A stretch of 61,872 nucleotides of DNA from Lachnospiraceae bacterium (GTDB lineage Bacteria; Bacillota; Clostridia; Lachnospirales; Lachnospiraceae). A model generated the notes under the pieces. The model was not told the origin of the DNA. It saw only the letters and a list, made by a program, of their open reading frames with translations, and did not search any database. The position numbers were made by a program, and so were the translations under genes. The stretch lies in NCBI GenBank assembly GCA_017618075.1, contig JAFZUY010000048.1:1-61872 (forward strand), in the 5' to 3' direction. Position 1 is the stretch's first letter. Each line of letters opens with the position of its first letter. Below are positions 1-61,872 of the stretch, one piece after another.

Positions 1-95
1 TCAACTCCCATAATTCGAGCGCTATCTCTTATAGACATTCCATCCAAAACACGCTGAACGGCTTCACATTTTTCTTCAAAAGTATATTTAGACAT
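1..95 (-). CDS. IS transposase N-terminus (partial)
   Basis: Reading the minus strand from an ATG at 95 gives about 31 residues beginning MSKYTFEEKCEAVQRVLDG, running off the window edge. The pattern (FEEK..AV..vl.G.S...A...G) is the helix-turn-helix start of IS3/IS150-type transposase OrfA proteins. The putative element end lies just upstream (101-141), as expected for a gene that starts close to the IS terminus. Family assignment is by motif only; the catalytic part is outside the window. Confidence 0.6.
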   Translation of the reverse strand, partial: MSKYTFEEKCEAVQRVLDGMSIRDSARIMGV

Positions 96-100
96 AAAAA

Positions 101-141
101 CACCCCGAATGTTTTTGTCTAACATTCGGGGTGCAGTTCAA
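101..141. repeat. Putative IS terminal/subterminal inverted repeat
   Basis: CACCCCGAATGTT (101-113) and AACATTCGGGGTG (121-133) form a perfect 13-bp inverted repeat with a 7-nt loop, directly upstream of the transposase start. Read on the minus strand the outer edge is TGAACTGCACCCC, which resembles the ends of IS3-family elements. The hairpin may also limit transcription into the transposase. The exact outer boundary (about 141) is a guess. Confidence 0.5.
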
Positions 142-226
142 AAACCTGAGTTCTTTTTTATGATATAATTAAATGCATTAAGTGTAGTCATATTTGCATT
201 ATCTGTAGCAAAGTATGGAAAAGAGG

Positions 227-262
227 TCGTCCTTCCTTTAGTATCTCTTTTAGGAGGGACGA
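227..262 (+). promoter_or_regulatory. Hairpin enclosing the ribosome binding site of the first hydrolase gene
   Basis: TCGTCCTTCCT (227-237) pairs with AGGAGGGACGA (252-262) to give an 11-bp stem with one G-U pair and a 14-nt loop. The 3' arm contains the AGGAGG Shine-Dalgarno sequence of the gene starting at 268. Translation would be blocked while the stem is closed. This is seen in the sequence; its regulatory role is inference. Confidence 0.5.
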
Positions 263-267
263 AATAT

Positions 268-1647
268 ATGAACAAACGAAAAACCGTCTTGAGTCTGATT
301 ATTATCTTTGCCATAACGCTTTGCTTACAGAACAATTTATGGGCTGCAGGCGGAAATGATATTGAGAGCGTTATTAAACAGTATCAGCGGGAAACAAAGT
401 GCGAAAGCGTAAGCGTTGTCGTCTTTGATAACGATGAAATATCATATTACGGTGATAGTGAGGGTCTTTATCAGATAGGTTCCATGACTAAGGCTTTTAC
501 CGGTCTGGCGATTCAAAAGCTGATATGTGAAGGACTTGTGAATGAAGATGCATCTGTATCTGACTATATTGAAGGATTTGAGGCTTTTTATGAGTCTAAA
601 AGGGTTGACATCACCGTAAGAAATCTGCTTGAACAGAAAAGCGGATACACAAATATCGAAAAAGACTATCCGAGTGCCACGGAAGCAATGACACTCTCTG
701 AATGGGCAGACAGCATCTCCGGTCGTGAGCTAAGCTTTATGCCGGGAACGGAGTATGCTTATTCAAATGTGAATTATAACCTGCTGGGCTTAATTATAGA
801 AACGGTTTCAGGCCGAACTTATCGGGAATATATGGAAACAGAGATACTTATCCCGCTTGGATTAAAGAATACTTTTGTGGGAAAGCCCGACGGTGATGGG
901 ATTATTGAAGGCACAAGACTTGGATACCGTCATGCGTTAGAATTTAAGATTCCCGTAAAAGAAGCAAGCATACCCGCAGGATATTTTTATTCCAATGCAG
1001 AGGATATGGGGCGTTGGATTGAAATATGGACTAAAGGCAACGTACCTGAGGATTTTAAAGAAGCACTGTCAAAGACCGGGGACCGATTGAAAGAAGAAGG
1101 CGATTATTATTCCGGTTGGGAACTTTTCGCAGATGGCGTAATGGGACACTCCGGAGGCACACCAAATTATTCTTCAAGGATTGTATTTGATGAAAAGAAT
1201 CAGACAGGTGTCTGCGTTATTAGCAATCTGAATGTAGCAGCTACCACGGACAGTTTATGTAACAGCATTTTGGATATTGTATCCGGAAAGTCTCCGAATG
1301 GATTAAGCGGAGATATATGGACGATATTTGATAAAATCTTTGTTCTTGTGACAATAATAGGAGTGCTCATTTTCCCTATCATACTCGCCATTAAGAAGAA
1401 ACCTGTGCTCATTGCATTTGATGTGATACTGATACCTCTTCTTACATTAGTGCTTATACTGTTTCCGATAATATTCGGAGCAGGAATGAAGGAAATTGCC
1501 TTTATCTGGGCGCCCTGGAGCCTCACGGGAGGGTTACTTACCATCGCAGCAGATATTTTAGGAGCTACTGTAAAACTTTTTTTAGGAAATAAAAATGGAA
1601 ATCATAACAAGACAGGTAAAAGAAAAACCACTGACCGTCACAATTGA
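268..1647 (+). CDS. Serine hydrolase, beta-lactamase/penicillin-binding-like, membrane anchored
   Basis: The 459-residue protein has an N-terminal signal peptide (residues 1-27), the class C beta-lactamase/DD-peptidase catalytic signature S72-M-T-K75, the YSN motif at about 165-167 and an HSGG box at 294-297 in place of KTG. Residues about 345-440 hold three hydrophobic segments, so the catalytic domain should sit outside the cell, tethered by its C-terminus. Substrate is unknown; esterase, peptidase and resistance roles are all possible in this family. The start has an AGGAGG site buried in a hairpin (227-262). The 3' end overlaps the next LytTR gene by 53 bp, so the two are likely translated from one message. 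Confidence 0.85.
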   Translation: MNKRKTVLSLIIIFAITLCLQNNLWAAGGNDIESVIKQYQRETKCESVSVVVFDNDEISYYGDSEGLYQIGSMTKAFTGLAIQKLICEGLVNEDASVSDYIEGFEAFYESKRVDITVRNLLEQKSGYTNIEKDYPSATEAMTLSEWADSISGRELSFMPGTEYAYSNVNYNLLGLIIETVSGRTYREYMETEILIPLGLKNTFVGKPDGDGIIEGTRLGYRHALEFKIPVKEASIPAGYFYSNAEDMGRWIEIWTKGNVPEDFKEALSKTGDRLKEEGDYYSGWELFADGVMGHSGGTPNYSSRIVFDEKNQTGVCVISNLNVAATTDSLCNSILDIVSGKSPNGLSGDIWTIFDKIFVLVTIIGVLIFPIILAIKKKPVLIAFDVILIPLLTLVLILFPIIFGAGMKEIAFIWAPWSLTGGLLTIAADILGATVKLFLGNKNGNHNKTGKRKTTDRHN

Positions 1648-2038
1648 ATATCCGGAATACAATGAATCCGTTTCAACACTGGTACGTAAGATCAGCAGCA
1701 TGGATGTAAATTTTTCTGCAAGTATAGACGAACGTCAGGTGAAGATTGGACTTTCAGAGGTTTATTATATCGAAAACGTTGAACGAAAACTCTTCATTTA
1801 CACCATAAAAGAAGTGTACCGCCTCGATTCTTCTATGGCAGAGGTTGAAGCAATGACTGCAGATACCGATTTGGTCAGGATATCAAGAACATGCATAATG
1901 AATACGAATCATTTAAAAGAAATCAGGCAGTTAAAGAACAGCCGTCTTGAAGCGGTGCTTGATAACGATGAGATGCTTATTGTTTCAAGAAAGTATTTGA
2001 AGGATATAAAAAGGTTTTTCCAGAAAGGAAGAGTATGA
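1595..2038 (+). CDS. LytTR-domain DNA-binding regulator
   Basis: 147 residues. Residues about 45-145 match the LytTR DNA-binding domain: Y-I-E-N..R.L.IYT, then F/V-RISRTCIMN..HL, ending LIVSRKYLKDIK. There is no receiver domain, so it is a stand-alone LytTR protein of the type that pairs with a DUF3021 membrane protein. It overlaps the serine hydrolase gene upstream by 53 bp and the DUF3021 gene downstream by 4 bp (ATGA), which supports one operon. In known stand-alone systems the DUF3021 partner restrains the regulator at the membrane; its target here is unknown, possibly its own operon. Confidence 0.85.
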   Translation: MEIITRQVKEKPLTVTIEYPEYNESVSTLVRKISSMDVNFSASIDERQVKIGLSEVYYIENVERKLFIYTIKEVYRLDSSMAEVEAMTADTDLVRISRTCIMNTNHLKEIRQLKNSRLEAVLDNDEMLIVSRKYLKDIKRFFQKGRV

Positions 2039-2433
2039 AGAAGATTCTAAAAGATACCTGTATATTGGCAGCATTGATGATCCTTTCTGTTTTTTCGATT
2101 TCAATAATATGGTCAGGAATCACTGATGAGATTGGTCTGGTTTTAAAGCTGTTTGGACTGGCATTTATCATTGCGGTTGCAAATTTCCTGTTTGATGAAT
2201 TTGTAAACTTATCAATAGTAGTGAGTTATATCATTAAGTATTTTGCGATAACAGGCATAGTTATGCTCTATGGTTTTATAGTTGGCTGGTTTTATCCGAG
2301 CAATTTCTGGATGGCATTTATCTATGTTGGTGTAGTTCTTGTATTGGCGTATTTTATTGACAGTTTCATAGTAAAAAAGGATATTAAGTACATAAATTCG
2401 AAGATTGCCGATCGGTCAAACGAGGCAAAATGA
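2035..2433 (+). CDS. DUF3021 membrane protein (LytTR partner)
   Basis: 132 residues with four predicted membrane segments (about 10-28, 40-58, 70-90, 95-113) and a short charged tail. This is the size and topology of DUF3021 proteins, which are regularly encoded next to stand-alone LytTR regulators. The start overlaps the stop of the LytTR gene (ATGA), indicating translational coupling. The role as a membrane inhibitor of the regulator comes from better-studied LytTR regulatory systems and is inferred here. Confidence 0.8.
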   Translation: MKKILKDTCILAALMILSVFSISIIWSGITDEIGLVLKLFGLAFIIAVANFLFDEFVNLSIVVSYIIKYFAITGIVMLYGFIVGWFYPSNFWMAFIYVGVVLVLAYFIDSFIVKKDIKYINSKIADRSNEAK

Positions 2434-2467
2434 CGCTGGGGGACGGGGGTTTAGTGTCATTTTTCTC
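2431..2467 (+). terminator. Candidate terminator after LytTR-DUF3021 operon
   Basis: TGACGCT and AGTGTCA form a 7-bp stem (one G-U pair) around a G-rich loop, followed by TTTTTCTC. It begins at the DUF3021 stop codon. The long G-rich loop makes the call tentative. Confidence 0.45.
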
Positions 2468-2590
2468 TCCTACGAAAAAAAATTTAATATTTTCTGAGTA
2501 AAATCTCCACTTCCTGCAATTAATTATATAGAAGGGGTGAAAACTCTTTGTGTATAATAATTATGTCGAGAGAAAAGGGGATATGTGGAG

Positions 2591-3166
2591 ATGAATAAAC
2601 TACTGGAAAAGAATAAACTTGTTTATGCTATATTTCTTTTATATACGCTTAATGCATTGATTGTCGTGCTAAGTGCCTGGGCAATCAACCTGCATCGGTT
2701 TGAACTTGATTTGACGATTTCCCATTATATAGGCCTTCGCCGGTGGACTGCTTTTATGTACGTAATCGTTGCGGGAAGCATGGCGGTCCTGGCCTCAATA
2801 CATGTAATAAAAATTAAGATGAGCGTATTCAAAAAAATACTGTATATTCTGGCATTTGCCTGTGTATTCGGATGCGCCGTCTGCCCGATGAACAGAGACT
2901 GGAACAATACGGTTTCGAATATACATCATATAATTGCCCACACTTTAATGTACAGTGGAGCAGTCACATTTGTATGGATGCTCATAAAACCATTAGACAT
3001 TGCGCAAAGAATATTCGGTATAATTGCAATCGTCTATTCAATACTGTTTATTGCGCTCCTTGTAATTGCAAAGGTGAGTTTTCTCAACAATACGGTTTTC
3101 ATCTGGGAGAACGCAATTATCTATCTGTTTATCGTGGAAATGGCACTGGAGAAGAACAAAGAATAA
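2591..3166 (+). CDS. Six-TM membrane protein, DUF998-like
   Basis: About 191 residues and very hydrophobic, with six membrane spans. Histidine and tryptophan residues occur near membrane edges (HYIGLRRW, MNRDWNN, HHIIAHT), as seen in DUF998-type proteins; the family call is tentative and function unknown. Two starts are possible: GTG at 2585, 4 nt after AAAGGGG, or ATG at 2591 with 10-nt spacing; ATG is preferred. It is preceded by a TATAATAAT-like -10 sequence (about 2552-2560), so it may be its own unit between the two LytTR modules. Confidence 0.6.
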   Translation: MNKLLEKNKLVYAIFLLYTLNALIVVLSAWAINLHRFELDLTISHYIGLRRWTAFMYVIVAGSMAVLASIHVIKIKMSVFKKILYILAFACVFGCAVCPMNRDWNNTVSNIHHIIAHTLMYSGAVTFVWMLIKPLDIAQRIFGIIAIVYSILFIALLVIAKVSFLNNTVFIWENAIIYLFIVEMALEKNKE

Positions 3167-3187
3167 GGTGGATTTTATGAGTTTTTC

Positions 3188-3217
3188 ATGCATCTTACCG
3201 CCCGTAAATGCATCTTA
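3188..3217 (+). promoter_or_regulatory. Candidate LytTR binding site: two direct repeats
   Basis: ATGCATCTTA occurs at 3188-3197 and again at 3208-3217, both followed by a pyrimidine and C. The centre-to-centre spacing is 20 bp, about two helical turns, and the pair ends 12 bp before a -35 box (3230). LytTR proteins are known to bind paired direct repeats about 21 bp apart next to the promoter they activate. The operon downstream encodes a LytTR protein, so autoregulation is the simplest reading. Confidence 0.6.
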
Positions 3218-3229
3218 TCCTGACCAATA

Positions 3230-3258
3230 TTGAACGACATTTAAGGCTGTCATATAAT
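3230..3258 (+). promoter_or_regulatory. Sigma-A-type promoter of hydrolase-LytTR-DUF3021 operon
   Basis: TTGAAC (3230-3235), a 17-bp spacer and TATAAT (3253-3258). Transcription should start near 3265, about 25 nt before the ATG at 3290. The paired direct repeats at 3188-3217 sit immediately upstream. Confidence 0.75.
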
Positions 3259-3289
3259 CACCTCAACAAAAGCAAAAGAGGTGATAAAT

Positions 3290-4408
3290 ATGGCAGCTTT
3301 ATTTTCGAAAAAACCCCTGAATAAAAAACGCTTCATCATAAAAGTATCAATAATTGCAGTGCTTATAGCAATTGTTGCTCTTGCTGTTTTTCTGTTTAGG
3401 AAATACATAATAACAGATTACCGGGGACGCGCAGTGACCGGACCTTACACGGTTGCAGAGGCAAATGCAATTCTTATAGATACATCCAGAGTGGAAGAGT
3501 TCGAGGACGACGGTTCTTTTAGGGAAGTTCCTGTACATTTCTATTATCCCGAAGGAGCAGATGAAAAGATGCCTTTGGTAATCTTCAGTCACGGCGCATT
3601 CGGATATTATCAGAGCAATACTTCGACATATATGGAACTGGCAAGCAACGGCTTTGTGGTAGCAAGCATCGAGCATCCTTATCACTCGATTTTCACGCAC
3701 GATTCGACGGGCAAAACAATCATCGCAGATAGGCAATTTTTAAGCGATTCAATGAATATCGGATCAAGCGATATTTCCGAAGCGGAAGCTTATAATATAA
3801 CATCCGAATGGATGAAGCTTCGTATTGCGGATATGAACTTTGCAATCGATTCTCTTAAGGCCGGAAATACCGATAAATGGTATATAGACGAAGAACAGAA
3901 AGCCGGAGTTTTAAAAGCCGTAAGCCTTATTGACTCTGCTAAAATCGGACTTATGGGCCATTCATTAGGCGGCGCCACAGCGGTAACCTGCGGCAGAAGA
4001 GAAGACATTTCCGCAGTAATAGATCTGGACGGCACAATGCTCGGCGAAAACATCGGGATAAACGGCGAAGAGGTCGTCATTAATGAAGAACCCTATCATA
4101 CGCCTCTTTTAAATTTTCAGAGCGAGGAACATCATGCAGACGCTGTTGAAGCAGAGAGAATCGGATATGTTTACTCCAACAATGTCATCATAAAAAACGC
4201 AGATACAGCATTTAATACTTACTTTCAAAACAGCGATCATATGAACTTTACGGACCTTCCGCTTTTCTCACCTTTTCTGGCTAAGAAGCTCGGAACAGGA
4301 ACGGTTGACAGCGGTGAAATGATTGATTCGTTAAATGGTATTGTGCTGAGATTTTACGAGTGTTATCTTAAAGGGGAAGGTGACTTCACAGTAAAAGAAT
4401 ATTATTGA
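3290..4408 (+). CDS. Membrane-anchored alpha/beta hydrolase
   Basis: 372 residues from the ATG at 3290. AGAGGTG lies 6 nt before this ATG, while the in-frame GTG at 3281 lies inside that site, so 3290 is chosen. An N-terminal hydrophobic segment (about 18-37) acts as signal anchor. The hydrolase core carries the oxyanion-loop region FSHGAFGYY, the nucleophile elbow GHSLGG (serine about 225), a likely acidic residue in DLDG and a late histidine in NSDHMNF. The overall pattern fits the platelet-activating-factor-acetylhydrolase/dienelactone-hydrolase-like group; substrate unknown. It is the first gene of a LytTR-DUF3021 operon, mirroring the serine hydrolase at 268. Confidence 0.8.
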   Translation: MAALFSKKPLNKKRFIIKVSIIAVLIAIVALAVFLFRKYIITDYRGRAVTGPYTVAEANAILIDTSRVEEFEDDGSFREVPVHFYYPEGADEKMPLVIFSHGAFGYYQSNTSTYMELASNGFVVASIEHPYHSIFTHDSTGKTIIADRQFLSDSMNIGSSDISEAEAYNITSEWMKLRIADMNFAIDSLKAGNTDKWYIDEEQKAGVLKAVSLIDSAKIGLMGHSLGGATAVTCGRREDISAVIDLDGTMLGENIGINGEEVVINEEPYHTPLLNFQSEEHHADAVEAERIGYVYSNNVIIKNADTAFNTYFQNSDHMNFTDLPLFSPFLAKKLGTGTVDSGEMIDSLNGIVLRFYECYLKGEGDFTVKEYY

Positions 4409-4415
4409 GGCACGT

Positions 4416-4862
4416 ATGGAAATAACTGTTAAAAAGATTGGTGAAACCGAAAAAGAATATATAGAGATCGGGTGTCACAAACATGACGAACACGTCGATG
4501 AGATTGTTCGTTTCATTAAATCCCGCGAAGGGATTTTAAAGGGAACCAAGGATGACCGGCAGTACAGCATTGCACTTCCCGACATTCTCTACATCGAGGC
4601 GGTGGACGAGCGGACATTCATTTACACGGAAAAAGACTGCTTCGAATCAGGCAGGCGTCTGTATGAATTTGAGGAAGTTTTGTCGGGCAGAAATTTTATG
4701 AGAATTTCGAAATCCGTCGTTGTAAACTTAATGAAAATCAATCATATTAAACCGTATTTAAACGGAAGATTTTCCTGCGTTTTAACGAATAACGAACAGG
4801 TGATTATTTCACGTAAATACGTTCCTGATGTCAGAGAGAAATTAAAAGGAGGTTCGTTATGA
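4416..4862 (+). CDS. LytTR-domain DNA-binding regulator
   Basis: 148 residues. The C-terminal hundred residues form a LytTR domain (DILYIEAVDERTFIYT, then NFMRISKSVVVNLMKI and VIISRKYVPDVREKL). It resembles the protein encoded at 1595 in length and layout, so the two modules are probably paralogous. It lies 7 bp after the hydrolase and overlaps the following DUF3021 gene by 4 bp. Paired direct repeats upstream of the operon promoter (3188-3217) are its most likely binding site. Confidence 0.87.
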   Translation: MEITVKKIGETEKEYIEIGCHKHDEHVDEIVRFIKSREGILKGTKDDRQYSIALPDILYIEAVDERTFIYTEKDCFESGRRLYEFEEVLSGRNFMRISKSVVVNLMKINHIKPYLNGRFSCVLTNNEQVIISRKYVPDVREKLKGGSL

Positions 4863-5299
4863 AAGAACACTTAAAAACATGTCTTGGAAATTTTTTCATA
4901 TGCGTAACACTCATAAATGTTGCTATATTGGTGCTTGGCTGTATGCTTGAACCCGAAGTGAAATTCGGATATGAAGTTTTTGTATATCCGTTGATCTACG
5001 GATTTTTAGGCACCTTGCCCGGACTTGTAATGTTTTCGCGCAAAGAACTGACAATAGGGCAGACTATCGTCCGTGAAGTAATACAAATGTTTTTGGTTGT
5101 CGCAATCATTGTCGGTTTTATGTTCGGAAGATACATAAACGTTCCGGGCGCGGCTCCTAAAATAATCGGAGTGGCGATAAGTGTTGTAATTATCTACATT
5201 CTGGTGACTTTTTTCGGCTGGCTCATTGATTTAAGAACGGCCGATAAAATGACTGAAGAGCTTAAGAATTATCAGGAAAAAATGTCCAATATGTGTTAA
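4859..5299 (+). CDS. DUF3021 membrane protein (LytTR partner)
   Basis: 146 residues with four membrane segments, and an ATGA overlap with the LytTR gene. The C-terminal part (DLRTADKMTEELKNYQEKM) is a soluble helix, as in other DUF3021 proteins. It probably acts as the membrane partner or inhibitor of the adjacent LytTR regulator; this is known for related pairs and inferred here. It is the last gene of the operon beginning at 3290. Confidence 0.8.
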   Translation: MKEHLKTCLGNFFICVTLINVAILVLGCMLEPEVKFGYEVFVYPLIYGFLGTLPGLVMFSRKELTIGQTIVREVIQMFLVVAIIVGFMFGRYINVPGAAPKIIGVAISVVIIYILVTFFGWLIDLRTADKMTEELKNYQEKMSNMC

Positions 5300-5334
5300 A
5301 ATAAATGTATCTTTTATGAAGAGGGGTTAACACT

Positions 5335-6933
5335 ATGGTAGTAAAATCTAAAGCAACAGAAGTATCTGTTTACAGAAACAGCGTATCCGTCACACGTGTG
5401 GGCTCGGTTTCACTCCCTGCGGGACGCAGCATAATCTTTATTCAGGGCATGAGCAAGTCTGCGAAAAACGACAGTTTTTCGGTTAAATTCCCGACGGAAA
5501 TTCATGCAGTGAACATTCAGGTTGTAAGTTATGAAGAAACCGGCGAAGATCTTGAATCCGAGAAAATTGCAAAGGAATTAAGCGAGCTTAACTACAATGT
5601 TGAGACTTATTCCATGCTGATTGAATTAAGAAAAAAGAACGGCGATTTTTCATCCAGAAAAGACATATCGGTGGAAGATCAGGAAAAGTATTTAGAGAGC
5701 CTTCCCGAGAAGCTTTTCGGCCTTCGCGAAACCATCAATAAATTAATCGACGAAAAAGAAAAAGTAAGCGAAAAATTAAAAGATGCCGAGGCTGAAGAAG
5801 AGAAGCCTTTAATCATGGTTGAACTTGAATGCGAGAAAGAGGGCGAATATCCTTTTATCCTGCAGTACCAGGAAAACTCAGGCAGCTGGGAGCCTAAGTA
5901 CGAAGTACGTTTTACGGGCGAAGGAAATCCGCTGGACGTATATATGAAAGCCAAAATCATGCAGAGTTCGGGCGAAGACTGGAAGCAGGTTAAGGTTACG
6001 CTTTACACGGGTAATCCTTCCGCATCACAGAGCATTCCTAGTCTTCCGAGCGTAAAACTTTCCATCTACGAACCGCCTGTAGAAAGAGCCAGAGGCAAGG
6101 GCGCAATGATGGATATGGCAATGGTTGGCGGCGGTCAGATGATGGCAGCAGCAGCGGCTTCTCCCATGATGGGCATGAATATGATGAATATGGCTATGAT
6201 GCAGACCGCTCAGGCAACCGTTTCCGAAGAAGAAACAATGACTGCATTCGAACTGCCTGATTTAAGAGATTTGTTAAGCGATACGGATGGAAATATTGCT
6301 AATCTTCAGAGCTTTAAGGTTGATGCAAAATACAATTCGCTCTGCATTCCCTGCGTAAAGGATACAAGCTTCTTAACGGCTACAATCACATCGGCAGACT
6401 GGCCTCTTCCCGCAGCGAACGCAGCCATTTACCTTAAGGAAGTATTTGCAGGCAACGTATACGTTAATCCCGACAGCGAGGAAGAAACCTTCATACTTTC
6501 GCTCGGCCAGGATGAGAGACTTAACGTCATCAGAAAAGAGCTTCCCTGCAAGACTCAGGACGTATTCCTTAAGAACCAGAAAAAGAAGTCTCACGAATAC
6601 GCCGTCAAGATTACCAACAAGTCTTCAGAAAGCATCAAAGTGCTCATAAAAGACACTATTCCCGTTTCGACGGATAAAACCATTACCGTTGACGCAACAG
6701 AGCTTAGTGGCGGCGTAATCAACGAAGAAAACGGTGTTATCGACTGGGAAGTTGAGGTTGCAGGTAAATCATCTGAAGAAATCAAGCTTGCATACACAAT
6801 CACCTGGCCTAAGGACAAGCAGATTAACCGCTCTACAGATTACGTTCCTGTAGCCGGCTCCAAGAAGTGTCCTTCCTGCGGAGCTTCGGTTTCCGGCAAA
6901 TTCTGCCCTGTCTGCGGCGCACCCGCTAAATAG
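5335..6933 (+). CDS. DUF4139 (mucoidy-inhibitor MuiA-like) protein with zinc ribbon tail
   Basis: 532 residues. The N-terminal 100 residues (TEVSVYRNSVSVTRVGSVSL) match the DUF4140 domain and residues about 165-500 the beta-rich DUF4139 domain, in the order found in MuiA-family proteins. A helical, charged segment (about 75-160) separates them. Two features are unusual: a methionine- and glycine-rich low-complexity stretch at about 255-295, and a C-terminal double CxxC zinc ribbon in the last 23 residues (CPSCG and CPVCG). There is no signal peptide, so it should be cytoplasmic. The biochemical role of the family is unknown. AGAGGGG precedes the start. It lies 35 bp after the DUF3021 gene and may be read together with it. 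Confidence 0.75.
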   Translation: MVVKSKATEVSVYRNSVSVTRVGSVSLPAGRSIIFIQGMSKSAKNDSFSVKFPTEIHAVNIQVVSYEETGEDLESEKIAKELSELNYNVETYSMLIELRKKNGDFSSRKDISVEDQEKYLESLPEKLFGLRETINKLIDEKEKVSEKLKDAEAEEEKPLIMVELECEKEGEYPFILQYQENSGSWEPKYEVRFTGEGNPLDVYMKAKIMQSSGEDWKQVKVTLYTGNPSASQSIPSLPSVKLSIYEPPVERARGKGAMMDMAMVGGGQMMAAAAASPMMGMNMMNMAMMQTAQATVSEEETMTAFELPDLRDLLSDTDGNIANLQSFKVDAKYNSLCIPCVKDTSFLTATITSADWPLPAANAAIYLKEVFAGNVYVNPDSEEETFILSLGQDERLNVIRKELPCKTQDVFLKNQKKKSHEYAVKITNKSSESIKVLIKDTIPVSTDKTITVDATELSGGVINEENGVIDWEVEVAGKSSEEIKLAYTITWPKDKQINRSTDYVPVAGSKKCPSCGASVSGKFCPVCGAPAK

Positions 6934-7017
6934 ACTGTAAAAGTGTCAATTATTATTTATAATTCCCTTGATGCTAAAATACCGATGTTTGATTAAATCA
7001 AATGCCCAAAATATAAC

Positions 7018-7046
7018 TTGACAATCCGTAAAGGCGATATTATGAT
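7018..7046 (+). promoter_or_regulatory. Promoter of riboflavin transporter transcript
   Basis: TTGACA (7018-7023), a 17-bp spacer and TATGAT (7041-7046) give a near-consensus sigma-A promoter. The start point near 7053 is about 10 nt upstream of the FMN aptamer. Confidence 0.88.
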
Positions 7047-7062
7047 ATCGTTTGAATAAAGA

Positions 7063-7178
7063 ATCTTCGGGGTCGGGTGTAATTCCCTACCGGCGGTAAC
7101 AGTCCGCGAACCGCTTCGGCGGCCGATTCGGTGCAATTCCGAGACCGACAGTAAAGTCTGGATGATAGAAGATGCAAT
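7063..7178 (+). promoter_or_regulatory. FMN riboswitch (RFN element)
   Basis: The hallmark conserved blocks are present in order: TCTTCGGGGTCGGGTG, AATTCCCTACCGGCGGTA, AGTCCGCGA, GATTCGGTGCAATTCCG, ACCGACAGTA and GTCTGGATG, ending in GATAGAAGATGCA. Helix P1 closes between the TCTTC start and the GAAGA end. FMN binding would favour the terminator at 7194-7224 and shut off the downstream ribU gene. Confidence 0.97.
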
Positions 7179-7193
7179 TAAGATTGTTATTGC

Positions 7194-7224
7194 AGGCTCC
7201 GTTATTTTTGCGGAGCCTTTTTTA
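7194..7224 (+). terminator. Expression-platform terminator of FMN riboswitch
   Basis: GGCTCCG and CGGAGCC form a 7-bp GC-rich stem with a 9-nt AU-rich loop, followed by seven T. It lies between the aptamer and ribU, the usual arrangement of a transcription-terminating FMN switch. Confidence 0.9.
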
Positions 7225-7284
7225 GTGTAAAAATGAAGATTCCTTATTTACTAAAATCCATACTCAGAAAGCGAGGAATTTTAA

Positions 7285-7962
7285 ATGAAATTTTCAGTCA
7301 AAAAACTCACCACACTTGCCATGCTTGCTGCAATCGCATATGTTTTGATGGTATTTATCAGAATACCTCTTATGCCCGCAGCACCATTCCTTTCATATGA
7401 TGCAAAGGATGTTTTCTTTGTAATTGCCGGTTTTCTTTTCGGACCTTTGGAGAGTTTAATTGTTATCATTCTTGTATGTTTCTTAGAAATGATTACAGTT
7501 AGTTCTACTGGAATTTGGGGGTTTGTAATGAATGCCATAGCAAGCATATGTTTTGTTCTTCCTGCAGCGTTAATTTATCGCAAGAAGAAAACACTTCCAT
7601 TTGCTGTAGTAGGACTTGCATCTGGCGTTATTTGTATGACAGCTTCAATGATGCTCTGGAATTTGCTTATTGTACCTATCTATATGCCCGATACAAGCAG
7701 AGCTGATGTATTAGTCGCTCTTCCTGTAATTTTCCTTCCTTTCAACCTCATAAAAGCAAGTATCAACATGGCGCTGACATTAATCATCTACAAGCCCATT
7801 TCAACAATCCTTCACAAGTCAGGCATTCTTGAGGAAAGAAAATCCGCCAGCGAAGAAAACACAGAGGAAAAGAAATCTCACAAGTTTTCACCTCTTGCAA
7901 TCATCATCGGCGTTGTTCTTTTGGCAATCTGCCTTGCAGTTATTTTCTTCGTACTCAGATAG
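7285..7962 (+). CDS. ribU: ECF transporter S component, riboflavin (RibU)
   Basis: 225 residues. The N-terminal 180 residues have six membrane spans and the ECF S-component pattern (KLTTLAMLAAIAYVLMVF near the start, which docks the energising module). With the FMN riboswitch directly upstream, riboflavin is the obvious substrate. The protein extends past the usual end with a charged linker (about 178-200, rich in E and K) and a seventh hydrophobic segment (about 203-224). The energising A, A' and T components are not in the window and are presumably shared. RBS GCGAGGA precedes the ATG. Confidence 0.92.
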   Translation: MKFSVKKLTTLAMLAAIAYVLMVFIRIPLMPAAPFLSYDAKDVFFVIAGFLFGPLESLIVIILVCFLEMITVSSTGIWGFVMNAIASICFVLPAALIYRKKKTLPFAVVGLASGVICMTASMMLWNLLIVPIYMPDTSRADVLVALPVIFLPFNLIKASINMALTLIIYKPISTILHKSGILEERKSASEENTEEKKSHKFSPLAIIIGVVLLAICLAVIFFVLR

Positions 7963-7998
7963 AATAGAGCACTTTTTAGTTCATACTTTTACATCAAA

Positions 7999-8030
7999 AA
8001 AGAAGAGGTTTATTGCCTCTTCTTTTTTTA
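7999..8030 (+). terminator. Terminator after ribU
   Basis: AAGAAGAGG and CCTCTTCTT form a 9-bp stem around TTTATTG, followed by a run of T. Its T-tract runs straight into the first unit of the tandem repeat array. Confidence 0.9.
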
Positions 8031-8354
8031 CGCGCAAAAAGCAAGAGAAGTCATAAACGCGCGTAGAAAAGAGAAGCCCAAGCCGGAAAACAACGCGCAA
8101 AAAGCAAGAGAAACCTCAAACGCGCGTAGAAAAGAGAAGTCTGAGCCGGAAAACTACGCGCAAAAAGCGAGAGAAACCTCAAACGCGCGTAGAAAAGAGG
8201 CGTCCGAGCCGGAAAACTACGCGCAAAAAGCAAGAGAAGTCTCAAACGCGCGTAGAAAAGAGGCGTCCGAGCCGGAAAACTACGCGCAAAAAGCAAGAGA
8301 ATACTCAAACGCGCGTAGAAAAGAGAAGCCCAAGCCGGAAAACTACGCGCAAAA
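8031..8354. repeat. 63-bp tandem repeat array, five copies plus a fragment
   Basis: The motif ACGCGCAAAA recurs at 8031, 8093, 8156, 8219, 8282 and 8345, giving four exact 63-bp periods and one of 62 bp, then a truncated sixth unit. Units differ by a few substitutions. Each unit carries TACGCGC and GCGCGTA arms about 24 nt apart, able to form a stem-loop, and ends in GCCGGAAAA. The array fills the gap between the terminators of two convergent genes. It reads open on both strands because 63 is a multiple of three (basic residues on plus, FYAR-type residues on minus), but no ribosome binding site is visible, so it is treated as non-coding. Confidence 0.9.
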
Positions 8355-8396
8355 CAAAAGAAAAGCACCGCGAGCATGTAGCAGCTTCGCGGTGCT
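8351..8396 (-). terminator. Terminator of HerA-like ATPase gene
   Basis: On the minus strand AGCACCGCGA and TCGCGGTGCT form a 10-bp stem (8364-8373 with 8387-8396), followed by TTTTCTTTTGTTTT. It ends the minus-strand gene at 8421 and abuts the repeat array. Confidence 0.85.
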
Positions 8397-8420
8397 GGAA
8401 TATCATTCATTAATTACAAC

Positions 8421-10100
8421 TTATTTCAGCTTAAACAGCGTTCCGATTACGCCACGGCCGAGGGATGCGCCGACATTTCCGCCGAGGGTCTTGCCGAACT
8501 TGCCGCCTACGGCGCCGCCGAGTGCCTTGCCTGCTTCACGGCCTACTGTACCGGTTACGGAGCTTGCAACTGACTTGCTTGCGCTCTTGATGGCTTTGTT
8601 TCTGTCATCGATCTTTTTCTGAGCAGCCTTCTGTTCAGCAAGTGCAGCTTTCTCTGCAGCCTTCTGCTCAGCGAGAGCCTGTTTCTCAAGTGCTTTCTGC
8701 TCAGCGATAGCAGCCTTTTCAGCAGCCTTCTGAGCCTCAGCTTCTTCTTTGAGTCTCTGCTTTTCGGCAGCGGCTTCTTCTGCAGCCTTTACTCTTGCTT
8801 CTTCATCAGTGATGGCCTTTCTCTGAAGGAATTCGTAAGCCGAATCTCTGTCAACTGTCTCGATGTATTTTACATAGAGCATATTAGCCTTAATTGACGA
8901 ATCTCTTACGTTGTCGTCGATTGCGCCCATCTGGCTTGAAGGAGGCAGGATGTTACACTTCTTAACGATTGTGGGAACAGCCTGTTCATCGAGAACGGAT
9001 ACGAGTGCTTCGCCAATACCGAGAGAGGTGAGTGTTTCAAATGTATCGAATTCGGGATTTTCTCTGAAGGACATACAAGCAGCCTTTGCATCCTTAAGCT
9101 CTGTAGGTGTGTAAGCACGAAGAGCATGCTGGATCTTGGTACCGAGCTGGCTTAATACGCCGTTAGGGATATCCTTGGGATTCTGTGTAATAAAGAAGAT
9201 ACCGACACCCTTTGAACGGATGAGTTTTACGATCTGTTCAATCTTGTCAAGCAATACCTTTGATGCGGAATCAAAGAGCATATGTGCTTCATCGAAGAAG
9301 AACACGATTCTGGGCTTCTCAAGATCGCCTGCTTCGGGAAGTGTTTCGTAAAGTTCCGAGAGCATCCAGAGAAGGAATGTCGAATACATTGTAGGATTAT
9401 TGATAAGCTTCTGGCAGTCGAGCACCTGAATGTTGCCTTTGCCCGTAAAATCACAGCCGATCCAGTCGCGGATGTTAAGCGCGGGTTCGCCGAAGAATAA
9501 ATCTCCGCCTTCACTTTCAAGCGCGATTACGGCACGGATGATTGAGCCGAGAGACTGTTTTGTAATATTTCCGTATGTAAGTGAAAAGTCCGATGCGTTC
9601 TCGCCCACGAATGTAAGCATGGAACGAAGGTCCTTTGTATCGATTAAAAGAAGGCCGTTGTCGTCGGCAATCTTAAAGATAACTGTTAAAATATCGCTCT
9701 GAACTTCGTTAAGTCCGAGAATTCTTGCTAAAAGAAGCGGACCCATTTCACTGATTGTGGTACGTAGAGGCAATCCTTTTTCACCGTAAACATCCCAGAA
9801 AGTTGTGGGGTATGATTGGAATTTAAAGCCTTCTTCAGCCAGACCGAATCTTTCTATTCTGCCTTTCATATCTTCTGTTTCAATGCCGGGATTACACATT
9901 CCCGCGAGATCGCCCTTAACATCGGCTAAAAATACGGGAACGCCGCACTCTGAAAAGGACTCTGCGAGCACCTTTAATGTAACGGTTTTACCTGTACCTG
10001 TAGCACCGGCGATCATACCGTGACGGCAGGCCATTTTAGGAGATACGAATACTTTTTCGTCACCTGATTTTGCAATCCAGATTTTACTGTCGTTATACAT
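8421..10100 (-). CDS. HerA-like helicase/ATPase (DUF853 family)
   Basis: 559 residues. The N-terminal part carries a Walker A motif GATGTGKT (about 32-39), and the middle a Walker B motif IVFFFDEAH, followed by the SKGVGIFFITQNPKDIP segment typical of the DUF853/YjgR group of HerA-FtsK ATPases. Residues about 430-510 form a long alanine-, lysine- and glutamate-rich coiled coil, and the last 50 residues are glycine-rich (GKALGGAVGGKFGKTLGG). DUF853 proteins are ring-type NTPases of uncertain role, presumably DNA-linked. The gene stands alone on the minus strand, convergent to ribU and divergent from the thioesterase gene. AGGGGTG precedes the ATG at 10100. Confidence 0.9.
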   Translation of the reverse strand: MYNDSKIWIAKSGDEKVFVSPKMACRHGMIAGATGTGKTVTLKVLAESFSECGVPVFLADVKGDLAGMCNPGIETEDMKGRIERFGLAEEGFKFQSYPTTFWDVYGEKGLPLRTTISEMGPLLLARILGLNEVQSDILTVIFKIADDNGLLLIDTKDLRSMLTFVGENASDFSLTYGNITKQSLGSIIRAVIALESEGGDLFFGEPALNIRDWIGCDFTGKGNIQVLDCQKLINNPTMYSTFLLWMLSELYETLPEAGDLEKPRIVFFFDEAHMLFDSASKVLLDKIEQIVKLIRSKGVGIFFITQNPKDIPNGVLSQLGTKIQHALRAYTPTELKDAKAACMSFRENPEFDTFETLTSLGIGEALVSVLDEQAVPTIVKKCNILPPSSQMGAIDDNVRDSSIKANMLYVKYIETVDRDSAYEFLQRKAITDEEARVKAAEEAAAEKQRLKEEAEAQKAAEKAAIAEQKALEKQALAEQKAAEKAALAEQKAAQKKIDDRNKAIKSASKSVASSVTGTVGREAGKALGGAVGGKFGKTLGGNVGASLGRGVIGTLFKLK

Positions 10101-10236
10101 TTTGTCACCCCTTTATATGTTATTTTTTGGAATACACCATTATGAAGTAATTATATTATAGTTTGTCCATTTTTTCTATATAAAAAATGAGTGGGTTGTG
10201 ATAAAATAACTGAGAGAAAATGAAAAGAGAGAAAAC

Positions 10237-10653
10237 ATGGAAATCTGGAAACACAAAATACAATACTACGAAACAGACAAAATGGGTGTGACTCACCATT
10301 CCAACTACATCAGATGGATGGAAGAGGCCAGAGTTGATTTTATGGAGAAAATCGGCTGGAGCTATACGATACTCGAGGAAAACGGAATAATTTCTCCCGT
10401 GACGAGCATCGAGTGTAAATATGTCGCAGGTACGACATTTGCCGAGACTATTTCGGTTGAGACCTCCATTGAAGAGCTTAAAAACGTAAAAGTCAGAATC
10501 AATTACGTGATGAAAAACGAAGAAGGAAAGGTTGTCTGCAAGGGCGCGAGCGAGCACTGCTTCCTTGATACGAACGGCACCTTTATTTCAATCGCAAAAA
10601 AATTCCCCGGATTTTATGAAGCCCTTTCAAATTCCATGGAAAAAGAAGACTGA
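10237..10653 (+). CDS. Acyl-CoA thioesterase, YbgC/FadM hotdog family
   Basis: 138 residues, the usual length of single-hotdog 4-hydroxybenzoyl-CoA-type thioesterases. The signature ETDKMGVTHHSNYIRWMEEAR includes the catalytic aspartate (D14) and the HSNY motif. It should hydrolyse short or medium acyl-CoA; the physiological substrate is not evident. It is transcribed divergently from the HerA-like gene and followed by its own terminator. The RBS is weak (GAGAGAAAAC). Confidence 0.9.
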   Translation: MEIWKHKIQYYETDKMGVTHHSNYIRWMEEARVDFMEKIGWSYTILEENGIISPVTSIECKYVAGTTFAETISVETSIEELKNVKVRINYVMKNEEGKVVCKGASEHCFLDTNGTFISIAKKFPGFYEALSNSMEKED

Positions 10654-10662
10654 CACTGTTTG

Positions 10663-10690
10663 GACCGTTGCGTAACGCTTCGGTCTTTTT
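10663..10690 (+). terminator. Terminator after thioesterase gene
   Basis: GACCG and CGGTC form the outer stem with an inner GCG-TAA-CGC hairpin, followed by TTTTT. Confidence 0.75.
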
Positions 10691-10712
10691 GTGAATTTAT
10701 GGGAGAGAATAT

Positions 10713-11891
10713 ATGCAGTACAGAAATGATAAAAACGGCAAACCGATATCACTCATAGGCTACGGCTGTATGCGTTTTACGAAGAAGGGCGGAGCCATCG
10801 ATTTTGAGAAGGCCGAGAAGGAAGTTTTACGAGGTATCGAGCTCGGAATTAACTATTACGACACCGCATACGCATACGGCGGATCGGAAGAGTGCCTCGG
10901 CAAAATCCTTGCAAACAACAACTGCCGTGACAAGGTAAATATCGCAACCAAGCTTCCTCAGTACCTCATAAAAAAAGCAGACCAGATAGATAAATACTTC
11001 AACGAGGAACTTCGCAGGCTTCAGACAGATTACATCGACTACTATCTGATGCATATGTTTACCGACATTAAAAACTGGGATAACTTAAAAGAATTAGGCA
11101 TCCTCGAGTGGATTGAAAACAAAAAGAAATCCGGCGCCATCAGAAACATCGGTTTCTCATACCACGGCGACACGGATATGTTCATAAAAATACTGGATTC
11201 CTATGACTGGGATTTCTGTCAGATTCAGTACAACTATGTCGACGAGCACACTCAGGCAGGAAGAAGAGGCTTAGAGGCAGCAGCCGCAAAGGGCATTCCT
11301 GTAGTCATTATGGAGCCTCTTCGCGGCGGAAAGCTTGTAAATCTTTTACCCGATGCTGCCAAAAAGCTCATAAAAAACAATGCCCACGGCTGGTCAAGCG
11401 CAGAATGGGGCTTAAGATGGCTCTGGAATCAGCCTGAAGTAACATGTGTTTTATCAGGTATGAACTCGCTTGAAATGGTCGAAGAGAACGCCCGTATTGC
11501 AAGTGATGTTAAAGCGGGAGCGCTGACTGAAGACGACTATAAGGTATATGAGGAAATCAAGCGAATCATCGGCGAAAAGGAAAAAGTTGGCTGTACAGGC
11601 TGCGCTTACTGCATGCCCTGTCCTCACGGCGTAGATATTCCCGCAACCTTCCTCTGCTACAACAAAATGTACTCAGAATCCAAGTCCGAAGGCAGATTCG
11701 AGTATGCAAGAAACATCGGTATGAGAGAAAAGCCCGGATTTGCGACACTTTGCGTCGGTTGCGGCCTCTGTGAAAAGCACTGCCCTCAGCATATAGCCAT
11801 CAGGGAAAAGTTAAAAGAAGCGAACAAGGCTTTAAGACCTCTTCCCTACAGAGTTGCGACCTCTTTCTTAAGGAAATTCACGATACATTAG
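10713..11891 (+). CDS. Aldo/keto reductase with C-terminal 2x[4Fe-4S] ferredoxin domain
   Basis: 392 residues. Residues 1-290 are an aldo/keto reductase barrel, with the catalytic-type sequence D-T-A-Y-AYGGSEE near residue 48 and the histidine in YYLMHMF. The last 100 residues contain two cysteine clusters, CTGCAYCMPCP and CVGCGLCEKHCP, which should bind iron-sulfur clusters. This AKR-ferredoxin architecture is common in anaerobic Clostridia and suggests ferredoxin-coupled reduction rather than purely NADPH-dependent chemistry; the substrate is unknown. The gene is monocistronic. Confidence 0.9.
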   Translation: MQYRNDKNGKPISLIGYGCMRFTKKGGAIDFEKAEKEVLRGIELGINYYDTAYAYGGSEECLGKILANNNCRDKVNIATKLPQYLIKKADQIDKYFNEELRRLQTDYIDYYLMHMFTDIKNWDNLKELGILEWIENKKKSGAIRNIGFSYHGDTDMFIKILDSYDWDFCQIQYNYVDEHTQAGRRGLEAAAAKGIPVVIMEPLRGGKLVNLLPDAAKKLIKNNAHGWSSAEWGLRWLWNQPEVTCVLSGMNSLEMVEENARIASDVKAGALTEDDYKVYEEIKRIIGEKEKVGCTGCAYCMPCPHGVDIPATFLCYNKMYSESKSEGRFEYARNIGMREKPGFATLCVGCGLCEKHCPQHIAIREKLKEANKALRPLPYRVATSFLRKFTIH

Positions 11892-12062
11892 GAAAAGCGT
11901 GTCTTTTATGATAAAAACCGGCAGCTTTTTTACGATTAATTTACATAAAACTCCGGACATCCCTTAAACAAGCCGTTTCAAGCCTTATATATACAAAATA
12001 CTTGAAAGAAAGCCCATTTTGTGAGAAAATATTATAGTTTTGGAGTTTTTTAGAGGATAAAT

Positions 12063-14627
12063 ATGAAGATTACAGACAAGATATTTGGAACACACTCAGA
12101 GAGAGAAATTAAAAGAATAAATGACAAGGTAGATGCCATCGAAGCTTTAGCGCCTCAGATGAAGGAATTAAGCGACGAACAGCTCCGTGCCAAGACCGAC
12201 GAATTCAAAAAGCGTCTGGCAGACGGAGAGACACTGGATGATCTCCTCGTGGAGGCATTTGCGGTTGTAAGAGAAGCTGCTGTCAGAGCCATCGGATTAT
12301 ATCCCTTCAGGGTTCAGCTTATCGGCGGTATTATTCTTCATCAGGGTCGTGTGGCCGAAATGAAAACAGGTGAAGGTAAAACACTCGTTGCAGTACTTCC
12401 TTCATATCTTAACGCACTCGAAGGAAAAGGTGTCAACATCATCACCGTCAACGATTACCTTGCAAAGCGTGACGCGACCTTAATGGGTCAGATACATGCA
12501 TTCTTGGGTCTTACGACCGGCTGTGTATTAAACAGCATGGAAAGCGATGAAAGACGTGAGCAGTATGCTTGCGATATTACTTATGTTACGAACAATGAAA
12601 TCGGTTTCGATTACCTTCGTGACAACATGGTTGTATATAAGGAACAGCTTGTTTTAAGAGAACTTAACTTCGCCATCATCGATGAGGCCGACTCGGTTTT
12701 AATCGATGAAGCAAGAACTCCTCTTATTATTTCGGGTCAGTCCGGCAAATCAACCAAACTTTACGAAGCAGCCGATTACCTTGCAAGACAGATGAAGCGT
12801 GGTGCCGATCTTGAGGAACAGTCCAAGATGGATATGATTCTCGGTATTGAGCAGGAAGAAACAGGCGACTTCATCGTTAACGAAAAAGACAAGGCAGTCA
12901 ATCTTACCGCAGAAGGTGTTAAGAAGGTTGAGCAGTTCTTCAAGATTGAAAACCTTGCAGATCCCGAAAATATTGAAATTCAGCACAATGTAATCCTTGC
13001 ACTTCGTGCTCACAACCTTATGTTCCGCGATCAGGACTACGTTGTAAAAGACGATCAGATTGTTATCGTAGACAGCTTTACCGGACGTCTTATGCCCGGA
13101 CGTCGTTATTCAGACGGTTTACATCAGGCTATTGAAGCAAAGGAACACGTAAAGGTTAAGAGAGAGTCAAAGACTTTAGCAACCATTACATTCCAGAACT
13201 TCTTTAATAAATTTAAAAAGAAAGCCGGCATGACCGGTACCGCTCTTACAGAAGAGAAGGAATTCCGTGAGATTTACGGAATGGACGTTATCGAAATTCC
13301 GACCAACGTTCCCGTTATCAGAATCGATGAGAACGATGCGGTTTACAAAACCAAGAACGGAAAACTTAATGCCATCTGTCATGAAGTTGAGGAATGCCAT
13401 AAGAAAGGCCAGCCCGTGCTCGTAGGTACAATTACCATCGAAGCATCGGAAGAACTTTCCAGAAGACTTCAGAGACGTGGCATTCAGCATAAAGTATTGA
13501 ACGCTAAGTTCCATGAAATGGAAGCTCAGATAGTTGCCGAAGCAGGTCAGAAGGGTGCGGTTACAATCGCAACCAACATGGCAGGCCGTGGTACCGATAT
13601 AAAATTAGGCGAAGGTGTACCCGAACTCGGAGGCCTTAGAATTATCGGTACGGAGCGTCACGAATCAAGACGTATCGACAACCAGTTGAGAGGTCGTTCA
13701 GGACGTCAGGGTGACCCCGGTTCATCCAAATTCTTCATTTCACTTGAAGATGACTTAATGAGACTTTTCGCATCAGACAGACTGATGGGTATCTTTAACT
13801 CCCTCGGTGTTCCGGAAGATCAGGAAATCTCACACAAGATGCTTTCACGTGCGGTAGAAAACGCACAGAAGAGAATAGAGAACAACAACTTCGGTATCAG
13901 AAAATCACTTCTCGAATATGACCAGGTTAACAACGATCAGAGAGAAATCATCTATGCCGAAAGAAACCGCGTGCTTAACGGCGACAGCATGAGAGACACC
14001 ATTTACAAATGGGTTATCGATGTTGTAGAAAATGCAGTTGATTCTTCACTCGGTGAAGATTCTTCATGGGAAGACTGGGATCTCAACGAACTCAACATGG
14101 CCCTTCGCGCAGTTGTTCCCGTAGAACCGATTACTCCCGAAAAAGTTAAGGGTCTTAAGAAAAACACGCTTAAGCAGATGTTAAAAGAAGAAGCTGTTAA
14201 ACTTTACGAGGAAAAGGAAGCTCAGTTCCCCGATCCCGAAGTTGCGCGTGAGACCGAACGTATTGTACTTTTAAAAGCTATCGACCAGAAATGGATGAAT
14301 CATATCGATGATATGGAACAGTTAAAGCAGGGTATCGGAATGGTTGCCTATGCTCAGAAGGATCCCAAGGTTGAATACAGAATGACCGGTTTTGACATGT
14401 TCGATGCAATGACCGAAGCCATCAAGGAACAGACAGTATTCATGATGATGCATGTGGTTGTTGAAAAGAAACTTGAACGTGAGCAGGTTGCTCAGGCAAC
14501 CGGTACCAACAAGGACGACACAGTTGTCAGAGGACCCAAGAGAAGAACGGAAGACAAGATTTATCCTAACTCTCCCTGCCCTTGCGGATCGGGTAAAAAG
14601 TACAAAAACTGCCACGGCAGAATGTAA
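12063..14627 (+). CDS. secA: Preprotein translocase ATPase SecA
   Basis: 854 residues, normal for the family. It has Walker A in [12 protein letters not shown] near residue 103, the DEAD-type box [15 protein letters not shown], the motor motifs [16 protein letters not shown] and [24 protein letters not shown], and the C-terminal zinc-binding tail [14 protein letters not shown]. SecA drives Sec-dependent export, which the many signal-peptide proteins here need. The start follows AGAGGATAAAT. The upstream 170 bp hold AT-rich -10-like sequence but no confident promoter. Confidence 0.98.
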
Positions 14628-14654
14628 TAAAATATTTTAAACAGGGGGTACACC

Positions 14655-16016
14655 ATGAAATTAGCTTATCAGGTTAACGACAAACCAAAATTCGGACAGG
14701 TATTGATTTTCGCACTTCAGCAGTTACTTGCTATTCTTGCTGCAACAATTGCGGTTCCTGCGATTATCGGCAACGACATGTCACCTTCGGCTGCACTTTT
14801 CGGCGCAGGCGTAGGTACACTTATTTATCTTTTATTTACAAGATTTAAGAGCCCCGTGTTCTTAGGATCTTCATTCGCATTTTTAGGATCAATGTTCGCA
14901 GCATTTGCAGGCGGCGTATCAATGTCACTCGGATATTTAGGTCTTATCCTCGGTGCAGCATTTGCCGGACTTGTATATGTTGTTATAGCTATCATCGTTA
15001 AACTGGTAGGTGTTGAATGGATCAACAAACTTATGCCCGCAGTTGTTATCGGACCTACGGTAGCAATCATCGGACTTTCACTTGCAGGAAATGCAGTAGG
15101 CGATTTATTCACAGGTAAGGTATTTGATGCAGAAGGCAATCAGTGCGCATCTACTTATGTATGCCTTGTTTGCGGTCTCATCACACTCTTCGTTACAATG
15201 CTCTGCTCAGTATACGGCAAGAAAATGATGAAGATGATTCCTTTCATCATCGGTATCGTAGCAGGTTATGCAATCGCAGCTGTATTTACACTCATCGGTT
15301 TTGCACAGGGTGTTGACGAACTTAAGATTATCGATTTTTCAGCATTCGCAAACATGCAGTGGTATCCTGATTTCACATTCGTAAAAGCATTCTTCGGCGG
15401 CGCTTACAACTATGGCGAAGTCGGCAGCATGGGTGCTTACATTGTTAAGATATTCATGGCATATGTTCCCGTAGCATTCGTAGTATTTGCTGAACATATT
15501 GCAGATCATAAAAACCTTTCTTCCATCATCGAGAAAGATTTACTTAAAGAGCCGGGCCTTCACAATACCCTTCTTGGCGACGGTGTTGGTTCAATGGTTG
15601 GTGCATTCTTCGGCGGATGTCCCAACACAACATACGGCGAGTCAATCGGCTGCGTAGCTATTTCAGGAAACGCTTCGGTTATCACGATTCTTTGCACAGC
15701 ATGCATGGCTATCATCGCATCATTCGTGGCTCCGTTCGTAACATTCCTTGCAACCATCCCCAACTGTGTAATGGGTGGTGTATGTGTAGCTCTCTACGGT
15801 TTCATCGCAGTATCCGGTCTTAAGATGATTCAGAAATCCGATCTTGAAGACAACAGAAATCTCTTCACCGTATCTGTAATCCTTATCGCAGGTATCGGCG
15901 GACTTTCCGTTAGCTTCGGAAAGGTAACCATCACTGAGGTTGCTTGTGCACTTATACTTGGTATTATCACAAATCTCATTCTTAAGGGTGGTTCAAAAAA
16001 AGATAAAAAGGAATAA
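14655..16016 (+). CDS. uraA: Uracil permease (NCS2 family)
   Basis: 453 residues with about 14 membrane segments. Family landmarks are the N-terminal LQQLLAILAATIAVP, the VFAEHIADHKNLSSI segment with the substrate- and proton-binding glutamate/histidine, and GDGVGSMVGAFFGGCPNTTYGESIG. These match the uracil:proton symporter branch of the nucleobase/cation symporters; xanthine transport cannot be excluded by eye. It starts 28 bp after secA with a GGGGGT site and is followed 12 bp later by the next gene, suggesting co-transcription. Confidence 0.88.
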   Translation: MKLAYQVNDKPKFGQVLIFALQQLLAILAATIAVPAIIGNDMSPSAALFGAGVGTLIYLLFTRFKSPVFLGSSFAFLGSMFAAFAGGVSMSLGYLGLILGAAFAGLVYVVIAIIVKLVGVEWINKLMPAVVIGPTVAIIGLSLAGNAVGDLFTGKVFDAEGNQCASTYVCLVCGLITLFVTMLCSVYGKKMMKMIPFIIGIVAGYAIAAVFTLIGFAQGVDELKIIDFSAFANMQWYPDFTFVKAFFGGAYNYGEVGSMGAYIVKIFMAYVPVAFVVFAEHIADHKNLSSIIEKDLLKEPGLHNTLLGDGVGSMVGAFFGGCPNTTYGESIGCVAISGNASVITILCTACMAIIASFVAPFVTFLATIPNCVMGGVCVALYGFIAVSGLKMIQKSDLEDNRNLFTVSVILIAGIGGLSVSFGKVTITEVACALILGIITNLILKGGSKKDKKE

Positions 16017-16028
16017 ACAGAGGTAGTA

Positions 16029-17480
16029 ATGAGCGAAACCACTAACGAAAACAAATTTGTTTACGGAGTTCTTGATAAGTTTGAACTTAAAAACTCCGCC
16101 ACCGACGTTGCTGTTGTGGGCAGGGTAAAAGGAACTCTTAAAAGAGGTGACAAGATCTTCATCACCAACTACGGTGACGATGATGACGAGCTTGTAGTAT
16201 CAAGCGTCGTTGCTCTCGAAATCGAAGGCAAGGAAGCCACGGAAGCAACCGATTGTTTTGTTGCGGTCAGAATCCGCGACGGTTTATCCGAGAACATCAA
16301 GCCCGGTTCTGTCATCCACAGTGAAAATGCAACAGAAGAAGAAATTCATATAGCATATGTAACAGCCATCGGTGATTCATATGTAGGAAGAAGAGATCTC
16401 GAAATCTACGAGACCGAGCTTTCAATCATGAGTATCACGGACTGTGCGGAAAGCTGGAGAATATTCATAAAGCTTCATGAGAAAAAAGAAGGCGGCTTTA
16501 CCAAGGAAGAGATTAACGATTTTAGGAGAAAAATCAGCGTTATCTCACGTTCTTTGGGTAAAAAGGTTCTTGCTGCAGACGAAATTTATGTAGTAATGAG
16601 CAAGCGTACAGGCGAGCCTTATATGTTTTCAAGAACAAACAAATTCAAAGACGATTATGTATGTTCACCCCCTGAAATTCATATTTTCTCAAAGCCTTAC
16701 AAGGAAATGGGCGAAAAGCATTTTCCTTCAGATTTGTTTGAAATTAAAAAGATTGAAAACGGCGAGAACGGTACAGGCATAAAGGATTTCCTCTTTGACG
16801 CGTTTTATTTAAACGGTGCAATGGGAATGAGAGTTAACTTTGAAGTCTGCGCAATCGGCGCTGAAAATATCATTCCGAAGCCCAACTACTTCGGTATGAA
16901 GAAGAGTGAAATACCCGTTACCAATCCCAATCTTGTAAGATGGATGCTTTTAAGAAGCCAGATTGCCAATCCTACAACAGATGCGGAAAAGATGGTGGCA
17001 AAGATTTACTACAGATTCTTTGCAACTGAAGCCATGAAGGCTGATTTCGTTATTCCCGCAAAGGTTGTTGAAGAAGGCGAGGCGGTTAACAACGAAGAAG
17101 TACCTGAGGATTTAAAAGATGCCAACGGTATGGAATTAAAGAGACTTCGTTTCCCCATTATGGTCGGAAAGAACACAAGAAATCTTGTATTTCTTTTCAC
17201 TGATATGAAGAGACTTCGCGGAATGTATGATGAAGAGTGGTCTGCTTTCTCACAGAAACTCGAAAAATTCACCGATATTTTCGATGTAGGCATCAACATT
17301 TCCAAAGAATATTCTCTCGGCTGCTACGTCAACAAAGATACTGTAAATGAGATAAAGAGAGTGTTCCTCGGAGTTAAGCCCGAAGACATCGACGACTCAG
17401 CAGTGTTACAGACTCCGGACGGCAAACCTTTACCCAAGCCCGAGGAAGGAAAAGACGACGATAAAAAGGCTGAAGAATAA
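16029..17480 (+). CDS. Uncharacterised protein: EF-Tu-like beta-barrel plus SseB-like segments
   Basis: 483 residues, soluble, no signal. Residues about 10-110 resemble the translation-factor domain 2 barrel (DVAVVGRVKGTLKRGDKIFITNYG...VVALEIEGKEATEA...GLSENIKPGSVI). Residues about 165-230 and 370-455 look like two copies of an SseB-like fold (EIYVVMSKRTGEPYMFS; MVGKNTRNLVFLFTDMKRLRGMYDEEW). The tail is acidic and lysine-rich, low complexity. I do not recognise a named family for the whole protein and assign no function. AGAGG lies 5 nt before ATG. It probably shares a transcript with the uracil permease 12 bp upstream. Confidence 0.6.
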   Translation: MSETTNENKFVYGVLDKFELKNSATDVAVVGRVKGTLKRGDKIFITNYGDDDDELVVSSVVALEIEGKEATEATDCFVAVRIRDGLSENIKPGSVIHSENATEEEIHIAYVTAIGDSYVGRRDLEIYETELSIMSITDCAESWRIFIKLHEKKEGGFTKEEINDFRRKISVISRSLGKKVLAADEIYVVMSKRTGEPYMFSRTNKFKDDYVCSPPEIHIFSKPYKEMGEKHFPSDLFEIKKIENGENGTGIKDFLFDAFYLNGAMGMRVNFEVCAIGAENIIPKPNYFGMKKSEIPVTNPNLVRWMLLRSQIANPTTDAEKMVAKIYYRFFATEAMKADFVIPAKVVEEGEAVNNEEVPEDLKDANGMELKRLRFPIMVGKNTRNLVFLFTDMKRLRGMYDEEWSAFSQKLEKFTDIFDVGINISKEYSLGCYVNKDTVNEIKRVFLGVKPEDIDDSAVLQTPDGKPLPKPEEGKDDDKKAEE

Positions 17481-17560
17481 TATTTAAATTAAGGATTTAC
17501 ATTTTATTATTAAAGTGTATAATGAATAGAAAATTTTAATATATGAAAGGAGATAGTAAA

Positions 17561-18589
17561 ATGATCGATCCTAAAACTATCAAATGGGAAGAACTCGGTT
17601 TTGGATATATCGAATGTGCTTATCGATATGTTTCAAAGTTTAAAGACGGAAAGTGGGATGACGGCGCGCTCGTCACCGATTCAAATATAGTACTAAACGA
17701 ATGTGCTTGCGTATTTCAGTATTCGCAGTCATGTTTCGAAGGCCTTAAGGCTTACTACACAAAGGATGGCAACATCGTTTGCTTCAGACCTGACATGAAC
17801 GCAGAAAGAATGTATGATTCTGCATTAAGACTTGAAATGCCTCCTTTCCCCAAGGATAAATTCGTAGAAGCTTGCGAAAAAGTTATCGCAGCCAACAAGG
17901 ATTTCGTTCCTCCTTACGGAACAGGCGCAAGTCTTTACTTAAGACCTTTTATGTTCGGCTCAAATCCTGTTATCGGAGTTAAGCCCGCTGACGAATATGA
18001 GTTCAGAATTCTTGTAACACCCGTAGGTCCTTACTTCAAGGGTGGTGCAAAGCCTATCACAATTAAGGTTTCTGACTTTGACAGAGCCGCACCTCACGGA
18101 ACAGGCCATATCAAAGCAGGTCTTAACTATGCAATGAGCCTTCATGCAATCCAGGTTGCTCACAGAGAAGGATTTGCAGAGAATATGTATCTCGATCCCG
18201 AGACAAGAACCAAAGTTGAAGAGACAGGCGGTGCAAACTTCATCTTCGTTACAAAGGATGGTACACTTGTAACACCTAAGTCAGATTCAATCCTTCCTTC
18301 AATCACCAGAAGAAGTATCTGCTACGTAGCAGAGCATTATCTTGGCATGAAGGTTGAGCACAGAGAAGTATTCTTCGATGAAGTTAAAGACTTCGCAGAA
18401 TGCGGTCTTTGCGGTACTGCAGCAGTTGTTTCACCCGTTGGCAAGATTAACGACCACGGCAAAGAAATCTGCTTCCCTGCAGGCATGGAAGAAATGGGTC
18501 CCTACACCAAGAAGATTTACGATACACTTACAGGCATTCAAAGATGCGAAATCGAAGCTCCCGAAGGCTGGATAAAGGTTATCAAATAA
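17561..18589 (+). CDS. ilvE: Branched-chain amino acid aminotransferase
   Basis: 342 residues from ATG 17561. AAGGAGAT ends 6 nt upstream; an earlier in-frame ATG at 17543 precedes this site and is rejected. It is a fold-type IV PLP enzyme of the IlvE group. It has the FQYSQSCFEGLKAYY segment, the lysine in GHIKAGLNYAMSLHA for the Schiff base, and EETGGANFIFV plus LPSITRRS in the phosphate/carboxylate-binding regions. It interconverts leucine, isoleucine and valine with their 2-oxo acids. It is followed by a strong terminator. Confidence 0.95.
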   Translation: MIDPKTIKWEELGFGYIECAYRYVSKFKDGKWDDGALVTDSNIVLNECACVFQYSQSCFEGLKAYYTKDGNIVCFRPDMNAERMYDSALRLEMPPFPKDKFVEACEKVIAANKDFVPPYGTGASLYLRPFMFGSNPVIGVKPADEYEFRILVTPVGPYFKGGAKPITIKVSDFDRAAPHGTGHIKAGLNYAMSLHAIQVAHREGFAENMYLDPETRTKVEETGGANFIFVTKDGTLVTPKSDSILPSITRRSICYVAEHYLGMKVEHREVFFDEVKDFAECGLCGTAAVVSPVGKINDHGKEICFPAGMEEMGPYTKKIYDTLTGIQRCEIEAPEGWIKVIK

Positions 18590-18606
18590 TTAATCATAAA
18601 AGCATT

Positions 18607-18636
18607 AAAACGGCAGTTTAAGGCTGCCGTTTTTTA
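18607..18636 (+). terminator. Terminator after ilvE
   Basis: AACGGCAG and CTGCCGTT form an 8-bp stem around TTTAAGG, followed by TTTTTA. Confidence 0.9.
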
Positions 18637-18665
18637 TTGCAAAAAGCCCTGTATTGTGGTAGAAT
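18637..18665 (+). promoter_or_regulatory. Promoter of cobalamin-riboswitch transcript
   Basis: TTGCAA (18637-18642), a 17-bp spacer and TAGAAT (18660-18665). It begins directly after the ilvE terminator, and its start point (about 18672) is just upstream of the riboswitch. Confidence 0.75.
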
Positions 18666-18683
18666 AGGGCGAATTGAATATGA

Positions 18684-18912
18684 AACGGAAGGTGTCAAAG
18701 CGACTTTGGTCGGCTTTGGTGAAAAGGGAAACAGGTGAGAGTCCTGTGCGAACTCGTCACCGTGATTACGGAGTTTATGCCAATATGCCACTGGTAACGC
18801 GGGAAGGCGGCATAGGTGTTGATGTATGAGTCGGGAGACCTGCCTTTCGCTGTACGCGGGGTTTTCCCCGAGCCACGAGTAACTGGTTGTACGAAAAGGA
18901 CAAGGGTGAGTA
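18684..18912 (+). promoter_or_regulatory. Cobalamin riboswitch
   Basis: Conserved cobalamin-aptamer blocks appear in order: GGTG near the start, GAAAAGGGAA, AGGTGAGAGTCCTGTGC, ACTCGTCACCGTGA, TGCCACTGG, GCGGGAAGGCG, and the B12 box GAGTCGGGAGACCTGCC at about 18828-18844. The closing P1 helix uses the GGTG/CAAGGGTG region. Ligand binding should favour the terminator at 18946-18978 and repress cbiK. Confidence 0.96.
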
Positions 18913-18945
18913 ATTACCCGGATTTTCTCATGTTCTTTTTTGCAG

Positions 18946-18978
18946 ACCTTTATCGACTCGATAGAGGTTTTATTTTGT
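18946..18978 (+). terminator. Expression-platform terminator of cobalamin riboswitch
   Basis: ACCTTTATCG and CGATAGAGGT form a 10-bp stem (one G-U pair) with a 3-nt loop, followed by TTTATTTTGTATTT. It lies 47 nt before the cbiK start. Confidence 0.8.
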
Positions 18979-19024
18979 ATTTAGGGGTTAAATACATTAG
19001 AACTTATTGTTCAAAGGAGGCAAA

Positions 19025-20332
19025 ATGAGAAGAAAATTTTTAGCAGTACTTTCTGCTGTGACTGCAGTTTCTTTACTTTTTTCAGGTTGTTCTTTAACAA
19101 ACTCAATCATTAAAGAAACAGAGCAGCAGATTGAGGAAACCAAGGAGAACCTTGAAAAAGAGACAGAAGCAATAGGTGAAGATCTCAACAAAGCTACGGA
19201 AGATATGCTTAATGCTTTTTCCGGAGAAGGATTAGAGACTGAAGAGCCCACTCAGGAGGAAATTGATCAGGTGAAAGCTGATGAAGTTGCCGCACTTATC
19301 GATGCTATCTATGTTCAGGAAAGAACAGCAGATACAGACGCACAGTGTGAAGCTGCCAAGAAGGCTTGGGACGCACTTACAGATGAGCAGAAAGAGCTCG
19401 TTGAAGGTGAAGAAGCAGATCCCGATTACTTTGGAAGAGACACAGGAGATGCAAAATTGGATGATGCAAGAAATGCTGATGAAATCGGTGAGAACGAAAT
19501 CCTTGTAGTAAGCTTTGGTACATCTTTCAACGAGTCCAGAGCAGAAGATATCAAGGGTATCGAAGATGCACTTCAGGAAGCATATCCTGACTGGTCGGTA
19601 AGAAGAGCATTCACAGCTCAGATTATTATTAACCATGTACAGGCAAGAGATAATGAGTTTATAGATAACGTTGACCAGGCTCTTGAAAGAGCTGTAAATA
19701 ACGGTGTTAAGAACCTTGTAATTCAGCCCACACACCTTATGCACGGTGCTGAATACGATGAACTTATGGATGCACTTGCAAATTATGAAGACAAGTTTGA
19801 AAGTGTTGCAGTTGCTGAACCTCTTCTCGGTGAAGTAGGAAGCGATGCAACAGTAATCAATGCCGACAAGAAGGCTGTAGCTATCGCTGTAGCTGATGCA
19901 GCTGCTAAGGATGCCGGATTTGACAGCATTAAAGCTATGCAGGAAGCAGGCGTTGCACTTGTTCTTATGGGACACGGTACAGCTCACGAGGCTAAGGTTT
20001 CCTACAGCCAGATGCAGACACAGATGCAGGAACTCGGCTATGACAATGTATTCATCGGTACTGTTGAAGGCGAGCCTGAAGAGACAGCTTGTGAAAATGT
20101 AATCGATGCGGTAGCGGAAGCAGGTTACAAGACAGTAGTTTTAAGACCTCTTATGGTAGTTGCAGGCGATCATGCAAACAATGATATGGCCGGTGAAGAC
20201 GAAGATTCATGGCTTTCAATGTTTAACGCATCAGGAAAATTCGACAAAATCGACACTCAGATTTCCGGTCTGGGAAGAATTGAAGAAATTCAGAAGCTCT
20301 ATGTAGCTCATACTAAGGACGTCCTTAAATAA
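19025..20332 (+). CDS. cbiK: Exported lipoprotein sirohydrochlorin cobaltochelatase CbiK
   Basis: 435 residues from ATG 19025, with AAAGGAGG 4 nt upstream. Residues 1-22 are a lipoprotein signal with lipobox LFSGC (Cys22). Residues 28-65 are helical and charged. Residues about 80-130 (ALIDAIY...AAKKAWDALTDEQKELV) resemble linker modules of Firmicute surface proteins. The chelatase domain starts near 158 (ILVVSFGTSFNESR) and keeps QPTHLMHGAEYDEL, the metal-ligand histidine in MGHGTAHEA (H317) and the second in VAGDHANNDMAG (H383). CbiK inserts cobalt into sirohydrochlorin in anaerobic B12 synthesis. Most CbiK proteins are cytoplasmic; here the signal places it on the outer face of the membrane, as for periplasmic CbiKP of Desulfovibrio. 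It is controlled by the cobalamin riboswitch. Confidence 0.92.
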   Translation: MRRKFLAVLSAVTAVSLLFSGCSLTNSIIKETEQQIEETKENLEKETEAIGEDLNKATEDMLNAFSGEGLETEEPTQEEIDQVKADEVAALIDAIYVQERTADTDAQCEAAKKAWDALTDEQKELVEGEEADPDYFGRDTGDAKLDDARNADEIGENEILVVSFGTSFNESRAEDIKGIEDALQEAYPDWSVRRAFTAQIIINHVQARDNEFIDNVDQALERAVNNGVKNLVIQPTHLMHGAEYDELMDALANYEDKFESVAVAEPLLGEVGSDATVINADKKAVAIAVADAAAKDAGFDSIKAMQEAGVALVLMGHGTAHEAKVSYSQMQTQMQELGYDNVFIGTVEGEPEETACENVIDAVAEAGYKTVVLRPLMVVAGDHANNDMAGEDEDSWLSMFNASGKFDKIDTQISGLGRIEEIQKLYVAHTKDVLK

Positions 20333-20337
20333 AACGA

Positions 20338-20390
20338 TTCTCGGCGGAAGTTAAATCACGATTTAATTTAATTTCCGCCGATTTTTTCTT
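20338..20390 (+). terminator. Terminator between cbiK and the rest of the cobalamin locus
   Basis: TCGGCGGAA (20341-20349) pairs with TTCCGCCGA (20373-20381), with further AT pairing inside (TTAAAT/ATTTAA), followed by TTTTTTCTT. It is a strong intrinsic terminator, so cbiK may be largely monocistronic. Confidence 0.85.
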
Positions 20391-20449
20391 ATTTCGGGGG
20401 AATAATATTAAAATTTTTATCATAAAAGATATAAAACGGAGAATATGAA

Positions 20450-21394
20450 ATGAAAAAAACTTTACTTTATCTGGCAGGTATTATTACCTCGATAGCACTT
20501 CTTGCAGGATGCGATATTAAAGGCGCACCTGAAATGATTAATTTAGATGACGAAACAGAAGTTTCCGTCGAAAATGAAATAAAAGACGAAAAAGGTTCGG
20601 TTGAGGAAATTGAAATAACGGAACCCGAGGTTTCAAAACCCGAAGAAACTGAATGCGAACTTGAAGACGGTGTTTATATTGCTGATTTTGATACAGACAG
20701 CACAATGTTTCATGTAAATGAAATGCTTGACGGCAAGGGAGAACTTACCGTAAAAGACGGTAAGATGACCATTCACATTTCACTTCCTTCAAAAACAATT
20801 CAGAATCTTTACTACGGACTCGCTGAAGATGCGCAAAAAGATGGCGCTGTTTTACTTGAACCCACAATAGACACGATTGATTATAATGACGGAACTACGG
20901 AAGATGTTCACGGATTTGACATTCCTGTTCCTTATCTAGATGATGAATTTGATGTTGCCCTTATCGGAAAAAAAGGTGTCTGGTACGACCACAAGGTTTC
21001 TGTTTCAAATCCTGTATTAAAGGGTGATGACGAAAGCGGCAATTCAGATGCCGAAACAGTTTCCGTTTCTGAGGGTGATTATACGATAGAAGTAAGCCTT
21101 GAAGGCGGTTCGGGAAAGGCTACAATTACTTCTCCCGCACAGATTAAAACAAGTGACGACGGAAGTCAGGTAGTGCTTGTTGAATGGAGCTCACCCAACT
21201 ACGATTACATGTTGGTTGGCGAGGAAAAATATTTACCTGTAAATCCCGAGGGAGAAAACTCCATTTTCGAAATTCCCGTAGCGAATTTTGATGAGCCCTT
21301 AGAGGTTATTGCGGACACTGTTGCGATGAGCAAACCGCACGAAATAGAGTATACTCTTATCTTTCATTCTGATACAATGAAAGAGGTTGAATAA
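20450..21394 (+). CDS. Lipoprotein with two beta-rich domains, transporter-associated
   Basis: 314 residues with lipobox LLAGC (Cys21), then an acidic linker rich in E and T (to about 70). The remainder looks like two related beta domains. One begins EDGVYIADFDTDSTMFHV and ends near VSVSNP (about 72-190); the other begins EGDYTIEVSLEGGSGKATI and contains EWSSPNYDYMLV and ADTVAMSKPHEIEYTL (about 205-310). The repeat layout recalls iron-transport-associated (NEAT-like) surface domains, but the match is by eye. It sits between the exported CbiK and an ABC substrate-binding protein, so capture or hand-over of a metal-tetrapyrrole or corrinoid at the cell surface is plausible. Function is inferred. 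Confidence 0.65.
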   Translation: MKKTLLYLAGIITSIALLAGCDIKGAPEMINLDDETEVSVENEIKDEKGSVEEIEITEPEVSKPEETECELEDGVYIADFDTDSTMFHVNEMLDGKGELTVKDGKMTIHISLPSKTIQNLYYGLAEDAQKDGAVLLEPTIDTIDYNDGTTEDVHGFDIPVPYLDDEFDVALIGKKGVWYDHKVSVSNPVLKGDDESGNSDAETVSVSEGDYTIEVSLEGGSGKATITSPAQIKTSDDGSQVVLVEWSSPNYDYMLVGEEKYLPVNPEGENSIFEIPVANFDEPLEVIADTVAMSKPHEIEYTLIFHSDTMKEVE

Positions 21395-21404
21395 GAGGCG
21401 AAAA

Positions 21405-22595
21405 ATGCTTAAAAAATTTAGCATAATTTTTTTATCAGGAATTCTAATGACAGGACTGGCGCTCTTTGCAGGGTGCGACAGTCCTTCTTCGGATTTTTCG
21501 GACTTTGTGCCGATTGAAAACATCGGTTCAAAAGAGTTTTCAGAAGAGTCTGATAAAGATTTTTACGGTCTTAAATATTCGCATTCCTTAGAGACCGAAT
21601 ACGCCAAAGTTTTTACGGTAGATTATTACGAAGAGGGATATGTTTTACTGACCGTAAAAGAGGATGATTCAAAATATTTAATCGTTCCCGAAGGAAAGAG
21701 TATTGAAGTCGGCGAAGACGTAACAATCATCAAAAGACCGATTGAAAACATTTACCTTGTATCCTCATCTTCGATGGATATGTTCGTCGGAATCAATGCG
21801 CTTGATAATATAAAATTTTCGGGCAAAGAGGCTGACGACTGGTACATAAAAGAAGCAGCGGATGCAATGAACGAAGGCAAAATCGTTTACGCCGGAAAAT
21901 ACAGCAAACCCGATTACGAACTGATTGTTGCAGGCGGCTGTGATCTGGTTATTGAAAACACAATGATTTATCACTCGCCCGATGTACTTGATCAGTTAAA
22001 GGTTTTTAACATCCCTTACATCATCGATTATTCAAGCTATGAAGAACATCCTTTGGGAAGAGTTGAGTGGATTAAGTTTTATGGTGCTCTCCTTGGAAAA
22101 GAGGATGAAGCGAAGGCCATTTTTGATGAGGAAAAAAAGATTGTAGATGAGATAAAAGAAGGCGAGAATACAGGCAAGACTGTAGCATTCTTTTACATTA
22201 CTTCGAACAATCTCGTACAGGTAAAAAAATCCTCCGACTATATTCCGAAAATGATTGAAATAGCAGGTGGAGAATATATATACGATTATCTTGATGACGA
22301 TTCTTCAGCGAAGACTACCGTCAATATGCAGATAGAAGAGTTTTACAAAACTGCGAAGGATGCGGACATCATCATCTACAATTCCTCGATAGACCAGAGT
22401 GTGGATACGCTTGAGGATTTGTATGCGAAATGTGATTTGATTAAGGATTTTAAAGCCACAAAGGAAGGCAATGTCTGGTGCACTACGCATGATATGTATC
22501 AGCAGTCGCTTTCAACGGCGTATATGACAGAGGATTTGAACAAGGTATTTAACGAGAAATATGACGGTTTGAATTATCTATACAGACTGGAGTAA
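21405..22595 (+). CDS. ABC transporter substrate-binding lipoprotein, BtuF/FhuD-like
   Basis: 396 residues from ATG 21405 (AGAGGCG 4 nt upstream; the TTG at 21387 is rejected). It has lipobox FAGC (Cys24). The mature part has the helical-backbone binding-protein pattern: short lobe with ENIYLVSSSSMDMFVGINALDNIKFSG, central VDEIKEG-type helix and a second lobe ending QQSLSTAYMTEDLNKVF. It is the receptor for the permease and ATPase encoded next. From the riboswitch and B12 genes around it the cargo is probably a corrinoid or cobalt/iron tetrapyrrole. Confidence 0.85.
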   Translation: MLKKFSIIFLSGILMTGLALFAGCDSPSSDFSDFVPIENIGSKEFSEESDKDFYGLKYSHSLETEYAKVFTVDYYEEGYVLLTVKEDDSKYLIVPEGKSIEVGEDVTIIKRPIENIYLVSSSSMDMFVGINALDNIKFSGKEADDWYIKEAADAMNEGKIVYAGKYSKPDYELIVAGGCDLVIENTMIYHSPDVLDQLKVFNIPYIIDYSSYEEHPLGRVEWIKFYGALLGKEDEAKAIFDEEKKIVDEIKEGENTGKTVAFFYITSNNLVQVKKSSDYIPKMIEIAGGEYIYDYLDDDSSAKTTVNMQIEEFYKTAKDADIIIYNSSIDQSVDTLEDLYAKCDLIKDFKATKEGNVWCTTHDMYQQSLSTAYMTEDLNKVFNEKYDGLNYLYRLE

Positions 22596-22608
22596 ATTCA
22601 GGTAACTT

Positions 22609-23631
22609 ATGGGCAAAAAGAGAACATTCAGGTACATAATTGCTTTTGCGGTGCTTGTTTTGGGCATCTGTGTTTTCTTTGTGCTTAATGTGTGCATAGG
22701 CAGCGTAAAAATCTCCGTCAAGGACGTTTTATCAGCTTTAAGCGGCCGTACAATAGACGAAACAATCAATACAATTATCTGGAACATAAGACTGCCCAGA
22801 ACCGTTGCAGTATTTATTTTAGGAGGTGCACTGGCACTTTCCGGATATCTTTTACAGACATTTTTCCACAATCCCATTGCAGGTCCGTTCGTGCTCGGTA
22901 TATCATCGGGCGCTAAAATGTGCGTGGCTCTTGCAATGGTATTTCTTTTATCAAGATCCCTTAAAGCAAGCAGTATAACACTTATATTGGCAGCATTTGT
23001 CGGCGCAATGCTCTGTATGGGATTTGTTCTTTTAATGACCAGAAGAATCGATTCGATGGCGCGCCTCATCGTCTGCGGCGTAATGATCGGATATATCTGC
23101 TCTGCGATAACCGAACTTGTCGTTACATTCGCATCGGACGCAGATATAGTTAATCTTCACAACTGGTCGCGCGGTTCGTTTTCAGGCATGACATGGGACA
23201 ACGTAAAAGTTATGGCGGTTGTAATTGCCGCTTCTTTATTACTTGTATTTCTTTTATCAAAACCCCTTGATGCATACAATCTCGGCGAATCCTTCGCTAA
23301 AGGCATGGGCGTAAATGTTAAGGTTTTAAGAGTATTTATCGTACTTTTATCAAGCCTTCTTTCAGCATGCATCGTTGCGTTTGCGGGACCTATTTCCTTC
23401 GTCGGAATAGCAGCGCCCCACCTTATTAAAAAATTGTTTAATTCAAGCAAACCGCTTCTTTTAATACCCGCGAGTTTCTTGGGCGGAAGTCTGTTCTGCT
23501 TATTCTGCGATCTGCTCGCAAGAAACCTGTTTGCACCGACGGAACTTAATATAAGCACTGTAACCGCGGTATTCGGAGCGCCGATTGTAATCATCATTCT
23601 TCTTAACAGGAAAGAAAGGGGGCAGTCATGA
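22609..23631 (+). CDS. FecCD-family ABC permease (BtuC-like)
   Basis: 340 residues with about ten membrane segments. FecCD landmarks are RLPRTVAVFILGGALALSGYLLQTFFHNPIAGPFVLGISSGAK and VAFAGPISFVGIAAPHLIKKLF. It is the membrane channel of the importer formed with the binding protein upstream and the ATPase downstream, whose start overlaps its end by 4 bp. Confidence 0.93.
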   Translation: MGKKRTFRYIIAFAVLVLGICVFFVLNVCIGSVKISVKDVLSALSGRTIDETINTIIWNIRLPRTVAVFILGGALALSGYLLQTFFHNPIAGPFVLGISSGAKMCVALAMVFLLSRSLKASSITLILAAFVGAMLCMGFVLLMTRRIDSMARLIVCGVMIGYICSAITELVVTFASDADIVNLHNWSRGSFSGMTWDNVKVMAVVIAASLLLVFLLSKPLDAYNLGESFAKGMGVNVKVLRVFIVLLSSLLSACIVAFAGPISFVGIAAPHLIKKLFNSSKPLLLIPASFLGGSLFCLFCDLLARNLFAPTELNISTVTAVFGAPIVIIILLNRKERGQS

Positions 23632-24398
23632 CGGATATTATCAAAACTGAAAAACTGACTATCGGTTATAACGGAAAGCCCCTCATAAAAGATATAAACA
23701 TCGCGATTAAAAAGGGCGAAATCATAACGATTATCGGACCGAACGGCGCCGGAAAATCAACGCTACTAAAGAACCTTGCAAGACAACTTGATCCGATTGA
23801 AGGATGTGTATATCTGGAAGATTTTAAGTTGTCTGAAATGTCAGGCAGCGAGCTTTCAAAAAAGGTTGCAATTCTTTTTACAGACCGCATAAAAGGCGAA
23901 ATGATGAACTGCTATGATGTGGTTGCAACCGGCAGATACCCTTACACGGGATATTTCGGATTGCTTTCCGCGAAGGATAAAGAGATAGTCGAAAATACAA
24001 TGAAGCTCGTAAAAGTCGAAGAGCTTCGCGAGAAAGATTTTAAGAAAATAAGCGACGGTCAGAGACAGCGAATCATGCTTGCAAGAGCACTCTGCCAGGA
24101 GCCTGAAATCGTGCTTCTTGATGAGCCCACATCATTCCTTGATATAAGACATAAGCTCGAGTTTTTAAGCATCCTTGAGAAGATGAAGGAAGATAAGAAA
24201 CTGACTGTAATCATGTCGGTTCACGAGCTTGATATCGCACAGAAAATATCTGATCGAATCCTTTGCTTAAAGGGCGATACGGTAGATAAATTCGGAACGC
24301 CCGAAGAAGTGTTTACCGAAGAGTATATCCGCGATTTATTTGATGTTGCGGAAGATATAAACAAGTACGCAGAAGAGAAGAATATAAAACTTTTCTAG
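23628..24398 (+). CDS. ABC transporter ATPase (BtuD/FecE-like)
   Basis: 256 residues. Walker A is GPNGAGKST (about 38-46), the signature is ISDGQRQRIMLARAL (a variant of LSGGQ), Walker B is EIVLLDEPTSFLD, followed by the switch histidine in SVHELDIA. It powers the type II importer encoded by the two preceding genes and overlaps the permease by 4 bp. Confidence 0.93.
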   Translation: MTDIIKTEKLTIGYNGKPLIKDINIAIKKGEIITIIGPNGAGKSTLLKNLARQLDPIEGCVYLEDFKLSEMSGSELSKKVAILFTDRIKGEMMNCYDVVATGRYPYTGYFGLLSAKDKEIVENTMKLVKVEELREKDFKKISDGQRQRIMLARALCQEPEIVLLDEPTSFLDIRHKLEFLSILEKMKEDKKLTVIMSVHELDIAQKISDRILCLKGDTVDKFGTPEEVFTEEYIRDLFDVAEDINKYAEEKNIKLF

Positions 24399-24420
24399 TT
24401 AACTGGACTGAAAGAATATT

Positions 24421-25878
24421 ATGGCAAAAGTAATCATGGTGCAGGGTACCATGTCGGGGGTAGGAAAAAGCTTCCTCGTGGCAGGACTTTGCAGAATCTT
24501 TAAACTGGACGGATATCGCGTGGCTCCCTTTAAGTCACAGAATATGGCGCTTAATTCGTACATCACGGATGAAGGGCTTGAGATGGGTCGCGCTCAGGTA
24601 ATGCAGGCAGAGGCTGCAGGCATTAAGCCCAAAGTTTGCATGAATCCAATCCTTTTAAAACCCACGGATTCAATCGGTTCGCAGGTAATCGTAAACGGCG
24701 AAGTCTTAGGACAGATGAGCGCGAGAGAATATTTTGCGTATAAAAAACAACTCGTTCCCTGCATAAAAGAAGCATTCAAAGAGCTTGAAAAAATCGCAGA
24801 CATTATCGTAATCGAAGGCGCAGGAAGTCCTGCGGAAATAAACTTAAAAGAAAACGATATCGTAAATATGGGCATGGCCGAGATAGTTGATGCGCCAGTT
24901 TTATTAGTAGGAGATATCGACAGAGGCGGTGTCTTTGCGCAGCTTCTCGGAACAATAATGCTTCTTGAAGATAAAGAAAAAGACCGCATAAAGGGCCTTA
25001 TCATAAATAAGTTTCGCGGGGATAAAACCATACTTGATCCGGGCATCGATATGCTCGAAGAAAAGGGCAAAATTCCTGTAGCGGGCGTGCTTCCCTACAT
25101 GAATGTAAGGCTTGAGGATGAAGACAGTTTATCCGACAGATTTGACAATAAAAAACATGGCGTGATTGATATTGCAATCGTTCGTTTCCCGAGGATTTCT
25201 AACTTCACGGACTTTAATGTATTTGAGCAGAATTCTTCGGTTTCGTTAAGATACGTTACATCACCCGAAGAACTTGAAAGCGCGGATATGATAATTTTGC
25301 CCGGCAGCAAAAATACCATCGGCGATCTTAAATGGATGCGCCAGAACGGTATTGAAGCAATGGTTAAAAAGTGCGCTGAGAAAGCGCCTGTATTCGGTAT
25401 CTGCGGCGGTTTCCAGATGCTTGGTAAATCAATTGACGATCCAGACAAAATCGAAGAAGGCGGCAGCATAAACGGCCTCGGACTCCTTGATATCAAAACT
25501 GTTTTAAAGAGCGAAAAAACCAGAACGCAGAAAACCGGGTTTTTAAATGAAATCGGCGGTGTTTTATCAGGCCTTTCAGGACTCGAATTTGAAGGCTATG
25601 AGATACATGTGGGTGAGACAAGCGGAAATTCTTCGGACATTATCTGCAACGGAAATATCTACGGAACCTACATTCACGGTATCTTTGACAAAAAAGAAAT
25701 TGCGGAGACGGTTATTAAAACTTTGGCTGATAAAAAGGGTGTCGAAATCAGTGATGATAATCTGATGGATTATGCTTCTTTTAAGGAAAAAGAGTACGAC
25801 CGCATGGCGGATATTTTAAGAGAACATCTCGACATGGAGAAGATTTATGGAATGCTTAACGAAGCAAGACTTAACTGA
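24421..25878 (+). CDS. cbiP: Cobyric acid synthase CbiP (CobQ)
   Basis: 485 residues. The N-terminal ATP-binding domain begins [23 protein letters not shown] and continues with [11 protein letters not shown] and [11 protein letters not shown]. The C-terminal glutamine amidotransferase domain carries the nucleophile cysteine in [12 protein letters not shown] and a histidine in YIHGIFD. It amidates four side chains (b, d, e, g) of adenosylcobyrinic a,c-diamide. Its end overlaps the cobT start by 32 bp. Confidence 0.96.
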
Positions 25879-26923
25879 ATATAAGATTGCTGCTTTGGAT
25901 GAAAGCATTCGAGCAAAGATAAAAGCACACTGGGACGATGTCGCCAAACCTTTGGACGGAATGGGCGATTTTGAAGACTTAATCTGCAGGATTGGAACCA
26001 TTCAGAAAAGCGAAGATGTAAAGCTTGATAAAAAGGCTCTGCTTATAATGTGTTCCGACAACGGCATCGTAAAAGAAGGTGTGAGCCAGAGCGATTCTTC
26101 GGTTACTTTGTCGGTTGCAAAGAACATGCTTAAAGGCAAATCATCGGTCGCTGTAATGGCGAAAAAGAACGGCATTGATATGTTTGTCTACGATGTCGGA
26201 ATCGACAGTGACGAAGAGCCTGAAGGCATCATAAATGCAAAGATAAATAAGGGTACGAAAGACTTTTATATAGAGCCTGCAATGAGCGAGGAGGAAACGC
26301 TTAAGGCGATTAATCTCGGAATAAATCTTGTTAAGGAATATCGTGATAAAAACTACGACATTATCCTTACGGGTGAGATGGGCATAGGAAATACAACGAC
26401 CAGTGCGGCGGTTTGTTCTGCGATATTTGAAGGCGATGAAACAGATAAACTCACAGGCCGAGGCGCGGGACTTGATGATGATAAGTTCTTTAACAAGAAG
26501 CGAATCATCAGAGAATCGATTGAAAAATATTCACTTAAAACTGCAAATGCTTTTACGATTCTTTCAACCGTCGGAGGCTTTGATATTGCAGCTTTGACAG
26601 GTGTTTGTTTAGGCGGAGCAATGTACGGTGTTCCTGTGGTTCTGGACGGTGTGATTACTATGACCGCAGGACTTGTGGCTGAGAAGATTTGCCCGGGCGT
26701 TAAGGACTATCTGATTCTCTCGCACAAGGGGAAAGAGCCTGCATCGGAAATGATCTCTGATGCACTTGGATTAAAGGCCGTAATCGATGGAGATATGGCT
26801 CTTGGCGAAGGAACGGGTGCTGTGATGATGTTGTCTCTTTTAGGAGATGCACTCTGTGTATATAACAACGCGGCGAGGTTTTCGGAGATTGAAGTAGAGA
26901 ATTACATACGTTTATCAAAATAG
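25847..26923 (+). CDS. cobT: Nicotinate-nucleotide:dimethylbenzimidazole phosphoribosyltransferase CobT
   Basis: 358 residues. Family motifs are [12 protein letters not shown] near the N-terminus, [29 protein letters not shown] and the C-terminal catalytic glutamate in [10 protein letters not shown]. It makes alpha-ribazole phosphate from a lower-ligand base. The ATG at 25847 has GGAG 7 nt upstream and lies inside the end of cbiP. No lower-ligand synthesis genes (bza or bluB) are in the window, so the base identity is unknown. Confidence 0.96.
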
Positions 26924-26936
26924 TATTGGTGGGAAA

Positions 26937-27467
26937 ATGATTACATTAGTTTACGGCGGCAGCGCATGCGGAAAATCGCAGTATGCGGAAGACACGATCT
27001 GTCGTTTGAGCGAGGGAAAAAGTAAATACTATATCGCCACAATGCTGGTCGGCGACGATGAGGAAAACATTGAGAGAGTCGAAAAGCACAGAGAGATGCG
27101 CAAAGAAAAAGGCTTTACGACTATTGAGCGTCAGGTCGACGTTAAGAAGGCTCTAGACGAAATGGCTGATTCAAAAAACGCACTGCTTGAATGCGTTTCA
27201 AATCTTGTTGCCAACGAAATGTTTTTCGACGGAGAAATTATCGGCAGAGAAGATACCGTAAAGAAGGTTAAGGACGGTATTTCAAAGTTAGCTGAAGGCA
27301 CTGAAAATCTTGTGGTTGTTACAAACAATGTTTTCGAATCGGACTCAGATTATGATGAAATTACGCTTTCCTACATGGATGCGTTAGGCGAGATAAATGC
27401 GTATCTGGCAACGCTTGCGGATGAAGTTTACGAAGTGGTTGTGGGAATACCTTTAAGGATAAAATAA
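26937..27467 (+). CDS. cobU: Adenosylcobinamide kinase/guanylyltransferase CobU
   Basis: 176 residues. It has a P-loop GGSACGKS (7-14), the YYIATMLVGDDE segment after it, the H-x-x-M-R motif EKHREMRKEKGFTTIER with the histidine that accepts GMP, and the ECVSNLVANEMF segment. It phosphorylates adenosylcobinamide and then transfers GMP to it. Stop and next start overlap (TAATG) with cobS. Confidence 0.92.
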   Translation: MITLVYGGSACGKSQYAEDTICRLSEGKSKYYIATMLVGDDEENIERVEKHREMRKEKGFTTIERQVDVKKALDEMADSKNALLECVSNLVANEMFFDGEIIGREDTVKKVKDGISKLAEGTENLVVVTNNVFESDSDYDEITLSYMDALGEINAYLATLADEVYEVVVGIPLRIK

Positions 27468-28255
27468 TGCGGCTTATCAAATCATTTTTAATTGCATTAT
27501 CGATGTACTCAAAAATCCCCGTACCGAGGACCGAGTGGAAGGAAGAAGACATGAAATATGTGTTCGTCTTTTTCCCTTTGGTCGGAGTAGTTATCGGTGG
27601 TTTAATATTCGGCTGGTACGCGCTTTGCAGATACCTTGAAAACGTACCGGAAATCTGCAAAATTTTGGTCGTTGCTGCAATACCCATTATTGTTACTGGC
27701 GGCATTCATGTGGACGGTTTTATGGATACAATGGATGCGTTTCATTCGTATCGTGAAAGAGAGAAAAAACTTGAGATTTTAAAAGATCCGCACATCGGTG
27801 CATTTTCGGTTATTATGCTTGCGCTTTACGGACTTATTTTCTTAGGAGCAGTATCTTTCGTAAACGGATTTGAAAGTGTTTTAACGCTTTGCATAGTATT
27901 TGTTTTATCAAGATGTGTGAGCGGATTCTGCGCTATTTCTTTTAGGAGCGCAAAGGAAGGAACGCTTAATCTTTTTGCAAAGAATTCATCGAAGATTGCA
28001 GTGCAGATTATTACGCTTTTGGAAGCGGTTTTATGCATCGTCGGAATGTTTTTTGTTAATCCGATTTTTGCTCTGGGAATAATGTTAACGACAGTTCTGA
28101 CAATCGTTTATTACTACTTTAAAACCAAAAAAGAATTCGGCGGAATCACGGGTGATACTGCGGGATATCTTTTGCTTATCACAGAGAGAAATGCGCTGGT
28201 TGTTTTAGCGATTATGATAGTTATTTTGGGGAGAATGAATTTCTATTTTAGGTGA
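27467..28255 (+). CDS. cobS: Adenosylcobinamide-GDP ribazoletransferase CobS
   Basis: 262 residues, polytopic, with the family sequence GGIHVDGFMDTMDAFHSYREREKKLEILKDPHIGAF containing the conserved acidic metal ligands, and GGITGDTAGY near the C-terminus. It joins adenosylcobinamide-GDP with alpha-ribazole phosphate at the membrane, the last assembly step. It overlaps cobU by one base. Confidence 0.96.
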   Translation: MRLIKSFLIALSMYSKIPVPRTEWKEEDMKYVFVFFPLVGVVIGGLIFGWYALCRYLENVPEICKILVVAAIPIIVTGGIHVDGFMDTMDAFHSYREREKKLEILKDPHIGAFSVIMLALYGLIFLGAVSFVNGFESVLTLCIVFVLSRCVSGFCAISFRSAKEGTLNLFAKNSSKIAVQIITLLEAVLCIVGMFFVNPIFALGIMLTTVLTIVYYYFKTKKEFGGITGDTAGYLLLITERNALVVLAIMIVILGRMNFYFR

Positions 28256-28259
28256 AACT

Positions 28260-28649
28260 ATGAAACTTATTATTGGCGGTTACGCACAGGGGAAATTTAA
28301 TTACGCGGTTACAAAATATAGTGTTTCAGAAGACCATATATTTGACAGTACAATTCCGACAAATGAAGAAGCAGAAAAGCTTACCGGAACAATCATTGTC
28401 TCAAGCCTTCACAAGTGGATAAGAAAGCGCATAAAAGAGGGTGGCAGACCTGAGGAGGAAATTTCTTCGTTCGTTAAGAAAAATCCGGACTGCATTATTA
28501 TCTGCGACGAAATTGGTAACGGTATCGTTCCGATGGATCCGTTTGAGAGAGTTTACAGAGAAAGAACCGGACGTATACAGGTTAAGCTGGCTGCTGATGC
28601 GGAAGAAGTGGAGAGAGTCGTATGCGGAATAGCGCAGAAGATAAAATAA
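28260..28649 (+). CDS. Short CobU-like protein, second copy
   Basis: 129 residues. The N-terminus has a P-loop variant GGYAQGKF (6-13) and the C-terminal half retains CobU-like sequence (CIIICDEIGNGIVPMDPFERVYRERTGRIQVKLA). It lacks the 50-residue middle part that in CobU holds the GMP-accepting histidine region, and the P-loop ends in F rather than S/T. It may keep only a kinase-like or binding role. Such short CobU relatives sit in B12 operons of some Firmicutes. It is 4 bp after cobS and overlaps the phosphatase gene by 28 bp, so it is clearly maintained in the operon. Confidence 0.75.
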   Translation: MKLIIGGYAQGKFNYAVTKYSVSEDHIFDSTIPTNEEAEKLTGTIIVSSLHKWIRKRIKEGGRPEEEISSFVKKNPDCIIICDEIGNGIVPMDPFERVYRERTGRIQVKLAADAEEVERVVCGIAQKIK

Positions 28650-29254
28650 AACTGATATTCGTTCGACACGGTTTAACGCCCGCCAATGAAGGACGCAAAT
28701 ACTGTGGCAGAAGAAACGACGAGGATTTAAGTGAGGCAGGCATAAAGCTTGTTACTGCCCGAAAAGAATCCGGCATATATCCCGATGCGGATATCGTGTT
28801 TGTATCGCCTAAGAAAAGGGCAAAACACACCTCGGAAATAATCTATCCGGGTGTTGAAAAAATAATTATGCCTGAATTTGATGAGATGGATTTCGGAGAT
28901 TTCGAAGGAAAAACTCATGAGGAATTAAAAGATACGCCCGAATACAAAGCGTGGATAGAATCGGACGGAAATCTGCCTTTTCCCGGCGGTGAAAGCAGGG
29001 AAGATTATTCCATTCGTGTTGGCAGAGGTTTTGAATGTATGCTTCAAAAACTAAGCGAATACAAAGAATGCGGAAGGGTATTTTCTAATGTTGCGATAAC
29101 AGCTCACGGCGGAACTATAATGGCAGTTTTAAGTAAATATGCCAATGAAAGTTATTTCGGAAGCATGGTTGCAAACGCCGGAGGATTTGTATGTGAAGTA
29201 AATCCCGAAGATGCGTATTCCCTGAAAGTGACAGAAAGATTTCCCGACAGATGA
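28622..29254 (+). CDS. cobC: Histidine phosphatase, alpha-ribazole phosphatase CobC-like
   Basis: 210 residues of the phosphoglycerate-mutase-like histidine phosphatase family: catalytic FVRHG (RHG at 15-17), the second arginine in SPKKRAKHT, the E-x-D-F-G-D-F-E-G segment, and the second histidine in AITAHGGTIMAV. Its position in the B12 operon points to removal of the 5'-phosphate from alpha-ribazole phosphate or adenosylcobalamin phosphate. Its start lies 28 bp inside the preceding gene. Confidence 0.87.
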   Translation: MRNSAEDKIKLIFVRHGLTPANEGRKYCGRRNDEDLSEAGIKLVTARKESGIYPDADIVFVSPKKRAKHTSEIIYPGVEKIIMPEFDEMDFGDFEGKTHEELKDTPEYKAWIESDGNLPFPGGESREDYSIRVGRGFECMLQKLSEYKECGRVFSNVAITAHGGTIMAVLSKYANESYFGSMVANAGGFVCEVNPEDAYSLKVTERFPDR

Positions 29255-29294
29255 TGAAAGTTTCTTTTAGGATGATTGGATAATATTTGGTTAA

Positions 29295-30356
29295 ATGATT
29301 AAGACAATTCTTCTGTTTCATATAATTGCATTTGTACTGGGTTTTTTTCTGGATCTTCTGATAGGAGATCCGCACTGGATCTATCATCCTGTACGATTAA
29401 TCGGACTGCTCGTAAGTCTTTGTGAGAAGATTTTTTTAGGGAAGAAAAGCAAAGCGGAGAGCGATTCAATCTGCGAAGAAACTTCAGGAAAGACTGATGA
29501 TAAAAAGGCTGGGGACACAAAGATTTTCTTTGGATTATTAACGGTAATCACAGTTTTGTTTATTACCCTTTTAATAACCGGAGCACTATGTTTCTGGTCG
29601 TTTTATTTCAACAAATATTTAGGTCTCGCAGTCGAAGCGATTCTTACTTACTTCATACTCGCAACAAAGAGTCTTAAAAGTGAGAGCATGAAAGTGTATA
29701 AGGCGCTAAATACAGGTACTCTTGAAGATGCAAGGCATGCGGTATCCATGATAGTGGGCAGAGATACAGAGAACTTAAGTGAAGAAGGTGTTGTAAAAGC
29801 TGCGGTAGAAACCGTTGCGGAGAACACTTCGGACGGCGTAATTGCTCCTATGATTTTCACCGCGATAGGCGGACCGGCTTTAGGTTTTTTATACAAGGCC
29901 GTAAATACAATGGATTCAATGATAGGATACAAGAACGATAAGTATCTGTACTTCGGAAGAGCGGCTGCAAAGCTCGATGATTTTGTTAATTTCATACCTG
30001 CCAGAATAAGCGCTTATTTTATGATTTTTGCTGCGCACATAGGCGGTAAGGATTATGACGGCAAGAGAGCGAAAGAAATCTTTAAACGCGACAGATTCAA
30101 TCACGCAAGCCCGAACTCCGCGCAGACCGAATCCGTATGTGCGGGCGCACTTGGAGTTAGACTTGCGGGTGATGCTTCATACTTCGGTAAAATTGTCAGT
30201 AAACCGTTTATAGGCGATGCGACAAGGAGCATTGAAAGAGAAGATATAAAAAGAGCATGCAGACTGATGTATATTACAGCGTTTTTATGCATGATAATCT
30301 GTACGGTGATACTCCTTGCAGTCTGGGAAATCTGCTTTTTTGTAATAGGATTTTAG
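29295..30356 (+). CDS. cbiB: Adenosylcobinamide-phosphate synthase CbiB
   Basis: 353 residues with several membrane spans. Signatures are DLLIGDPHWIYHPVRLIG at the N-terminus, VAENTSDGVIAPMIF, and RDRFNHASPNSAQTESVCAGALGVRLAGDASYFG. It couples cobyric acid with (R)-1-amino-2-propanol phosphate. A charged insertion of about 27 residues (50-76, rich in K, E, S, D) follows the first membrane segment and makes the protein longer than the usual 310-320 residues. Confidence 0.95.
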   Translation: MIKTILLFHIIAFVLGFFLDLLIGDPHWIYHPVRLIGLLVSLCEKIFLGKKSKAESDSICEETSGKTDDKKAGDTKIFFGLLTVITVLFITLLITGALCFWSFYFNKYLGLAVEAILTYFILATKSLKSESMKVYKALNTGTLEDARHAVSMIVGRDTENLSEEGVVKAAVETVAENTSDGVIAPMIFTAIGGPALGFLYKAVNTMDSMIGYKNDKYLYFGRAAAKLDDFVNFIPARISAYFMIFAAHIGGKDYDGKRAKEIFKRDRFNHASPNSAQTESVCAGALGVRLAGDASYFGKIVSKPFIGDATRSIEREDIKRACRLMYITAFLCMIICTVILLAVWEICFFVIGF

Positions 30357-30369
30357 AGAGGAATTTACC

Positions 30370-31398
30370 TTGAGCGAAACAATCCACGGTGGAGACGTTT
30401 ACAGAAATAAAGTGAATATAGATTTTTCGGTCAGCATCAATCCCTGCGGTATTCCTGCGAAGGTAAAAAGCGCATTAAACGAGGCGTTTGATTCACTCGA
30501 AAAATATCCGGATATCCGCTGCGAAAACCTTACAAAAGCAGTTGCAAGAATGCTTACCGTAAAAGAAGAAAACCTTGTGTTCGGAAACGGTTCTTCGGAA
30601 CTTTTTATGGCAGTTGCGAATACGTACAAGCCAAAGAAAGTTCTGATCGCCGAGCCTTCCTTTTACGGTTATGAATATGCCTTTGAAGATAATGCGGAAA
30701 ACGTAATTTATTATTATCTTAAGGAAGAGGATAACTATAGATTAACGAAAGATTTTCTAAATGCACTGACGGATGATTTGGATTTTATCATTCTTGCAAA
30801 TCCAAATAATCCGACCGGCGCGCTGATTGATGATGATTTGCTAATCGAAATAGTAAAGGCTGCAAAGGATAAAAACATAAGAGTAATCTTAGACGAATGT
30901 TTTATCGAATTTACGGACGGAAATCATTCGCTTGTAAGTAAGGCAGATGAATATCCGAACCTTTGCATCATCAGATCTTTTACGAAGATATTTGCGATTC
31001 CCGGAGTAAGGCTCGGATACTTTGTATGCTCTGATTTAAGCTTTAACGAAGCGGTAAAAAAGCATTTGCCCGAGTGGAATATTTCCGTATTCGCACAGGC
31101 AGCAGGATGCGCCTGCACAGAGTGTGAGGATTATGTTGAAGCATCTAAAAAAGTATTAAGAGAAGAGCGCGATTTTCTTTTATCGGAATTTAAAAGACTG
31201 GGCATTAAGGCATACGATTCCGCATGTAATTTTATCCTCATAAAAGATACAAGAAAGCTGGACGAAGAATTATTAAAACAGCAGATTCTTTTACGAAACT
31301 GCTCAAATTTTAAGGGCCTGGATGAAGGCTATTACAGGATTGCGGTTCGTACGCATGAAGAGAACAAACAGCTTATTGAAAAGCTGGAGAATTTATAA
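30370..31398 (+). CDS. cobD: L-threonine-O-3-phosphate decarboxylase CobD
   Basis: 342 residues, fold-type I PLP enzyme close to histidinol-phosphate aminotransferase. The opening HGGDVYRNKVNIDFSVSINPCGIP and the PLP lysine region IIRSFTKIFAIPGVRLGY are characteristic of CobD in B12 operons. It makes (R)-1-amino-2-propanol O-2-phosphate for CbiB, encoded directly upstream. The start is TTG (30370), 3-10 nt after a GAGAGGAA site. A plain aminotransferase is the alternative, but context favours CobD. Confidence 0.9.
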   Translation: MSETIHGGDVYRNKVNIDFSVSINPCGIPAKVKSALNEAFDSLEKYPDIRCENLTKAVARMLTVKEENLVFGNGSSELFMAVANTYKPKKVLIAEPSFYGYEYAFEDNAENVIYYYLKEEDNYRLTKDFLNALTDDLDFIILANPNNPTGALIDDDLLIEIVKAAKDKNIRVILDECFIEFTDGNHSLVSKADEYPNLCIIRSFTKIFAIPGVRLGYFVCSDLSFNEAVKKHLPEWNISVFAQAAGCACTECEDYVEASKKVLREERDFLLSEFKRLGIKAYDSACNFILIKDTRKLDEELLKQQILLRNCSNFKGLDEGYYRIAVRTHEENKQLIEKLENL

Positions 31399-31454
31399 AT
31401 TGAATTGATGAAAAAGATTCAGAGAATTGAAATCAACAAAAAGAGGGATTTACT

Positions 31455-32093
31455 TTGGAACTGATTGATAAAATCGAAAGGCTTCTCCCTTCGGATATCG
31501 AGAAAAGAAGTTTTGAGATTATAGGCGAAGAATTAAATAAAATGGGCATTGTATTACCTGCAGAAAACGAAAGTGTGATTAAGCGCGCAATTCATACAAG
31601 CGCTGATTTTGATTATGCGCATACGCTTAAGTTTTCTGATGACGCTGTAAAGATTGCCTGCGACTTATTGAGAAACGGAGCCGATATTGTGACAGACACC
31701 AATATGGGTCTGACAGGCATCAGCAAAAAGACGCTCTCAAAATACGGCGGAACCGTGCACTGCTTTATGGCAGATGAGGATGTAGCTTCAGAAGCGAAAG
31801 AAAAGGGCGTGACACGTGCGTATATCAGCATGCAGCGAGCAGCAAAGATTGGCAAACCTATAATCTTTGCAATAGGGAACGCACCCACAGCTCTTGTAAG
31901 TCTGTATGAAATGTACCAGAGTGACGAATTTAAGCCTGATTTTATCATCGGAGTTCCCGTAGGTTTTGTGAATGTGGAAGTATCCAAAGAACTGATTATG
32001 AGCACGGATATTCCGTACATAGTCAACGAAGGCAGAAAAGGCGGAAGCAATATCGCCGCCGCAATTTGTAACGCATTACTTTACCAGATGTGA
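31455..32093 (+). CDS. cbiC: Cobalt-precorrin-8 methylmutase CbiC
   Basis: 212 residues. Motifs are IEKRSFEIIGEEL, RAIHTSADFDYAHTLKFS with the catalytic histidine, DIVTDTNMGLTGIS, and IGVPVGFVNVEVSKE. It moves the C11 methyl group to C12 to give cobyrinic acid. The start is TTG (31455) after AGAGGGA. The 56-bp gap upstream is the longest between cbiP and the end of the locus apart from cobC-cbiB; I see no promoter in it. Confidence 0.95.
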   Translation: MELIDKIERLLPSDIEKRSFEIIGEELNKMGIVLPAENESVIKRAIHTSADFDYAHTLKFSDDAVKIACDLLRNGADIVTDTNMGLTGISKKTLSKYGGTVHCFMADEDVASEAKEKGVTRAYISMQRAAKIGKPIIFAIGNAPTALVSLYEMYQSDEFKPDFIIGVPVGFVNVEVSKELIMSTDIPYIVNEGRKGGSNIAAAICNALLYQM

Positions 32094-33202
32094 AAATTAT
32101 GAGAAACGGCTTTACGACCGGCAGCTGTGCGGCAGCGGCTTCAAAGGCTGCAGTGTACATGCTTTTAACCGGCAAAGAGAAAAAAAGTATAACGATAGAC
32201 ACTCCGAAAGGGATTTCGTACAACGCCGAAATCCTTGATATTAAGATGAGTGAAAAAGAGGTTTCCTGCGCTGTTAAAAAAGACAGCGGAGATGATCCCG
32301 ACGTGACTAACGGAGCACTGATTTATTCGACTGTTTCTTTTATGGACGGTGCTGAACAATCCGTAATCATCGAAGGCGGAAAGGGTGTCGGAAAAGTCAC
32401 CAAGCCCGGACTAGACCGCCCTGTCGGAGATGCTGCGATTAATACCGTTCCGAGACAGATGATTGAAAAAGAAGTACTCGATGTCTGCGATCTGTTTGAT
32501 ATAAAAGAAAGCATAAAGGTAGTTATATCAGTTCCCGAAGGCGAAGAGATTGCAAAGAAAACCTTCAATCCGAAGCTTGGAATTGAGGGCGGAATTTCCA
32601 TCATCGGCACCAGCGGAATTGTTGAGCCGATGAGCACACAGGCAATACTTGATACGATTAAAATCGAACTCAAACAAAGAAAAGAATTGGGCTTTGATTA
32701 TGTGGCTGTATCGCCCGGAAATTACGGCCTTGATTTTATGAGGGATACATACGGCTACGACCTTGACAAGAGTGTTAAGTGCAGTAACTTTATCGGTCTT
32801 ACGGTTGATATGGCTGTTGAGCTTGGTTTTAAAGATGTCCTGTTTGTCGGACATATCGGAAAGCTCATAAAAGTAGCCGGCGGTATCATGAATACGCATT
32901 CAAAGGAAGCCGACTGCAGAATGGAAATTATTACGGCTCTCGGCATAAAGCACAAAGTTCCCGTAGAAACACTTGAAAAAATATTAGACTGTGTAACTAC
33001 CGAAGAAGCAGGAAAACTTTTAAAAGAATGCGGTAAGTGCGACGAAGTATTTGAAGATGCGGCCAAGAAAGTCTGTGCCAATCTTGAAAGAAGAGCGCAG
33101 GGTAAGATTAAAACCGAATGTGTTCTTTTCTCAAAAGAACTTGGCGAGCTTGCAAAGAGTGATGGCGCAGCGGATTTTATAAAGAGACTTACTTCTGAAT
33201 AA
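32090..33202 (+). CDS. cbiD: Cobalt-precorrin-5B C1-methyltransferase CbiD
   Basis: About 370 residues. It opens with RNGFTTGSCAAAASKAA, the CbiD hallmark, followed by VTKPGLDRPVGDAAINTVPR and GTSGIVEPMSTQAILDTI. CbiD methylates C1 of the corrin ring in the anaerobic route. Start is uncertain: GTG at 32090 overlaps the cbiC stop (ATGTGA region), while ATG at 32099 removes three residues; neither has a strong RBS, so translation probably couples to cbiC. Confidence 0.95.
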   Translation: MKIMRNGFTTGSCAAAASKAAVYMLLTGKEKKSITIDTPKGISYNAEILDIKMSEKEVSCAVKKDSGDDPDVTNGALIYSTVSFMDGAEQSVIIEGGKGVGKVTKPGLDRPVGDAAINTVPRQMIEKEVLDVCDLFDIKESIKVVISVPEGEEIAKKTFNPKLGIEGGISIIGTSGIVEPMSTQAILDTIKIELKQRKELGFDYVAVSPGNYGLDFMRDTYGYDLDKSVKCSNFIGLTVDMAVELGFKDVLFVGHIGKLIKVAGGIMNTHSKEADCRMEIITALGIKHKVPVETLEKILDCVTTEEAGKLLKECGKCDEVFEDAAKKVCANLERRAQGKIKTECVLFSKELGELAKSDGAADFIKRLTSE

Positions 33203-33212
33203 GGGAGAGAAA

Positions 33213-33971
33213 ATGGTTTATTTTGTAGGCGCGGGATGCGGAGCAAAAGATCTGATAACGGTAAGAGGAATGAGGCTTTTAGAAGAAGCCGATGTCATTA
33301 TCTATGCAGGCTCCTTAGTTAATCCCGAACTCCTTGAATATGCAAAAGAAAATGCTGAAATACACAATAGCGCCCTGATGACTCTCGAAGAAATTATCGA
33401 GGTAATTAAGGCTGCGGAAGAGTGCGGTAAAACAACAGTCAGACTCCACACCGGCGAGCCAAGCATTTACGGCGCAGTCAGAGAGCAGATGGATGAACTC
33501 GATAAGCTTAATATCGCGTATGAGAGCTGTCCGGGTGTCAGTGCATGCTTTGGTGCCGCATCAAGCTTAAACCTCGAATATACGCTTCCTGATGTGTCAC
33601 AGACGCTTATCATTACGCGTATGGAAGGAAAGACTAAAGTACCTGAAGGCGAGAGCATAGAAAGCCTTGCATCACATCATGCATCAATGGCAATTTATCT
33701 TTCAACAGGCCTCCTAAAAGAGTTAAGCGCTCACCTCATAAAAGGTGGATACACCGCAGATACTCCTGCAGCCCTTGTTTATAAGGCAACCTGGGACGAT
33801 GAGAAATCATTTATCTGTACAGTAGGCACATTAGAAAAAACAGCAAATAAAAACGGCATCACCAAGACTGCAGTGGTTTTAGTCGGTGATGTTTTGACAC
33901 ATACAAATTATGAAAAATCAAAGCTTTATGCGGCTGATTTTTCCACGGAGTTTCGTGAGGCGAAAAAATAA
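33213..33971 (+). CDS. cbiF: Cobalt-precorrin-4 C11-methyltransferase CbiF
   Basis: 252 residues, SAM-dependent tetrapyrrole methylase fold. CbiF features include VYFVGAGCGAKDLITVRGMRLLEEADVIIYAGSLVN, RLHTGEPSIYGAVREQM and SCPGVSACFGAASSL. It is preceded by AGGGAGAG and is followed without spacing by cbiG. Confidence 0.95.
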   Translation: MVYFVGAGCGAKDLITVRGMRLLEEADVIIYAGSLVNPELLEYAKENAEIHNSALMTLEEIIEVIKAAEECGKTTVRLHTGEPSIYGAVREQMDELDKLNIAYESCPGVSACFGAASSLNLEYTLPDVSQTLIITRMEGKTKVPEGESIESLASHHASMAIYLSTGLLKELSAHLIKGGYTADTPAALVYKATWDDEKSFICTVGTLEKTANKNGITKTAVVLVGDVLTHTNYEKSKLYAADFSTEFREAKK

Positions 33972-35027
33972 ATGAAGCTTGCAGCTATTTGTTTTACGAA
34001 CAACGGAATAAAGGTTTTAAAAAGACTAAGCGCTTTGTCTCTTTTTAAAGATGACAATTTAGCGCTTTATTCAAAATGCTCTTTTGCTGAAAATGCCGAA
34101 GGTATTATTGCCACAGAAGAAAGCTTAAATGACTGGACTAAAAAGAATTTTTACAAAAACGATGCACTGATTTTTGTTGGTGCAGCGGGAATTGCGGTAC
34201 GCGCAATTGCACCTTTCGTTAAAGATAAATTAAATGATATTCCAGTAATCGTAATAGATGAAAACGCCTCCTTTGTAATCCCCATACTTTCGGGCCATAT
34301 GGGCGGTGCAAACGAGCTTTCCAAAAAGATTGCAGGGGAATTAAATTCAGAGGCTGTCATTACGACCGCAACCGATATAAACGGCAAATTCGCAGTGGAT
34401 GTGTTTGCAAAAAAGAATTCGCTATTTATAGAAAACAGGGACGGCATAAAAGAAGTATCGGCCAAGATCTTAGCCGGCGAAGAGATTCTTTTATCAGCTC
34501 CCGACGGAAAGATTGACGAAAGTAAGCTTCCCGAAGGAGTAAAACTGACAGAGTATCCACCTAACAAAGCGGATATTCTGATAAGTGATAATAAAGCTTA
34601 TAACAGAGCCAAAATCGTTTTAAGACCGAGAGAATATATCCTTGGAATCGGCTGCAGAAAAGATAAGGAATTTGAAGAAATAATAGACTTTTTAACTGAA
34701 TGCTTAAATGAAGAGGGTATTGAATTCAGTGACCTTTATGCGATTTCGTCGATTGATTTGAAAAAGGACGAGGAAGCTTTAAACATGCTTTCACGCTATT
34801 TAAAAATTCCTTTTGTAACTTTTACGGCGGATGAGTTAAATGCCGTAAAAGGCAATTTTTCATCGTCTGATTTCGTAAAAGAAACCACAGGCGTTGACAA
34901 TATATGTGAGAGAGCAGCCGTTCTTCTCGCAGGTGAAGGCGGAAAACTATATTTTAGGAAGAAAGCGGGCAACGGAGTGACGGTTGCATTTGCGAGAAGG
35001 GAATGGAAGATAGATTATTATGAATAA
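33972..35027 (+). CDS. cbiG: Cobalt-precorrin-5A hydrolase CbiG
   Basis: 351 residues. The N-terminal part contains LIFVGAAGIAVRAIAPFVKDKLNDIPVIVIDENASFVIPILSGHMGGANELSKKIA and the C-terminal part starts LGIGCRKDKEFEEI with SSIDLKKDE and FVKETTGVDNICERAAV, the standard CbiG order. It opens the delta-lactone and releases the C20 carbon as acetaldehyde, the step that marks the anaerobic pathway. It abuts cbiF and overlaps cbiH by 8 bp. Confidence 0.95.
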   Translation: MKLAAICFTNNGIKVLKRLSALSLFKDDNLALYSKCSFAENAEGIIATEESLNDWTKKNFYKNDALIFVGAAGIAVRAIAPFVKDKLNDIPVIVIDENASFVIPILSGHMGGANELSKKIAGELNSEAVITTATDINGKFAVDVFAKKNSLFIENRDGIKEVSAKILAGEEILLSAPDGKIDESKLPEGVKLTEYPPNKADILISDNKAYNRAKIVLRPREYILGIGCRKDKEFEEIIDFLTECLNEEGIEFSDLYAISSIDLKKDEEALNMLSRYLKIPFVTFTADELNAVKGNFSSSDFVKETTGVDNICERAAVLLAGEGGKLYFRKKAGNGVTVAFARREWKIDYYE

Positions 35028-35778
35028 GATTTTTGTGGTCGGAATGGGACCGGGCAAAGAAGAATTTATGACGCTTCAGGCAAAGCAGGTTTTGGCTGAG
35101 AGCGACTGCATTGTCGGATATACCGTTTATCTTGATATTCTGCCCGAGAGTCTTAAGTCAAAAGAACTTATTTCCACTCCGATGAGGCAGGAAGTTAAAA
35201 GATGCGAAATGGCTTTCGAAGAGGCCATGAAGGGCAAAAAAGTTTCGATGATCTGCAGCGGTGATGCAGGCGTATACGGAATGGCATCGCTTATGTATGA
35301 ATTAAGTGAGAGATACCCTGACGTTGAGATAGAAGTGGTTCCGGGAATTACGGCTGCGCTTAGCGGTGCGGCAGTTTTAGGAGCGCCTGTAAATCATGAT
35401 TTCTGCATCATTTCCTTAAGCGACCTGCTCACACCCTGGGAGAAGATAGAGAAGAGATTAAAGGCAGCAGCCGAGGGAGATTTTGCAATAGCAATTTACA
35501 ATCCTTCGAGTCATAAAAGAAAAGATTATTTACAAAAAGCCTGCGACATACTGCTTGAGAGCATTGAGGAAGAGAGACCGTGCGGGCTTGTGAGAAATAT
35601 AGGGAGAGACAATACCGAGAGTAAAGTTTTGACCCTAAAAGAATTAAGAGACACCGAAGTTGATATGTTTACGACCGTTTTTGTGGGCAATTCGGAAAGC
35701 CGCATCATTAACGGCAAACTTATTACCGGAAGAGGATACAAAATTGAAGGAAATACTGATATTCGCGGGAACGACTGA
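35020..35778 (+). CDS. cbiH: Cobalt-factor III C17-methyltransferase CbiH
   Basis: 252 residues of the tetrapyrrole methylase family. Motifs are VVGMGPGKEEFMTLQAKQVLAESDCIVGYTVYLD, SMICSGDAGVYGMASLMYEL, VVPGITAALSGAAVLGAPVNHDFCIISLSDLLTPWE and FAIAIYNPSSHKRKDYL, all typical of CbiH/CobJ. It methylates C17 with ring contraction. Its 3' end overlaps the TTG start of the next gene by 35 bp. Confidence 0.95.
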   Translation: MNKIFVVGMGPGKEEFMTLQAKQVLAESDCIVGYTVYLDILPESLKSKELISTPMRQEVKRCEMAFEEAMKGKKVSMICSGDAGVYGMASLMYELSERYPDVEIEVVPGITAALSGAAVLGAPVNHDFCIISLSDLLTPWEKIEKRLKAAAEGDFAIAIYNPSSHKRKDYLQKACDILLESIEEERPCGLVRNIGRDNTESKVLTLKELRDTEVDMFTTVFVGNSESRIINGKLITGRGYKIEGNTDIRGND

Positions 35779-37753
35779 AGGCAGAAGGCTTTCTGAGATC
35801 CTTTCAAAAGAAAAAATTAAACATACAATCTGCGTAGCAACCAAGTACGGAGAGGAAGTGCTTGAAAGCACACCTTATCTGACAATTAACTGCGACAGAA
35901 TGGATGAAGAGGCTATGCGTGATTTCCTTGTTAAGGGAGATTTTTCGGCTGTTTTTGATGCCACACACCCTTACGCGAAGGAAGTTACAGCAAACATAAA
36001 AGAAGCAGCAAAAGAGACTTCGGTGCCTTATTTCCGTGTTAAAAGAAACACATGTGCCAAGGAGACTTCAAATATACGCTTCTTTTCTGATGTGAAAGAA
36101 TGCGCCAAAGCTTTATGCGATACAGAGGGAAATATTCTTTTAACCACGGGAAGCAAGGATTTAAAAGAGTTTGTGTCAGAGGTTTCTGCAGAGAGAATTT
36201 ATGCGAGAGTAATTCCCGGTGCCGAGAGCATTGCCATTTGTGATGAATGCGGAATTAAAGGGCGTCATGTAATTGCAATGCAGGGACCGTTTTCTGAGAC
36301 TCTTAATGAGGCTTTGATTGATGAGTTTAACATTTCTGTTATCGTCAGCAAGCAGAGCGGTGCAGCAGGCGGATTTGATGAGAAGATTGAAGCGGCTTTA
36401 AATAAAAATATAGCGGCATTTGTTATAGGCTGTGAGGACGAAGAGGGTATTTCCCTTAAAGAAGCATGTTCAGAAATCGGTAAAATCACCGGCACAGAGA
36501 TAAACCTTAAGAAAACGATAAATATTTCGCTCGCCGGTATCGGACCGGGCGGGAAACAGGCATTTACACATGAAGTGACCGAAGCGGTCAATAACGCAGA
36601 TATTCTTATGGGAGCCGACAGAATGCTTGAAAATATCAGACATTCGGCAAAAGCATACCCTTATTACAGAGCTTCTGAGATAATACCTTTTATCGAATCA
36701 CTTTGTGATGCGGAAGATTTGAAAGAAGAGACTAATATTGCAATTCTTTTCTCGGGAGATTCTTCATTTTACAGCGGAGCGACATTGCTTTTCAAAGAAC
36801 TTGTTTCTTTACGTGAGAGAACGGACATTGATGTAAAGATTGACATTCTTCCCGGCATTTCCTCGCTTTCGTATATGTGCGCAAAACTTGGAATAAGCGC
36901 TCAGGACGTAAACATCATAAGCCTTCACGGTAAGGAAGTTACAAATCTGGCATTAAGAATTAAGCCTTACGAAAAAACATTTATGCTTTTATCGGGCGTT
37001 AAGGATGTAAACAGAGTCGGAAAGTGTCTTTTAGGAGCAGGACTTGACTGCGATATTTATTTAGGCTACAGACTTTCATACGAAGATGAAGAAATAAAGA
37101 AATTAAGTGCATGCGAATGCGAAGAGCTTTCAAAAGAAGGCCTCTATTCCTGCGTGATCATCAACAAGGCGGCCAATGGCAAAGCTATGGCTCCGGGAAT
37201 GGCTGATGATGAATTTATCCGTGGCAAAGTTCCGATGAGCAAGGAAGAAATCAGGGAAGTCAGCATCTGCAAGCTCGGGCTTAAGAACGACAGCATCCTT
37301 TACGACATCGGAAGCGGTACAGGCTCCGTAGCGGTCGAATGTGCGCTTCTTTCAAACGACATAACCGTTTATGCGATTGAGTGTAAGGACGAGGCTTTAG
37401 AGCTCATAGAAGCCAATAAAAATAAGTTCCTGCTTGATAATATCGAAATCGTAAAGGCAATGGCGCCCGAAGGCCTTAAGGACTTAAAGAAAGCCACACA
37501 CGCATTTATAGGCGGCAGCAAAGGCAATCTTAAAGAAATCCTTCAGACCTTAAAAGAAATTAATCCCGATATGAGAGTTGTTATAAATGCAATCAGTCTC
37601 GAGACAATCGGCGAATTAAGCTACATCCTAAAAGAATTCGGTGCAAAGGCCGACATTGTTCAACTTCAGGTCAGCAAGTCCGATGAAGTCGGTTCGTACC
37701 ACCTTATGAAAGCACAGAACCCCGTATACATCTGTACGGTTGAATTCAGGTAA
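35744..37753 (+). CDS. cbiJET: Three-domain fusion CbiJ-CbiE-CbiT
   Basis: 669 residues from TTG 35744, chosen because GGAAGAGG lies 7 nt upstream and the CbiJ homology (KEILIFAGTTEGRRLSEIL) begins at once. Residues 1-250 are CbiJ (precorrin-6A reductase: FDATHPYAKEVT, MQGPFSETLN). Residues about 257-465 are CbiE (C5-methyltransferase: LAGIGPGGKQAFTHEV, LFSGDSSFYSGA, DILPGISSLSYM). Residues about 485-669 are CbiT (C15-methyltransferase/decarboxylase: SAM motif YDIGSGTGSVAVE). CbiE-CbiT fusions are common (CobL), but adding the reductase in front is less so. It would carry out successive late ring modifications on one polypeptide. Confidence 0.93.
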   Translation: MKEILIFAGTTEGRRLSEILSKEKIKHTICVATKYGEEVLESTPYLTINCDRMDEEAMRDFLVKGDFSAVFDATHPYAKEVTANIKEAAKETSVPYFRVKRNTCAKETSNIRFFSDVKECAKALCDTEGNILLTTGSKDLKEFVSEVSAERIYARVIPGAESIAICDECGIKGRHVIAMQGPFSETLNEALIDEFNISVIVSKQSGAAGGFDEKIEAALNKNIAAFVIGCEDEEGISLKEACSEIGKITGTEINLKKTINISLAGIGPGGKQAFTHEVTEAVNNADILMGADRMLENIRHSAKAYPYYRASEIIPFIESLCDAEDLKEETNIAILFSGDSSFYSGATLLFKELVSLRERTDIDVKIDILPGISSLSYMCAKLGISAQDVNIISLHGKEVTNLALRIKPYEKTFMLLSGVKDVNRVGKCLLGAGLDCDIYLGYRLSYEDEEIKKLSACECEELSKEGLYSCVIINKAANGKAMAPGMADDEFIRGKVPMSKEEIREVSICKLGLKNDSILYDIGSGTGSVAVECALLSNDITVYAIECKDEALELIEANKNKFLLDNIEIVKAMAPEGLKDLKKATHAFIGGSKGNLKEILQTLKEINPDMRVVINAISLETIGELSYILKEFGAKADIVQLQVSKSDEVGSYHLMKAQNPVYICTVEFR

Positions 37754-37757
37754 AAAT

Positions 37758-39122
37758 ATGAACGTTAAAAGAGTTATGATAGCGGCGCCAAAGAGCGGTT
37801 CGGGCAAAACCGGAATTACCTGCGCACTGCTTAAAACCCTCAAAAACAAAGGAATAAAGACGGTTTCTTTTAAATGCGGTCCCGATTACATCGATCCGAT
37901 GTACCACAGGAATGCCCTTGGCATACCCTCGTACAATCTGGACACATTTTTTACCGGTGAAGAAAAGACGCGAAGCCTTTTTGCAAGAAATGCTTCGGGC
38001 TTTGATTTTGCCGTGTTTGAAGGAGTTATGGGGCTTTTTGAAGGAGTCGGAGGAGTTAAATCCGAGGGTTCATCATACAATCTCGCTGAAGTCACAAAGA
38101 CTCCGATAATACTTGTAATTGATGCCAAAGGCATGGGAAGATCTGTAATTCCCGAAATCCTCGGCTTTAAATCCTATGATAAAAAAGACCTCATAAAAGG
38201 CATAATATTAAACCGTACTTCCGAATCCATGTTTAATATCTTAAAGCCCATGATTGAAGAAGAGTGCGGAATTTCCGCAGTCGGTTTTATTCCGGATATG
38301 AAGGACCGTGCTTTTTCAAGCAGACATTTGGGATTAGTTACGCCTGATGATACGGATAATTACGATGAGGTTTTGGAAGAGCTGACAGGTTATTTTGAAA
38401 AGAATGTTTCTTTCGAAGAACTTGAAAAAATAGCTTCTCAGGCAGAAGAGATTGAAGACTGTTCTTTTGAAAAAACAAGTAAAGAAGATGCAGAATCACC
38501 TGTAATCGCTGTTGCAAAAGACGAGGCATTTTGTTTCTTTTATGAGGATAACTTAACAGAACTTAAAAACGCAGGCGCAAAATTAGTATTCTTTTCGCCT
38601 ATTCATGATGAGAAGATTCCTGAAAATGCGGACGGCCTGTATCTTCCCGGCGGCTATCCCGAGCTTCATTTGGAGGAGTTAAGTAAAAACACTTCGATGC
38701 TTGAATCCATCCGCAGTGCATTTGAGAGAAAAATGCCTGTTTTCGCAGAGTGCGGAGGCTTTATGTATCTGCAGAAAAGCATAGAAGATAAAGACGAAGA
38801 GGTTTACATAACTACAGGCATCTTTGACGGAGAACTTAAATACAAAGGAAAACCCGTCAGATTCGGATATGTTTCAATGAAAGAAAAAAGCACGAATTTC
38901 CTTAATGAGGGCGAAGAAATAAAAGGCCACGAATTCCACTATTACGACTGCGACGATAACGGAAGCGACGTAATCTGCACAAAGCCCTTTACAGGCAAAA
39001 CATATGAGGCGGTTAAGACTAACGAAAACATCTGGGCGGGCTTCCCGCATCTATACTTCCCGTCAAACCCTTCATTTGCCGTAAATTTCGTGAAAAAGTG
39101 TGCCGAATTCGCAAGAAAATAA
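37758..39122 (+). CDS. cbiA: Cobyrinic acid a,c-diamide synthase CbiA
   Basis: 454 residues from ATG 37758; an upstream in-frame start at 37740 lies inside cbiJET and is rejected. The ATP domain opens RVMIAAPKSGSGKTGITCALL, with FKCGPDYIDPMYH and VFEGVMGLFEGV. The amidotransferase domain carries LYLPGGYPELHLEELS and the cysteine in VFAECGGFMYL. It amidates side chains a and c and is the last gene of the cobalamin locus. Confidence 0.96.
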   Translation: MNVKRVMIAAPKSGSGKTGITCALLKTLKNKGIKTVSFKCGPDYIDPMYHRNALGIPSYNLDTFFTGEEKTRSLFARNASGFDFAVFEGVMGLFEGVGGVKSEGSSYNLAEVTKTPIILVIDAKGMGRSVIPEILGFKSYDKKDLIKGIILNRTSESMFNILKPMIEEECGISAVGFIPDMKDRAFSSRHLGLVTPDDTDNYDEVLEELTGYFEKNVSFEELEKIASQAEEIEDCSFEKTSKEDAESPVIAVAKDEAFCFFYEDNLTELKNAGAKLVFFSPIHDEKIPENADGLYLPGGYPELHLEELSKNTSMLESIRSAFERKMPVFAECGGFMYLQKSIEDKDEEVYITTGIFDGELKYKGKPVRFGYVSMKEKSTNFLNEGEEIKGHEFHYYDCDDNGSDVICTKPFTGKTYEAVKTNENIWAGFPHLYFPSNPSFAVNFVKKCAEFARK

Positions 39123-39130
39123 AAAAAGTC

Positions 39131-39158
39131 TTTCAATTTGCCTTGATAATGATATAAT
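39131..39158 (+). promoter_or_regulatory. Candidate promoter of permease gene
   Basis: TTTCAA (39131-39136), a 16-bp spacer and TATAAT (39153-39158). A small TTCTAAA/TTTAGAA palindrome lies at the start site. It suggests a new transcription unit after cbiA. Confidence 0.5.
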
Positions 39159-39191
39159 TCTAAAGGTTAATTTTAGAAAGATTTAGGATAG

Positions 39192-40343
39192 ATGAAAAAA
39201 GTATTTGAATTTTTGAAAAAAGAAATAATGCTGACGGTGGCCGTACTCGCTGCCGTCGTTTCTTTGTTTATTACGCCTCCCACAAAGGCGCTCATTAAAG
39301 AGATTGACTGGCATACGCTCGGCACTCTTTTTATGATGTTATGCGTCCTCGAAGGCTTTAAACAGGAGAATATTTTTGAGCCGGTAATTAATTTCAGCAA
39401 AAAGTTTAAGACTATGGCAACACTTTCGCTGTTCTTAATTTTCGGCGTTTTCTTTACATCGATGTTTGTTACAAACGATGTATCTTTAATTATCTTTGTA
39501 CCGCTTACCATCCTTTTATTCAGAAAGGGTGACAAAGAAAAATACATCCTACCCGTTATTTCCATGGAAAACATCGCAGCCATCAGAGGCTCGCTTTTAA
39601 TGCCTTTCGGTAGCCCGCAGAACTTATTTTTATTCGGACAGACGAATATCAGCGTATGGCACTTCATGCTTCACATGTCGCCTCTCTGTGTCGGCTCAGG
39701 CATTCTTTTAATTATATTCGTGCTCGTTTTATACAGAAAGAACGTAAAAGAAGAATTCAAAACCGTCGAGATAGAAGAGGATAAAAAAGAGCCTGTCAGC
39801 ACTAAGATTAAGATAAGGAAAATCGCTTATCTTTTGCTTTTCGCTATGATTATTCTTACAATCGTGACGAGAACAAAATACTGGCCGATAGCCGTTGCAA
39901 TCGTTATAATTGTGATAGCGGCCGTAAATATAAAGCTTTTCGTACTGGTTGATTATGTATTGATCTTTACGTTCCTCTGCTTCTTTGTTTTCTCATCATC
40001 AATCGCGGCAAACCCGAAGATATCGGAGGTTTTAAACAAAGCTGTTGCAGGCAACGAATACTGGTGGGCAATAGGCTTAAGCCAGATAATATCAAATGTT
40101 CCCGCATCGATTGTGCTTTACCCTTTTACGAAGAATTTTGCGGGACTAATTTACGGCGCAGATACCGCGGGCCTTGTATCCTTAATCGGATCGCTCGCAT
40201 CGGTTATTAATTACAGAATTTATGTCAGAGAATATCCCGACAAAGGCTTTAAATTCATCAAAGTATTCACGCTTGTAAGCTGGGCCTTTTTCATCATAGT
40301 TGTGATTCCGGGATTTTTCCTAAGCAGATGGAAGTTTTTCTAA
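39192..40343 (+). CDS. Ion transporter superfamily permease (SLC13/ArsB/CitMHS-like)
   Basis: 383 residues with about ten membrane segments. The sequences IDWHTLGTLFMMLCVLEGFKQ, TSMFVTNDVSLIIFVPLTILLF and SLLMPFGSPQNLFLF match the two re-entrant regions of ion-transporter-superfamily permeases (citrate, arsenite or sodium/proton exchange members). The VTNDVS and PFGSPQN motifs are where substrate and sodium are normally bound. Substrate cannot be told from sequence. It follows the cobalamin locus but seems to have its own promoter, so a B12 link is not implied. Confidence 0.75.
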   Translation: MKKVFEFLKKEIMLTVAVLAAVVSLFITPPTKALIKEIDWHTLGTLFMMLCVLEGFKQENIFEPVINFSKKFKTMATLSLFLIFGVFFTSMFVTNDVSLIIFVPLTILLFRKGDKEKYILPVISMENIAAIRGSLLMPFGSPQNLFLFGQTNISVWHFMLHMSPLCVGSGILLIIFVLVLYRKNVKEEFKTVEIEEDKKEPVSTKIKIRKIAYLLLFAMIILTIVTRTKYWPIAVAIVIIVIAAVNIKLFVLVDYVLIFTFLCFFVFSSSIAANPKISEVLNKAVAGNEYWWAIGLSQIISNVPASIVLYPFTKNFAGLIYGADTAGLVSLIGSLASVINYRIYVREYPDKGFKFIKVFTLVSWAFFIIVVIPGFFLSRWKFF

Positions 40344-40355
40344 GAGGGGTTAAAA

Positions 40356-40826
40356 ATGAAGGTTAGAAGAGCAGAAAACAAAGATATTGAAAAGATACTT
40401 GATTTGCTTATCCAGGTTGATATGGTGCATCATAACGGAAGACCGGACATTTTCAAAGGTCCCGTGACAAAATATGACGCCGAGCAGCTTAAAGACATCA
40501 TAAAAGACGATAACAGACCTGTGTTTGTGTGCGAGGACGACAACGGCCTTGTGTTAGGACATGCATTCTGCATTCACCAGCAGGTTTTAAATCATGCGGT
40601 TTTAACCGACATTAAGACACTTTACATCGACGATATCTGCGTGGATGAAGCTGCAAGAGGTAAGGGTGTCGGAAGAATGCTGTATGAGCACGTTAAAGAA
40701 TATGCCAAAGAAAAAGGCTTTTACAATATCACTTTAAATGTCTGGGAATGCAATCCCACGGCAATCAAATTTTATGAGAGCATGGGCTTAAAGCCCCAAA
40801 AGATAGGAATGGAAACCATTTTATAA
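40356..40826 (+). CDS. GNAT-family N-acetyltransferase
   Basis: 156 residues with the full GNAT layout: N-terminal RRAENKDIEKILDLLIQV, central beta strands, the acetyl-CoA pyrophosphate loop VDEAARGKGVGRMLYEHV, then NITLNVWECNPTAIKFYESMGLKP. It probably acetylates a small molecule or protein amine; the substrate is unknown. It lies 12 bp after the permease, so the two are probably co-transcribed. Confidence 0.9.
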   Translation: MKVRRAENKDIEKILDLLIQVDMVHHNGRPDIFKGPVTKYDAEQLKDIIKDDNRPVFVCEDDNGLVLGHAFCIHQQVLNHAVLTDIKTLYIDDICVDEAARGKGVGRMLYEHVKEYAKEKGFYNITLNVWECNPTAIKFYESMGLKPQKIGMETIL

Positions 40827-40838
40827 TTACCAAATTAA

Positions 40839-40867
40839 AAACTCCTGCAAGCCACTTGCAGGAGTTT
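40839..40867. terminator. Perfect palindrome between convergent genes, likely terminator
   Basis: AAACTCCTGCAA (40839-40850) and TTGCAGGAGTTT (40856-40867) form a 12-bp stem with a 5-nt loop. The T-tract is better on the minus strand, so it may end both the GNAT and the von Willebrand lipoprotein transcripts. The 177 bp between it and 41044 are AT-rich with no gene seen. Confidence 0.55.
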
Positions 40868-41043
40868 GGAAGGTAGAAAATGAAATGAAAAAATTTATGA
40901 TTTGTTAAAAGGTTTCGTGTCTCTCTTTGTTATTACAGTTATTATATTAATTTGTAAATATGAATACTGTTTGACAAAAATGTATTAAATTTGTAAACAA
41001 TTATGTATTAAATTGTGAACAAAATAACAATCTCGTTCATAAT

Positions 41044-42765
41044 TTACTGAGAATTTTCTATACAAACTTCGACCATATCGGCCAGTTCTTTCCTGTAATC
41101 ATCGTCTAAATCCAGGGTTTTAAGCACTCTTTTTACATGTTTAAAGTCTTTGCCGTTCACATATTCGCTTCTACGAAGGATCATTCCAAATTCCGCAACA
41201 GCCGCCGCAAACATAAAATCATCGGAAGGATTGCTTGTGACATCTTTTTTGCCGATGCTGTATTCAAGTAAGTTTGAAACATCACCTGCAGGGGCTTTGT
41301 AACGGATTTTAAGGGTTAACCATTCGTCGGAGTTCTTTGCTGTATCAGTAAGAGAACTTGTCTGATATTTAAGACCTGCTCCTTCAAATGTATTCTTGGC
41401 AGGTACGATTTCATAAAGAACCGTTACCGAATGACCTGCACCGATTTCACCTGCGTCTTTTGTATCATCGTCAAAATCTTCAGTGTTAAGCATTCTGTCT
41501 TCATATCCTAAAAGACGGTATTCTTTAACATATGCAGGGTTAAATTCAACCTGAAGCTTCACATCCTTTGCAACGGTCACCATATTAGCGCCGAATTCTT
41601 CAACGAGAACTTTTTTTGCCTCTGAAGGAGAATCAATATACGCGTAATTTCCGTTACCGTCATCTGCGAGTGTTTCGAGTCTTGAGTCCGAATAATTACC
41701 CATTCCGTAGCCTAAAACAGATAAGAAAATGCCTTCTTCAGCTTTCTCTTTAATCAGTTCTGAAAGTTCGCTTGCGCTTGTGATTCCGAGATTAAAATCA
41801 CCGTCGGTGGCAATGATTACTCTGTTGTTTCCGTCTTTTATGAAGTTTTCTTTTGCGATTCTGTAGGCTTCTTCAATACCGCCTGCACCGTTTGTGCCGC
41901 CATATGCGGTAAGAGAGTTGATTGCTTCTTTTATGGTGTCTTTGTCTGCGCCGCTTACGCCTTCAAGAACCGTCTCATTTCCGCTCGCATAGGTTACGAT
42001 GGATACTCTGTCTTTCTTGGAAAGGTTATCGACCATCATACAGAAAGATTCCTGAACAAGGGGGAGTTTGTTGTAGCTGTACATGGATCCGGAGACATCG
42101 ATGAGCAGAACGATGTTTGAATCATCAGCCGCCTTGTAGTCTATCTTTTCTGTCTGAAGGCCGATACGAACAAGTTGGTGGTCTTTATTCCAGGGACATG
42201 TGGAGATTTCTGCATTTACTCCGAAAGGTTCGCCCTTTTTGGGTCCGTCATAATCGTAGTTAAAGTAATTTACCATTTCTTCGATTCTGACCGCGCCCTG
42301 AGGGATGGTCTCGGGAATATAATTTGAATAAATGAATCTTCTTATATTTGCGTATGATGCGGTATCCACATCGGCGGAGAAGGTGGAAAGAGGAGATAAC
42401 GATACGTCCTTAAAAGGATTTTCTTTAAGTGCGTCATATTCCTCGGTATTAAATTCTTCATCAAAGTCATAAGTGCCGTATCCGAAGGCGGCTCCGCCGT
42501 ATTTCTGATATGAAGGCGGAACGGCTGTAGGTGAAGCGTTGGCAGCATTTGCGGAGCTTGCACTTGAGGTTGTTGCAGCCGCTGACATTGAAGCACATGA
42601 AGACATTGTCATCGATGGTCCCGCGGTGTAATAATTGTAAAGAGGATGGTGCTCATTATCGTCCTCTGCGACTTCTTTTCCCGTACATGCAAAAAGCGTC
42701 ATTACAGCCATTGAAACGGCCATAACACGCATAAAATTCTTTGTAAAAGTCTTTTTCTTAATCAT
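41044..42765 (-). CDS. Von Willebrand factor A-domain lipoprotein (YfbK-like)
   Basis: 573 residues. The signal ends in lipobox LFAC (Cys27). Residues about 55-90 are a serine/alanine/threonine-rich low-complexity linker. Then come a conserved N-terminal segment (PLSTFSADVDTASYANIRRF) and a VWA domain with an intact metal site DVSGSM at about 222-227, T in AYGGTN and D in ATDGD. The C-terminal 150 residues match the domain that follows VWA in YfbK-type proteins. It is anchored outside the membrane; the family role is unknown, probably protein binding. GGAAAGGAATG precedes the start. It diverges from the alcohol dehydrogenase gene. Confidence 0.88.
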   Translation of the reverse strand: MIKKKTFTKNFMRVMAVSMAVMTLFACTGKEVAEDDNEHHPLYNYYTAGPSMTMSSCASMSAAATTSSASSANAANASPTAVPPSYQKYGGAAFGYGTYDFDEEFNTEEYDALKENPFKDVSLSPLSTFSADVDTASYANIRRFIYSNYIPETIPQGAVRIEEMVNYFNYDYDGPKKGEPFGVNAEISTCPWNKDHQLVRIGLQTEKIDYKAADDSNIVLLIDVSGSMYSYNKLPLVQESFCMMVDNLSKKDRVSIVTYASGNETVLEGVSGADKDTIKEAINSLTAYGGTNGAGGIEEAYRIAKENFIKDGNNRVIIATDGDFNLGITSASELSELIKEKAEEGIFLSVLGYGMGNYSDSRLETLADDGNGNYAYIDSPSEAKKVLVEEFGANMVTVAKDVKLQVEFNPAYVKEYRLLGYEDRMLNTEDFDDDTKDAGEIGAGHSVTVLYEIVPAKNTFEGAGLKYQTSSLTDTAKNSDEWLTLKIRYKAPAGDVSNLLEYSIGKKDVTSNPSDDFMFAAAVAEFGMILRRSEYVNGKDFKHVKRVLKTLDLDDDYRKELADMVEVCIENSQ

Positions 42766-42900
42766 AATTTTTCATTCCTTTCCGAATTTGTTTTCTGAAT
42801 ATAAAACAATGATTGGAGAAATTCGTTACAAAGAATTAAAAATTTGGTAAAATGTACTCGGGCGCTCCTCAAAAGAAAATGAATATTGGAGGGAATTTAC

Positions 42901-44079
42901 ATGTTTGATTTTAAATATTTCACACCGACCAAGGTTGTGTTTGGAAAGAATACAGAGAGCAAGGTCGCAGACCTCATAAAAGAATTTGGCGGCACAAAGA
43001 TTTTAATTCACTACGGCGGCGGAAGCGTTGTTCGTTCAGGCCTTTTAAAGCGCGTTACAGATACGCTTGATGCAGCAGGAATAAGCTATGTTACATTAGG
43101 CGGAGCGGTTCCGAATCCCCATCTCGGATTAGTATACGAAGGCATTGAGCTTTGCAAAAAAGAGAATGTTGATTTCCTTCTCGCGGTAGGCGGCGGAAGT
43201 GCCATTGACTCAGCCAAGGCAATCGGCTACGGCCTTGCAAACGAAGGAGATGTATGGGACTTTTATGATTACAAGAGAAAAGCCGAAGGATGCGTTCCTT
43301 TGGGCGTTATCTTAACAATTGCCGCTACAGGAAGCGAAATGAGTGATTCCTCAGTTATTACCAAGGAAGAAGGTCTCGTAAAGAGAGGCTACAGCTCTGA
43401 TTTCGGACGTCCTAAATTTGCGATTATGAATCCCGAGCTTACAATGACTCTGCCTGATTATCAGACAGCATGCGGATGCACGGATATCATGATGCATACA
43501 ATGGAAAGATATTTCACACAGGGCGGAAATATGGAGATTACCGATGCGCTCGCAGAGGGTCTTTTACGCACAGTTAAAAAGAATGCTGTTATTCTTCGCG
43601 ACGATCCTAAAAACTATGAAGCGCGTGCAGAAGTTATGTGGGCAGGAAGCCTTGCACACAACGGCCTTACAGGCTGCGGAAACGACGGCGGCGACTGGAT
43701 GACTCATAAATTAGAGCACGAGCTCGGCGGACTCTATGATGTGGCTCACGGTGCAGGCCTTGCGGCAATCTGGGGCAGCTGGGCAAGATACGTATACAAG
43801 AACTGCCTTCCGAGATTCAAGAAATTTGCGCTTAACGTAATGGAAGTTGAAAATACAGGCACGGACGAAGAAATCGCTCTCCGCGGTATCGAAGCTCTGG
43901 AAGACTTCTACAGAAGCATCAATATGCCTACAAACCTTCGTGAACTGGGTGTTAATCCTACCGAAGAAGAGCTTGCGCTTATGGCTAAGAAGTGTGCAAT
44001 CGGCGTAGGCGGTGAAATGGGCTCTGCGAGAGTACTTAACGAGGCAGATATGCTTGCAATTTACAAGGCAAGTGTATAA
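42901..44079 (+). CDS. Iron-containing alcohol dehydrogenase (YqhD/BDH-like)
   Basis: 392 residues from ATG 42901 (GGAGGG 8 nt upstream; the TTG at 42886 is rejected). It is a group III alcohol dehydrogenase, opening with FDFKYFTPTKVVFGKNTESKV. The nucleotide loop is VGGGSAIDSAKAIGYG, followed by TIAATGSEMSDSSVI, and metal ligands are in DIMMHTMERYF, HKLEHELGGLYDVAHGAGLA. It resembles NADPH-dependent butanol dehydrogenase/aldehyde reductases; likely roles are aldehyde detoxification or alcohol fermentation. Confidence 0.93.
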   Translation: MFDFKYFTPTKVVFGKNTESKVADLIKEFGGTKILIHYGGGSVVRSGLLKRVTDTLDAAGISYVTLGGAVPNPHLGLVYEGIELCKKENVDFLLAVGGGSAIDSAKAIGYGLANEGDVWDFYDYKRKAEGCVPLGVILTIAATGSEMSDSSVITKEEGLVKRGYSSDFGRPKFAIMNPELTMTLPDYQTACGCTDIMMHTMERYFTQGGNMEITDALAEGLLRTVKKNAVILRDDPKNYEARAEVMWAGSLAHNGLTGCGNDGGDWMTHKLEHELGGLYDVAHGAGLAAIWGSWARYVYKNCLPRFKKFALNVMEVENTGTDEEIALRGIEALEDFYRSINMPTNLRELGVNPTEEELALMAKKCAIGVGGEMGSARVLNEADMLAIYKASV

Positions 44080-44088
44080 GGAAAAACT

Positions 44089-44352
44089 ATGTTTAAACTA
44101 TGGGTTAAAGAAATAAAAGATAATCATCTCTTAAAAGATGTCACAATAGAGGATACCACGGACGATACCCGTACGCATAAAATAATGCATGCCCTTGAAA
44201 AGGCCTGCGTTGGCTTTGATCTGGCGGTTCCGATATGGCTTGACACGAACGTAAAGGAATTCAAAAGACATTCGAGAACGAGGTTTTACAAGGATTCATT
44301 TATCGAGAGCGTAGAGTTTGATTATCTTGAAATACAGATTTTGGAAGAATAA
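44089..44352 (+). CDS. Small conserved-looking protein of unknown function
   Basis: 87 residues, soluble, no Cys. Notable are two amphipathic stretches (THKIMHALEKACVGFDLAVPIWLDTN) and the basic NVKEFKRHSRTRFYKDSF. I do not recognise a family. It starts 9 bp after the alcohol dehydrogenase and is followed by a terminator, so it is the second gene of that operon. Confidence 0.65.
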   Translation: MFKLWVKEIKDNHLLKDVTIEDTTDDTRTHKIMHALEKACVGFDLAVPIWLDTNVKEFKRHSRTRFYKDSFIESVEFDYLEIQILEE

Positions 44353-44363
44353 TTAAGTAAAAG

Positions 44364-44391
44364 CAGGAGGGAGAAAATCCCTTCTGTTTTT
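44364..44391 (+). terminator. Terminator after small protein gene
   Basis: CAGGAGGGA and TCCCTTCTG form a 9-bp stem with one G-U pair around GAAAA, followed by TTTTT. Confidence 0.7.
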
Positions 44392-44411
44392 AGGGAAAAA
44401 AGAGGTAAAAA

Positions 44412-45119
44412 ATGGAATTTGTAATATCACATCTTTCTAAAAGTTACGGTAAGCATCAGGTGTTAAATGATGTTGATTTTACATTTGAAGAAGGAAAAAT
44501 CTACGGTTTGCTCGGACGAAACGGAGCCGGCAAAACCACGCTTTTTAACTGCTTAAACAGCGATACCGAGATTAACTCCGGAAGATTCTTTTTTAAGACA
44601 GACGATAAAGAAGAAAAGGTCGATGCGGACGATATCGGATATGTTTTATCAACGCCCACAGTCCCCGATTTTTTAACCGGCAGAGAGTTCATCAAATTTT
44701 TTATCGACATTCACTCAGAGACCATAAAAGATGTAAAACCCATCGACGAATACATGGATTACGTGAGAATTCCCGAGGATACGAGAGACCGCCTCATGAA
44801 AGATTATTCTCACGGTACCAGAAATAAAATGCAGATGCTCATCAATATGATAGCGTCTCCGCGTCTTATGCTTTTAGACGAGCCTCTGACGTCTCTGGAT
44901 GTTGTGGTTGCCGAAGAGATGAAGGATATTTTACGAAGCCAGAAAGAAGGCAGAATAATCATTTTCTCCACGCACTTGCTGGATATAGCTTTAGATTTAT
45001 GCGATGAAATTGTTCTTTTAAACCATGGTCAGCTTGAGGTGGTTGATAAGAGCAATCTTGATAATGACGATTTCAAAATTAAAATAATCGAGGCCCTTAA
45101 AGATGCAGAAGACTCTTAA
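44412..45119 (+). CDS. ABC transporter ATPase (exporter type)
   Basis: 235 residues. Walker A is GRNGAGKTTLF (about 36-44), the signature region is DYSHGTRNKMQMLINMIASPRL (a degenerate LSGGQ), Walker B is LMLLDEP, then FSTHLLDIA. This pattern fits ABC-2/bacteriocin-type exporter ATPases. It overlaps the membrane-protein gene by 17 bp and should energise it. Confidence 0.9.
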   Translation: MEFVISHLSKSYGKHQVLNDVDFTFEEGKIYGLLGRNGAGKTTLFNCLNSDTEINSGRFFFKTDDKEEKVDADDIGYVLSTPTVPDFLTGREFIKFFIDIHSETIKDVKPIDEYMDYVRIPEDTRDRLMKDYSHGTRNKMQMLINMIASPRLMLLDEPLTSLDVVVAEEMKDILRSQKEGRIIIFSTHLLDIALDLCDEIVLLNHGQLEVVDKSNLDNDDFKIKIIEALKDAEDS

Positions 45120-46740
45120 TACATTAAGAATTATTTTAAGTATTGAAAATACGGTAAATATCAACGAAATACTGAATGCGATAAGGCATATTCCGTTTAT
45201 CGGAAAATACATTCCGGAAAAGATTTACGGTCTGTGGATTATAAAGTTTTTAGCGACTGTTATGTCGGTTATTTCGGAAGTTTCAAAAGCATTTTTCGGA
45301 AAGCTCGGACTCTTTGTGCTTTTGTTCTTTGTATCAGGCTTTGTAAGTGCTTTTGAAAGACCTGATCAGCCGATGGCTTTTATCTACGGATTTGTCATTA
45401 TATCCATAGGGTTAATGTTTATTTACAACATATTCAGGAACACGCCCGAGGGAGAATATGCTGTTTTTCACATGGATATGGATGCGAAAGAATATGTTAA
45501 AGCCAGGTTTTTATATGATTCCTTTAACGTAATTTTAGGATATACGGTATTCGGTATTCCTGCGGCTCTTTTAGCAGGCGTTAAGTGGTATATGGCGATT
45601 CTTTTACCGCTTGCAGGCATAGGATTTAAAGTAGCTCCGCTCGGAACAGAGATGAGCATTTACGCGTTTAAACAGTCACTTGGAAGAAAGAAAAACAGAA
45701 AAGGCGTTCCTGTAACTTTAGACGGAAACTTAATCGTAAATTCGCTTATTTTTTCTGCCGTATTTTTCTTCGGATGTATAGGCGGCGGACTGATCTTATT
45801 TTATAAGTTCTATCTGCCGGTTGTGATTATTTATCTTTTATCAGTTGTTGCTATTGCCCCGGGACTTTTCCTTATGAAAAAGTTCCCGTTCGAACTTTAT
45901 AAAACCGCTCTTTATGCTGACAAGGTCAGAGGCGAACTTATTAAGAAGCAGCAGAAAAAGGAGATGGGGCAGAACTTCGAAGTTACAATAAATGAGGCCG
46001 AAGGCAGCAAACGCGGTTCAAAAGGATACAAATATCTTAACGAAATTTTCTTTAAAAGACACGCTGCTGTTTTCTGGAAAAACCAGATTATTCCGATTGC
46101 GGTTACCGTGCTTGGAATAGCACTGATGAGCCTGCTTTTATACTATGAAATTACCAGGTGCGAAGATGTTATGAGTGAATCGGTTTTAAGGTATTTATTC
46201 TCGAAACATCCGGGCATTTTTATCTTCATACTCAGTATTTTTAACACAGGCGCATTTATGTCGAGAGCAATGTTTGCAAGCTGTGATTCGTCGATGCTTG
46301 TGTACGGCTTTTACAGAACGCCTGAGTCTCTTAGGAAAATGTTCAGACTAAGAGCATTTTCGATATTTAAGTTTAATATGATTGTATCTTTGCTGATGAT
46401 GATTTTCGTTATTGTAACGCTTGTTTTAACGGGCGGAGAAAGGTACTTCGGAGAATATATTTCGGTTGTAGTTACAATCACTTCTTTTACAGCGCTTTTC
46501 TCTTTGAGGCACCTGACGATTTATTATATCTTACAGCCGTATTCGAGAGATTTTATGATCAAATCAAAGCTTTACGGATATCTTGCGTTTATATACGGAG
46601 CAGTGTGTTTCGTAATTATGTTTATACCGATGCCCAATGCGATTACCGCTGTTGCGGGTATCGTAATTACAGGCGTTTATTTCGTCATTGCGGACAAGCT
46701 TGTTTATAAGTTTGCGCCTAAGACTTTTAAGATAAAATAA
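45103..46740 (+). CDS. ABC exporter membrane protein
   Basis: 545 residues with about 12 membrane segments, a charged cytoplasmic section near residues 285-315 (KVRGELIKKQQKKEMGQNFEV) and an extracytoplasmic loop near 345-375. It has no close named family by eye, but its size and its 17-bp overlap with the ATPase gene make it the permease partner. Cargo is unknown; the next gene, an acyltransferase, suggests a surface polymer or lipid, which is inference. Confidence 0.75.
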   Translation: MQKTLNTLRIILSIENTVNINEILNAIRHIPFIGKYIPEKIYGLWIIKFLATVMSVISEVSKAFFGKLGLFVLLFFVSGFVSAFERPDQPMAFIYGFVIISIGLMFIYNIFRNTPEGEYAVFHMDMDAKEYVKARFLYDSFNVILGYTVFGIPAALLAGVKWYMAILLPLAGIGFKVAPLGTEMSIYAFKQSLGRKKNRKGVPVTLDGNLIVNSLIFSAVFFFGCIGGGLILFYKFYLPVVIIYLLSVVAIAPGLFLMKKFPFELYKTALYADKVRGELIKKQQKKEMGQNFEVTINEAEGSKRGSKGYKYLNEIFFKRHAAVFWKNQIIPIAVTVLGIALMSLLLYYEITRCEDVMSESVLRYLFSKHPGIFIFILSIFNTGAFMSRAMFASCDSSMLVYGFYRTPESLRKMFRLRAFSIFKFNMIVSLLMMIFVIVTLVLTGGERYFGEYISVVVTITSFTALFSLRHLTIYYILQPYSRDFMIKSKLYGYLAFIYGAVCFVIMFIPMPNAITAVAGIVITGVYFVIADKLVYKFAPKTFKIK

Positions 46741-46758
46741 TTAATTGGAGATAGAAAA

Positions 46759-47907
46759 ATGCTTATCGCAATCTGGTATGTTTTACTTGGCTTTTTACTC
46801 TTTTTCGGCGTTAAATTCTGCAAAAAGGGAATGTGGAACGAAGACAATATGTCGCTTAACACGACCAAGTGTTTCCTTGGTTTCTGCGCCGTAATAATCG
46901 TATTTCATCACATCTCACATATGACCTGCGCAACGTGGTTAAATCCGAAATATGTGCGACACGGATTTGATATTTTTGTGACCGCAGGATATCCGATGGT
47001 TGCAATGTTCTTCTTATGTTCCGGTTACGGACTTTACAAAAGCGCGAAGGCTAAGCCTGATTTTTTTAAGAGATTTATTCCTGTTAGATTTATCCCTATT
47101 CTGATTCCTTCGGGACTTACAATGCTAGTATATATGTATTTTATGCACTTAAGAAAAATACCGTATAAAATCGATCCGCCGTTTGCCGTAAACGGACACG
47201 ACACATGGCATCCTTATATCTGGTATGTTCCCTGCATGCTTTTGCTGTACCTGCTTTTCTATATCGGTTTTGGTCTGATTAAGAAAGACTGGGCGGGAAT
47301 TCTTGTAGTGGCTTTAGGCACGCTTGCTTACATTATTTGCGGCATTGTATTCCGGTACGGAACATGGTGGTTTAACACGCCTCATATGTTTTTGCTCGGT
47401 ATCCTCCTTGCAAAGTATGAGGATAAGATATTTGCGAGATGTAAAAAGTTATACGCGTTAAGGCTTGTAATTACGTTGATTATCTGGCCGATACTTTGGT
47501 TTTTGGGAAACAATGCAGGCGGACTTTATCTTATGATTTCCAAGCATCAGTACAACGGTGTATACGGCTACAGATCGGAACTTGTCGGATGCATCTTCCA
47601 GGTTTTGTATACGCTTGTTTTTGCATATATGTATTATCTTTTAAGCATGAAAATCAAGGTCGGTAACAAAGTGCTCGCATTCTTCGGAAAGTTCACTTTG
47701 GAACTTTACCTTGTACACGGAATCTTCATTCACATGTTTGGATTTTACATGCTTCAGCAGGGCAAAAAGCCTTTGTTTTATATCGAAAATGTTTCGCTTT
47801 TCACACTGGTTGTTTTGGCTTTATCGATACCGGTTGCATTTGGCATAAGTCTATTGGATAAGAAGGTCGGACAGCTTTTAAGACCTAAAAAGAAAAAAGA
47901 GGAATAA
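46759..47907 (+). CDS. Membrane acyltransferase (acyltransferase 3/OafA-like)
   Basis: 382 residues with about ten membrane spans. The early segment CFLGFCAVIIVFHHISHM holds the histidine typical of acyltransferase 3 proteins, followed by MVAMFFLCSGYGLYKSAKAK and GKFTLELYLVHGIFI, all in family order. It would O-acylate a cell-surface sugar or lipid. It lies 18 bp after the ABC permease, probably in the same operon. Confidence 0.85.
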   Translation: MLIAIWYVLLGFLLFFGVKFCKKGMWNEDNMSLNTTKCFLGFCAVIIVFHHISHMTCATWLNPKYVRHGFDIFVTAGYPMVAMFFLCSGYGLYKSAKAKPDFFKRFIPVRFIPILIPSGLTMLVYMYFMHLRKIPYKIDPPFAVNGHDTWHPYIWYVPCMLLLYLLFYIGFGLIKKDWAGILVVALGTLAYIICGIVFRYGTWWFNTPHMFLLGILLAKYEDKIFARCKKLYALRLVITLIIWPILWFLGNNAGGLYLMISKHQYNGVYGYRSELVGCIFQVLYTLVFAYMYYLLSMKIKVGNKVLAFFGKFTLELYLVHGIFIHMFGFYMLQQGKKPLFYIENVSLFTLVVLALSIPVAFGISLLDKKVGQLLRPKKKKEE

Positions 47908-48007
47908 AGTCAAAAAAGGGGCAGTTTTAGTCAAATATTCGGAAGTAATATCATGGGTAATGTCTTACTATAATCTTAGAGTGTAAAAGACAAGGAGGAC
48001 ATTATCC

Positions 48008-48293
48008 ATGAAGATTATAAGTGTTGTTAACGGACCTAAGAATATATCCGCTATCGTTCAGGGATGCATGAGAATGCCCGCTTTAAGCAAAGAGGATGCC
48101 GCAAAGGTTATCCGTACTGCATACGACTGCGGTTGCGATTGCATGGATTCTTCGCCATCCCGCTAAGATGCAGGCTATCATCGGCACCATGAACCCCGAG
48201 CACATAAAAGATGCATGTAAGGCAGCAGACGTAAATCTCTCGCATCACGACTGGTATGAGCTTTATCTGGCAGCAGGAAAATATCTGCCTTAA
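48008..48293 (+). pseudogene. Aldo/keto reductase remnant with internal deletion
   Basis: A good RBS (AAGGAGG) and ATG at 48008 begin MKIISVVNGPKNISAIVQGCMRMP, the N-terminus of a YdhF-type aldo/keto reductase, which stops after about 52 codons at TAA 48164. In another frame the end of the same family follows (AWILRHPAKMQAIIGTMNPEHIKDACKAADV...WYELYLAAGKYLP) and stops at 48293. About 200 residues of the barrel, including the catalytic region, are missing. The junction lies near 48125-48150. It is a deletion derivative, not a functional enzyme. A -10 sequence TATAAT stands near 47970. Confidence 0.85.
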
Positions 48294-48335
48294 AAGAGTA
48301 AATGAATAAAAAGTTAATGTATAAAGGAGGGTAAC

Positions 48336-48860
48336 ATGAACGACACATTAAAGGTTTTGGAATCAAGAAGAAGCTGCAGAAACTTCAAACCCGACATGGT
48401 CAGCAAAAAGGACCTTGATTCAATCATCAAAGCCGGAACATACGCCGCTACAGGCATGGGCAAACAGAGCCCGATTATCATTGCAGTAACAGACAAGGAA
48501 ACCAGAGACGAACTGTCACGCGAAAACCTTAAAATCGGTGGCTGGGACCAGGACTTCGATCCTTTCTACGGAGCACCTGTAATATTAATCGTTCTTGCAA
48601 ACAAAGATATCGGAACTTATGTTTATGACGGCTCGCTCGTAATGGGCAACCTTATGAACGCTGCAGAAAGCCTTGGCGTAGCAAGTATCTGGATTCACAG
48701 AGCAAAAGAAGAGTTCGAGTCAGACTTCGGCAAAAAACTCTTAAAGAAGTTAGGCATCGAAGGAAATTATGAAGGCATCGGACACTGTGCTCTCGGCTAT
48801 GCAGCAGAGCCAGCTAAGGAAGCTGCTCCGAGAAAAGAAGATTACGTTTATTACATTTAG
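48336..48860 (+). CDS. Nitroreductase-family protein
   Basis: 174 residues, FMN-dependent nitroreductase fold: N-terminal LESRRSCRNFKPDMVSKKDLDSII, FMN-contacting region GAPVILIVLANKD, the GSLVMGNLMNAAESLGVASIWIHRAK helix, and C-terminal CALGYAAEPAKEAAPRKEDYV. It probably reduces a nitro or quinone compound with NAD(P)H. RBS AAAGGAGGG precedes the ATG at 48336. It lies 42 bp after the aldo/keto reductase remnant, perhaps once in an operon with it. Confidence 0.92.
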   Translation: MNDTLKVLESRRSCRNFKPDMVSKKDLDSIIKAGTYAATGMGKQSPIIIAVTDKETRDELSRENLKIGGWDQDFDPFYGAPVILIVLANKDIGTYVYDGSLVMGNLMNAAESLGVASIWIHRAKEEFESDFGKKLLKKLGIEGNYEGIGHCALGYAAEPAKEAAPRKEDYVYYI

Positions 48861-48898
48861 TTTTTTCATAACCAAGGAATTACTCCTATAAACCCCAT

Positions 48899-48940
48899 AA
48901 AAATATCGTTCCCTTGTGGCTGGGGGAACGATATTTTTTA
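48899..48940. terminator. Bidirectional terminator
   Basis: AAAAATATCGTTCCC and GGGAACGATATTTTT form a 15-bp stem with a 10-nt loop. It has T-runs on both strands and serves the nitroreductase and the convergent serine hydrolase. Confidence 0.9.
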
Positions 48941-49927
48941 TAATATAACCGGCAAAACTTTTTCTTCAATGAATTCAACTCTGTCGAAGATTCTGGGCTT
49001 GAATGTTCCTGTAATGCCTACAGATACGTTCTTTTCTTTGTTTATGTAGATTATGTTTCCGCTGTCACCGATGGCAGCAAATACTTCTTTGTCTTCATAA
49101 GGTTTGTACCAGAGATATCCGTACTCCATGTATCCAAACATCTTATCGAGTTTAAGACGGGGAGTGAGCATTTCAATAATCCATTCTGACGAGATAATCT
49201 GTTTGCCGTCGTATTTGCCTTCATGCAAAACCATCTCTCCGAGTCTTGCAAGGTCTTGTCCGGTAGCGCAGAGTCCCCAGCCTGCAGTTACGGTATCTTT
49301 AGGATCTGAGTACCATTCGTTTTTTCTCGGCCCTTTGTTCATAAAAAAATCAAACTGGTCCTCTTTACTGCTTTCACCGTGAATGATATGTTCGGGAATT
49401 CCGAGCGGAATAAAAAGATTCTTGTTCGCAAAATCAATGCATTTCTCACCTGAAGCATTCTCGATTATTCCTGCTAAAATCTGTATTCCCAGAGTGGCGT
49501 ATTTAAATTCACCCGTAATGCCGTTGCGTCCTCCTAAGAAATCCAGAGTTGCTTTCGTCCAGTCATCTGAAGTGCAAATCTTCGTCCAGGGTTCTGATTT
49601 GTATTTATAGGGAGCAGTCATTGTCAGAAGGTGTTTTATCGTAACATCATAAATGGTTTTCTCACCGCGCTTAACCTCATAGTCGGGGAAGAAATCCATT
49701 ACTTTCTGATTTACGTCTTTTATGAGTCCTTTATCAACGGCAATTCCGGTAAGCAATGCCATAACGCCTTTGGTTACGGAATTCACGTTTACAGGATCTT
49801 CGGTTTTGAATCTTCGCCATGTGTCGTTATAAATCACTTCTCCGTTTTTAATGGCTTGAATCTGGCAGATGTTTCCTGCATTTCCGGTGCTTATTTCTAT
49901 GAATTTGTGTAAAGATTCCCGGTTCAT
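48938..49927 (-). CDS. Serine hydrolase, beta-lactamase-like (cytosolic form)
   Basis: 329 residues, no signal peptide. The class C beta-lactamase/esterase signature is S50-V-T-K53, the tyrosine motif is Y143-A-T, and the third motif is degenerate (GDSG near 298). Family members are mostly esterases or peptidases of unknown substrate. The start has GAGGAGG on the minus strand. It is a single gene, convergent with the nitroreductase. Confidence 0.87.
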   Translation of the reverse strand: MNRESLHKFIEISTGNAGNICQIQAIKNGEVIYNDTWRRFKTEDPVNVNSVTKGVMALLTGIAVDKGLIKDVNQKVMDFFPDYEVKRGEKTIYDVTIKHLLTMTAPYKYKSEPWTKICTSDDWTKATLDFLGGRNGITGEFKYATLGIQILAGIIENASGEKCIDFANKNLFIPLGIPEHIIHGESSKEDQFDFFMNKGPRKNEWYSDPKDTVTAGWGLCATGQDLARLGEMVLHEGKYDGKQIISSEWIIEMLTPRLKLDKMFGYMEYGYLWYKPYEDKEVFAAIGDSGNIIYINKEKNVSVGITGTFKPRIFDRVEFIEEKVLPVIL

Positions 49928-50111
49928 TTTATCCTCCTCTTATGTTTGATTTGGACGTCCTAAAAAAATGCTAAGTTAATTTAAAATTAATTTCAAGTTA
50001 TTTTTTGAAAGAAATTTTAGTGCTTATTTGTATACAGTCGGCATATATCCAAAACAGTGATTTTATGGTATAGTTTTATGGTGTGAGAAAACAGAAAAAA
50101 GGAAGAAAAAC

Positions 50112-50150
50112 ATGACTAAGGTACTTTTTGTTTGCTGGGGCAGGATATGA
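50112..50150 (+). pseudogene. Stub of low-molecular-weight protein tyrosine phosphatase
   Basis: ATG at 50112 opens MTKVLFVCWGRI and stops at TGA 50148. The first eight residues match the start of low-molecular-weight phosphatases (K-V-L-F-V-C followed by the P-loop HGNICRS); the catalytic loop and the rest are gone. GGAAG precedes the ATG. It is very short, so chance similarity is possible. Confidence 0.4.
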
Positions 50151-50280
50151 GATAGAATATAATATCTCCGGGAAAGCCCTAAAATCAATGGTTTCAAAAA
50201 AACAGACGGAAGTTTTATACCGTTTTTATACCTTTTTAACTTTAGTTTAGAACCGCCTCAAATATTTTTCTATAATAGAA

Positions 50281-50301
50281 TGCTATCAGGTCTTGATAGC
50301 A
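50281..50301. repeat. Short perfect palindrome upstream of nuclease gene
   Basis: TGCTATCA (50281-50288) and TGATAGCA (50294-50301) with a 5-nt gap. No T-run follows, so an operator-like site is more likely than a terminator. Confidence 0.45.
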
Positions 50302-50485
50302 GTATTTCCATAATAATTTATATACACACCCTGATAATAAACGATAGTAAGATAACTACTGAAAGGCACCTATGTTTATGGTAAAATAAGCTTAATGACA
50401 AAGAAGTATTTGTTTATGAGTATAAGTTTACAAATTAGAATTGCATAAGTTTTTCCGGCTATTGCGGCCGAAGGAGGTTACAAAT

Positions 50486-51568
50486 ATGAGTAGTCTTATT
50501 AAGACGGATGAGGAATATAGAAATTGGATAAAAGAAGTTTCCAAACGTTTTAGACATAGTCAATTGAAGGCTGCAGTTAAGGTAAATAGTGAAATGCTTC
50601 GATTTTATTGGGAACTTGGCAGAGATATTGCGATTATGAGTGAAAAAGCGAAATATGGATCGGGCTTTTATAATACGATAAGTTCGGATTTGAAGGACGT
50701 ATTTCCGGATATCAAATCGTTTTCGACAACAAATTTGAAATATATGCGTTATTTTTACGAAATGTATCCTTCGGCCTCGGAGAACCATCCCCAGGTTGAG
50801 GACGAATTATTGATTGACGGAAATCGTCCCCGGTCTGGGGACGATTTGGAAATGGTATTCTGCATTCCGTGGGGACATAATAAATTGATTATTGATAAGT
50901 GTAAAGAAAATCCCGAGAAAGCTCTTTTTTATGTGAAGAAAACGCTTGAAAATAACTGGTCAAGAGCGGTGCTTATGAATTTTCTTGATACAGATTTATA
51001 TGAACGGCAGGGAAAGGCTATCACCAATTTCAGTATAACCCTTCCGGAAGAAAAAGGTGAGCTCGCGCAGGCGATTACGAAGGATCCCTACAATTTTGAT
51101 TTTATTTCCATAAGAGAAAAATACAATGAAAAAGAACTTAAGGATGCGCTCCTGGATAATATCGAGAAATTTCTTATAGAGTTGGGGAACGGATTTGCCT
51201 ACGTCGGCAGAGAGGTAGAACTTAATATTGGAAAAACAGAGAACTTTGTTGATCTTCTCTTTTATAATTATAAACTTCATTGTTTTTTTGTGGTTGAGGT
51301 GAAAATCGGAGAATTTCAATCCGGAGATATGGGACAACTCGGAACGTATATGGTTGCTGTGAACCACCAAATTAAAGGAGAAGCAGACGGGCCGACATTG
51401 GGACTTATCCTCTGCAAATCAAAAGATAATGTAAAAGCTCAATATGCTTTGGAGGCGAGCAGTCAGCCGATGGGAATTGCTGTATACGACATCAACAGAT
51501 TTCTTCCGGAGGATTACAAATCATCCTTGCCGACGATAGAAGAGATAGAAGCCGAGTTTAAGGGATAA
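50486..51568 (+). CDS. YhcG-type PDDEXK nuclease-domain protein (DUF1016)
   Basis: 360 residues from ATG 50486 (AAGGAGG 8 nt upstream; an upstream in-frame start at 50441 is rejected). The N-terminal DUF1016 part has YRNWIKEVSKRFRHSQLKAAVKVN, FYWELGRDI and GSGFYNTISSDLKDVFPD. The C-terminal nuclease domain shows the PDDEXK pattern FVDLLFYNYKLHCFFVVEVKIGEFQ, with aspartate and E-V-K as metal ligands. Family members are mobile, often near restriction-modification or defence genes, but none is seen here. A perfect 11-bp palindrome (50821-50847) lies inside the coding region. Confidence 0.9.
   Translation: MSSLIKTDEEYRNWIKEVSKRFRHSQLKAAVKVNSEMLRFYWELGRDIAIMSEKAKYGSGFYNTISSDLKDVFPDIKSFSTTNLKYMRYFYEMYPSASENHPQVEDELLIDGNRPRSGDDLEMVFCIPWGHNKLIIDKCKENPEKALFYVKKTLENNWSRAVLMNFLDTDLYERQGKAITNFSITLPEEKGELAQAITKDPYNFDFISIREKYNEKELKDALLDNIEKFLIELGNGFAYVGREVELNIGKTENFVDLLFYNYKLHCFFVVEVKIGEFQSGDMGQLGTYMVAVNHQIKGEADGPTLGLILCKSKDNVKAQYALEASSQPMGIAVYDINRFLPEDYKSSLPTIEEIEAEFKG
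50821..50847. repeat. Palindromic element inside the nuclease gene
   Basis: AAATCGTCCCC and GGGGACGATTT flank GGTCT, a perfect 11-bp inverted repeat that reads in frame as NRPRSGDDLE. It looks like a REP-type palindrome inserted at a tolerant loop of the protein; a partly similar sequence (CATCCCCAGGTTGAGGACGA) lies just upstream. Confidence 0.6.
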
Positions 51569-51582
51569 CCAGAGGATAAAAA

Positions 51583-52013
51583 ATGAATTATTGTGAAGAA
51601 TGCATAGTTTATCAAATTCAAAATGACAAATCGAAACCAGATTTTTGTGAAAATTGCGGAATAATACAAAGGGGTGGAAACTTGGTGAATATGGGACTCC
51701 ATATTTGCAATGCTCAAAATGCGGATATTCCATCGGGGTAGATTTGAATACTCCTTGCGAATTAGATCATTCTTTTCATAAAAAATATGAGATAGAAATA
51801 GCCTCATCCGAAGTATTACCCAGCCAGGATGTATTAAAGAAATAATCTAAGTTGTTAGGGATACCAATTTTGCAGGCACGGAAAATATTTGTTGAAGGCT
51901 TTAAGACCGAGTTGGAAATTGAAAAGGTTTATTGTCTTACAGAGATATTACTGGATGCTAATCATTATAAAACAGAAGGGTATGGGAAGCATATCAGACT
52001 GGAAATGATATAA
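51583..52013 (+). pseudogene. Broken zinc-ribbon protein gene
   Basis: ATG 51583 (AGAGG 7 nt upstream) reads MNYCEECIVYQI...DFCENCGIIQRGG and then stops at 51741 in that frame. Another frame (from about 51654) continues with a sensible zinc-ribbon sequence (TPYLQCSKCGYSIGV...ELDHSFHKKYEIEIASSEVLPSQDVLKK), meets TAA at 51843, and stays open to TAA 52011 with SKLLGIPILQARKIFVEG...CLTEILLDANHYKTEGYGKH. The part around SQDVLKK-SKLLGIPILQARKIFVEG resembles the ribosomal L7/L12 C-terminal motif. A frameshift plus an in-frame stop therefore seem to have inactivated one gene of about 140 codons. Confidence 0.6.
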
Positions 52014-52121
52014 TTAAATGCGTCCGTGCAGAGAACGTTCGGGTTAAACCGAATTATCCGGAAACTCTTTTTCGTGGCGTGGTCTGTATGCTTTAAGAAA
52101 TGGATTGATGGAGGTGTTGTT

Positions 52122-52344
52122 ATGCCGCATATAGAAATCAAGTGTTATCCTGGAAGAACAAAAGAAAAAATGTGCAGAGGAAGTAACAAAGGCTATTACG
52201 GAAAGTTTGGGCTGTGATGCATCCAGTATATCTATAGCAATAAAAGAAATAGAAAAGGCAGACTGGAAGAAAGAGGTTTGGGATGCACAAATAATTCCGG
52301 ACAACAATATCTTGTATAAGAAACCTGGGTATAATTGTGATTAG
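52122..52344 (+). pseudogene. 4-oxalocrotonate tautomerase-like gene with frameshift
   Basis: GGAGGTG at 52110 and ATG 52122 open MPHIEIKCYPGRTKEK, typical of 4-oxalocrotonate tautomerases with the catalytic Pro after the initiator Met. In a run of six A (about 52166-52171) the frame is lost. Removing one A gives KCAEEVTKAITESLGCDASSISI...EKADWKKEVWDAQII to a stop at 52344, a normal 73-residue protein. It is a pseudogene, a slippage (phase-variable) allele, or a base-call error. Confidence 0.75.
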
Positions 52345-52383
52345 GTAGTGAAGCAAATCTTGGTTTTACTTCCTAGAGACACT

Positions 52384-53244
52384 TTATTTTGAAGCAAAGA
52401 CCGTGCCTAAAATCATAAGAATCAATGCAATAAAAAATATTGAATTTGGCAATTGTTTATAGAGCAATAAAGAAATAAAAGCTCCTATGAATGGGGAAAC
52501 GGCGTAGAAGGCACTGGTTTTTGCCGCACCAAGATCTTTCTGGGCACAGATGTAGAAATACACGCTTAATCCGTATGCAATGAAACCCAGAAGAAGAGCA
52601 AACAGGATATATAATGTAAGTTTAAAATGTTCGTTTGTTAACAGTCCGACGATAACGGCTCCGGTTCCGGAGCCGATTCCTTTTATAATGACTATTTTAA
52701 TAGGATCTTTTGAAGAGAGTTTTCTCGTGCAGTTGTTTTCAAATCCCCAGGCAATACAAGCTAAAATGGCAAAAAGTGAATAGCGTGTAAACGTGAAGGA
52801 TGCGGTGGACTCGAAAGACAGCAGGATGCATGCCATAGTAATAAACACAATTCCTATCCATAGCCTAGCGGATATTTTTTCTTTGAAAATCAAGAGCGCA
52901 ATGATAGAAGTTGCAACAATTTCAAAGTTGTTGATTAATGAAATGTTTGCGGCAGAGGAGTTTAAGAGTGCAATCATCAAAAGAACAGGCGCTATGATAT
53001 CAAGAAGTATCATACCGGCAATGTACGGAAAGTCTTTGCCGGTTATTTTTTCTGAAACGGGTATTTCTTTAGTTGTTTTTCTTTGCAACAAACCAAGCAG
53101 GAACATTCCAAATCCTGCACCGAGATACAGGAACCCGGCCATAAAAGAAGGCGGAATCTTAGTCATAAGGATTTTAGAAAAAGGTGTGCTGAGGGCGTAG
53201 AATGCTGCAGCAAGTATGGCAAAAAGGATCGCTTTTTTCTTCAT
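52384..53244 (-). CDS. EamA/DMT-family transporter
   Basis: 286 residues with ten membrane segments in two EamA repeats (first about 5-135 with AAFYALSTPFSKILMTKIPPSFMAGF; second about 145-284 with ACIAWGFENNCTRKL and AKTSAFYAVSPFIGAFIS). It is a drug/metabolite exporter with unknown substrate. It lies 4 bp after the methyltransferase gene on the same strand, so both are probably in one operon. Confidence 0.92.
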   Translation of the reverse strand: MKKKAILFAILAAAFYALSTPFSKILMTKIPPSFMAGFLYLGAGFGMFLLGLLQRKTTKEIPVSEKITGKDFPYIAGMILLDIIAPVLLMIALLNSSAANISLINNFEIVATSIIALLIFKEKISARLWIGIVFITMACILLSFESTASFTFTRYSLFAILACIAWGFENNCTRKLSSKDPIKIVIIKGIGSGTGAVIVGLLTNEHFKLTLYILFALLLGFIAYGLSVYFYICAQKDLGAAKTSAFYAVSPFIGAFISLLLYKQLPNSIFFIALILMILGTVFASK

Positions 53245-53248
53245 AATA

Positions 53249-53833
53249 TTATGCTTTCCTTAAAACTATAAGTTGTGCGTAATGGTCATATTTGGTGTCT
53301 ACAGGAACAAATCCGTATTTTGCAAATCGACTGACTGTTTCCTTCGATGAGTTAAATTCGCCGTTTAATCCGTAAACCAGGGCGTTAATTATTTTTCTTG
53401 GTAAAAACGGAAATCTGGGATCGGCGAGATAGAGTATTCCTCCTGATTTCAGAATTCTTGAAGCCTCGCGAATAAATGCATCCTTGTCAGCGAAATGATG
53501 ATATGCCATACATGCGGTCATAACATCAAATGAATCATCGTCATATGGAGTCTTGTCACATGAGCATTCTCTAATATCCATATCGGGACATTTGTCTTTT
53601 GCTACAGAAAGCATTTGTGGTTCAATATCTATTCCGTGACCATTTATGTTTTCAATATTTGAAAGAGTTTTTAAAATGGTTCCTGTTCCGCAGCCGACAT
53701 CAATTAAGTTTTGGCCGGGTTTGAGAGAAATGTTATCGTAAATAAGTTTGTAAAATTTACGGGAGAGTTTTCCTTCAAAGCCGTAATCGTATTTTTCAGC
53801 TCGATTATCAAATCTAAAATCTCTTTTTTTCAT
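53249..53833 (-). CDS. SAM-dependent class I methyltransferase
   Basis: 194 residues from ATG 53833, which has GGAGGGA 4 nt upstream; longer in-frame starts (53935, 53860) lack such a site. Motif I is LIDVGCGTGTILKTL, followed by acidic GHGIDIEPQML, and the later FDVMTACMAYHHFADKDAFIREASRILKSGGILYLAD is characteristic of UbiE/type 11 methyltransferases. Substrate is unknown. It is the first gene of the minus-strand pair and is divergent from a TetR gene. Confidence 0.9.
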   Translation of the reverse strand: MKKRDFRFDNRAEKYDYGFEGKLSRKFYKLIYDNISLKPGQNLIDVGCGTGTILKTLSNIENINGHGIDIEPQMLSVAKDKCPDMDIRECSCDKTPYDDDSFDVMTACMAYHHFADKDAFIREASRILKSGGILYLADPRFPFLPRKIINALVYGLNGEFNSSKETVSRFAKYGFVPVDTKYDHYAQLIVLRKA

Positions 53834-53848
53834 AAATCCCTCCAAAAT

Positions 53849-53926
53849 ATCGTACATTGTGTTCGATAAAATGATATAATGATTTTTGGAATCAAAACAA
53901 TAATCAGAAGTTTGAAAATGTACGAT
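53849..53926. promoter_or_regulatory. Divergent regulatory region with 9-bp inverted repeats
   Basis: ATCGTACAT (53849-53857) and ATGTACGAT (53918-53926) face each other between the methyltransferase and TetR genes. AT-rich -10-like sequence (GATATAATG near 53873) lies between. They are candidate operators for the TetR protein; no experimental basis. Confidence 0.45.
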
Positions 53927-53964
53927 AATGAACAATTTCGGAAAAATGTTCGGAAAGGTAAACT

Positions 53965-54513
53965 ATGGACAGACGACAGATGAAAACAAGAGCAGCGATT
54001 TTTGACGCACTTTCAACCCTTTTGAAACATAAGAAATTTGAAGATGTTACGGTTCAGGATATCATCGATGAAGCAAATATAGGACGAAGCACTTTTTATT
54101 CTCATTTCGAAACCAAAGACAGTTTATTGGAAGAAATGTGTGATGAAATGTTTAAACATGTTTTTTCGAATGATTTGTCGCCTGAAAAAAGCCATGATTT
54201 TTCGAAAGACGAAAAAGATATTTCAAGTCAGCTTACACATGTTCTTTGGCACATTAAAGATCACTCAGGGAATATAAAGGCAATCATGAATGGCGAAAGC
54301 GAGAAAATGTTTACCGGATATTTTAAAAAGTATTTAGAAGATGCTTTTAAAGAACATATTCGGCACATGCCTTATGGTGTTCCGGAGGATTTTAAAGAAC
54401 AGTTTATTATCGGAAGTTTTGTGGAAACTGTAAAATGGTGGATTGCGAACGGGCTAAAAATGAATCCGGAAGAAGTTGTCGGTAATTTCCTAAAAATGGT
54501 TATTCGTGTATAA
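53965..54513 (+). CDS. TetR/AcrR-family regulator
   Basis: 182 residues. The N-terminal helix-turn-helix is MKTRAAIFDALSTLLKHKKFEDVTVQDIIDEANIGRSTFYSHFETKDSLLEEM; the C-terminal helical ligand domain ends TVKWWIANGLKMNPEEVVGNFLKM, a pattern seen in TetR proteins that act with small Clostridial operons. It is divergent from the methyltransferase/DMT pair, its likely target. RBS CGGAAAGG precedes the ATG. Confidence 0.9.
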   Translation: MDRRQMKTRAAIFDALSTLLKHKKFEDVTVQDIIDEANIGRSTFYSHFETKDSLLEEMCDEMFKHVFSNDLSPEKSHDFSKDEKDISSQLTHVLWHIKDHSGNIKAIMNGESEKMFTGYFKKYLEDAFKEHIRHMPYGVPEDFKEQFIIGSFVETVKWWIANGLKMNPEEVVGNFLKMVIRV

Positions 54514-54550
54514 TGATGTCTTAGAGTAAGATTGTGGTTTTCCGTACTAG
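54509..54550 (+). promoter_or_regulatory. Leader element copy A
   Basis: TATAAT (54509-54514) is followed 20 nt later by TGGTTTTCCGTACTA (54535-54549). TGGT can pair with ACTA (one G-U) around TTTCCGT. The ATG of the monooxygenase gene is 13 nt further on, with AGAAGGGG between. Confidence 0.5.
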
Positions 54551-54562
54551 AAGGGGTTTTAT

Positions 54563-54886
54563 ATGCTTACAGTTAATCTTTATTATACAGGTGAAAACGG
54601 AAACGCTCGCAGGTTCGTTGAAGAGATGGAAAGCAGCGGGATTGCGGATAAGATCCGTGCTGAAGAAGGAAATGTCAGATATGAGTATTTCTTTCCGATG
54701 AAAGATCCCGAGACGGTTCTTTTGATCGATGCATGGGAAGACCAGGAAGCAATAGATAAACACCATGCCTCACCTATGATGAAGACTATCATGAATCTTC
54801 GTGAGAAGTACAATCTGCATATGAAGGTGGAAAGATTCATTTCTGATGATATGTCATCGTCAGATGAGAAATTTATACGCAATTAG
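54563..54886 (+). CDS. Antibiotic biosynthesis monooxygenase (ABM)-domain protein
   Basis: 107 residues with the ABM/quinol-monooxygenase ferredoxin-like fold: MLTVNLYYTG, EEGNVRYEYFFPMKDPETVLLIDAWEDQEAIDKHHASPMMKTI. Members are small cofactor-free or heme-related oxygenases or simple stress proteins; here oxygen chemistry is uncertain in an anaerobe. Element copy A and an AGAAGGGG site precede it, and element copy B begins right after its stop codon. Confidence 0.85.
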   Translation: MLTVNLYYTGENGNARRFVEEMESSGIADKIRAEEGNVRYEYFFPMKDPETVLLIDAWEDQEAIDKHHASPMMKTIMNLREKYNLHMKVERFISDDMSSSDEKFIRN

Positions 54887-54924
54887 ATTTTGGTTTTGCG
54901 TACTACCGCAGAATAATTATCTTA
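54887..54924 (+). promoter_or_regulatory. Leader element copy B
   Basis: TTTTGGTTTTGCGTACTACCGC begins 2 nt after the ABM stop and continues with AATAATTATCTTA, shared with copy C. TGGT/ACTA can pair around TTTGCGT. A terminator hairpin follows at 54955. Confidence 0.45.
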
Positions 54925-54954
54925 CAGGACAAACAAACAACTGTTTGGCGGAAC

Positions 54955-54995
54955 AAATGACGATTATGAGGAGAAATACATAATCGTCATTTTTG
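54955..54995 (+). terminator. Terminator after ABM gene
   Basis: AATGACGATTATG and CATAATCGTCATT form a 13-bp stem with a 10-nt loop followed by TTTTGTG. Confidence 0.85.
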
Positions 54996-55010
54996 TGTGA
55001 AAACTTAATC

Positions 55011-55057
55011 TTGACAGTGATTAGATTGTTTGCTATCATCTAAACAGTGATTAGATT
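55011..55057 (+). promoter_or_regulatory. Promoter with paired operators of second TetR gene
   Basis: TTGACA (55011-55016), a 17-bp spacer and TATCAT (55034-55039) form a near-consensus promoter. ACAGTGATTAGATT occurs at 55014-55027, overlapping the -35, and again at 55044-55057 at the start site, 30 bp apart. This is the expected position for autorepression by the TetR protein encoded next. Confidence 0.75.
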
Positions 55058-55070
55058 ATAGGAGATGAAG

Positions 55071-55643
55071 ATGAATACAGAGAAAAATAAACCTTATCAT
55101 CACGGTAATTTAAGGCAGGAACTGATTGAAAAAGGGCTTGAATATATTAACCGATGCGGCGTGGAGAATCTTTCAATGCGTAAGCTTGCAGAGGAAATTG
55201 GTGTAAGTCCTGCAGCTCCGTATGCACATTTTAAAAACAAAGAGGCCTTTTTGGAATCCACTCGTGAATATATAACGGACAGCTTAACGGATGCGTTACA
55301 GGAAACACTGGAAAAATGCACACATCAGGAAAGGATTTTGGTAGAACTTGGAAAACGATATGTATTCTTTTTTCATGAAAATCCGTTTTATTTCCATTTT
55401 TTGTTTACGACCGTAAATAATGATTTAAGCACCAATAAAGCCTTTGGTTTATTTGAGAGTGTTTCTTCGCAGATTCTGTCAGAAAAAGATGCGGGCTACT
55501 CCGGGAAAGAAATACGAAATAAAACCATAGCAATGTGGGCTTTGGTTCAGGGCATAGTACAGATTTCACTGGTTGACGGCGTGTTTAATAAAAAAAGAAT
55601 GGACAAGGAAATTGAAGAAATCATTTGTTCACTGGAGGTTTAA
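55071..55643 (+). CDS. TetR/AcrR-family regulator, WHG-domain type
   Basis: 190 residues from ATG 55071. GGAG at 55061-55064 gives 6-nt spacing; an ATG two codons earlier touches that site. The DNA-binding domain is unmistakable: YHHGNLRQELIEKGLEYINRCGVENLSMRKLAEEIGVSPAAPYAHFKNKEAFL. The YHHGNLR opening and C-terminal region (FALVQGI-like MWALVQGIVQISLVDG) fit the WHG subgroup. It is translationally close to the EFR1 ferredoxin gene (2 bp) and likely controls it and itself. Confidence 0.92.
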   Translation: MNTEKNKPYHHGNLRQELIEKGLEYINRCGVENLSMRKLAEEIGVSPAAPYAHFKNKEAFLESTREYITDSLTDALQETLEKCTHQERILVELGKRYVFFFHENPFYFHFLFTTVNNDLSTNKAFGLFESVSSQILSEKDAGYSGKEIRNKTIAMWALVQGIVQISLVDGVFNKKRMDKEIEEIICSLEV

Positions 55644-55645
55644 AT

Positions 55646-56422
55646 ATGATTGGAATATATATGAGCGGAACCGGGAATACGAAGCATTGTCTGCAAGTTT
55701 TGCTTTCTAAGCTGGAGCCTGAAGCGGAGATGATTCCGGTTGAGGACGAGTGTGCGGCAGAAAAGATTAAAGGAAATGAAGATGTTATTCTTGCCTATCC
55801 GACACAATTTTCCAATGTTCCATATATGGTCAGAGATTTTATAAATTGCAATTCCGGCATATGGCACGGGAAAAAAGTGTTCCTAATGACGACTATGGGT
55901 GCATTTTCGGGCGATGGAACCGGCTGTGCAGCAAGGTTGTTAAAAAAGTATGGGGCAATGATAATCGGTGGATTACAGGTTAGAATGCCGGATGCGGTAT
56001 GCGACAACAAAATGCTGAAAAAAACTCTTGAAGAGAACAAAAAAATAGTAGCAGAAGCGAATGAGAAAATAATAAAAATGTCAGACAGCATAATTAATAA
56101 TCATAAATATCCGAGAGAAGGGTTAAGCGTAGTGGCGCATCTGGCCGGACTTTTTGGTCAAAGGTTATGGTTCTATAACAAAACAACCGATTACAGTAAA
56201 AAACTGAAAATTGATGATAACTGCATTGGCTGCGGATTGTGTGTGAAAAACTGCCCGATGGGAAATTTGTCATTAAAAGACGGAAAAGCTGTTTCTGCGA
56301 ACCGATGTGCAATGTGCTATCGTTGCATCAGCACATGCCCAAAGCAGGCAGTTTTACTTCTTGGGAAGCATGTGTATGAACAATGCAGATATGAAAAATA
56401 TGCAACTGAGAATTTTCAGTAA
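55646..56422 (+). CDS. EFR1-type flavodoxin-ferredoxin protein
   Basis: 258 residues from ATG 55646 (GGAGG 7 nt upstream; an in-frame start at 55625 lies inside the tetR gene). Residues 1-150 form a flavodoxin fold with the FMN phosphate loop MSGTGNTKHC; residues about 190-235 hold two [4Fe-4S] motifs, CIGCGLCVKNCP and CAMCYRCISTCP. It should carry electrons between flavin and iron-sulfur clusters. Partner enzymes are not evident. Confidence 0.9.
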   Translation: MIGIYMSGTGNTKHCLQVLLSKLEPEAEMIPVEDECAAEKIKGNEDVILAYPTQFSNVPYMVRDFINCNSGIWHGKKVFLMTTMGAFSGDGTGCAARLLKKYGAMIIGGLQVRMPDAVCDNKMLKKTLEENKKIVAEANEKIIKMSDSIINNHKYPREGLSVVAHLAGLFGQRLWFYNKTTDYSKKLKIDDNCIGCGLCVKNCPMGNLSLKDGKAVSANRCAMCYRCISTCPKQAVLLLGKHVYEQCRYEKYATENFQ

Positions 56423-56441
56423 CGTTTATTAGAAACTGAAG

Positions 56442-56474
56442 AACCTGAAGGATGATGACTCTTCGGGTTTCTTT
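56442..56474 (+). terminator. Terminator after EFR1 gene
   Basis: AACCTGAAG and CTTCGGGTT form a 9-bp stem (one G-U) with a 10-nt loop, then TTCTTTATGG. The same hairpin class precedes leader element copy D at 60470. Confidence 0.75.
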
Positions 56475-56545
56475 ATGGTAAAATTTATTATGTTAGGAAT
56501 GCTATTTTTGGTTTTCCGCACCAACGCTTAGTAATTATCTTTAAA
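56474..56545 (+). promoter_or_regulatory. Leader element copy C, possible small transcript
   Basis: An extended -10 TGGTAAAAT (56476-56484) is followed 24 nt later by TTGGTTTTCCGCACCAA, which can fold as a 5-bp stem with loop TTTCCGC. GTAATTATCTTTA follows as in copy B. With the terminator at 56585-56624 this would make an RNA of about 130 nt. It also contains a 15-codon reading frame (ATG 56579) that ends in the terminator hairpin. No gene larger than that is present between 56423 and 56720. Confidence 0.5.
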
Positions 56546-56584
56546 TAAAAAAGGCTAGAGACGAAAGGTTGATTGCATATGAAT

Positions 56585-56624
56585 ACGGTCAGTGGAGATG
56601 CTTTTTCTCTGCTGACCGTTTTTT
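56585..56624 (+). terminator. Terminator downstream of leader element C
   Basis: ACGGTCAG (56585-56592) and CTGACCGT (56612-56619), extended inside by TGGAGA/TCTCTG pairing, followed by TTTTTT. Confidence 0.87.
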
Positions 56625-56644
56625 AGAAAGTTGTAATAAAATAG

Positions 56645-56699
56645 TTGACAAGTTCTAAACAAGGTGATAACATACACTTGTAACATAAAACATTACAAG
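56645..56699 (+). promoter_or_regulatory. Promoter and operator of YwnB-like gene
   Basis: TTGACA (56645-56650), a 17-bp spacer and TAACAT (56668-56673). CTTGTAA (56677-56683) and TTACAAG (56693-56699) form an inverted repeat at the start site. The same half-sites recur at 57363-57369 and 57467-57473 before the Rrf2 gene, so this is a likely operator of that regulator. Confidence 0.7.
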
Positions 56700-56720
56700 A
56701 TAAACAAGGAGGTTTCCATT

Positions 56721-57353
56721 ATGAAGATTGCAGTTGTAGCAGCAAACGGTCGAGTAGCACAGAAGGTTGTTAAAGAAGCACAGGAGCGTGGATTTAATGT
56801 AACCGCATACGCACGTGAAGATGAGAATAAGTCCGGTGCGGCCACATATATTAAGAAAGATATTCTGGACCTGACAAAGGAAGACTTGGCAGGCTTCGAT
56901 GCTGTTGTTGATGGCTTTGGCGCATGGGAAGAGGATAAGCTTGGTGGTCACGTTAAGACTTCTCAGCATCTTTGTGATATCCTCTCCGGAACGGATGTCC
57001 GTCTTCTGATCGTGGGTGGTGCAGGCAGCCTCTATGTAAATCCTGAGCATACGGCAGTTGTATGTGAAGGACCTGATTTCCCAGCGATGTTCCTTCCTCT
57101 TGCTAAGGCTCAGGGAGAAGAACTGGCAAAGTTGCGTGAGAGAAATGATGTGAAGTGGACATTTATCAGTCCTGCAGGCGATTTCCAGGCAGATGGTGAG
57201 AGAAGCGGAAAGTACATTCTTGCCGGTGAAGAACTGACGCTTAACAGCAAGGGAGAGAGTATCATCAGCTATGCAGACTATGCAATCGCAATGGTTGATG
57301 AAATCGAAAAAGGCAATCATATTCACCAGAGAATCAGCGTAGTAAGAGAGTAG
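56721..57353 (+). CDS. NAD(P)-binding oxidoreductase, YwnB-like
   Basis: 211 residues from ATG 56721 (AAGGAGG 8 nt upstream; an in-frame ATG at 56664 overlaps the promoter). It is an atypical short-chain dehydrogenase/NmrA-like fold: MKIAVVAANGRVAQKVVKEAQERG in place of the GxxGxxG loop, then DAVVDGFGAWEE, RLLIVGGAGSLYVNP and WTFISPAGDFQADGERSGKYI. B. subtilis ywnB has the same size and stands beside an Rrf2 gene, ywnA, as here. Substrate unknown, probably redox or electrophile stress. Confidence 0.85.
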   Translation: MKIAVVAANGRVAQKVVKEAQERGFNVTAYAREDENKSGAATYIKKDILDLTKEDLAGFDAVVDGFGAWEEDKLGGHVKTSQHLCDILSGTDVRLLIVGGAGSLYVNPEHTAVVCEGPDFPAMFLPLAKAQGEELAKLRERNDVKWTFISPAGDFQADGERSGKYILAGEELTLNSKGESIISYADYAIAMVDEIEKGNHIHQRISVVRE

Positions 57354-57377
57354 TATTGACAGCTTGTAACATCTGCG

Positions 57378-57460
57378 TTGACAAGCCTCGTGTAAACAGA
57401 TATATTATTGAAAACAGGTTTTCAATAATCAGGTATTCTTGAAAGCAAGTTTTCAAGAAT
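57378..57460 (+). promoter_or_regulatory. Promoter with two tandem palindromes before Rrf2 gene
   Basis: TTGACA (57378-57383), a 17-bp spacer and TATATT (57401-57406). At the start site lie two palindromes: ATTATTGAAAA/TTTTCAATAAT (57404-57429) and ATTCTTGAAA/TTTCAAGAAT (57435-57460), each followed by CAGGT. The repeat period is 31 bp. CTTGTAA (57363) and TTACAAG (57467) flank them. They could be operators or leader-RNA hairpins. Confidence 0.7.
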
Positions 57461-57488
57461 CAGGTATTACAAGCAGGAGAGTAGATCA

Positions 57489-57932
57489 ATGCAGATTACA
57501 AGCAAGTTTACAATCGCAGTGCACATTATTACTGCCATAGATTATTTCAAGGATCATGAGAAAGTGACAAGTAATTTTCTGGCCGGAAGCGTAGGTGCAA
57601 ATCCGGTTATTGTCCGGAATGTCATGGGCAACCTGAAGGAAGCCGGCATTATTGATATCAGCCAGGGCAAGAGTGGAATTACCCTTGCGAAAAGGCTTGA
57701 GGACATTACGTTCTATGATATATATAGGGCAGTAGATAGTGTGAGCGATGAAGGACTTTTCCATTTTCACGAGAATCCAAATGCAAACTGCCCGGTTGGA
57801 AGAAATATTCATAAAGCAGTGGATGAGAAGCTTCTGAAAGTGCAGCAGGCTATGGAAGCTGAGATGAAACAGATTACCCTTTCAGATGTTGTTGAAGACA
57901 CGAGAAAAGGGATCCTAAACGAAACAGCATAA
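57489..57932 (+). CDS. Rrf2-family regulator, YwnA-like
   Basis: 147 residues. The winged helix starts MQITSKFTIAVHIITAIDYF and continues with NPVIVRNVMGNLKEAGIIDISQGKSGITLAKRLEDITFYDIYRAV, standard for Rrf2. Only one cysteine is present (C101 in NANCPVG), so it cannot bind the three-cysteine Fe-S cluster of IscR/NsrR; like YwnA/CymR relatives it may sense thiol or electrophile stress through that residue. It follows the YwnB-like gene, its likely target. RBS AGGAGAG precedes the ATG. Confidence 0.92.
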   Translation: MQITSKFTIAVHIITAIDYFKDHEKVTSNFLAGSVGANPVIVRNVMGNLKEAGIIDISQGKSGITLAKRLEDITFYDIYRAVDSVSDEGLFHFHENPNANCPVGRNIHKAVDEKLLKVQQAMEAEMKQITLSDVVEDTRKGILNETA

Positions 57933-57952
57933 CAGGCAGCTGAGAATGATGT

Positions 57953-57987
57953 GAAGGTCTCCGGAGATATTTCTTCGGAGACCTTTT
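57953..57987 (+). terminator. Terminator after Rrf2 gene
   Basis: AAGGTCTCCG and CGGAGACCTT form a 10-bp stem followed by TTAAGAAAG; the T-run is short but the stem is strong. Confidence 0.82.
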
Positions 57988-58006
57988 AAGAAAGAAGGCG
58001 GGAAGA

Positions 58007-58627
58007 ATGGAAGCAGTGGATTATCTGGCTTATATTTCAAAGGTTATTCATACAACTATCGTAGCTACCGTGGATGATGAAGGGCTGCCGGTTACGGCTG
58101 CAATTGATATGATGGATAGCGACGAAAACGGATTATACTTTCTTACGGCTAAGGGTAAGAACTTCTATGACCGTCTGATCAAAAGAGGGTATTTGGCGCT
58201 GACGGCAATGAAGGGTGAGGATACTATGTCGAGTGTGGCGGTATCTGTCCGGGGCAAGGTCAGGGAACTTGGGTACGAGAAGATACCGGAGCTTTTCGAG
58301 AAGAACCCGTACATGCATGATATCTATCCGACGGAAGAATCCATGCATGCGCTGACGGTGTTCCAGATTTATGAAGGTACGGGTGAATACTTTGATCTGT
58401 CGAAAAAGCCGATCGAGAGATCAAGCTTTGCATTCGGTGGCGAGGAAAAGAAAGAACAGGGTTACTTCATAACGGATGCCTGTATCGGATGCGGATCATG
58501 CGTGGCGGTGTGTCCGCAGAACTGCATCATTCAGAATGAAGTGCCCTTTGTGATAAAGCAGGAAAACTGTCTGCATTGTGGGAACTGCATGACAGCATGT
58601 CCTACAGGAACGGTGGAAAGAAGGTGA
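58007..58627 (+). CDS. PPOX-fold flavin protein with 2x[4Fe-4S] ferredoxin domain
   Basis: 206 residues. Residues 1-135 match the pyridoxamine-5'-phosphate-oxidase-like split barrel (VIHTTIVATVDDEGLPVTAAIDMMDSDENGLYFLTAKGKNFYDRL), which normally binds FMN. Residues about 152-205 are a bacterial ferredoxin with CIGCGSCVAVCP and CLHCGNCMTACP. Electron transfer between flavin and clusters is likely; the substrate is unknown. It ends 6 bp before the macrodomain gene, so the three genes 58007-60404 look like one operon. AAGGCGGGAAG serves as RBS. Confidence 0.88.
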   Translation: MEAVDYLAYISKVIHTTIVATVDDEGLPVTAAIDMMDSDENGLYFLTAKGKNFYDRLIKRGYLALTAMKGEDTMSSVAVSVRGKVRELGYEKIPELFEKNPYMHDIYPTEESMHALTVFQIYEGTGEYFDLSKKPIERSSFAFGGEEKKEQGYFITDACIGCGSCVAVCPQNCIIQNEVPFVIKQENCLHCGNCMTACPTGTVERR

Positions 58628-58633
58628 CGGCTG

Positions 58634-59440
58634 ATGTCTGAGATAATTACACAGGAACAGAGGCTTGATTTCCTCGTGGAAGAGTTCAAGGCTGATTCCA
58701 ATGAATATAAGAATCTTGAAACACCAAAGGATACGGAAGGGAAAAGACGGATTCTCCGTTCGCTTATGAATATCCGTATGCCAAAGGAAATGGCGGAAGA
58801 AGTTGTGAAAGTTCAAGATGAATATCTGAAGGAAAGAGCCACTGATAAAGGAATCGTGGAGCTGTCGGAGATCCCGGATATTCGTGAAGGTATTTCCATC
58901 TGGCAGGGGGATATCACAAGGCTCGCCGTGGACGCAATCGTTAATGCGGCTAATTCACAGATGCTTGGATGCTTTGTCCCTATGCATACCTGCATTGATA
59001 ATTGTATCCACACCTTCGCAGGAATCCAGCTCAGGGAAGAGTGCAGCAGACAGATGAATCAGCTTAGGATCAAATACGGAAGGGATTATGAACAGCCTAC
59101 GGCGGTTCCGATGCTGACGGACGCATACAATCTTCCGGCGAAGAAGGTGATCCATATCGTAGGCCCGATCGTTCAGCACAAGTTAACACCGGCACTTGAA
59201 AAGGATCTGGCTGACTGTTACCGGAATACCCTTGATATGTGCCTGGATAATGGGCTTAAGAGCGTGGCGTTCTGCTGCATTTCAACCGGAGTATTCCATT
59301 TCCCGAATAAAAGAGCTGCAGAAATTGCGATGGAGACCGTGCAGGGATGGCTAAGGGCGCATCCGGGTCAGATGGAAAGGGTGATCTTTAATGTTTTCAA
59401 AGATGAAGATAAGGACATCTACGAAGGACTTTTATCGTGA
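58634..59440 (+). CDS. Zinc-type macrodomain protein, ADP-ribosyl hydrolase
   Basis: 268 residues. A helical N-terminal region (1-80) precedes the macrodomain: WQGDITRLAVDAIVNAANSQMLGC (GDIT 92-95, NAAN 104-107), then CFVPMHTCIDNCIHTFAGIQLREEC. Residues C113, H118 and C120 match the zinc ligands of the SirTM-linked macrodomains of Staphylococcus and Streptococcus. FCCISTGVFHFPNKRAAEIA is the second ADP-ribose loop. It should remove ADP-ribose from proteins modified by the sirtuin encoded next (1-bp gap). Confidence 0.92.
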   Translation: MSEIITQEQRLDFLVEEFKADSNEYKNLETPKDTEGKRRILRSLMNIRMPKEMAEEVVKVQDEYLKERATDKGIVELSEIPDIREGISIWQGDITRLAVDAIVNAANSQMLGCFVPMHTCIDNCIHTFAGIQLREECSRQMNQLRIKYGRDYEQPTAVPMLTDAYNLPAKKVIHIVGPIVQHKLTPALEKDLADCYRNTLDMCLDNGLKSVAFCCISTGVFHFPNKRAAEIAMETVQGWLRAHPGQMERVIFNVFKDEDKDIYEGLLS

Positions 59441-59441
59441 G

Positions 59442-60404
59442 ATGCCTAACGGATATGAAGAATCTATCAGAAGGGGGATGAGTGCGGTGAGATACTTTAG
59501 CAGAAACATCTCTTATGGCAAGGGCACAAGGGAAGAGCAGATTGCCAGACTGAAAAAAGAAATTGAAACTGCCGATGCAATAGTGATCGGAGCAGGTTCC
59601 GGACTTTCCACTTCTGCCGGACTTACGTATAGTGGAGAGCGCTTTGATAAATATTTCTTTGACTTTGCAAAGAGGTTTGGAATCAGGGATATTTACTCCG
59701 GTGGGTTTTATCCTTTTCCGGACGACGAAACGCGTTGGGCGTGGTGGGCAAGGCACATCTATTACAACAGATACATTGATGCTCCGAAACAGGTATATCG
59801 GGAACTGTTTGAACTTGTGAAGGATAAGGATTATTTCGTCATCACAACAAATGTGGATCACCAGTTTCAGAAGGCAGAATTTGATAAGAAGCGCCTGTTC
59901 TATACACAGGGGGACTATGGTTTATTTCAGAGTGCGGATGGCCATGTTCAGAAGACCTATGATAATGAGGAATGGGTGATGAAGGCGATGGAGGCTCAAG
60001 GCTTTGTAAAAGATGAAGCGGGTGTGTTCCAGGTGCCGGAGGACAAGGGGATTACTATGAGAATACCAACAGAAATAATCCCGAAATGTCCTGATGACGG
60101 TTCGGATGTGACGATGAATCTTCGTGCAGATGATTCCTTTGTGGAGGATGAAGGCTGGCACAGGGCTTCGACGGCTTACTCGGATTTCCTGAGAAGACAT
60201 GAGAATCTTCATGTGCTGTATCTGGAATTAGGCGTTGGAGCCAATACTCCTGTGATCGTCAAATATCCATTCTGGCAGATGACAATGGCGAATGATAAGG
60301 CTGTGTATGCCTGCCTGAACTATGGCGAGGCATTCTGTCCGGGAGAGATTGAGGATAGAAGCATCTGTATAGATGGTGATATAGGAGAGGTGCTGGCGCG
60401 ATAA
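59442..60404 (+). CDS. Class M sirtuin (SirTM), putative protein ADP-ribosyltransferase
   Basis: 320 residues from ATG 59442, placed 1 nt after the macrodomain stop; an in-frame start at 59391 and an internal ATG at 59478 are alternatives. NAD-binding motifs are AIVIGAGSGLSTSAGLTYSG (about 46-65) and YFVITTNVDHQFQ (131-143). At the position of the usual catalytic histidine the sequence reads YTQGDYGLFQ, with glutamine (Q156), as in SirTM enzymes that ADP-ribosylate rather than deacetylate. The classical four-cysteine zinc site is not evident. In known operons SirTM modifies lipoylated GcvH-L; no GcvH-L or LplA is visible here, so the target is unknown. Confidence 0.9.
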   Translation: MPNGYEESIRRGMSAVRYFSRNISYGKGTREEQIARLKKEIETADAIVIGAGSGLSTSAGLTYSGERFDKYFFDFAKRFGIRDIYSGGFYPFPDDETRWAWWARHIYYNRYIDAPKQVYRELFELVKDKDYFVITTNVDHQFQKAEFDKKRLFYTQGDYGLFQSADGHVQKTYDNEEWVMKAMEAQGFVKDEAGVFQVPEDKGITMRIPTEIIPKCPDDGSDVTMNLRADDSFVEDEGWHRASTAYSDFLRRHENLHVLYLELGVGANTPVIVKYPFWQMTMANDKAVYACLNYGEAFCPGEIEDRSICIDGDIGEVLAR

Positions 60405-60469
60405 CTCGAAAGCTAATGCACTATGTTAAAACATTAACTACTGTGGAAAATGGATTTTAAGTTGTAAGG

Positions 60470-60497
60470 ACCTGAAGAGTGATGACTCTTCAGGTTT
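60470..60497 (+). terminator. Terminator after sirtuin gene
   Basis: ACCTGAAGAG and CTCTTCAGGT form a perfect 10-bp stem with a 6-nt loop, then TTATTTATGG. Confidence 0.8.
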
Positions 60498-60502
60498 ATT
60501 TA

Positions 60503-60575
60503 TGGTAAAATGTAGCTTGTTAGGTGTTCTAATTTTGGTTTTCCGCACCAGTGGGAGATCATTAACTTTTAATAA
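60503..60575 (+). promoter_or_regulatory. Leader element copy D
   Basis: Extended -10 TGGTAAAAT (60503-60511) and, 24 nt later, TGGTTTTCCGCACCA (60536-60550) that can fold as TGGT/ACCA around TTTCCGC. ATCATTAACTTTTA follows. The small EamA gene starts 48 nt downstream of the hairpin. The terminator-promoter-hairpin arrangement is the same as in copy C. Confidence 0.55.
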
Positions 60576-60598
60576 AACGCTCCAAGGGAGATGCGAAT

Positions 60599-61012
60599 AT
60601 GTGGTTTTGGTTTGCACTTGCTTCTGCTGTATTTGCAGCATTGACTTCGATACTGGCCAAAGTCGGCATTGAGGGGGTTAATTCTAATCTTGCAACGGCG
60701 ATCCGTACAGTAGTTGTGGTTGCTATGGCCTGGGGAATGGTTTTTATAACGAATTCCCAGGGAGGAATAGCTACTATAAGCAGGAAAAGTTGGATATTTC
60801 TAATCCTGTCTGGGCTGGCTACCGGAGCATCATGGCTGTGCTATTACAAGGCTCTGCAGATGGGTGAGGCTTCAAAGGTAGTGCCGATTGACAAGCTGAG
60901 TGTAGTTATTACTCTTGTTTTGGCATTTGTATTTCTTCATGAGAAGTTTACACCCAAGTCGGTGACAGGGTGTCTGTTGATCGGAGCAGGAACGTTGCTG
61001 ATGGTTTTGTGA
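60599..61012 (+). CDS. Single-domain EamA/DMT membrane protein
   Basis: 137 residues with about five membrane segments, equal to one EamA repeat: FALASAVFAALTSILAKVGIEGVNSNLATAIRT, WLCYYKALQMGEASKVVPIDKLSVVITLVLAFVFLHEKFTPKSVTGCLLIGAGTLLMVL. It is half the size of usual DMT transporters and would have to dimerise, as small multidrug-resistance-type proteins do. AAGGGAGA precedes the ATG. Cargo unknown. Confidence 0.88.
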   Translation: MWFWFALASAVFAALTSILAKVGIEGVNSNLATAIRTVVVVAMAWGMVFITNSQGGIATISRKSWIFLILSGLATGASWLCYYKALQMGEASKVVPIDKLSVVITLVLAFVFLHEKFTPKSVTGCLLIGAGTLLMVL

Positions 61013-61057
61013 TCGATTGCTTTTGCAAGTGAATCAATATTTCAGAGGTGAGAATGA

Positions 61058-61720
61058 ATGAAATGGTTTTGCAGGCATTGGTATGAAGTTGGGCTTTTTC
61101 CAGCGGGATTAGCGTTTGTTTGTTTGATCGTCCGGTGGGAAGATTTTTCAGTACTTCAAAGAATCAGTCTGGTCAATTTCATAGGGATTCTGCTCCATCA
61201 GTTTGAAGAATATGGCTTTCCTGGGGGAGCACCGGTGTTCCTTAACAAATATATGCGTGGCGGTACAGAACGATATCCTTTGAATCAGTTTTCGGCTATG
61301 ATGGTTAATGTTCTGATAGCTTATATCTGTTATTTACTGCCTGTGTTTATGCCTGATATTTTATGGCTGGGGATGGCGCCTATCCTGTTCGGGTGCGTTT
61401 TCCAGGTCGTACTTCATTTGGTTGTGTTTTTCGTAAAATTTCATCGTATTTATAACTCCGGCTTGGGCGCAGTGCTGCTTATCCATGTACCTTGCGGTAT
61501 TTTGTATATTTATTATGTTGCATCTCAAAGCTTGCTGACAGGCAGAACATGGTTGTTTACCGTGCTTTATCTGGTTACGATGATTGTGTTCACTGTTCTT
61601 ATTGGACAGAAGCTCTTTTCCAGAGAGGATAGCCCGTATCCTTTTGATGAAAAAGAAATCGAAGCCGGAAATAGATTTGCAAAAAGAATGGGGATTAATG
61701 AATTAAAGAATACAGTTTGA
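61058..61720 (+). CDS. HXXEE-domain membrane protein
   Basis: 220 residues with about six membrane segments. The sequence LLHQFEEYGFPGGAPVFLNKYM carries the H-x-x-E-E motif of this family, and NQFSAMMVNVLIAY the following N-containing segment. Function of the family is unknown. CAGAGGTGAGAATGA precedes the start. It probably shares the transcript starting at element D. Confidence 0.83.
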   Translation: MKWFCRHWYEVGLFPAGLAFVCLIVRWEDFSVLQRISLVNFIGILLHQFEEYGFPGGAPVFLNKYMRGGTERYPLNQFSAMMVNVLIAYICYLLPVFMPDILWLGMAPILFGCVFQVVLHLVVFFVKFHRIYNSGLGAVLLIHVPCGILYIYYVASQSLLTGRTWLFTVLYLVTMIVFTVLIGQKLFSREDSPYPFDEKEIEAGNRFAKRMGINELKNTV

Positions 61721-61809
61721 AGTACTTTATCTCGCAGTATAAATTAACACGATATGCCGGAAAGCATTATCCCTTCCAGCGATCATGTTTTCTGAAATTC
61801 TTTAACGAA

Positions 61810-61842
61810 AAGTCACGAGGTGTTGATCCCGTGGCTTTTTTG
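61810..61842 (+). terminator. Terminator after HXXEE gene
   Basis: AGTCACGAGGT pairs with ATCCCGTGGCT (G-U tolerant) around GTTG, followed by TTTTT. The rest of the window end (61721-61809) shows no gene. Confidence 0.78.
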
Positions 61843-61872
61843 AACGAACTGATGAAATGACTCACGGATGAA

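Follow-up and report, generated by a model that had tools for sequence, protein, structure and literature searches.

SirTM, the class M sirtuin, is described from an extended operon of the Staphylococcaceae and Lactobacillales, in which GcvH-L, a zinc macrodomain protein (Zn-Macro), SirTM and LplA2 are encoded and OYE and LLM accompany them (Rack 2015, Ariza 2024). GcvH-L is the only SirTM target reported so far, the targets of other SirTM/Zn-Macro systems being given as unknown (Ariza et al. 2024). SirTM/Zn-Macro pairs without GcvH-L have already been published, among them the independent operon of Methanobrevibacter oralis, which has no lipoyl partner. A third relevant system is the SifR/YwnA-YwnB quinone response of S. 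pneumoniae and Bacillus subtilis (PMC9218516), in which an Rrf2 regulator with a Cys in a CPV motif, the SifR/HypR operator consensus TGTAA-N9-TTACA and YwnB, represented by the pneumococcal structure 4r01, are brought together. Our literature searches found neither a PPOX partner nor a YwnA/SifR-type regulator for SirTM, and a search on the ACGX system met nothing relevant among the records listed.

The locus studied here shares features with all three. We analyzed a contig of 61,872 nucleotides from an anaerobe-type Lachnospiraceae bacterium (the window is this whole stretch), in which a sequence-only reading had described a trio of genes at 58007-60404. The three co-directional ORFs are present, but these coordinates omit two upstream genes, and the complete block (56721-60404) encodes a YwnB-like reductase, a YwnA/SifR-type Rrf2 regulator, a protein that joins a PPOX split barrel to ferredoxin motifs (PPOX-Fd), Zn-Macro and SirTM. 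As in the extended operon, Zn-Macro and SirTM are adjacent, carry the same catalytic residues and are found with a presumed redox protein in a stress setting. Unlike in the extended operon, no GcvH-L, LplA or LplA2 gene is found at the locus, the third gene encodes PPOX-Fd, a YwnA/SifR-type regulator lies upstream and the macrodomain does not have the two arginines with which contact to GcvH-L is predicted. The independent operon resembles ours in its macrodomain, the nearest solved one to that of the window, and in the lack of a lipoyl partner; it differs in that PPOX-Fd, YwnB, Rrf2 and operator sites are linked here, while the available published description of the M. oralis system covers the pair alone. 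The quinone response shares the regulator type, the operator and YwnB with our locus, but the PPOX-Fd, Zn-Macro and SirTM genes that the regulator precedes here are absent from the available part of that account (PMC9218516).

Organization and regulation of the five-gene block

Table 1. Features of the five-gene block and its flanks (positions in the window).
Feature	Position	Strand	Remarks
Direct repeat, left copy, 112 nt	56439..56550	+	79% identical to 60466-60577; flanks the five-gene block
YwnB promoter region	56632..56697	+	two operator-like sites and a promoter-like site
YwnB-like NAD(P)H-binding oxidoreductase	56721..57353	+	phmmer against 4r01
Operator-like and promoter-like sites ahead of regulator gene	57365..57406	+	
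Two tandem 31-nt units, a palindrome in each by eye	57403..57464	+	ahead of regulator gene
Rrf2-family regulator, YwnA/SifR type	57489..57932	+	Pfam Rrf2, 1ylf, 1xd7
Terminator-like hairpin, regulator/trio gap	57953..57986	+	15-bp stem
PPOX-Fd, 206 aa: PPOX split barrel and 2x[4Fe-4S] ferredoxin motifs	58007..58627	+	
Zinc macrodomain (Zn-Macro)	58634..59440	+	C113/H118/C120
SirTM, predicted class M sirtuin, Gln replacing catalytic His	59442..60404	+	listed ORF from 59391
Direct repeat, right copy, 112 nt	60466..60577	+	other side of the five-gene block

The first gene product matches 4r01 (phmmer 3.3e-69), and ATG 56721 is a likelier start than the GTG at 56664 from which its ORF was listed. 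The regulator matches Pfam Rrf2 (2.3e-30) and the structures 1ylf (9.7e-32) and 1xd7, YwnA (6.1e-26), with an NCBIfam HypR score of 56.1 bits that falls under the cut-off of 180. Its single Cys lies within CPVG, a motif that 59 of the 62 distinct linked homologues also have, and further Cys occur in 55 of the 67 linked regulator proteins, a set (that of the figure 64/67) that includes loci repeated between samples. From its sequence we class the regulator as YwnA/SifR type: it has the Cys of the CPV motif but not the residues of an Fe-S ligand set, and TGTAA-N9-TTACA sites are present; by analogy with SifR/HypR, the CPVG Cys would act as a thiol sensor.

The YwnB promoter region contains one exact copy of TGTAA-N9-TTACA (56679-56697) and one with a single mismatch (56632-56650), together with a promoter-like site (56645-56673), and ahead of the regulator gene an operator-like site with one mismatch (57365-57383) is followed by a promoter-like site (57378-57406). 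We treated the motif as a putative Rrf2 operator and counted the presence of sites. Of 71 distinct regions that precede linked regulator or YwnB genes, 39 contain the exact motif, against 1/760 control genes; with up to one mismatch the counts are 61/71 and 24/760 (before duplicates were merged, 40/73 exact and 63/73 with up to one mismatch). Control through this operator is not general among SirTM operons, since only 2/81 of those lacking a linked Rrf2 gene have the exact motif.

The 78-nt gap that separates the regulator gene from the trio folds at -28.5 kcal/mol (z -4.2), and a hairpin of at least 8 bp with a T-rich tail is present in 22 of 31 distinct gaps, compared with 2.85 in shuffles; the shuffles behind the hairpin and operator counts preserved base composition alone. 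A gap of 6 bp separates PPOX-Fd from Zn-Macro, and the five genes probably share a transcript. The 112-nt repeat has two copies in the genome (100-base query).

The ADP-ribosylation pair and its proposed role

Pfam and NCBIfam scans at the locus covered the five block proteins. SirTM had no match in either collection at E 0.001, and phmmer placed it with 5a3a (1.3e-48), titled 'SIR2 family protein', which we take as SirTM of S. pyogenes: the published N118, D120, Q137 and R192 coincide with an Asn, Asp, Gln and Arg of 5a3a, each shifted by the same 10 positions (manual count). The equivalents in the window are N154, D156, Q173 and R245, in agreement with the Gln that the sequence-only reading had placed at the position of the catalytic His; of 219 SirTM ORFs in the alignment, 210 have Gln at this position, a count that includes loci repeated between samples. 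The listed start at 59391 falls inside the macrodomain gene, and ATG 59442, one base past the macrodomain stop, is likelier. With QG for HG, the Asn, Asp and Arg, and a Zn-Macro gene immediately upstream, the protein belongs to class M and is predicted to be a protein ADP-ribosyltransferase that lacks deacylase activity.

The macrodomain protein scores 310.9 bits against NCBIfam PRK04143 (cut-off 272). Its zinc motif, C113, H118 and C120, is as first described from the sequence, and is conserved in 161, 161 and 162 of 162 aligned proteins (loci repeated between samples included); a Dx3H motif is formed by D122 and H126. These motifs identify it as a Zn-Macro, with predicted zinc-dependent ADP-ribosyl hydrolase activity. 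The closest solved macrodomain is MorMacro (8rsi), at 241.9 bits, followed by SauMacro (187.3) and SpyMacro (172.7). By a manual column count, Q181 and H182 stand at the columns of SauMacro R175 and R176, which belong to the predicted GcvH-L contact of SauMacro.

PPOX-Fd matches Pfam PNPOx_N (2.1e-7) and several Fer4 families, and eight of its nine Cys form two CxxCxxCxxxC motifs (159/162/165/169 and 188/191/194/198), which bears out the flavin-fold, 2x[4Fe-4S] protein reported as the third gene. FMN and two [4Fe-4S] clusters are its expected cofactors, and electron transfer its expected function.

Our best explanation, to which we give a probability of roughly 0.5, is that the block is one electrophile/thiol-stress unit in which SirTM adds ADP-ribose to PPOX-Fd or to a direct redox partner of it and Zn-Macro takes it off again. 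The Rrf2 repressor would sit on the TGTAA-N9-TTACA sites and, as suggested by SifR/HypR, would be released when its CPVG Cys reacts with a quinone, HOCl or a similar oxidant, allowing expression of YwnB, PPOX-Fd, Zn-Macro and SirTM. PPOX-Fd, with FMN and two [4Fe-4S] clusters, could then pass low-potential electrons to an oxidized or electrophilic acceptor, SirTM would modify this protein, or the redox partner next to it, at the expense of NAD+ and keep the modified protein inactive or undocked, and Zn-Macro would strip the mark. PPOX-Fd would thus take the role that the lipoyl carrier GcvH-L has in the published extended operon.

Distribution of lipoate genes

The sequence-only reading had noted that a GcvH-L/LplA partner was lacking. 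None is encoded in the locus, and none was found in the assembly, which is 89% complete: its single PF01597 match (21.4 bits, below cut-off), considered as a GcvH-L, reads as an ORF of 125 aa that resembles a biotinyl carrier and contains the motif EAMKM, its two PF03099 matches, considered as lipoate ligases, both read as biotin ligases, and the LplA model TIGR00545 has no match.

We surveyed lipoate genes in 80 SirTM genomes, 45 with a linked PPOX-Fd and 35 chosen from the rest. A full-length GcvH is present in 4 and an LplA (TIGR00545) in 10, so that 76 lack the former and 70 the latter; PF01597 is over its cut-off in 30/80, nearly all as partial matches of 22-29 bits, of which the match in the window's own genome alone was inspected. 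SirTM is common here in genomes where no lipoate partner is found, so it is unlikely to depend on lipoylation in general. These occurrences, and the incompleteness of the assembly, leave some room for a target like that of the published extended operon, a lipoyl protein resembling GcvH-L that is missing from the assembly or encoded far away. We consider this very improbable, since a 100% complete congener (G336) has only a partial PF01597 match (23.1 bits, positions 24-74 of 122) and no match to TIGR00545, the macrodomain is nearest to MorMacro, which in the available account does not demodify S. pyogenes GcvH-L, and no GcvH homologue was found among the ORFs of the SirTM/PPOX-Fd neighborhoods, although a very divergent GcvH-L could escape this search because its queries were four canonical GcvH proteins. 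The earlier proposal of a different target fits both the rarity of lipoate genes and the MorMacro-like macrodomain, but the absence of GcvH-L/LplA is in itself not new, because reports of independent Macro/SirTM operons date from 2015 and 2024.

Linkage of PPOX-Fd and SirTM across genomes

We surveyed 392 genomes of the order at thresholds of E 1e-10 for SirTM and 1e-20 for PPOX-Fd, and counted linkage over 150 SirTM places among the matches listed, in 118 of the 134 SirTM genomes. The neighborhoods covered 160 of 164 merged regions, the other four being PPOX-Fd places without a listed SirTM. The trio proposed from the window alone recurs in many other genomes. Of the 78 PPOX-Fd places, 50 have a listed SirTM match no more than 6 kb away, a count that takes in SirTM fragments and, in G030, a match interrupted by stops. 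Among these matches PPOX-Fd is on the same strand as SirTM in 50/50 and upstream of it in 48/50, mostly adjoining Macro or SirTM. SirTM is present in 57 of 66 genomes with PPOX-Fd versus 77 of 326 others (Fisher 5e-22, for genomes related by descent). On a quick SirTM tree, from which rows with a short upstream flank and no PPOX-Fd were excluded and in which near-identical rows were merged (197 to 166), 39 changes of the linkage label are required, of which starred branches force 16. The label is only weakly clustered (39 changes versus 47 in shuffles), which weighs against the explanation given above.

The other linkage observations argue against a mere co-regulation of PPOX-Fd as a redox effector, with SirTM and Zn-Macro acting on another protein or a small molecule, in that position and strand are nearly constant, the two proteins share genomes and their pairing has changed many times on the tree. 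Co-regulation nevertheless could well be correct, at a little under even odds: in 28 of the 78 PPOX-Fd places no listed SirTM lies within 6 kb, the neighbors vary in the way that those of a regulon would (nitroreductase, small PPOX, FMN reductase, HxlR, radical SAM), and most SirTM loci have no PPOX-Fd. The last point was assessed with SirTM ORFs of at least 230 aa flanked by 2.5 kb on the upstream and 1.5 kb on the downstream side (full-flank; 105/141 in the order sample and 64/80 in a named set, which took the 80 best among at least 587 relatives). PPOX-Fd is present at 33/105 and 18/64 of these loci, and so is not the target of all SirTMs. A macrodomain gene lies within 1.5 kb at 74/105 and 49/64; without five named-set loci that repeat the order sample the counts are 18/61 for PPOX-Fd and 46/61 for Macro. 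The window is not part of the full-flank set because its contig ends 1468 bp past the SirTM stop. Some of the PPOX-Fd places without SirTM adjoin an OpuB-type transporter. PDB 8dp6 is Helicobacter pylori EgtU. No residue clearly marks the SirTM-linked PPOX-Fd proteins, the best being N100 (0.82 in 66 linked vs 0.56 in 18 other sequences, loci repeated between samples included).

DarT/DarG is a toxin-antitoxin pair, and SirTM and Zn-Macro might be a similar one with the redox genes as passengers, given that their genes abut or overlap with the eraser first, are patchily distributed and have plasmid copies. We regard this as improbable: 31/105 and 15/64 full-flank SirTM ORFs have no same-strand macrodomain within 1.5 kb, the company of a redox regulator and flavoproteins recurs, and SirTM activity is reported as substrate-specific and stress-linked (PMC4518038).

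Returning to the electrophile-stress unit, PPOX-Fd is the best candidate for the SirTM substrate, and its co-regulation without modification seems about as likely. The wider idea that lipoate-free SirTM systems have their missing substrate in PPOX-Fd, a flavin/Fe-S electron carrier gated by reversible ADP-ribosylation under a quinone-type thiol switch, is put forward tentatively and is somewhat doubtful. If true, GcvH-L and PPOX-Fd would be alternative forms of a common principle, in which ADP-ribose locks an electron carrier encoded in a stress operon. The same arrangement in many bacteria offers a testable new partner for the ADP-ribosylation system, and the operator sites point to the kind of stress under which it could be examined.

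On plasmids, Levilactobacillus and Vibrio SirTM stretches have no PPOX gene in their annotation, and a Methanosphaera PPOX-Fd copy has no SirTM annotated within 5 kb. An E. casseliflavus plasmid carries Rrf2, SDR, Macro and SirTM with a 149-aa PPOX protein that has no ferredoxin part and is 45.8% identical to the PPOX half of PPOX-Fd; this protein and the recurrently linked PPOX-Fd make a short list of candidate SirTM targets. The gene order of the window is also found in R. flavefaciens FD-1 (L293) and MA2007 (L297) and at two further loci (L049, L298), and at L286 with 1.1 kb ahead of the macrodomain gene, while L146, L245 and L239 have the same five genes in a different order.

Gene content and control of the locus

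The sequence-only reading had proposed a three-gene module of a PPOX-ferredoxin protein (PPOX-Fd), a zinc macrodomain protein (Macro) and a class M sirtuin (SirTM), which is confirmed by domain matches, cysteine motifs and catalytic residues, with all genes on the + strand. By sequence comparison, the window SirTM has Asn, Asp, Gln and Arg equivalent to N118, D120, Q137 and R192, residues discussed in PMC4518038, and the closest solved chain to the window macrodomain is 8rsi, MorMacro of Methanobrevibacter oralis. The extent of the trio (58007-60404) stands, but the limit of three genes does not, as the YwnB-like and Rrf2 genes upstream belong to the unit.

Features of the five-gene block and its upstream region
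Feature	Position	Strand or place	Basis
Operator-like site	56632-56650		one mismatch
Operator-like site	56679-56697		exact TGTAA-N9-TTACA
YwnB-like gene	56721-57353	upstream of trio	4r01 match, E 3.3e-69
Operator-like site	57365-57383		one mismatch
Rrf2 gene, YwnA/SifR type	57489-57932	upstream of trio	1ylf, 9.7e-32; 1xd7 (YwnA), 6.1e-26
PPOX-Fd	58007-58627	+	PNPOx_N and Fer4 family matches; two four-Cys ferredoxin motifs
Zinc macrodomain	58634-59440	+	above NCBIfam cut-off for protein-ADP-ribose hydrolase
SirTM	ATG 59442 (likely start), stop 60404	+	sequence match to 5a3a

According to PMC9218516, SifR senses quinones and has a single conserved cysteine, YwnB reduces quinones with NAD(P)H, and the operator consensus for SifR is TGTAA-N9-TTACA. 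Sites with at most one mismatch number 8 in the whole window against 2.8 expected, and 3 of the 8 lie at the block. Upstream of SirTM-linked Rrf2/YwnB genes the operator was exact in 39 of 71 distinct regions and within one mismatch in 61, compared with 1 and 24 of 760 for control genes of the order-sample loci and 2 and 9 of 81 for SirTM operons without a linked Rrf2 gene. The CPVG motif is present in 59 of 62 distinct SirTM-linked Rrf2 proteins. Of 31 distinct gaps separating Rrf2 from the gene after it, 22 contain a terminator-like hairpin with a T-rich tail (2.85 in shuffles, which preserve base composition only), and in five other loci this gap has an exact operator. The hairpin in the window lies 20 nt ahead of the start of PPOX-Fd, so transcription may reach the trio by read-through.

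Linkage of PPOX-Fd and SirTM across genomes

Within the order sample of 392 genomes, SirTM was found in 134 (E 1e-10) and PPOX-Fd in 66 (E 1e-20); SirTM is present in 57 of the 66 PPOX-Fd genomes versus 77 of the 326 others, and in 25 of 398 genomes of a phylum-wide sample. Among the matches listed, 50 of 78 PPOX-Fd places are within 6 kb of SirTM, all 50 on the SirTM strand and 48 upstream of it. We fetched and clustered 160 neighbourhoods. When only SirTM ORFs with full flanks are counted, a linked PPOX-Fd gene accompanies 33 of 105 (order sample) and 18 of 64 (named loci, from the best 80 of at least 587 relatives), and a macrodomain 74 and 49, respectively.

The trio recurs in other genomes. 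The window's five-gene order is also found in loci L049, L293 (Ruminococcus flavefaciens FD-1), L297 (R. flavefaciens MA2007) and L298, and with a 1.1-kb gap in L286; L146, L245 and L239 have all five genes in a different order, and the trio is also present in Eggerthia catenaformis (L244). Two uncultured assemblies, recorded as Spirochaetaceae (L230) and Succinivibrio (L284), contain it too, and a binning error is possible in these. On a SirTM tree built by a quick method (166 rows), the PPOX-Fd label requires 39 changes, of which starred branches force 16, compared with 47 for shuffled labels; therefore the pairing has come and gone many times and is only weakly inherited.

Role of PPOX-Fd

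Because of this linkage, order, recurrence and shared control, we consider PPOX-Fd a functional partner of SirTM and Macro where it is present (probability above 0.9). The lipoate partners of the published extended operon, GcvH-L and LplA, are scarce: full GcvH (at least 130 bits) occurs in 4 of 80 SirTM genomes examined and an LplA match in 10 (8 above cut-off), with 2 and 6, respectively, among the 45 with linked PPOX-Fd. Any PF01597 match was found in 42 of the 80 (30 above cut-off), the non-full ones being partial at 20-29 bits. MorMacro and fusion-type zinc macrodomains were unable to demodify Streptococcus pyogenes GcvH-L, and targets besides GcvH-L are reported as unknown (PMC11490716). 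Where SauMacro has two arginines in predicted GcvH-L contact, the window macrodomain has Q181/H182, by column count on the alignment. By analogy with GcvH-L, PPOX-Fd could tentatively be the protein that SirTM ADP-ribosylates; it is about equally probable that PPOX-Fd is instead an unmodified, co-regulated effector.

None of the paper titles and abstracts searched, in a collection with few subscription journals, describes the PPOX-Fd/Rrf2-type arrangement with SirTM and Macro. Word searches of the main texts gave no match in PMC4518038 for Rrf2, quinone, ferredoxin or pyridox-, and none in PMC11490716 for Rrf2, pyridoxamine, ferredoxin, 4Fe-4S or quinone.

Locus variants and surroundings

HxlR-type regulators occur in 44 of the 160 neighbourhoods. 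Some loci have an ACGX radical SAM cassette and a nitroreductase gene ahead of PPOX-Fd, Macro and SirTM, and a Roseburia plasmid is annotated consecutively with acgA, acgM, nitroreductase, 4Fe-4S protein, Macro and Sir2. In 19 of 21 loci with a TIGR04340-type radical SAM gene, this gene is preceded by ACGX-repeat peptide ORFs (at least two CG pairs), including L050, L066, L067, L070, L072, L075, L088 and the Roseburia plasmid (L335), and several continue with nitroreductase, PPOX-Fd, Macro and SirTM.

On pTS1 of Treponema saccharophilum, genes for an NAD(P)H-binding protein and a PPOX protein stand with Rrf2, SirTM and Macro. In Enterococcus casseliflavus, a plasmid with Rrf2, SDR, Macro and SirTM encodes a PPOX protein that lacks the ferredoxin part. 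Across loci, the PPOX barrel could be what stays constant, with the ferredoxin half added to it. On a Subdoligranulum plasmid (no gene table) the PPOX-Fd and SirTM matches are separated by 116 bp. Counter-examples are a Methanosphaera plasmid on which PPOX-Fd has no annotated SirTM, and plasmids of Levilactobacillus (SirTM-like, 32% identity) and Vibrio (Macro and SirTM) whose annotated stretches contain no PPOX gene; a Niallia stretch carries no annotation.

In L061, L062, L064 and L187-L190, the genes after PPOX-Fd encode an OpuB-type protein, in which permease and binding protein are fused, and its ATPase; the nearest match of the one binding domain examined is 8dp6, and choline and ergothioneine (EgtUC) binding proteins match it as well. 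The window's own genome has a second Macro-SirTM pair (G000:C41:209209-210862, L117; 79% and 65% identical), with an FMN-reductase-like gene next and no PPOX-Fd in the locus map. Tandem SirTM genes with no macrodomain nearby occur in L162, L165, L172 and L174-L178, and an opposite-strand Rrf2 gene adjoins 5 of these 8. One copy in each has Gln173 replaced by Glu and Arg245 lost; a different copy retains N, D and Q, together with Arg in 7 of the 8 loci and Lys in L175. Judging from these residues, the copies are possible enzyme/pseudoenzyme pairs.

Direct repeats of 112 nt flank the five-gene block (56439-56550 and 60466-60577, 79% identical, the two copies found in the genome) and may mark an old insertion. 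Just upstream, 55625-56422 reads by eye as a flavodoxin-like protein with 2x[4Fe-4S] motifs. The window also has an FMN riboswitch (7059-7177) and a cobalamin riboswitch (18673-18861), the latter followed by ORFs that read by eye as cobalamin biosynthesis genes.
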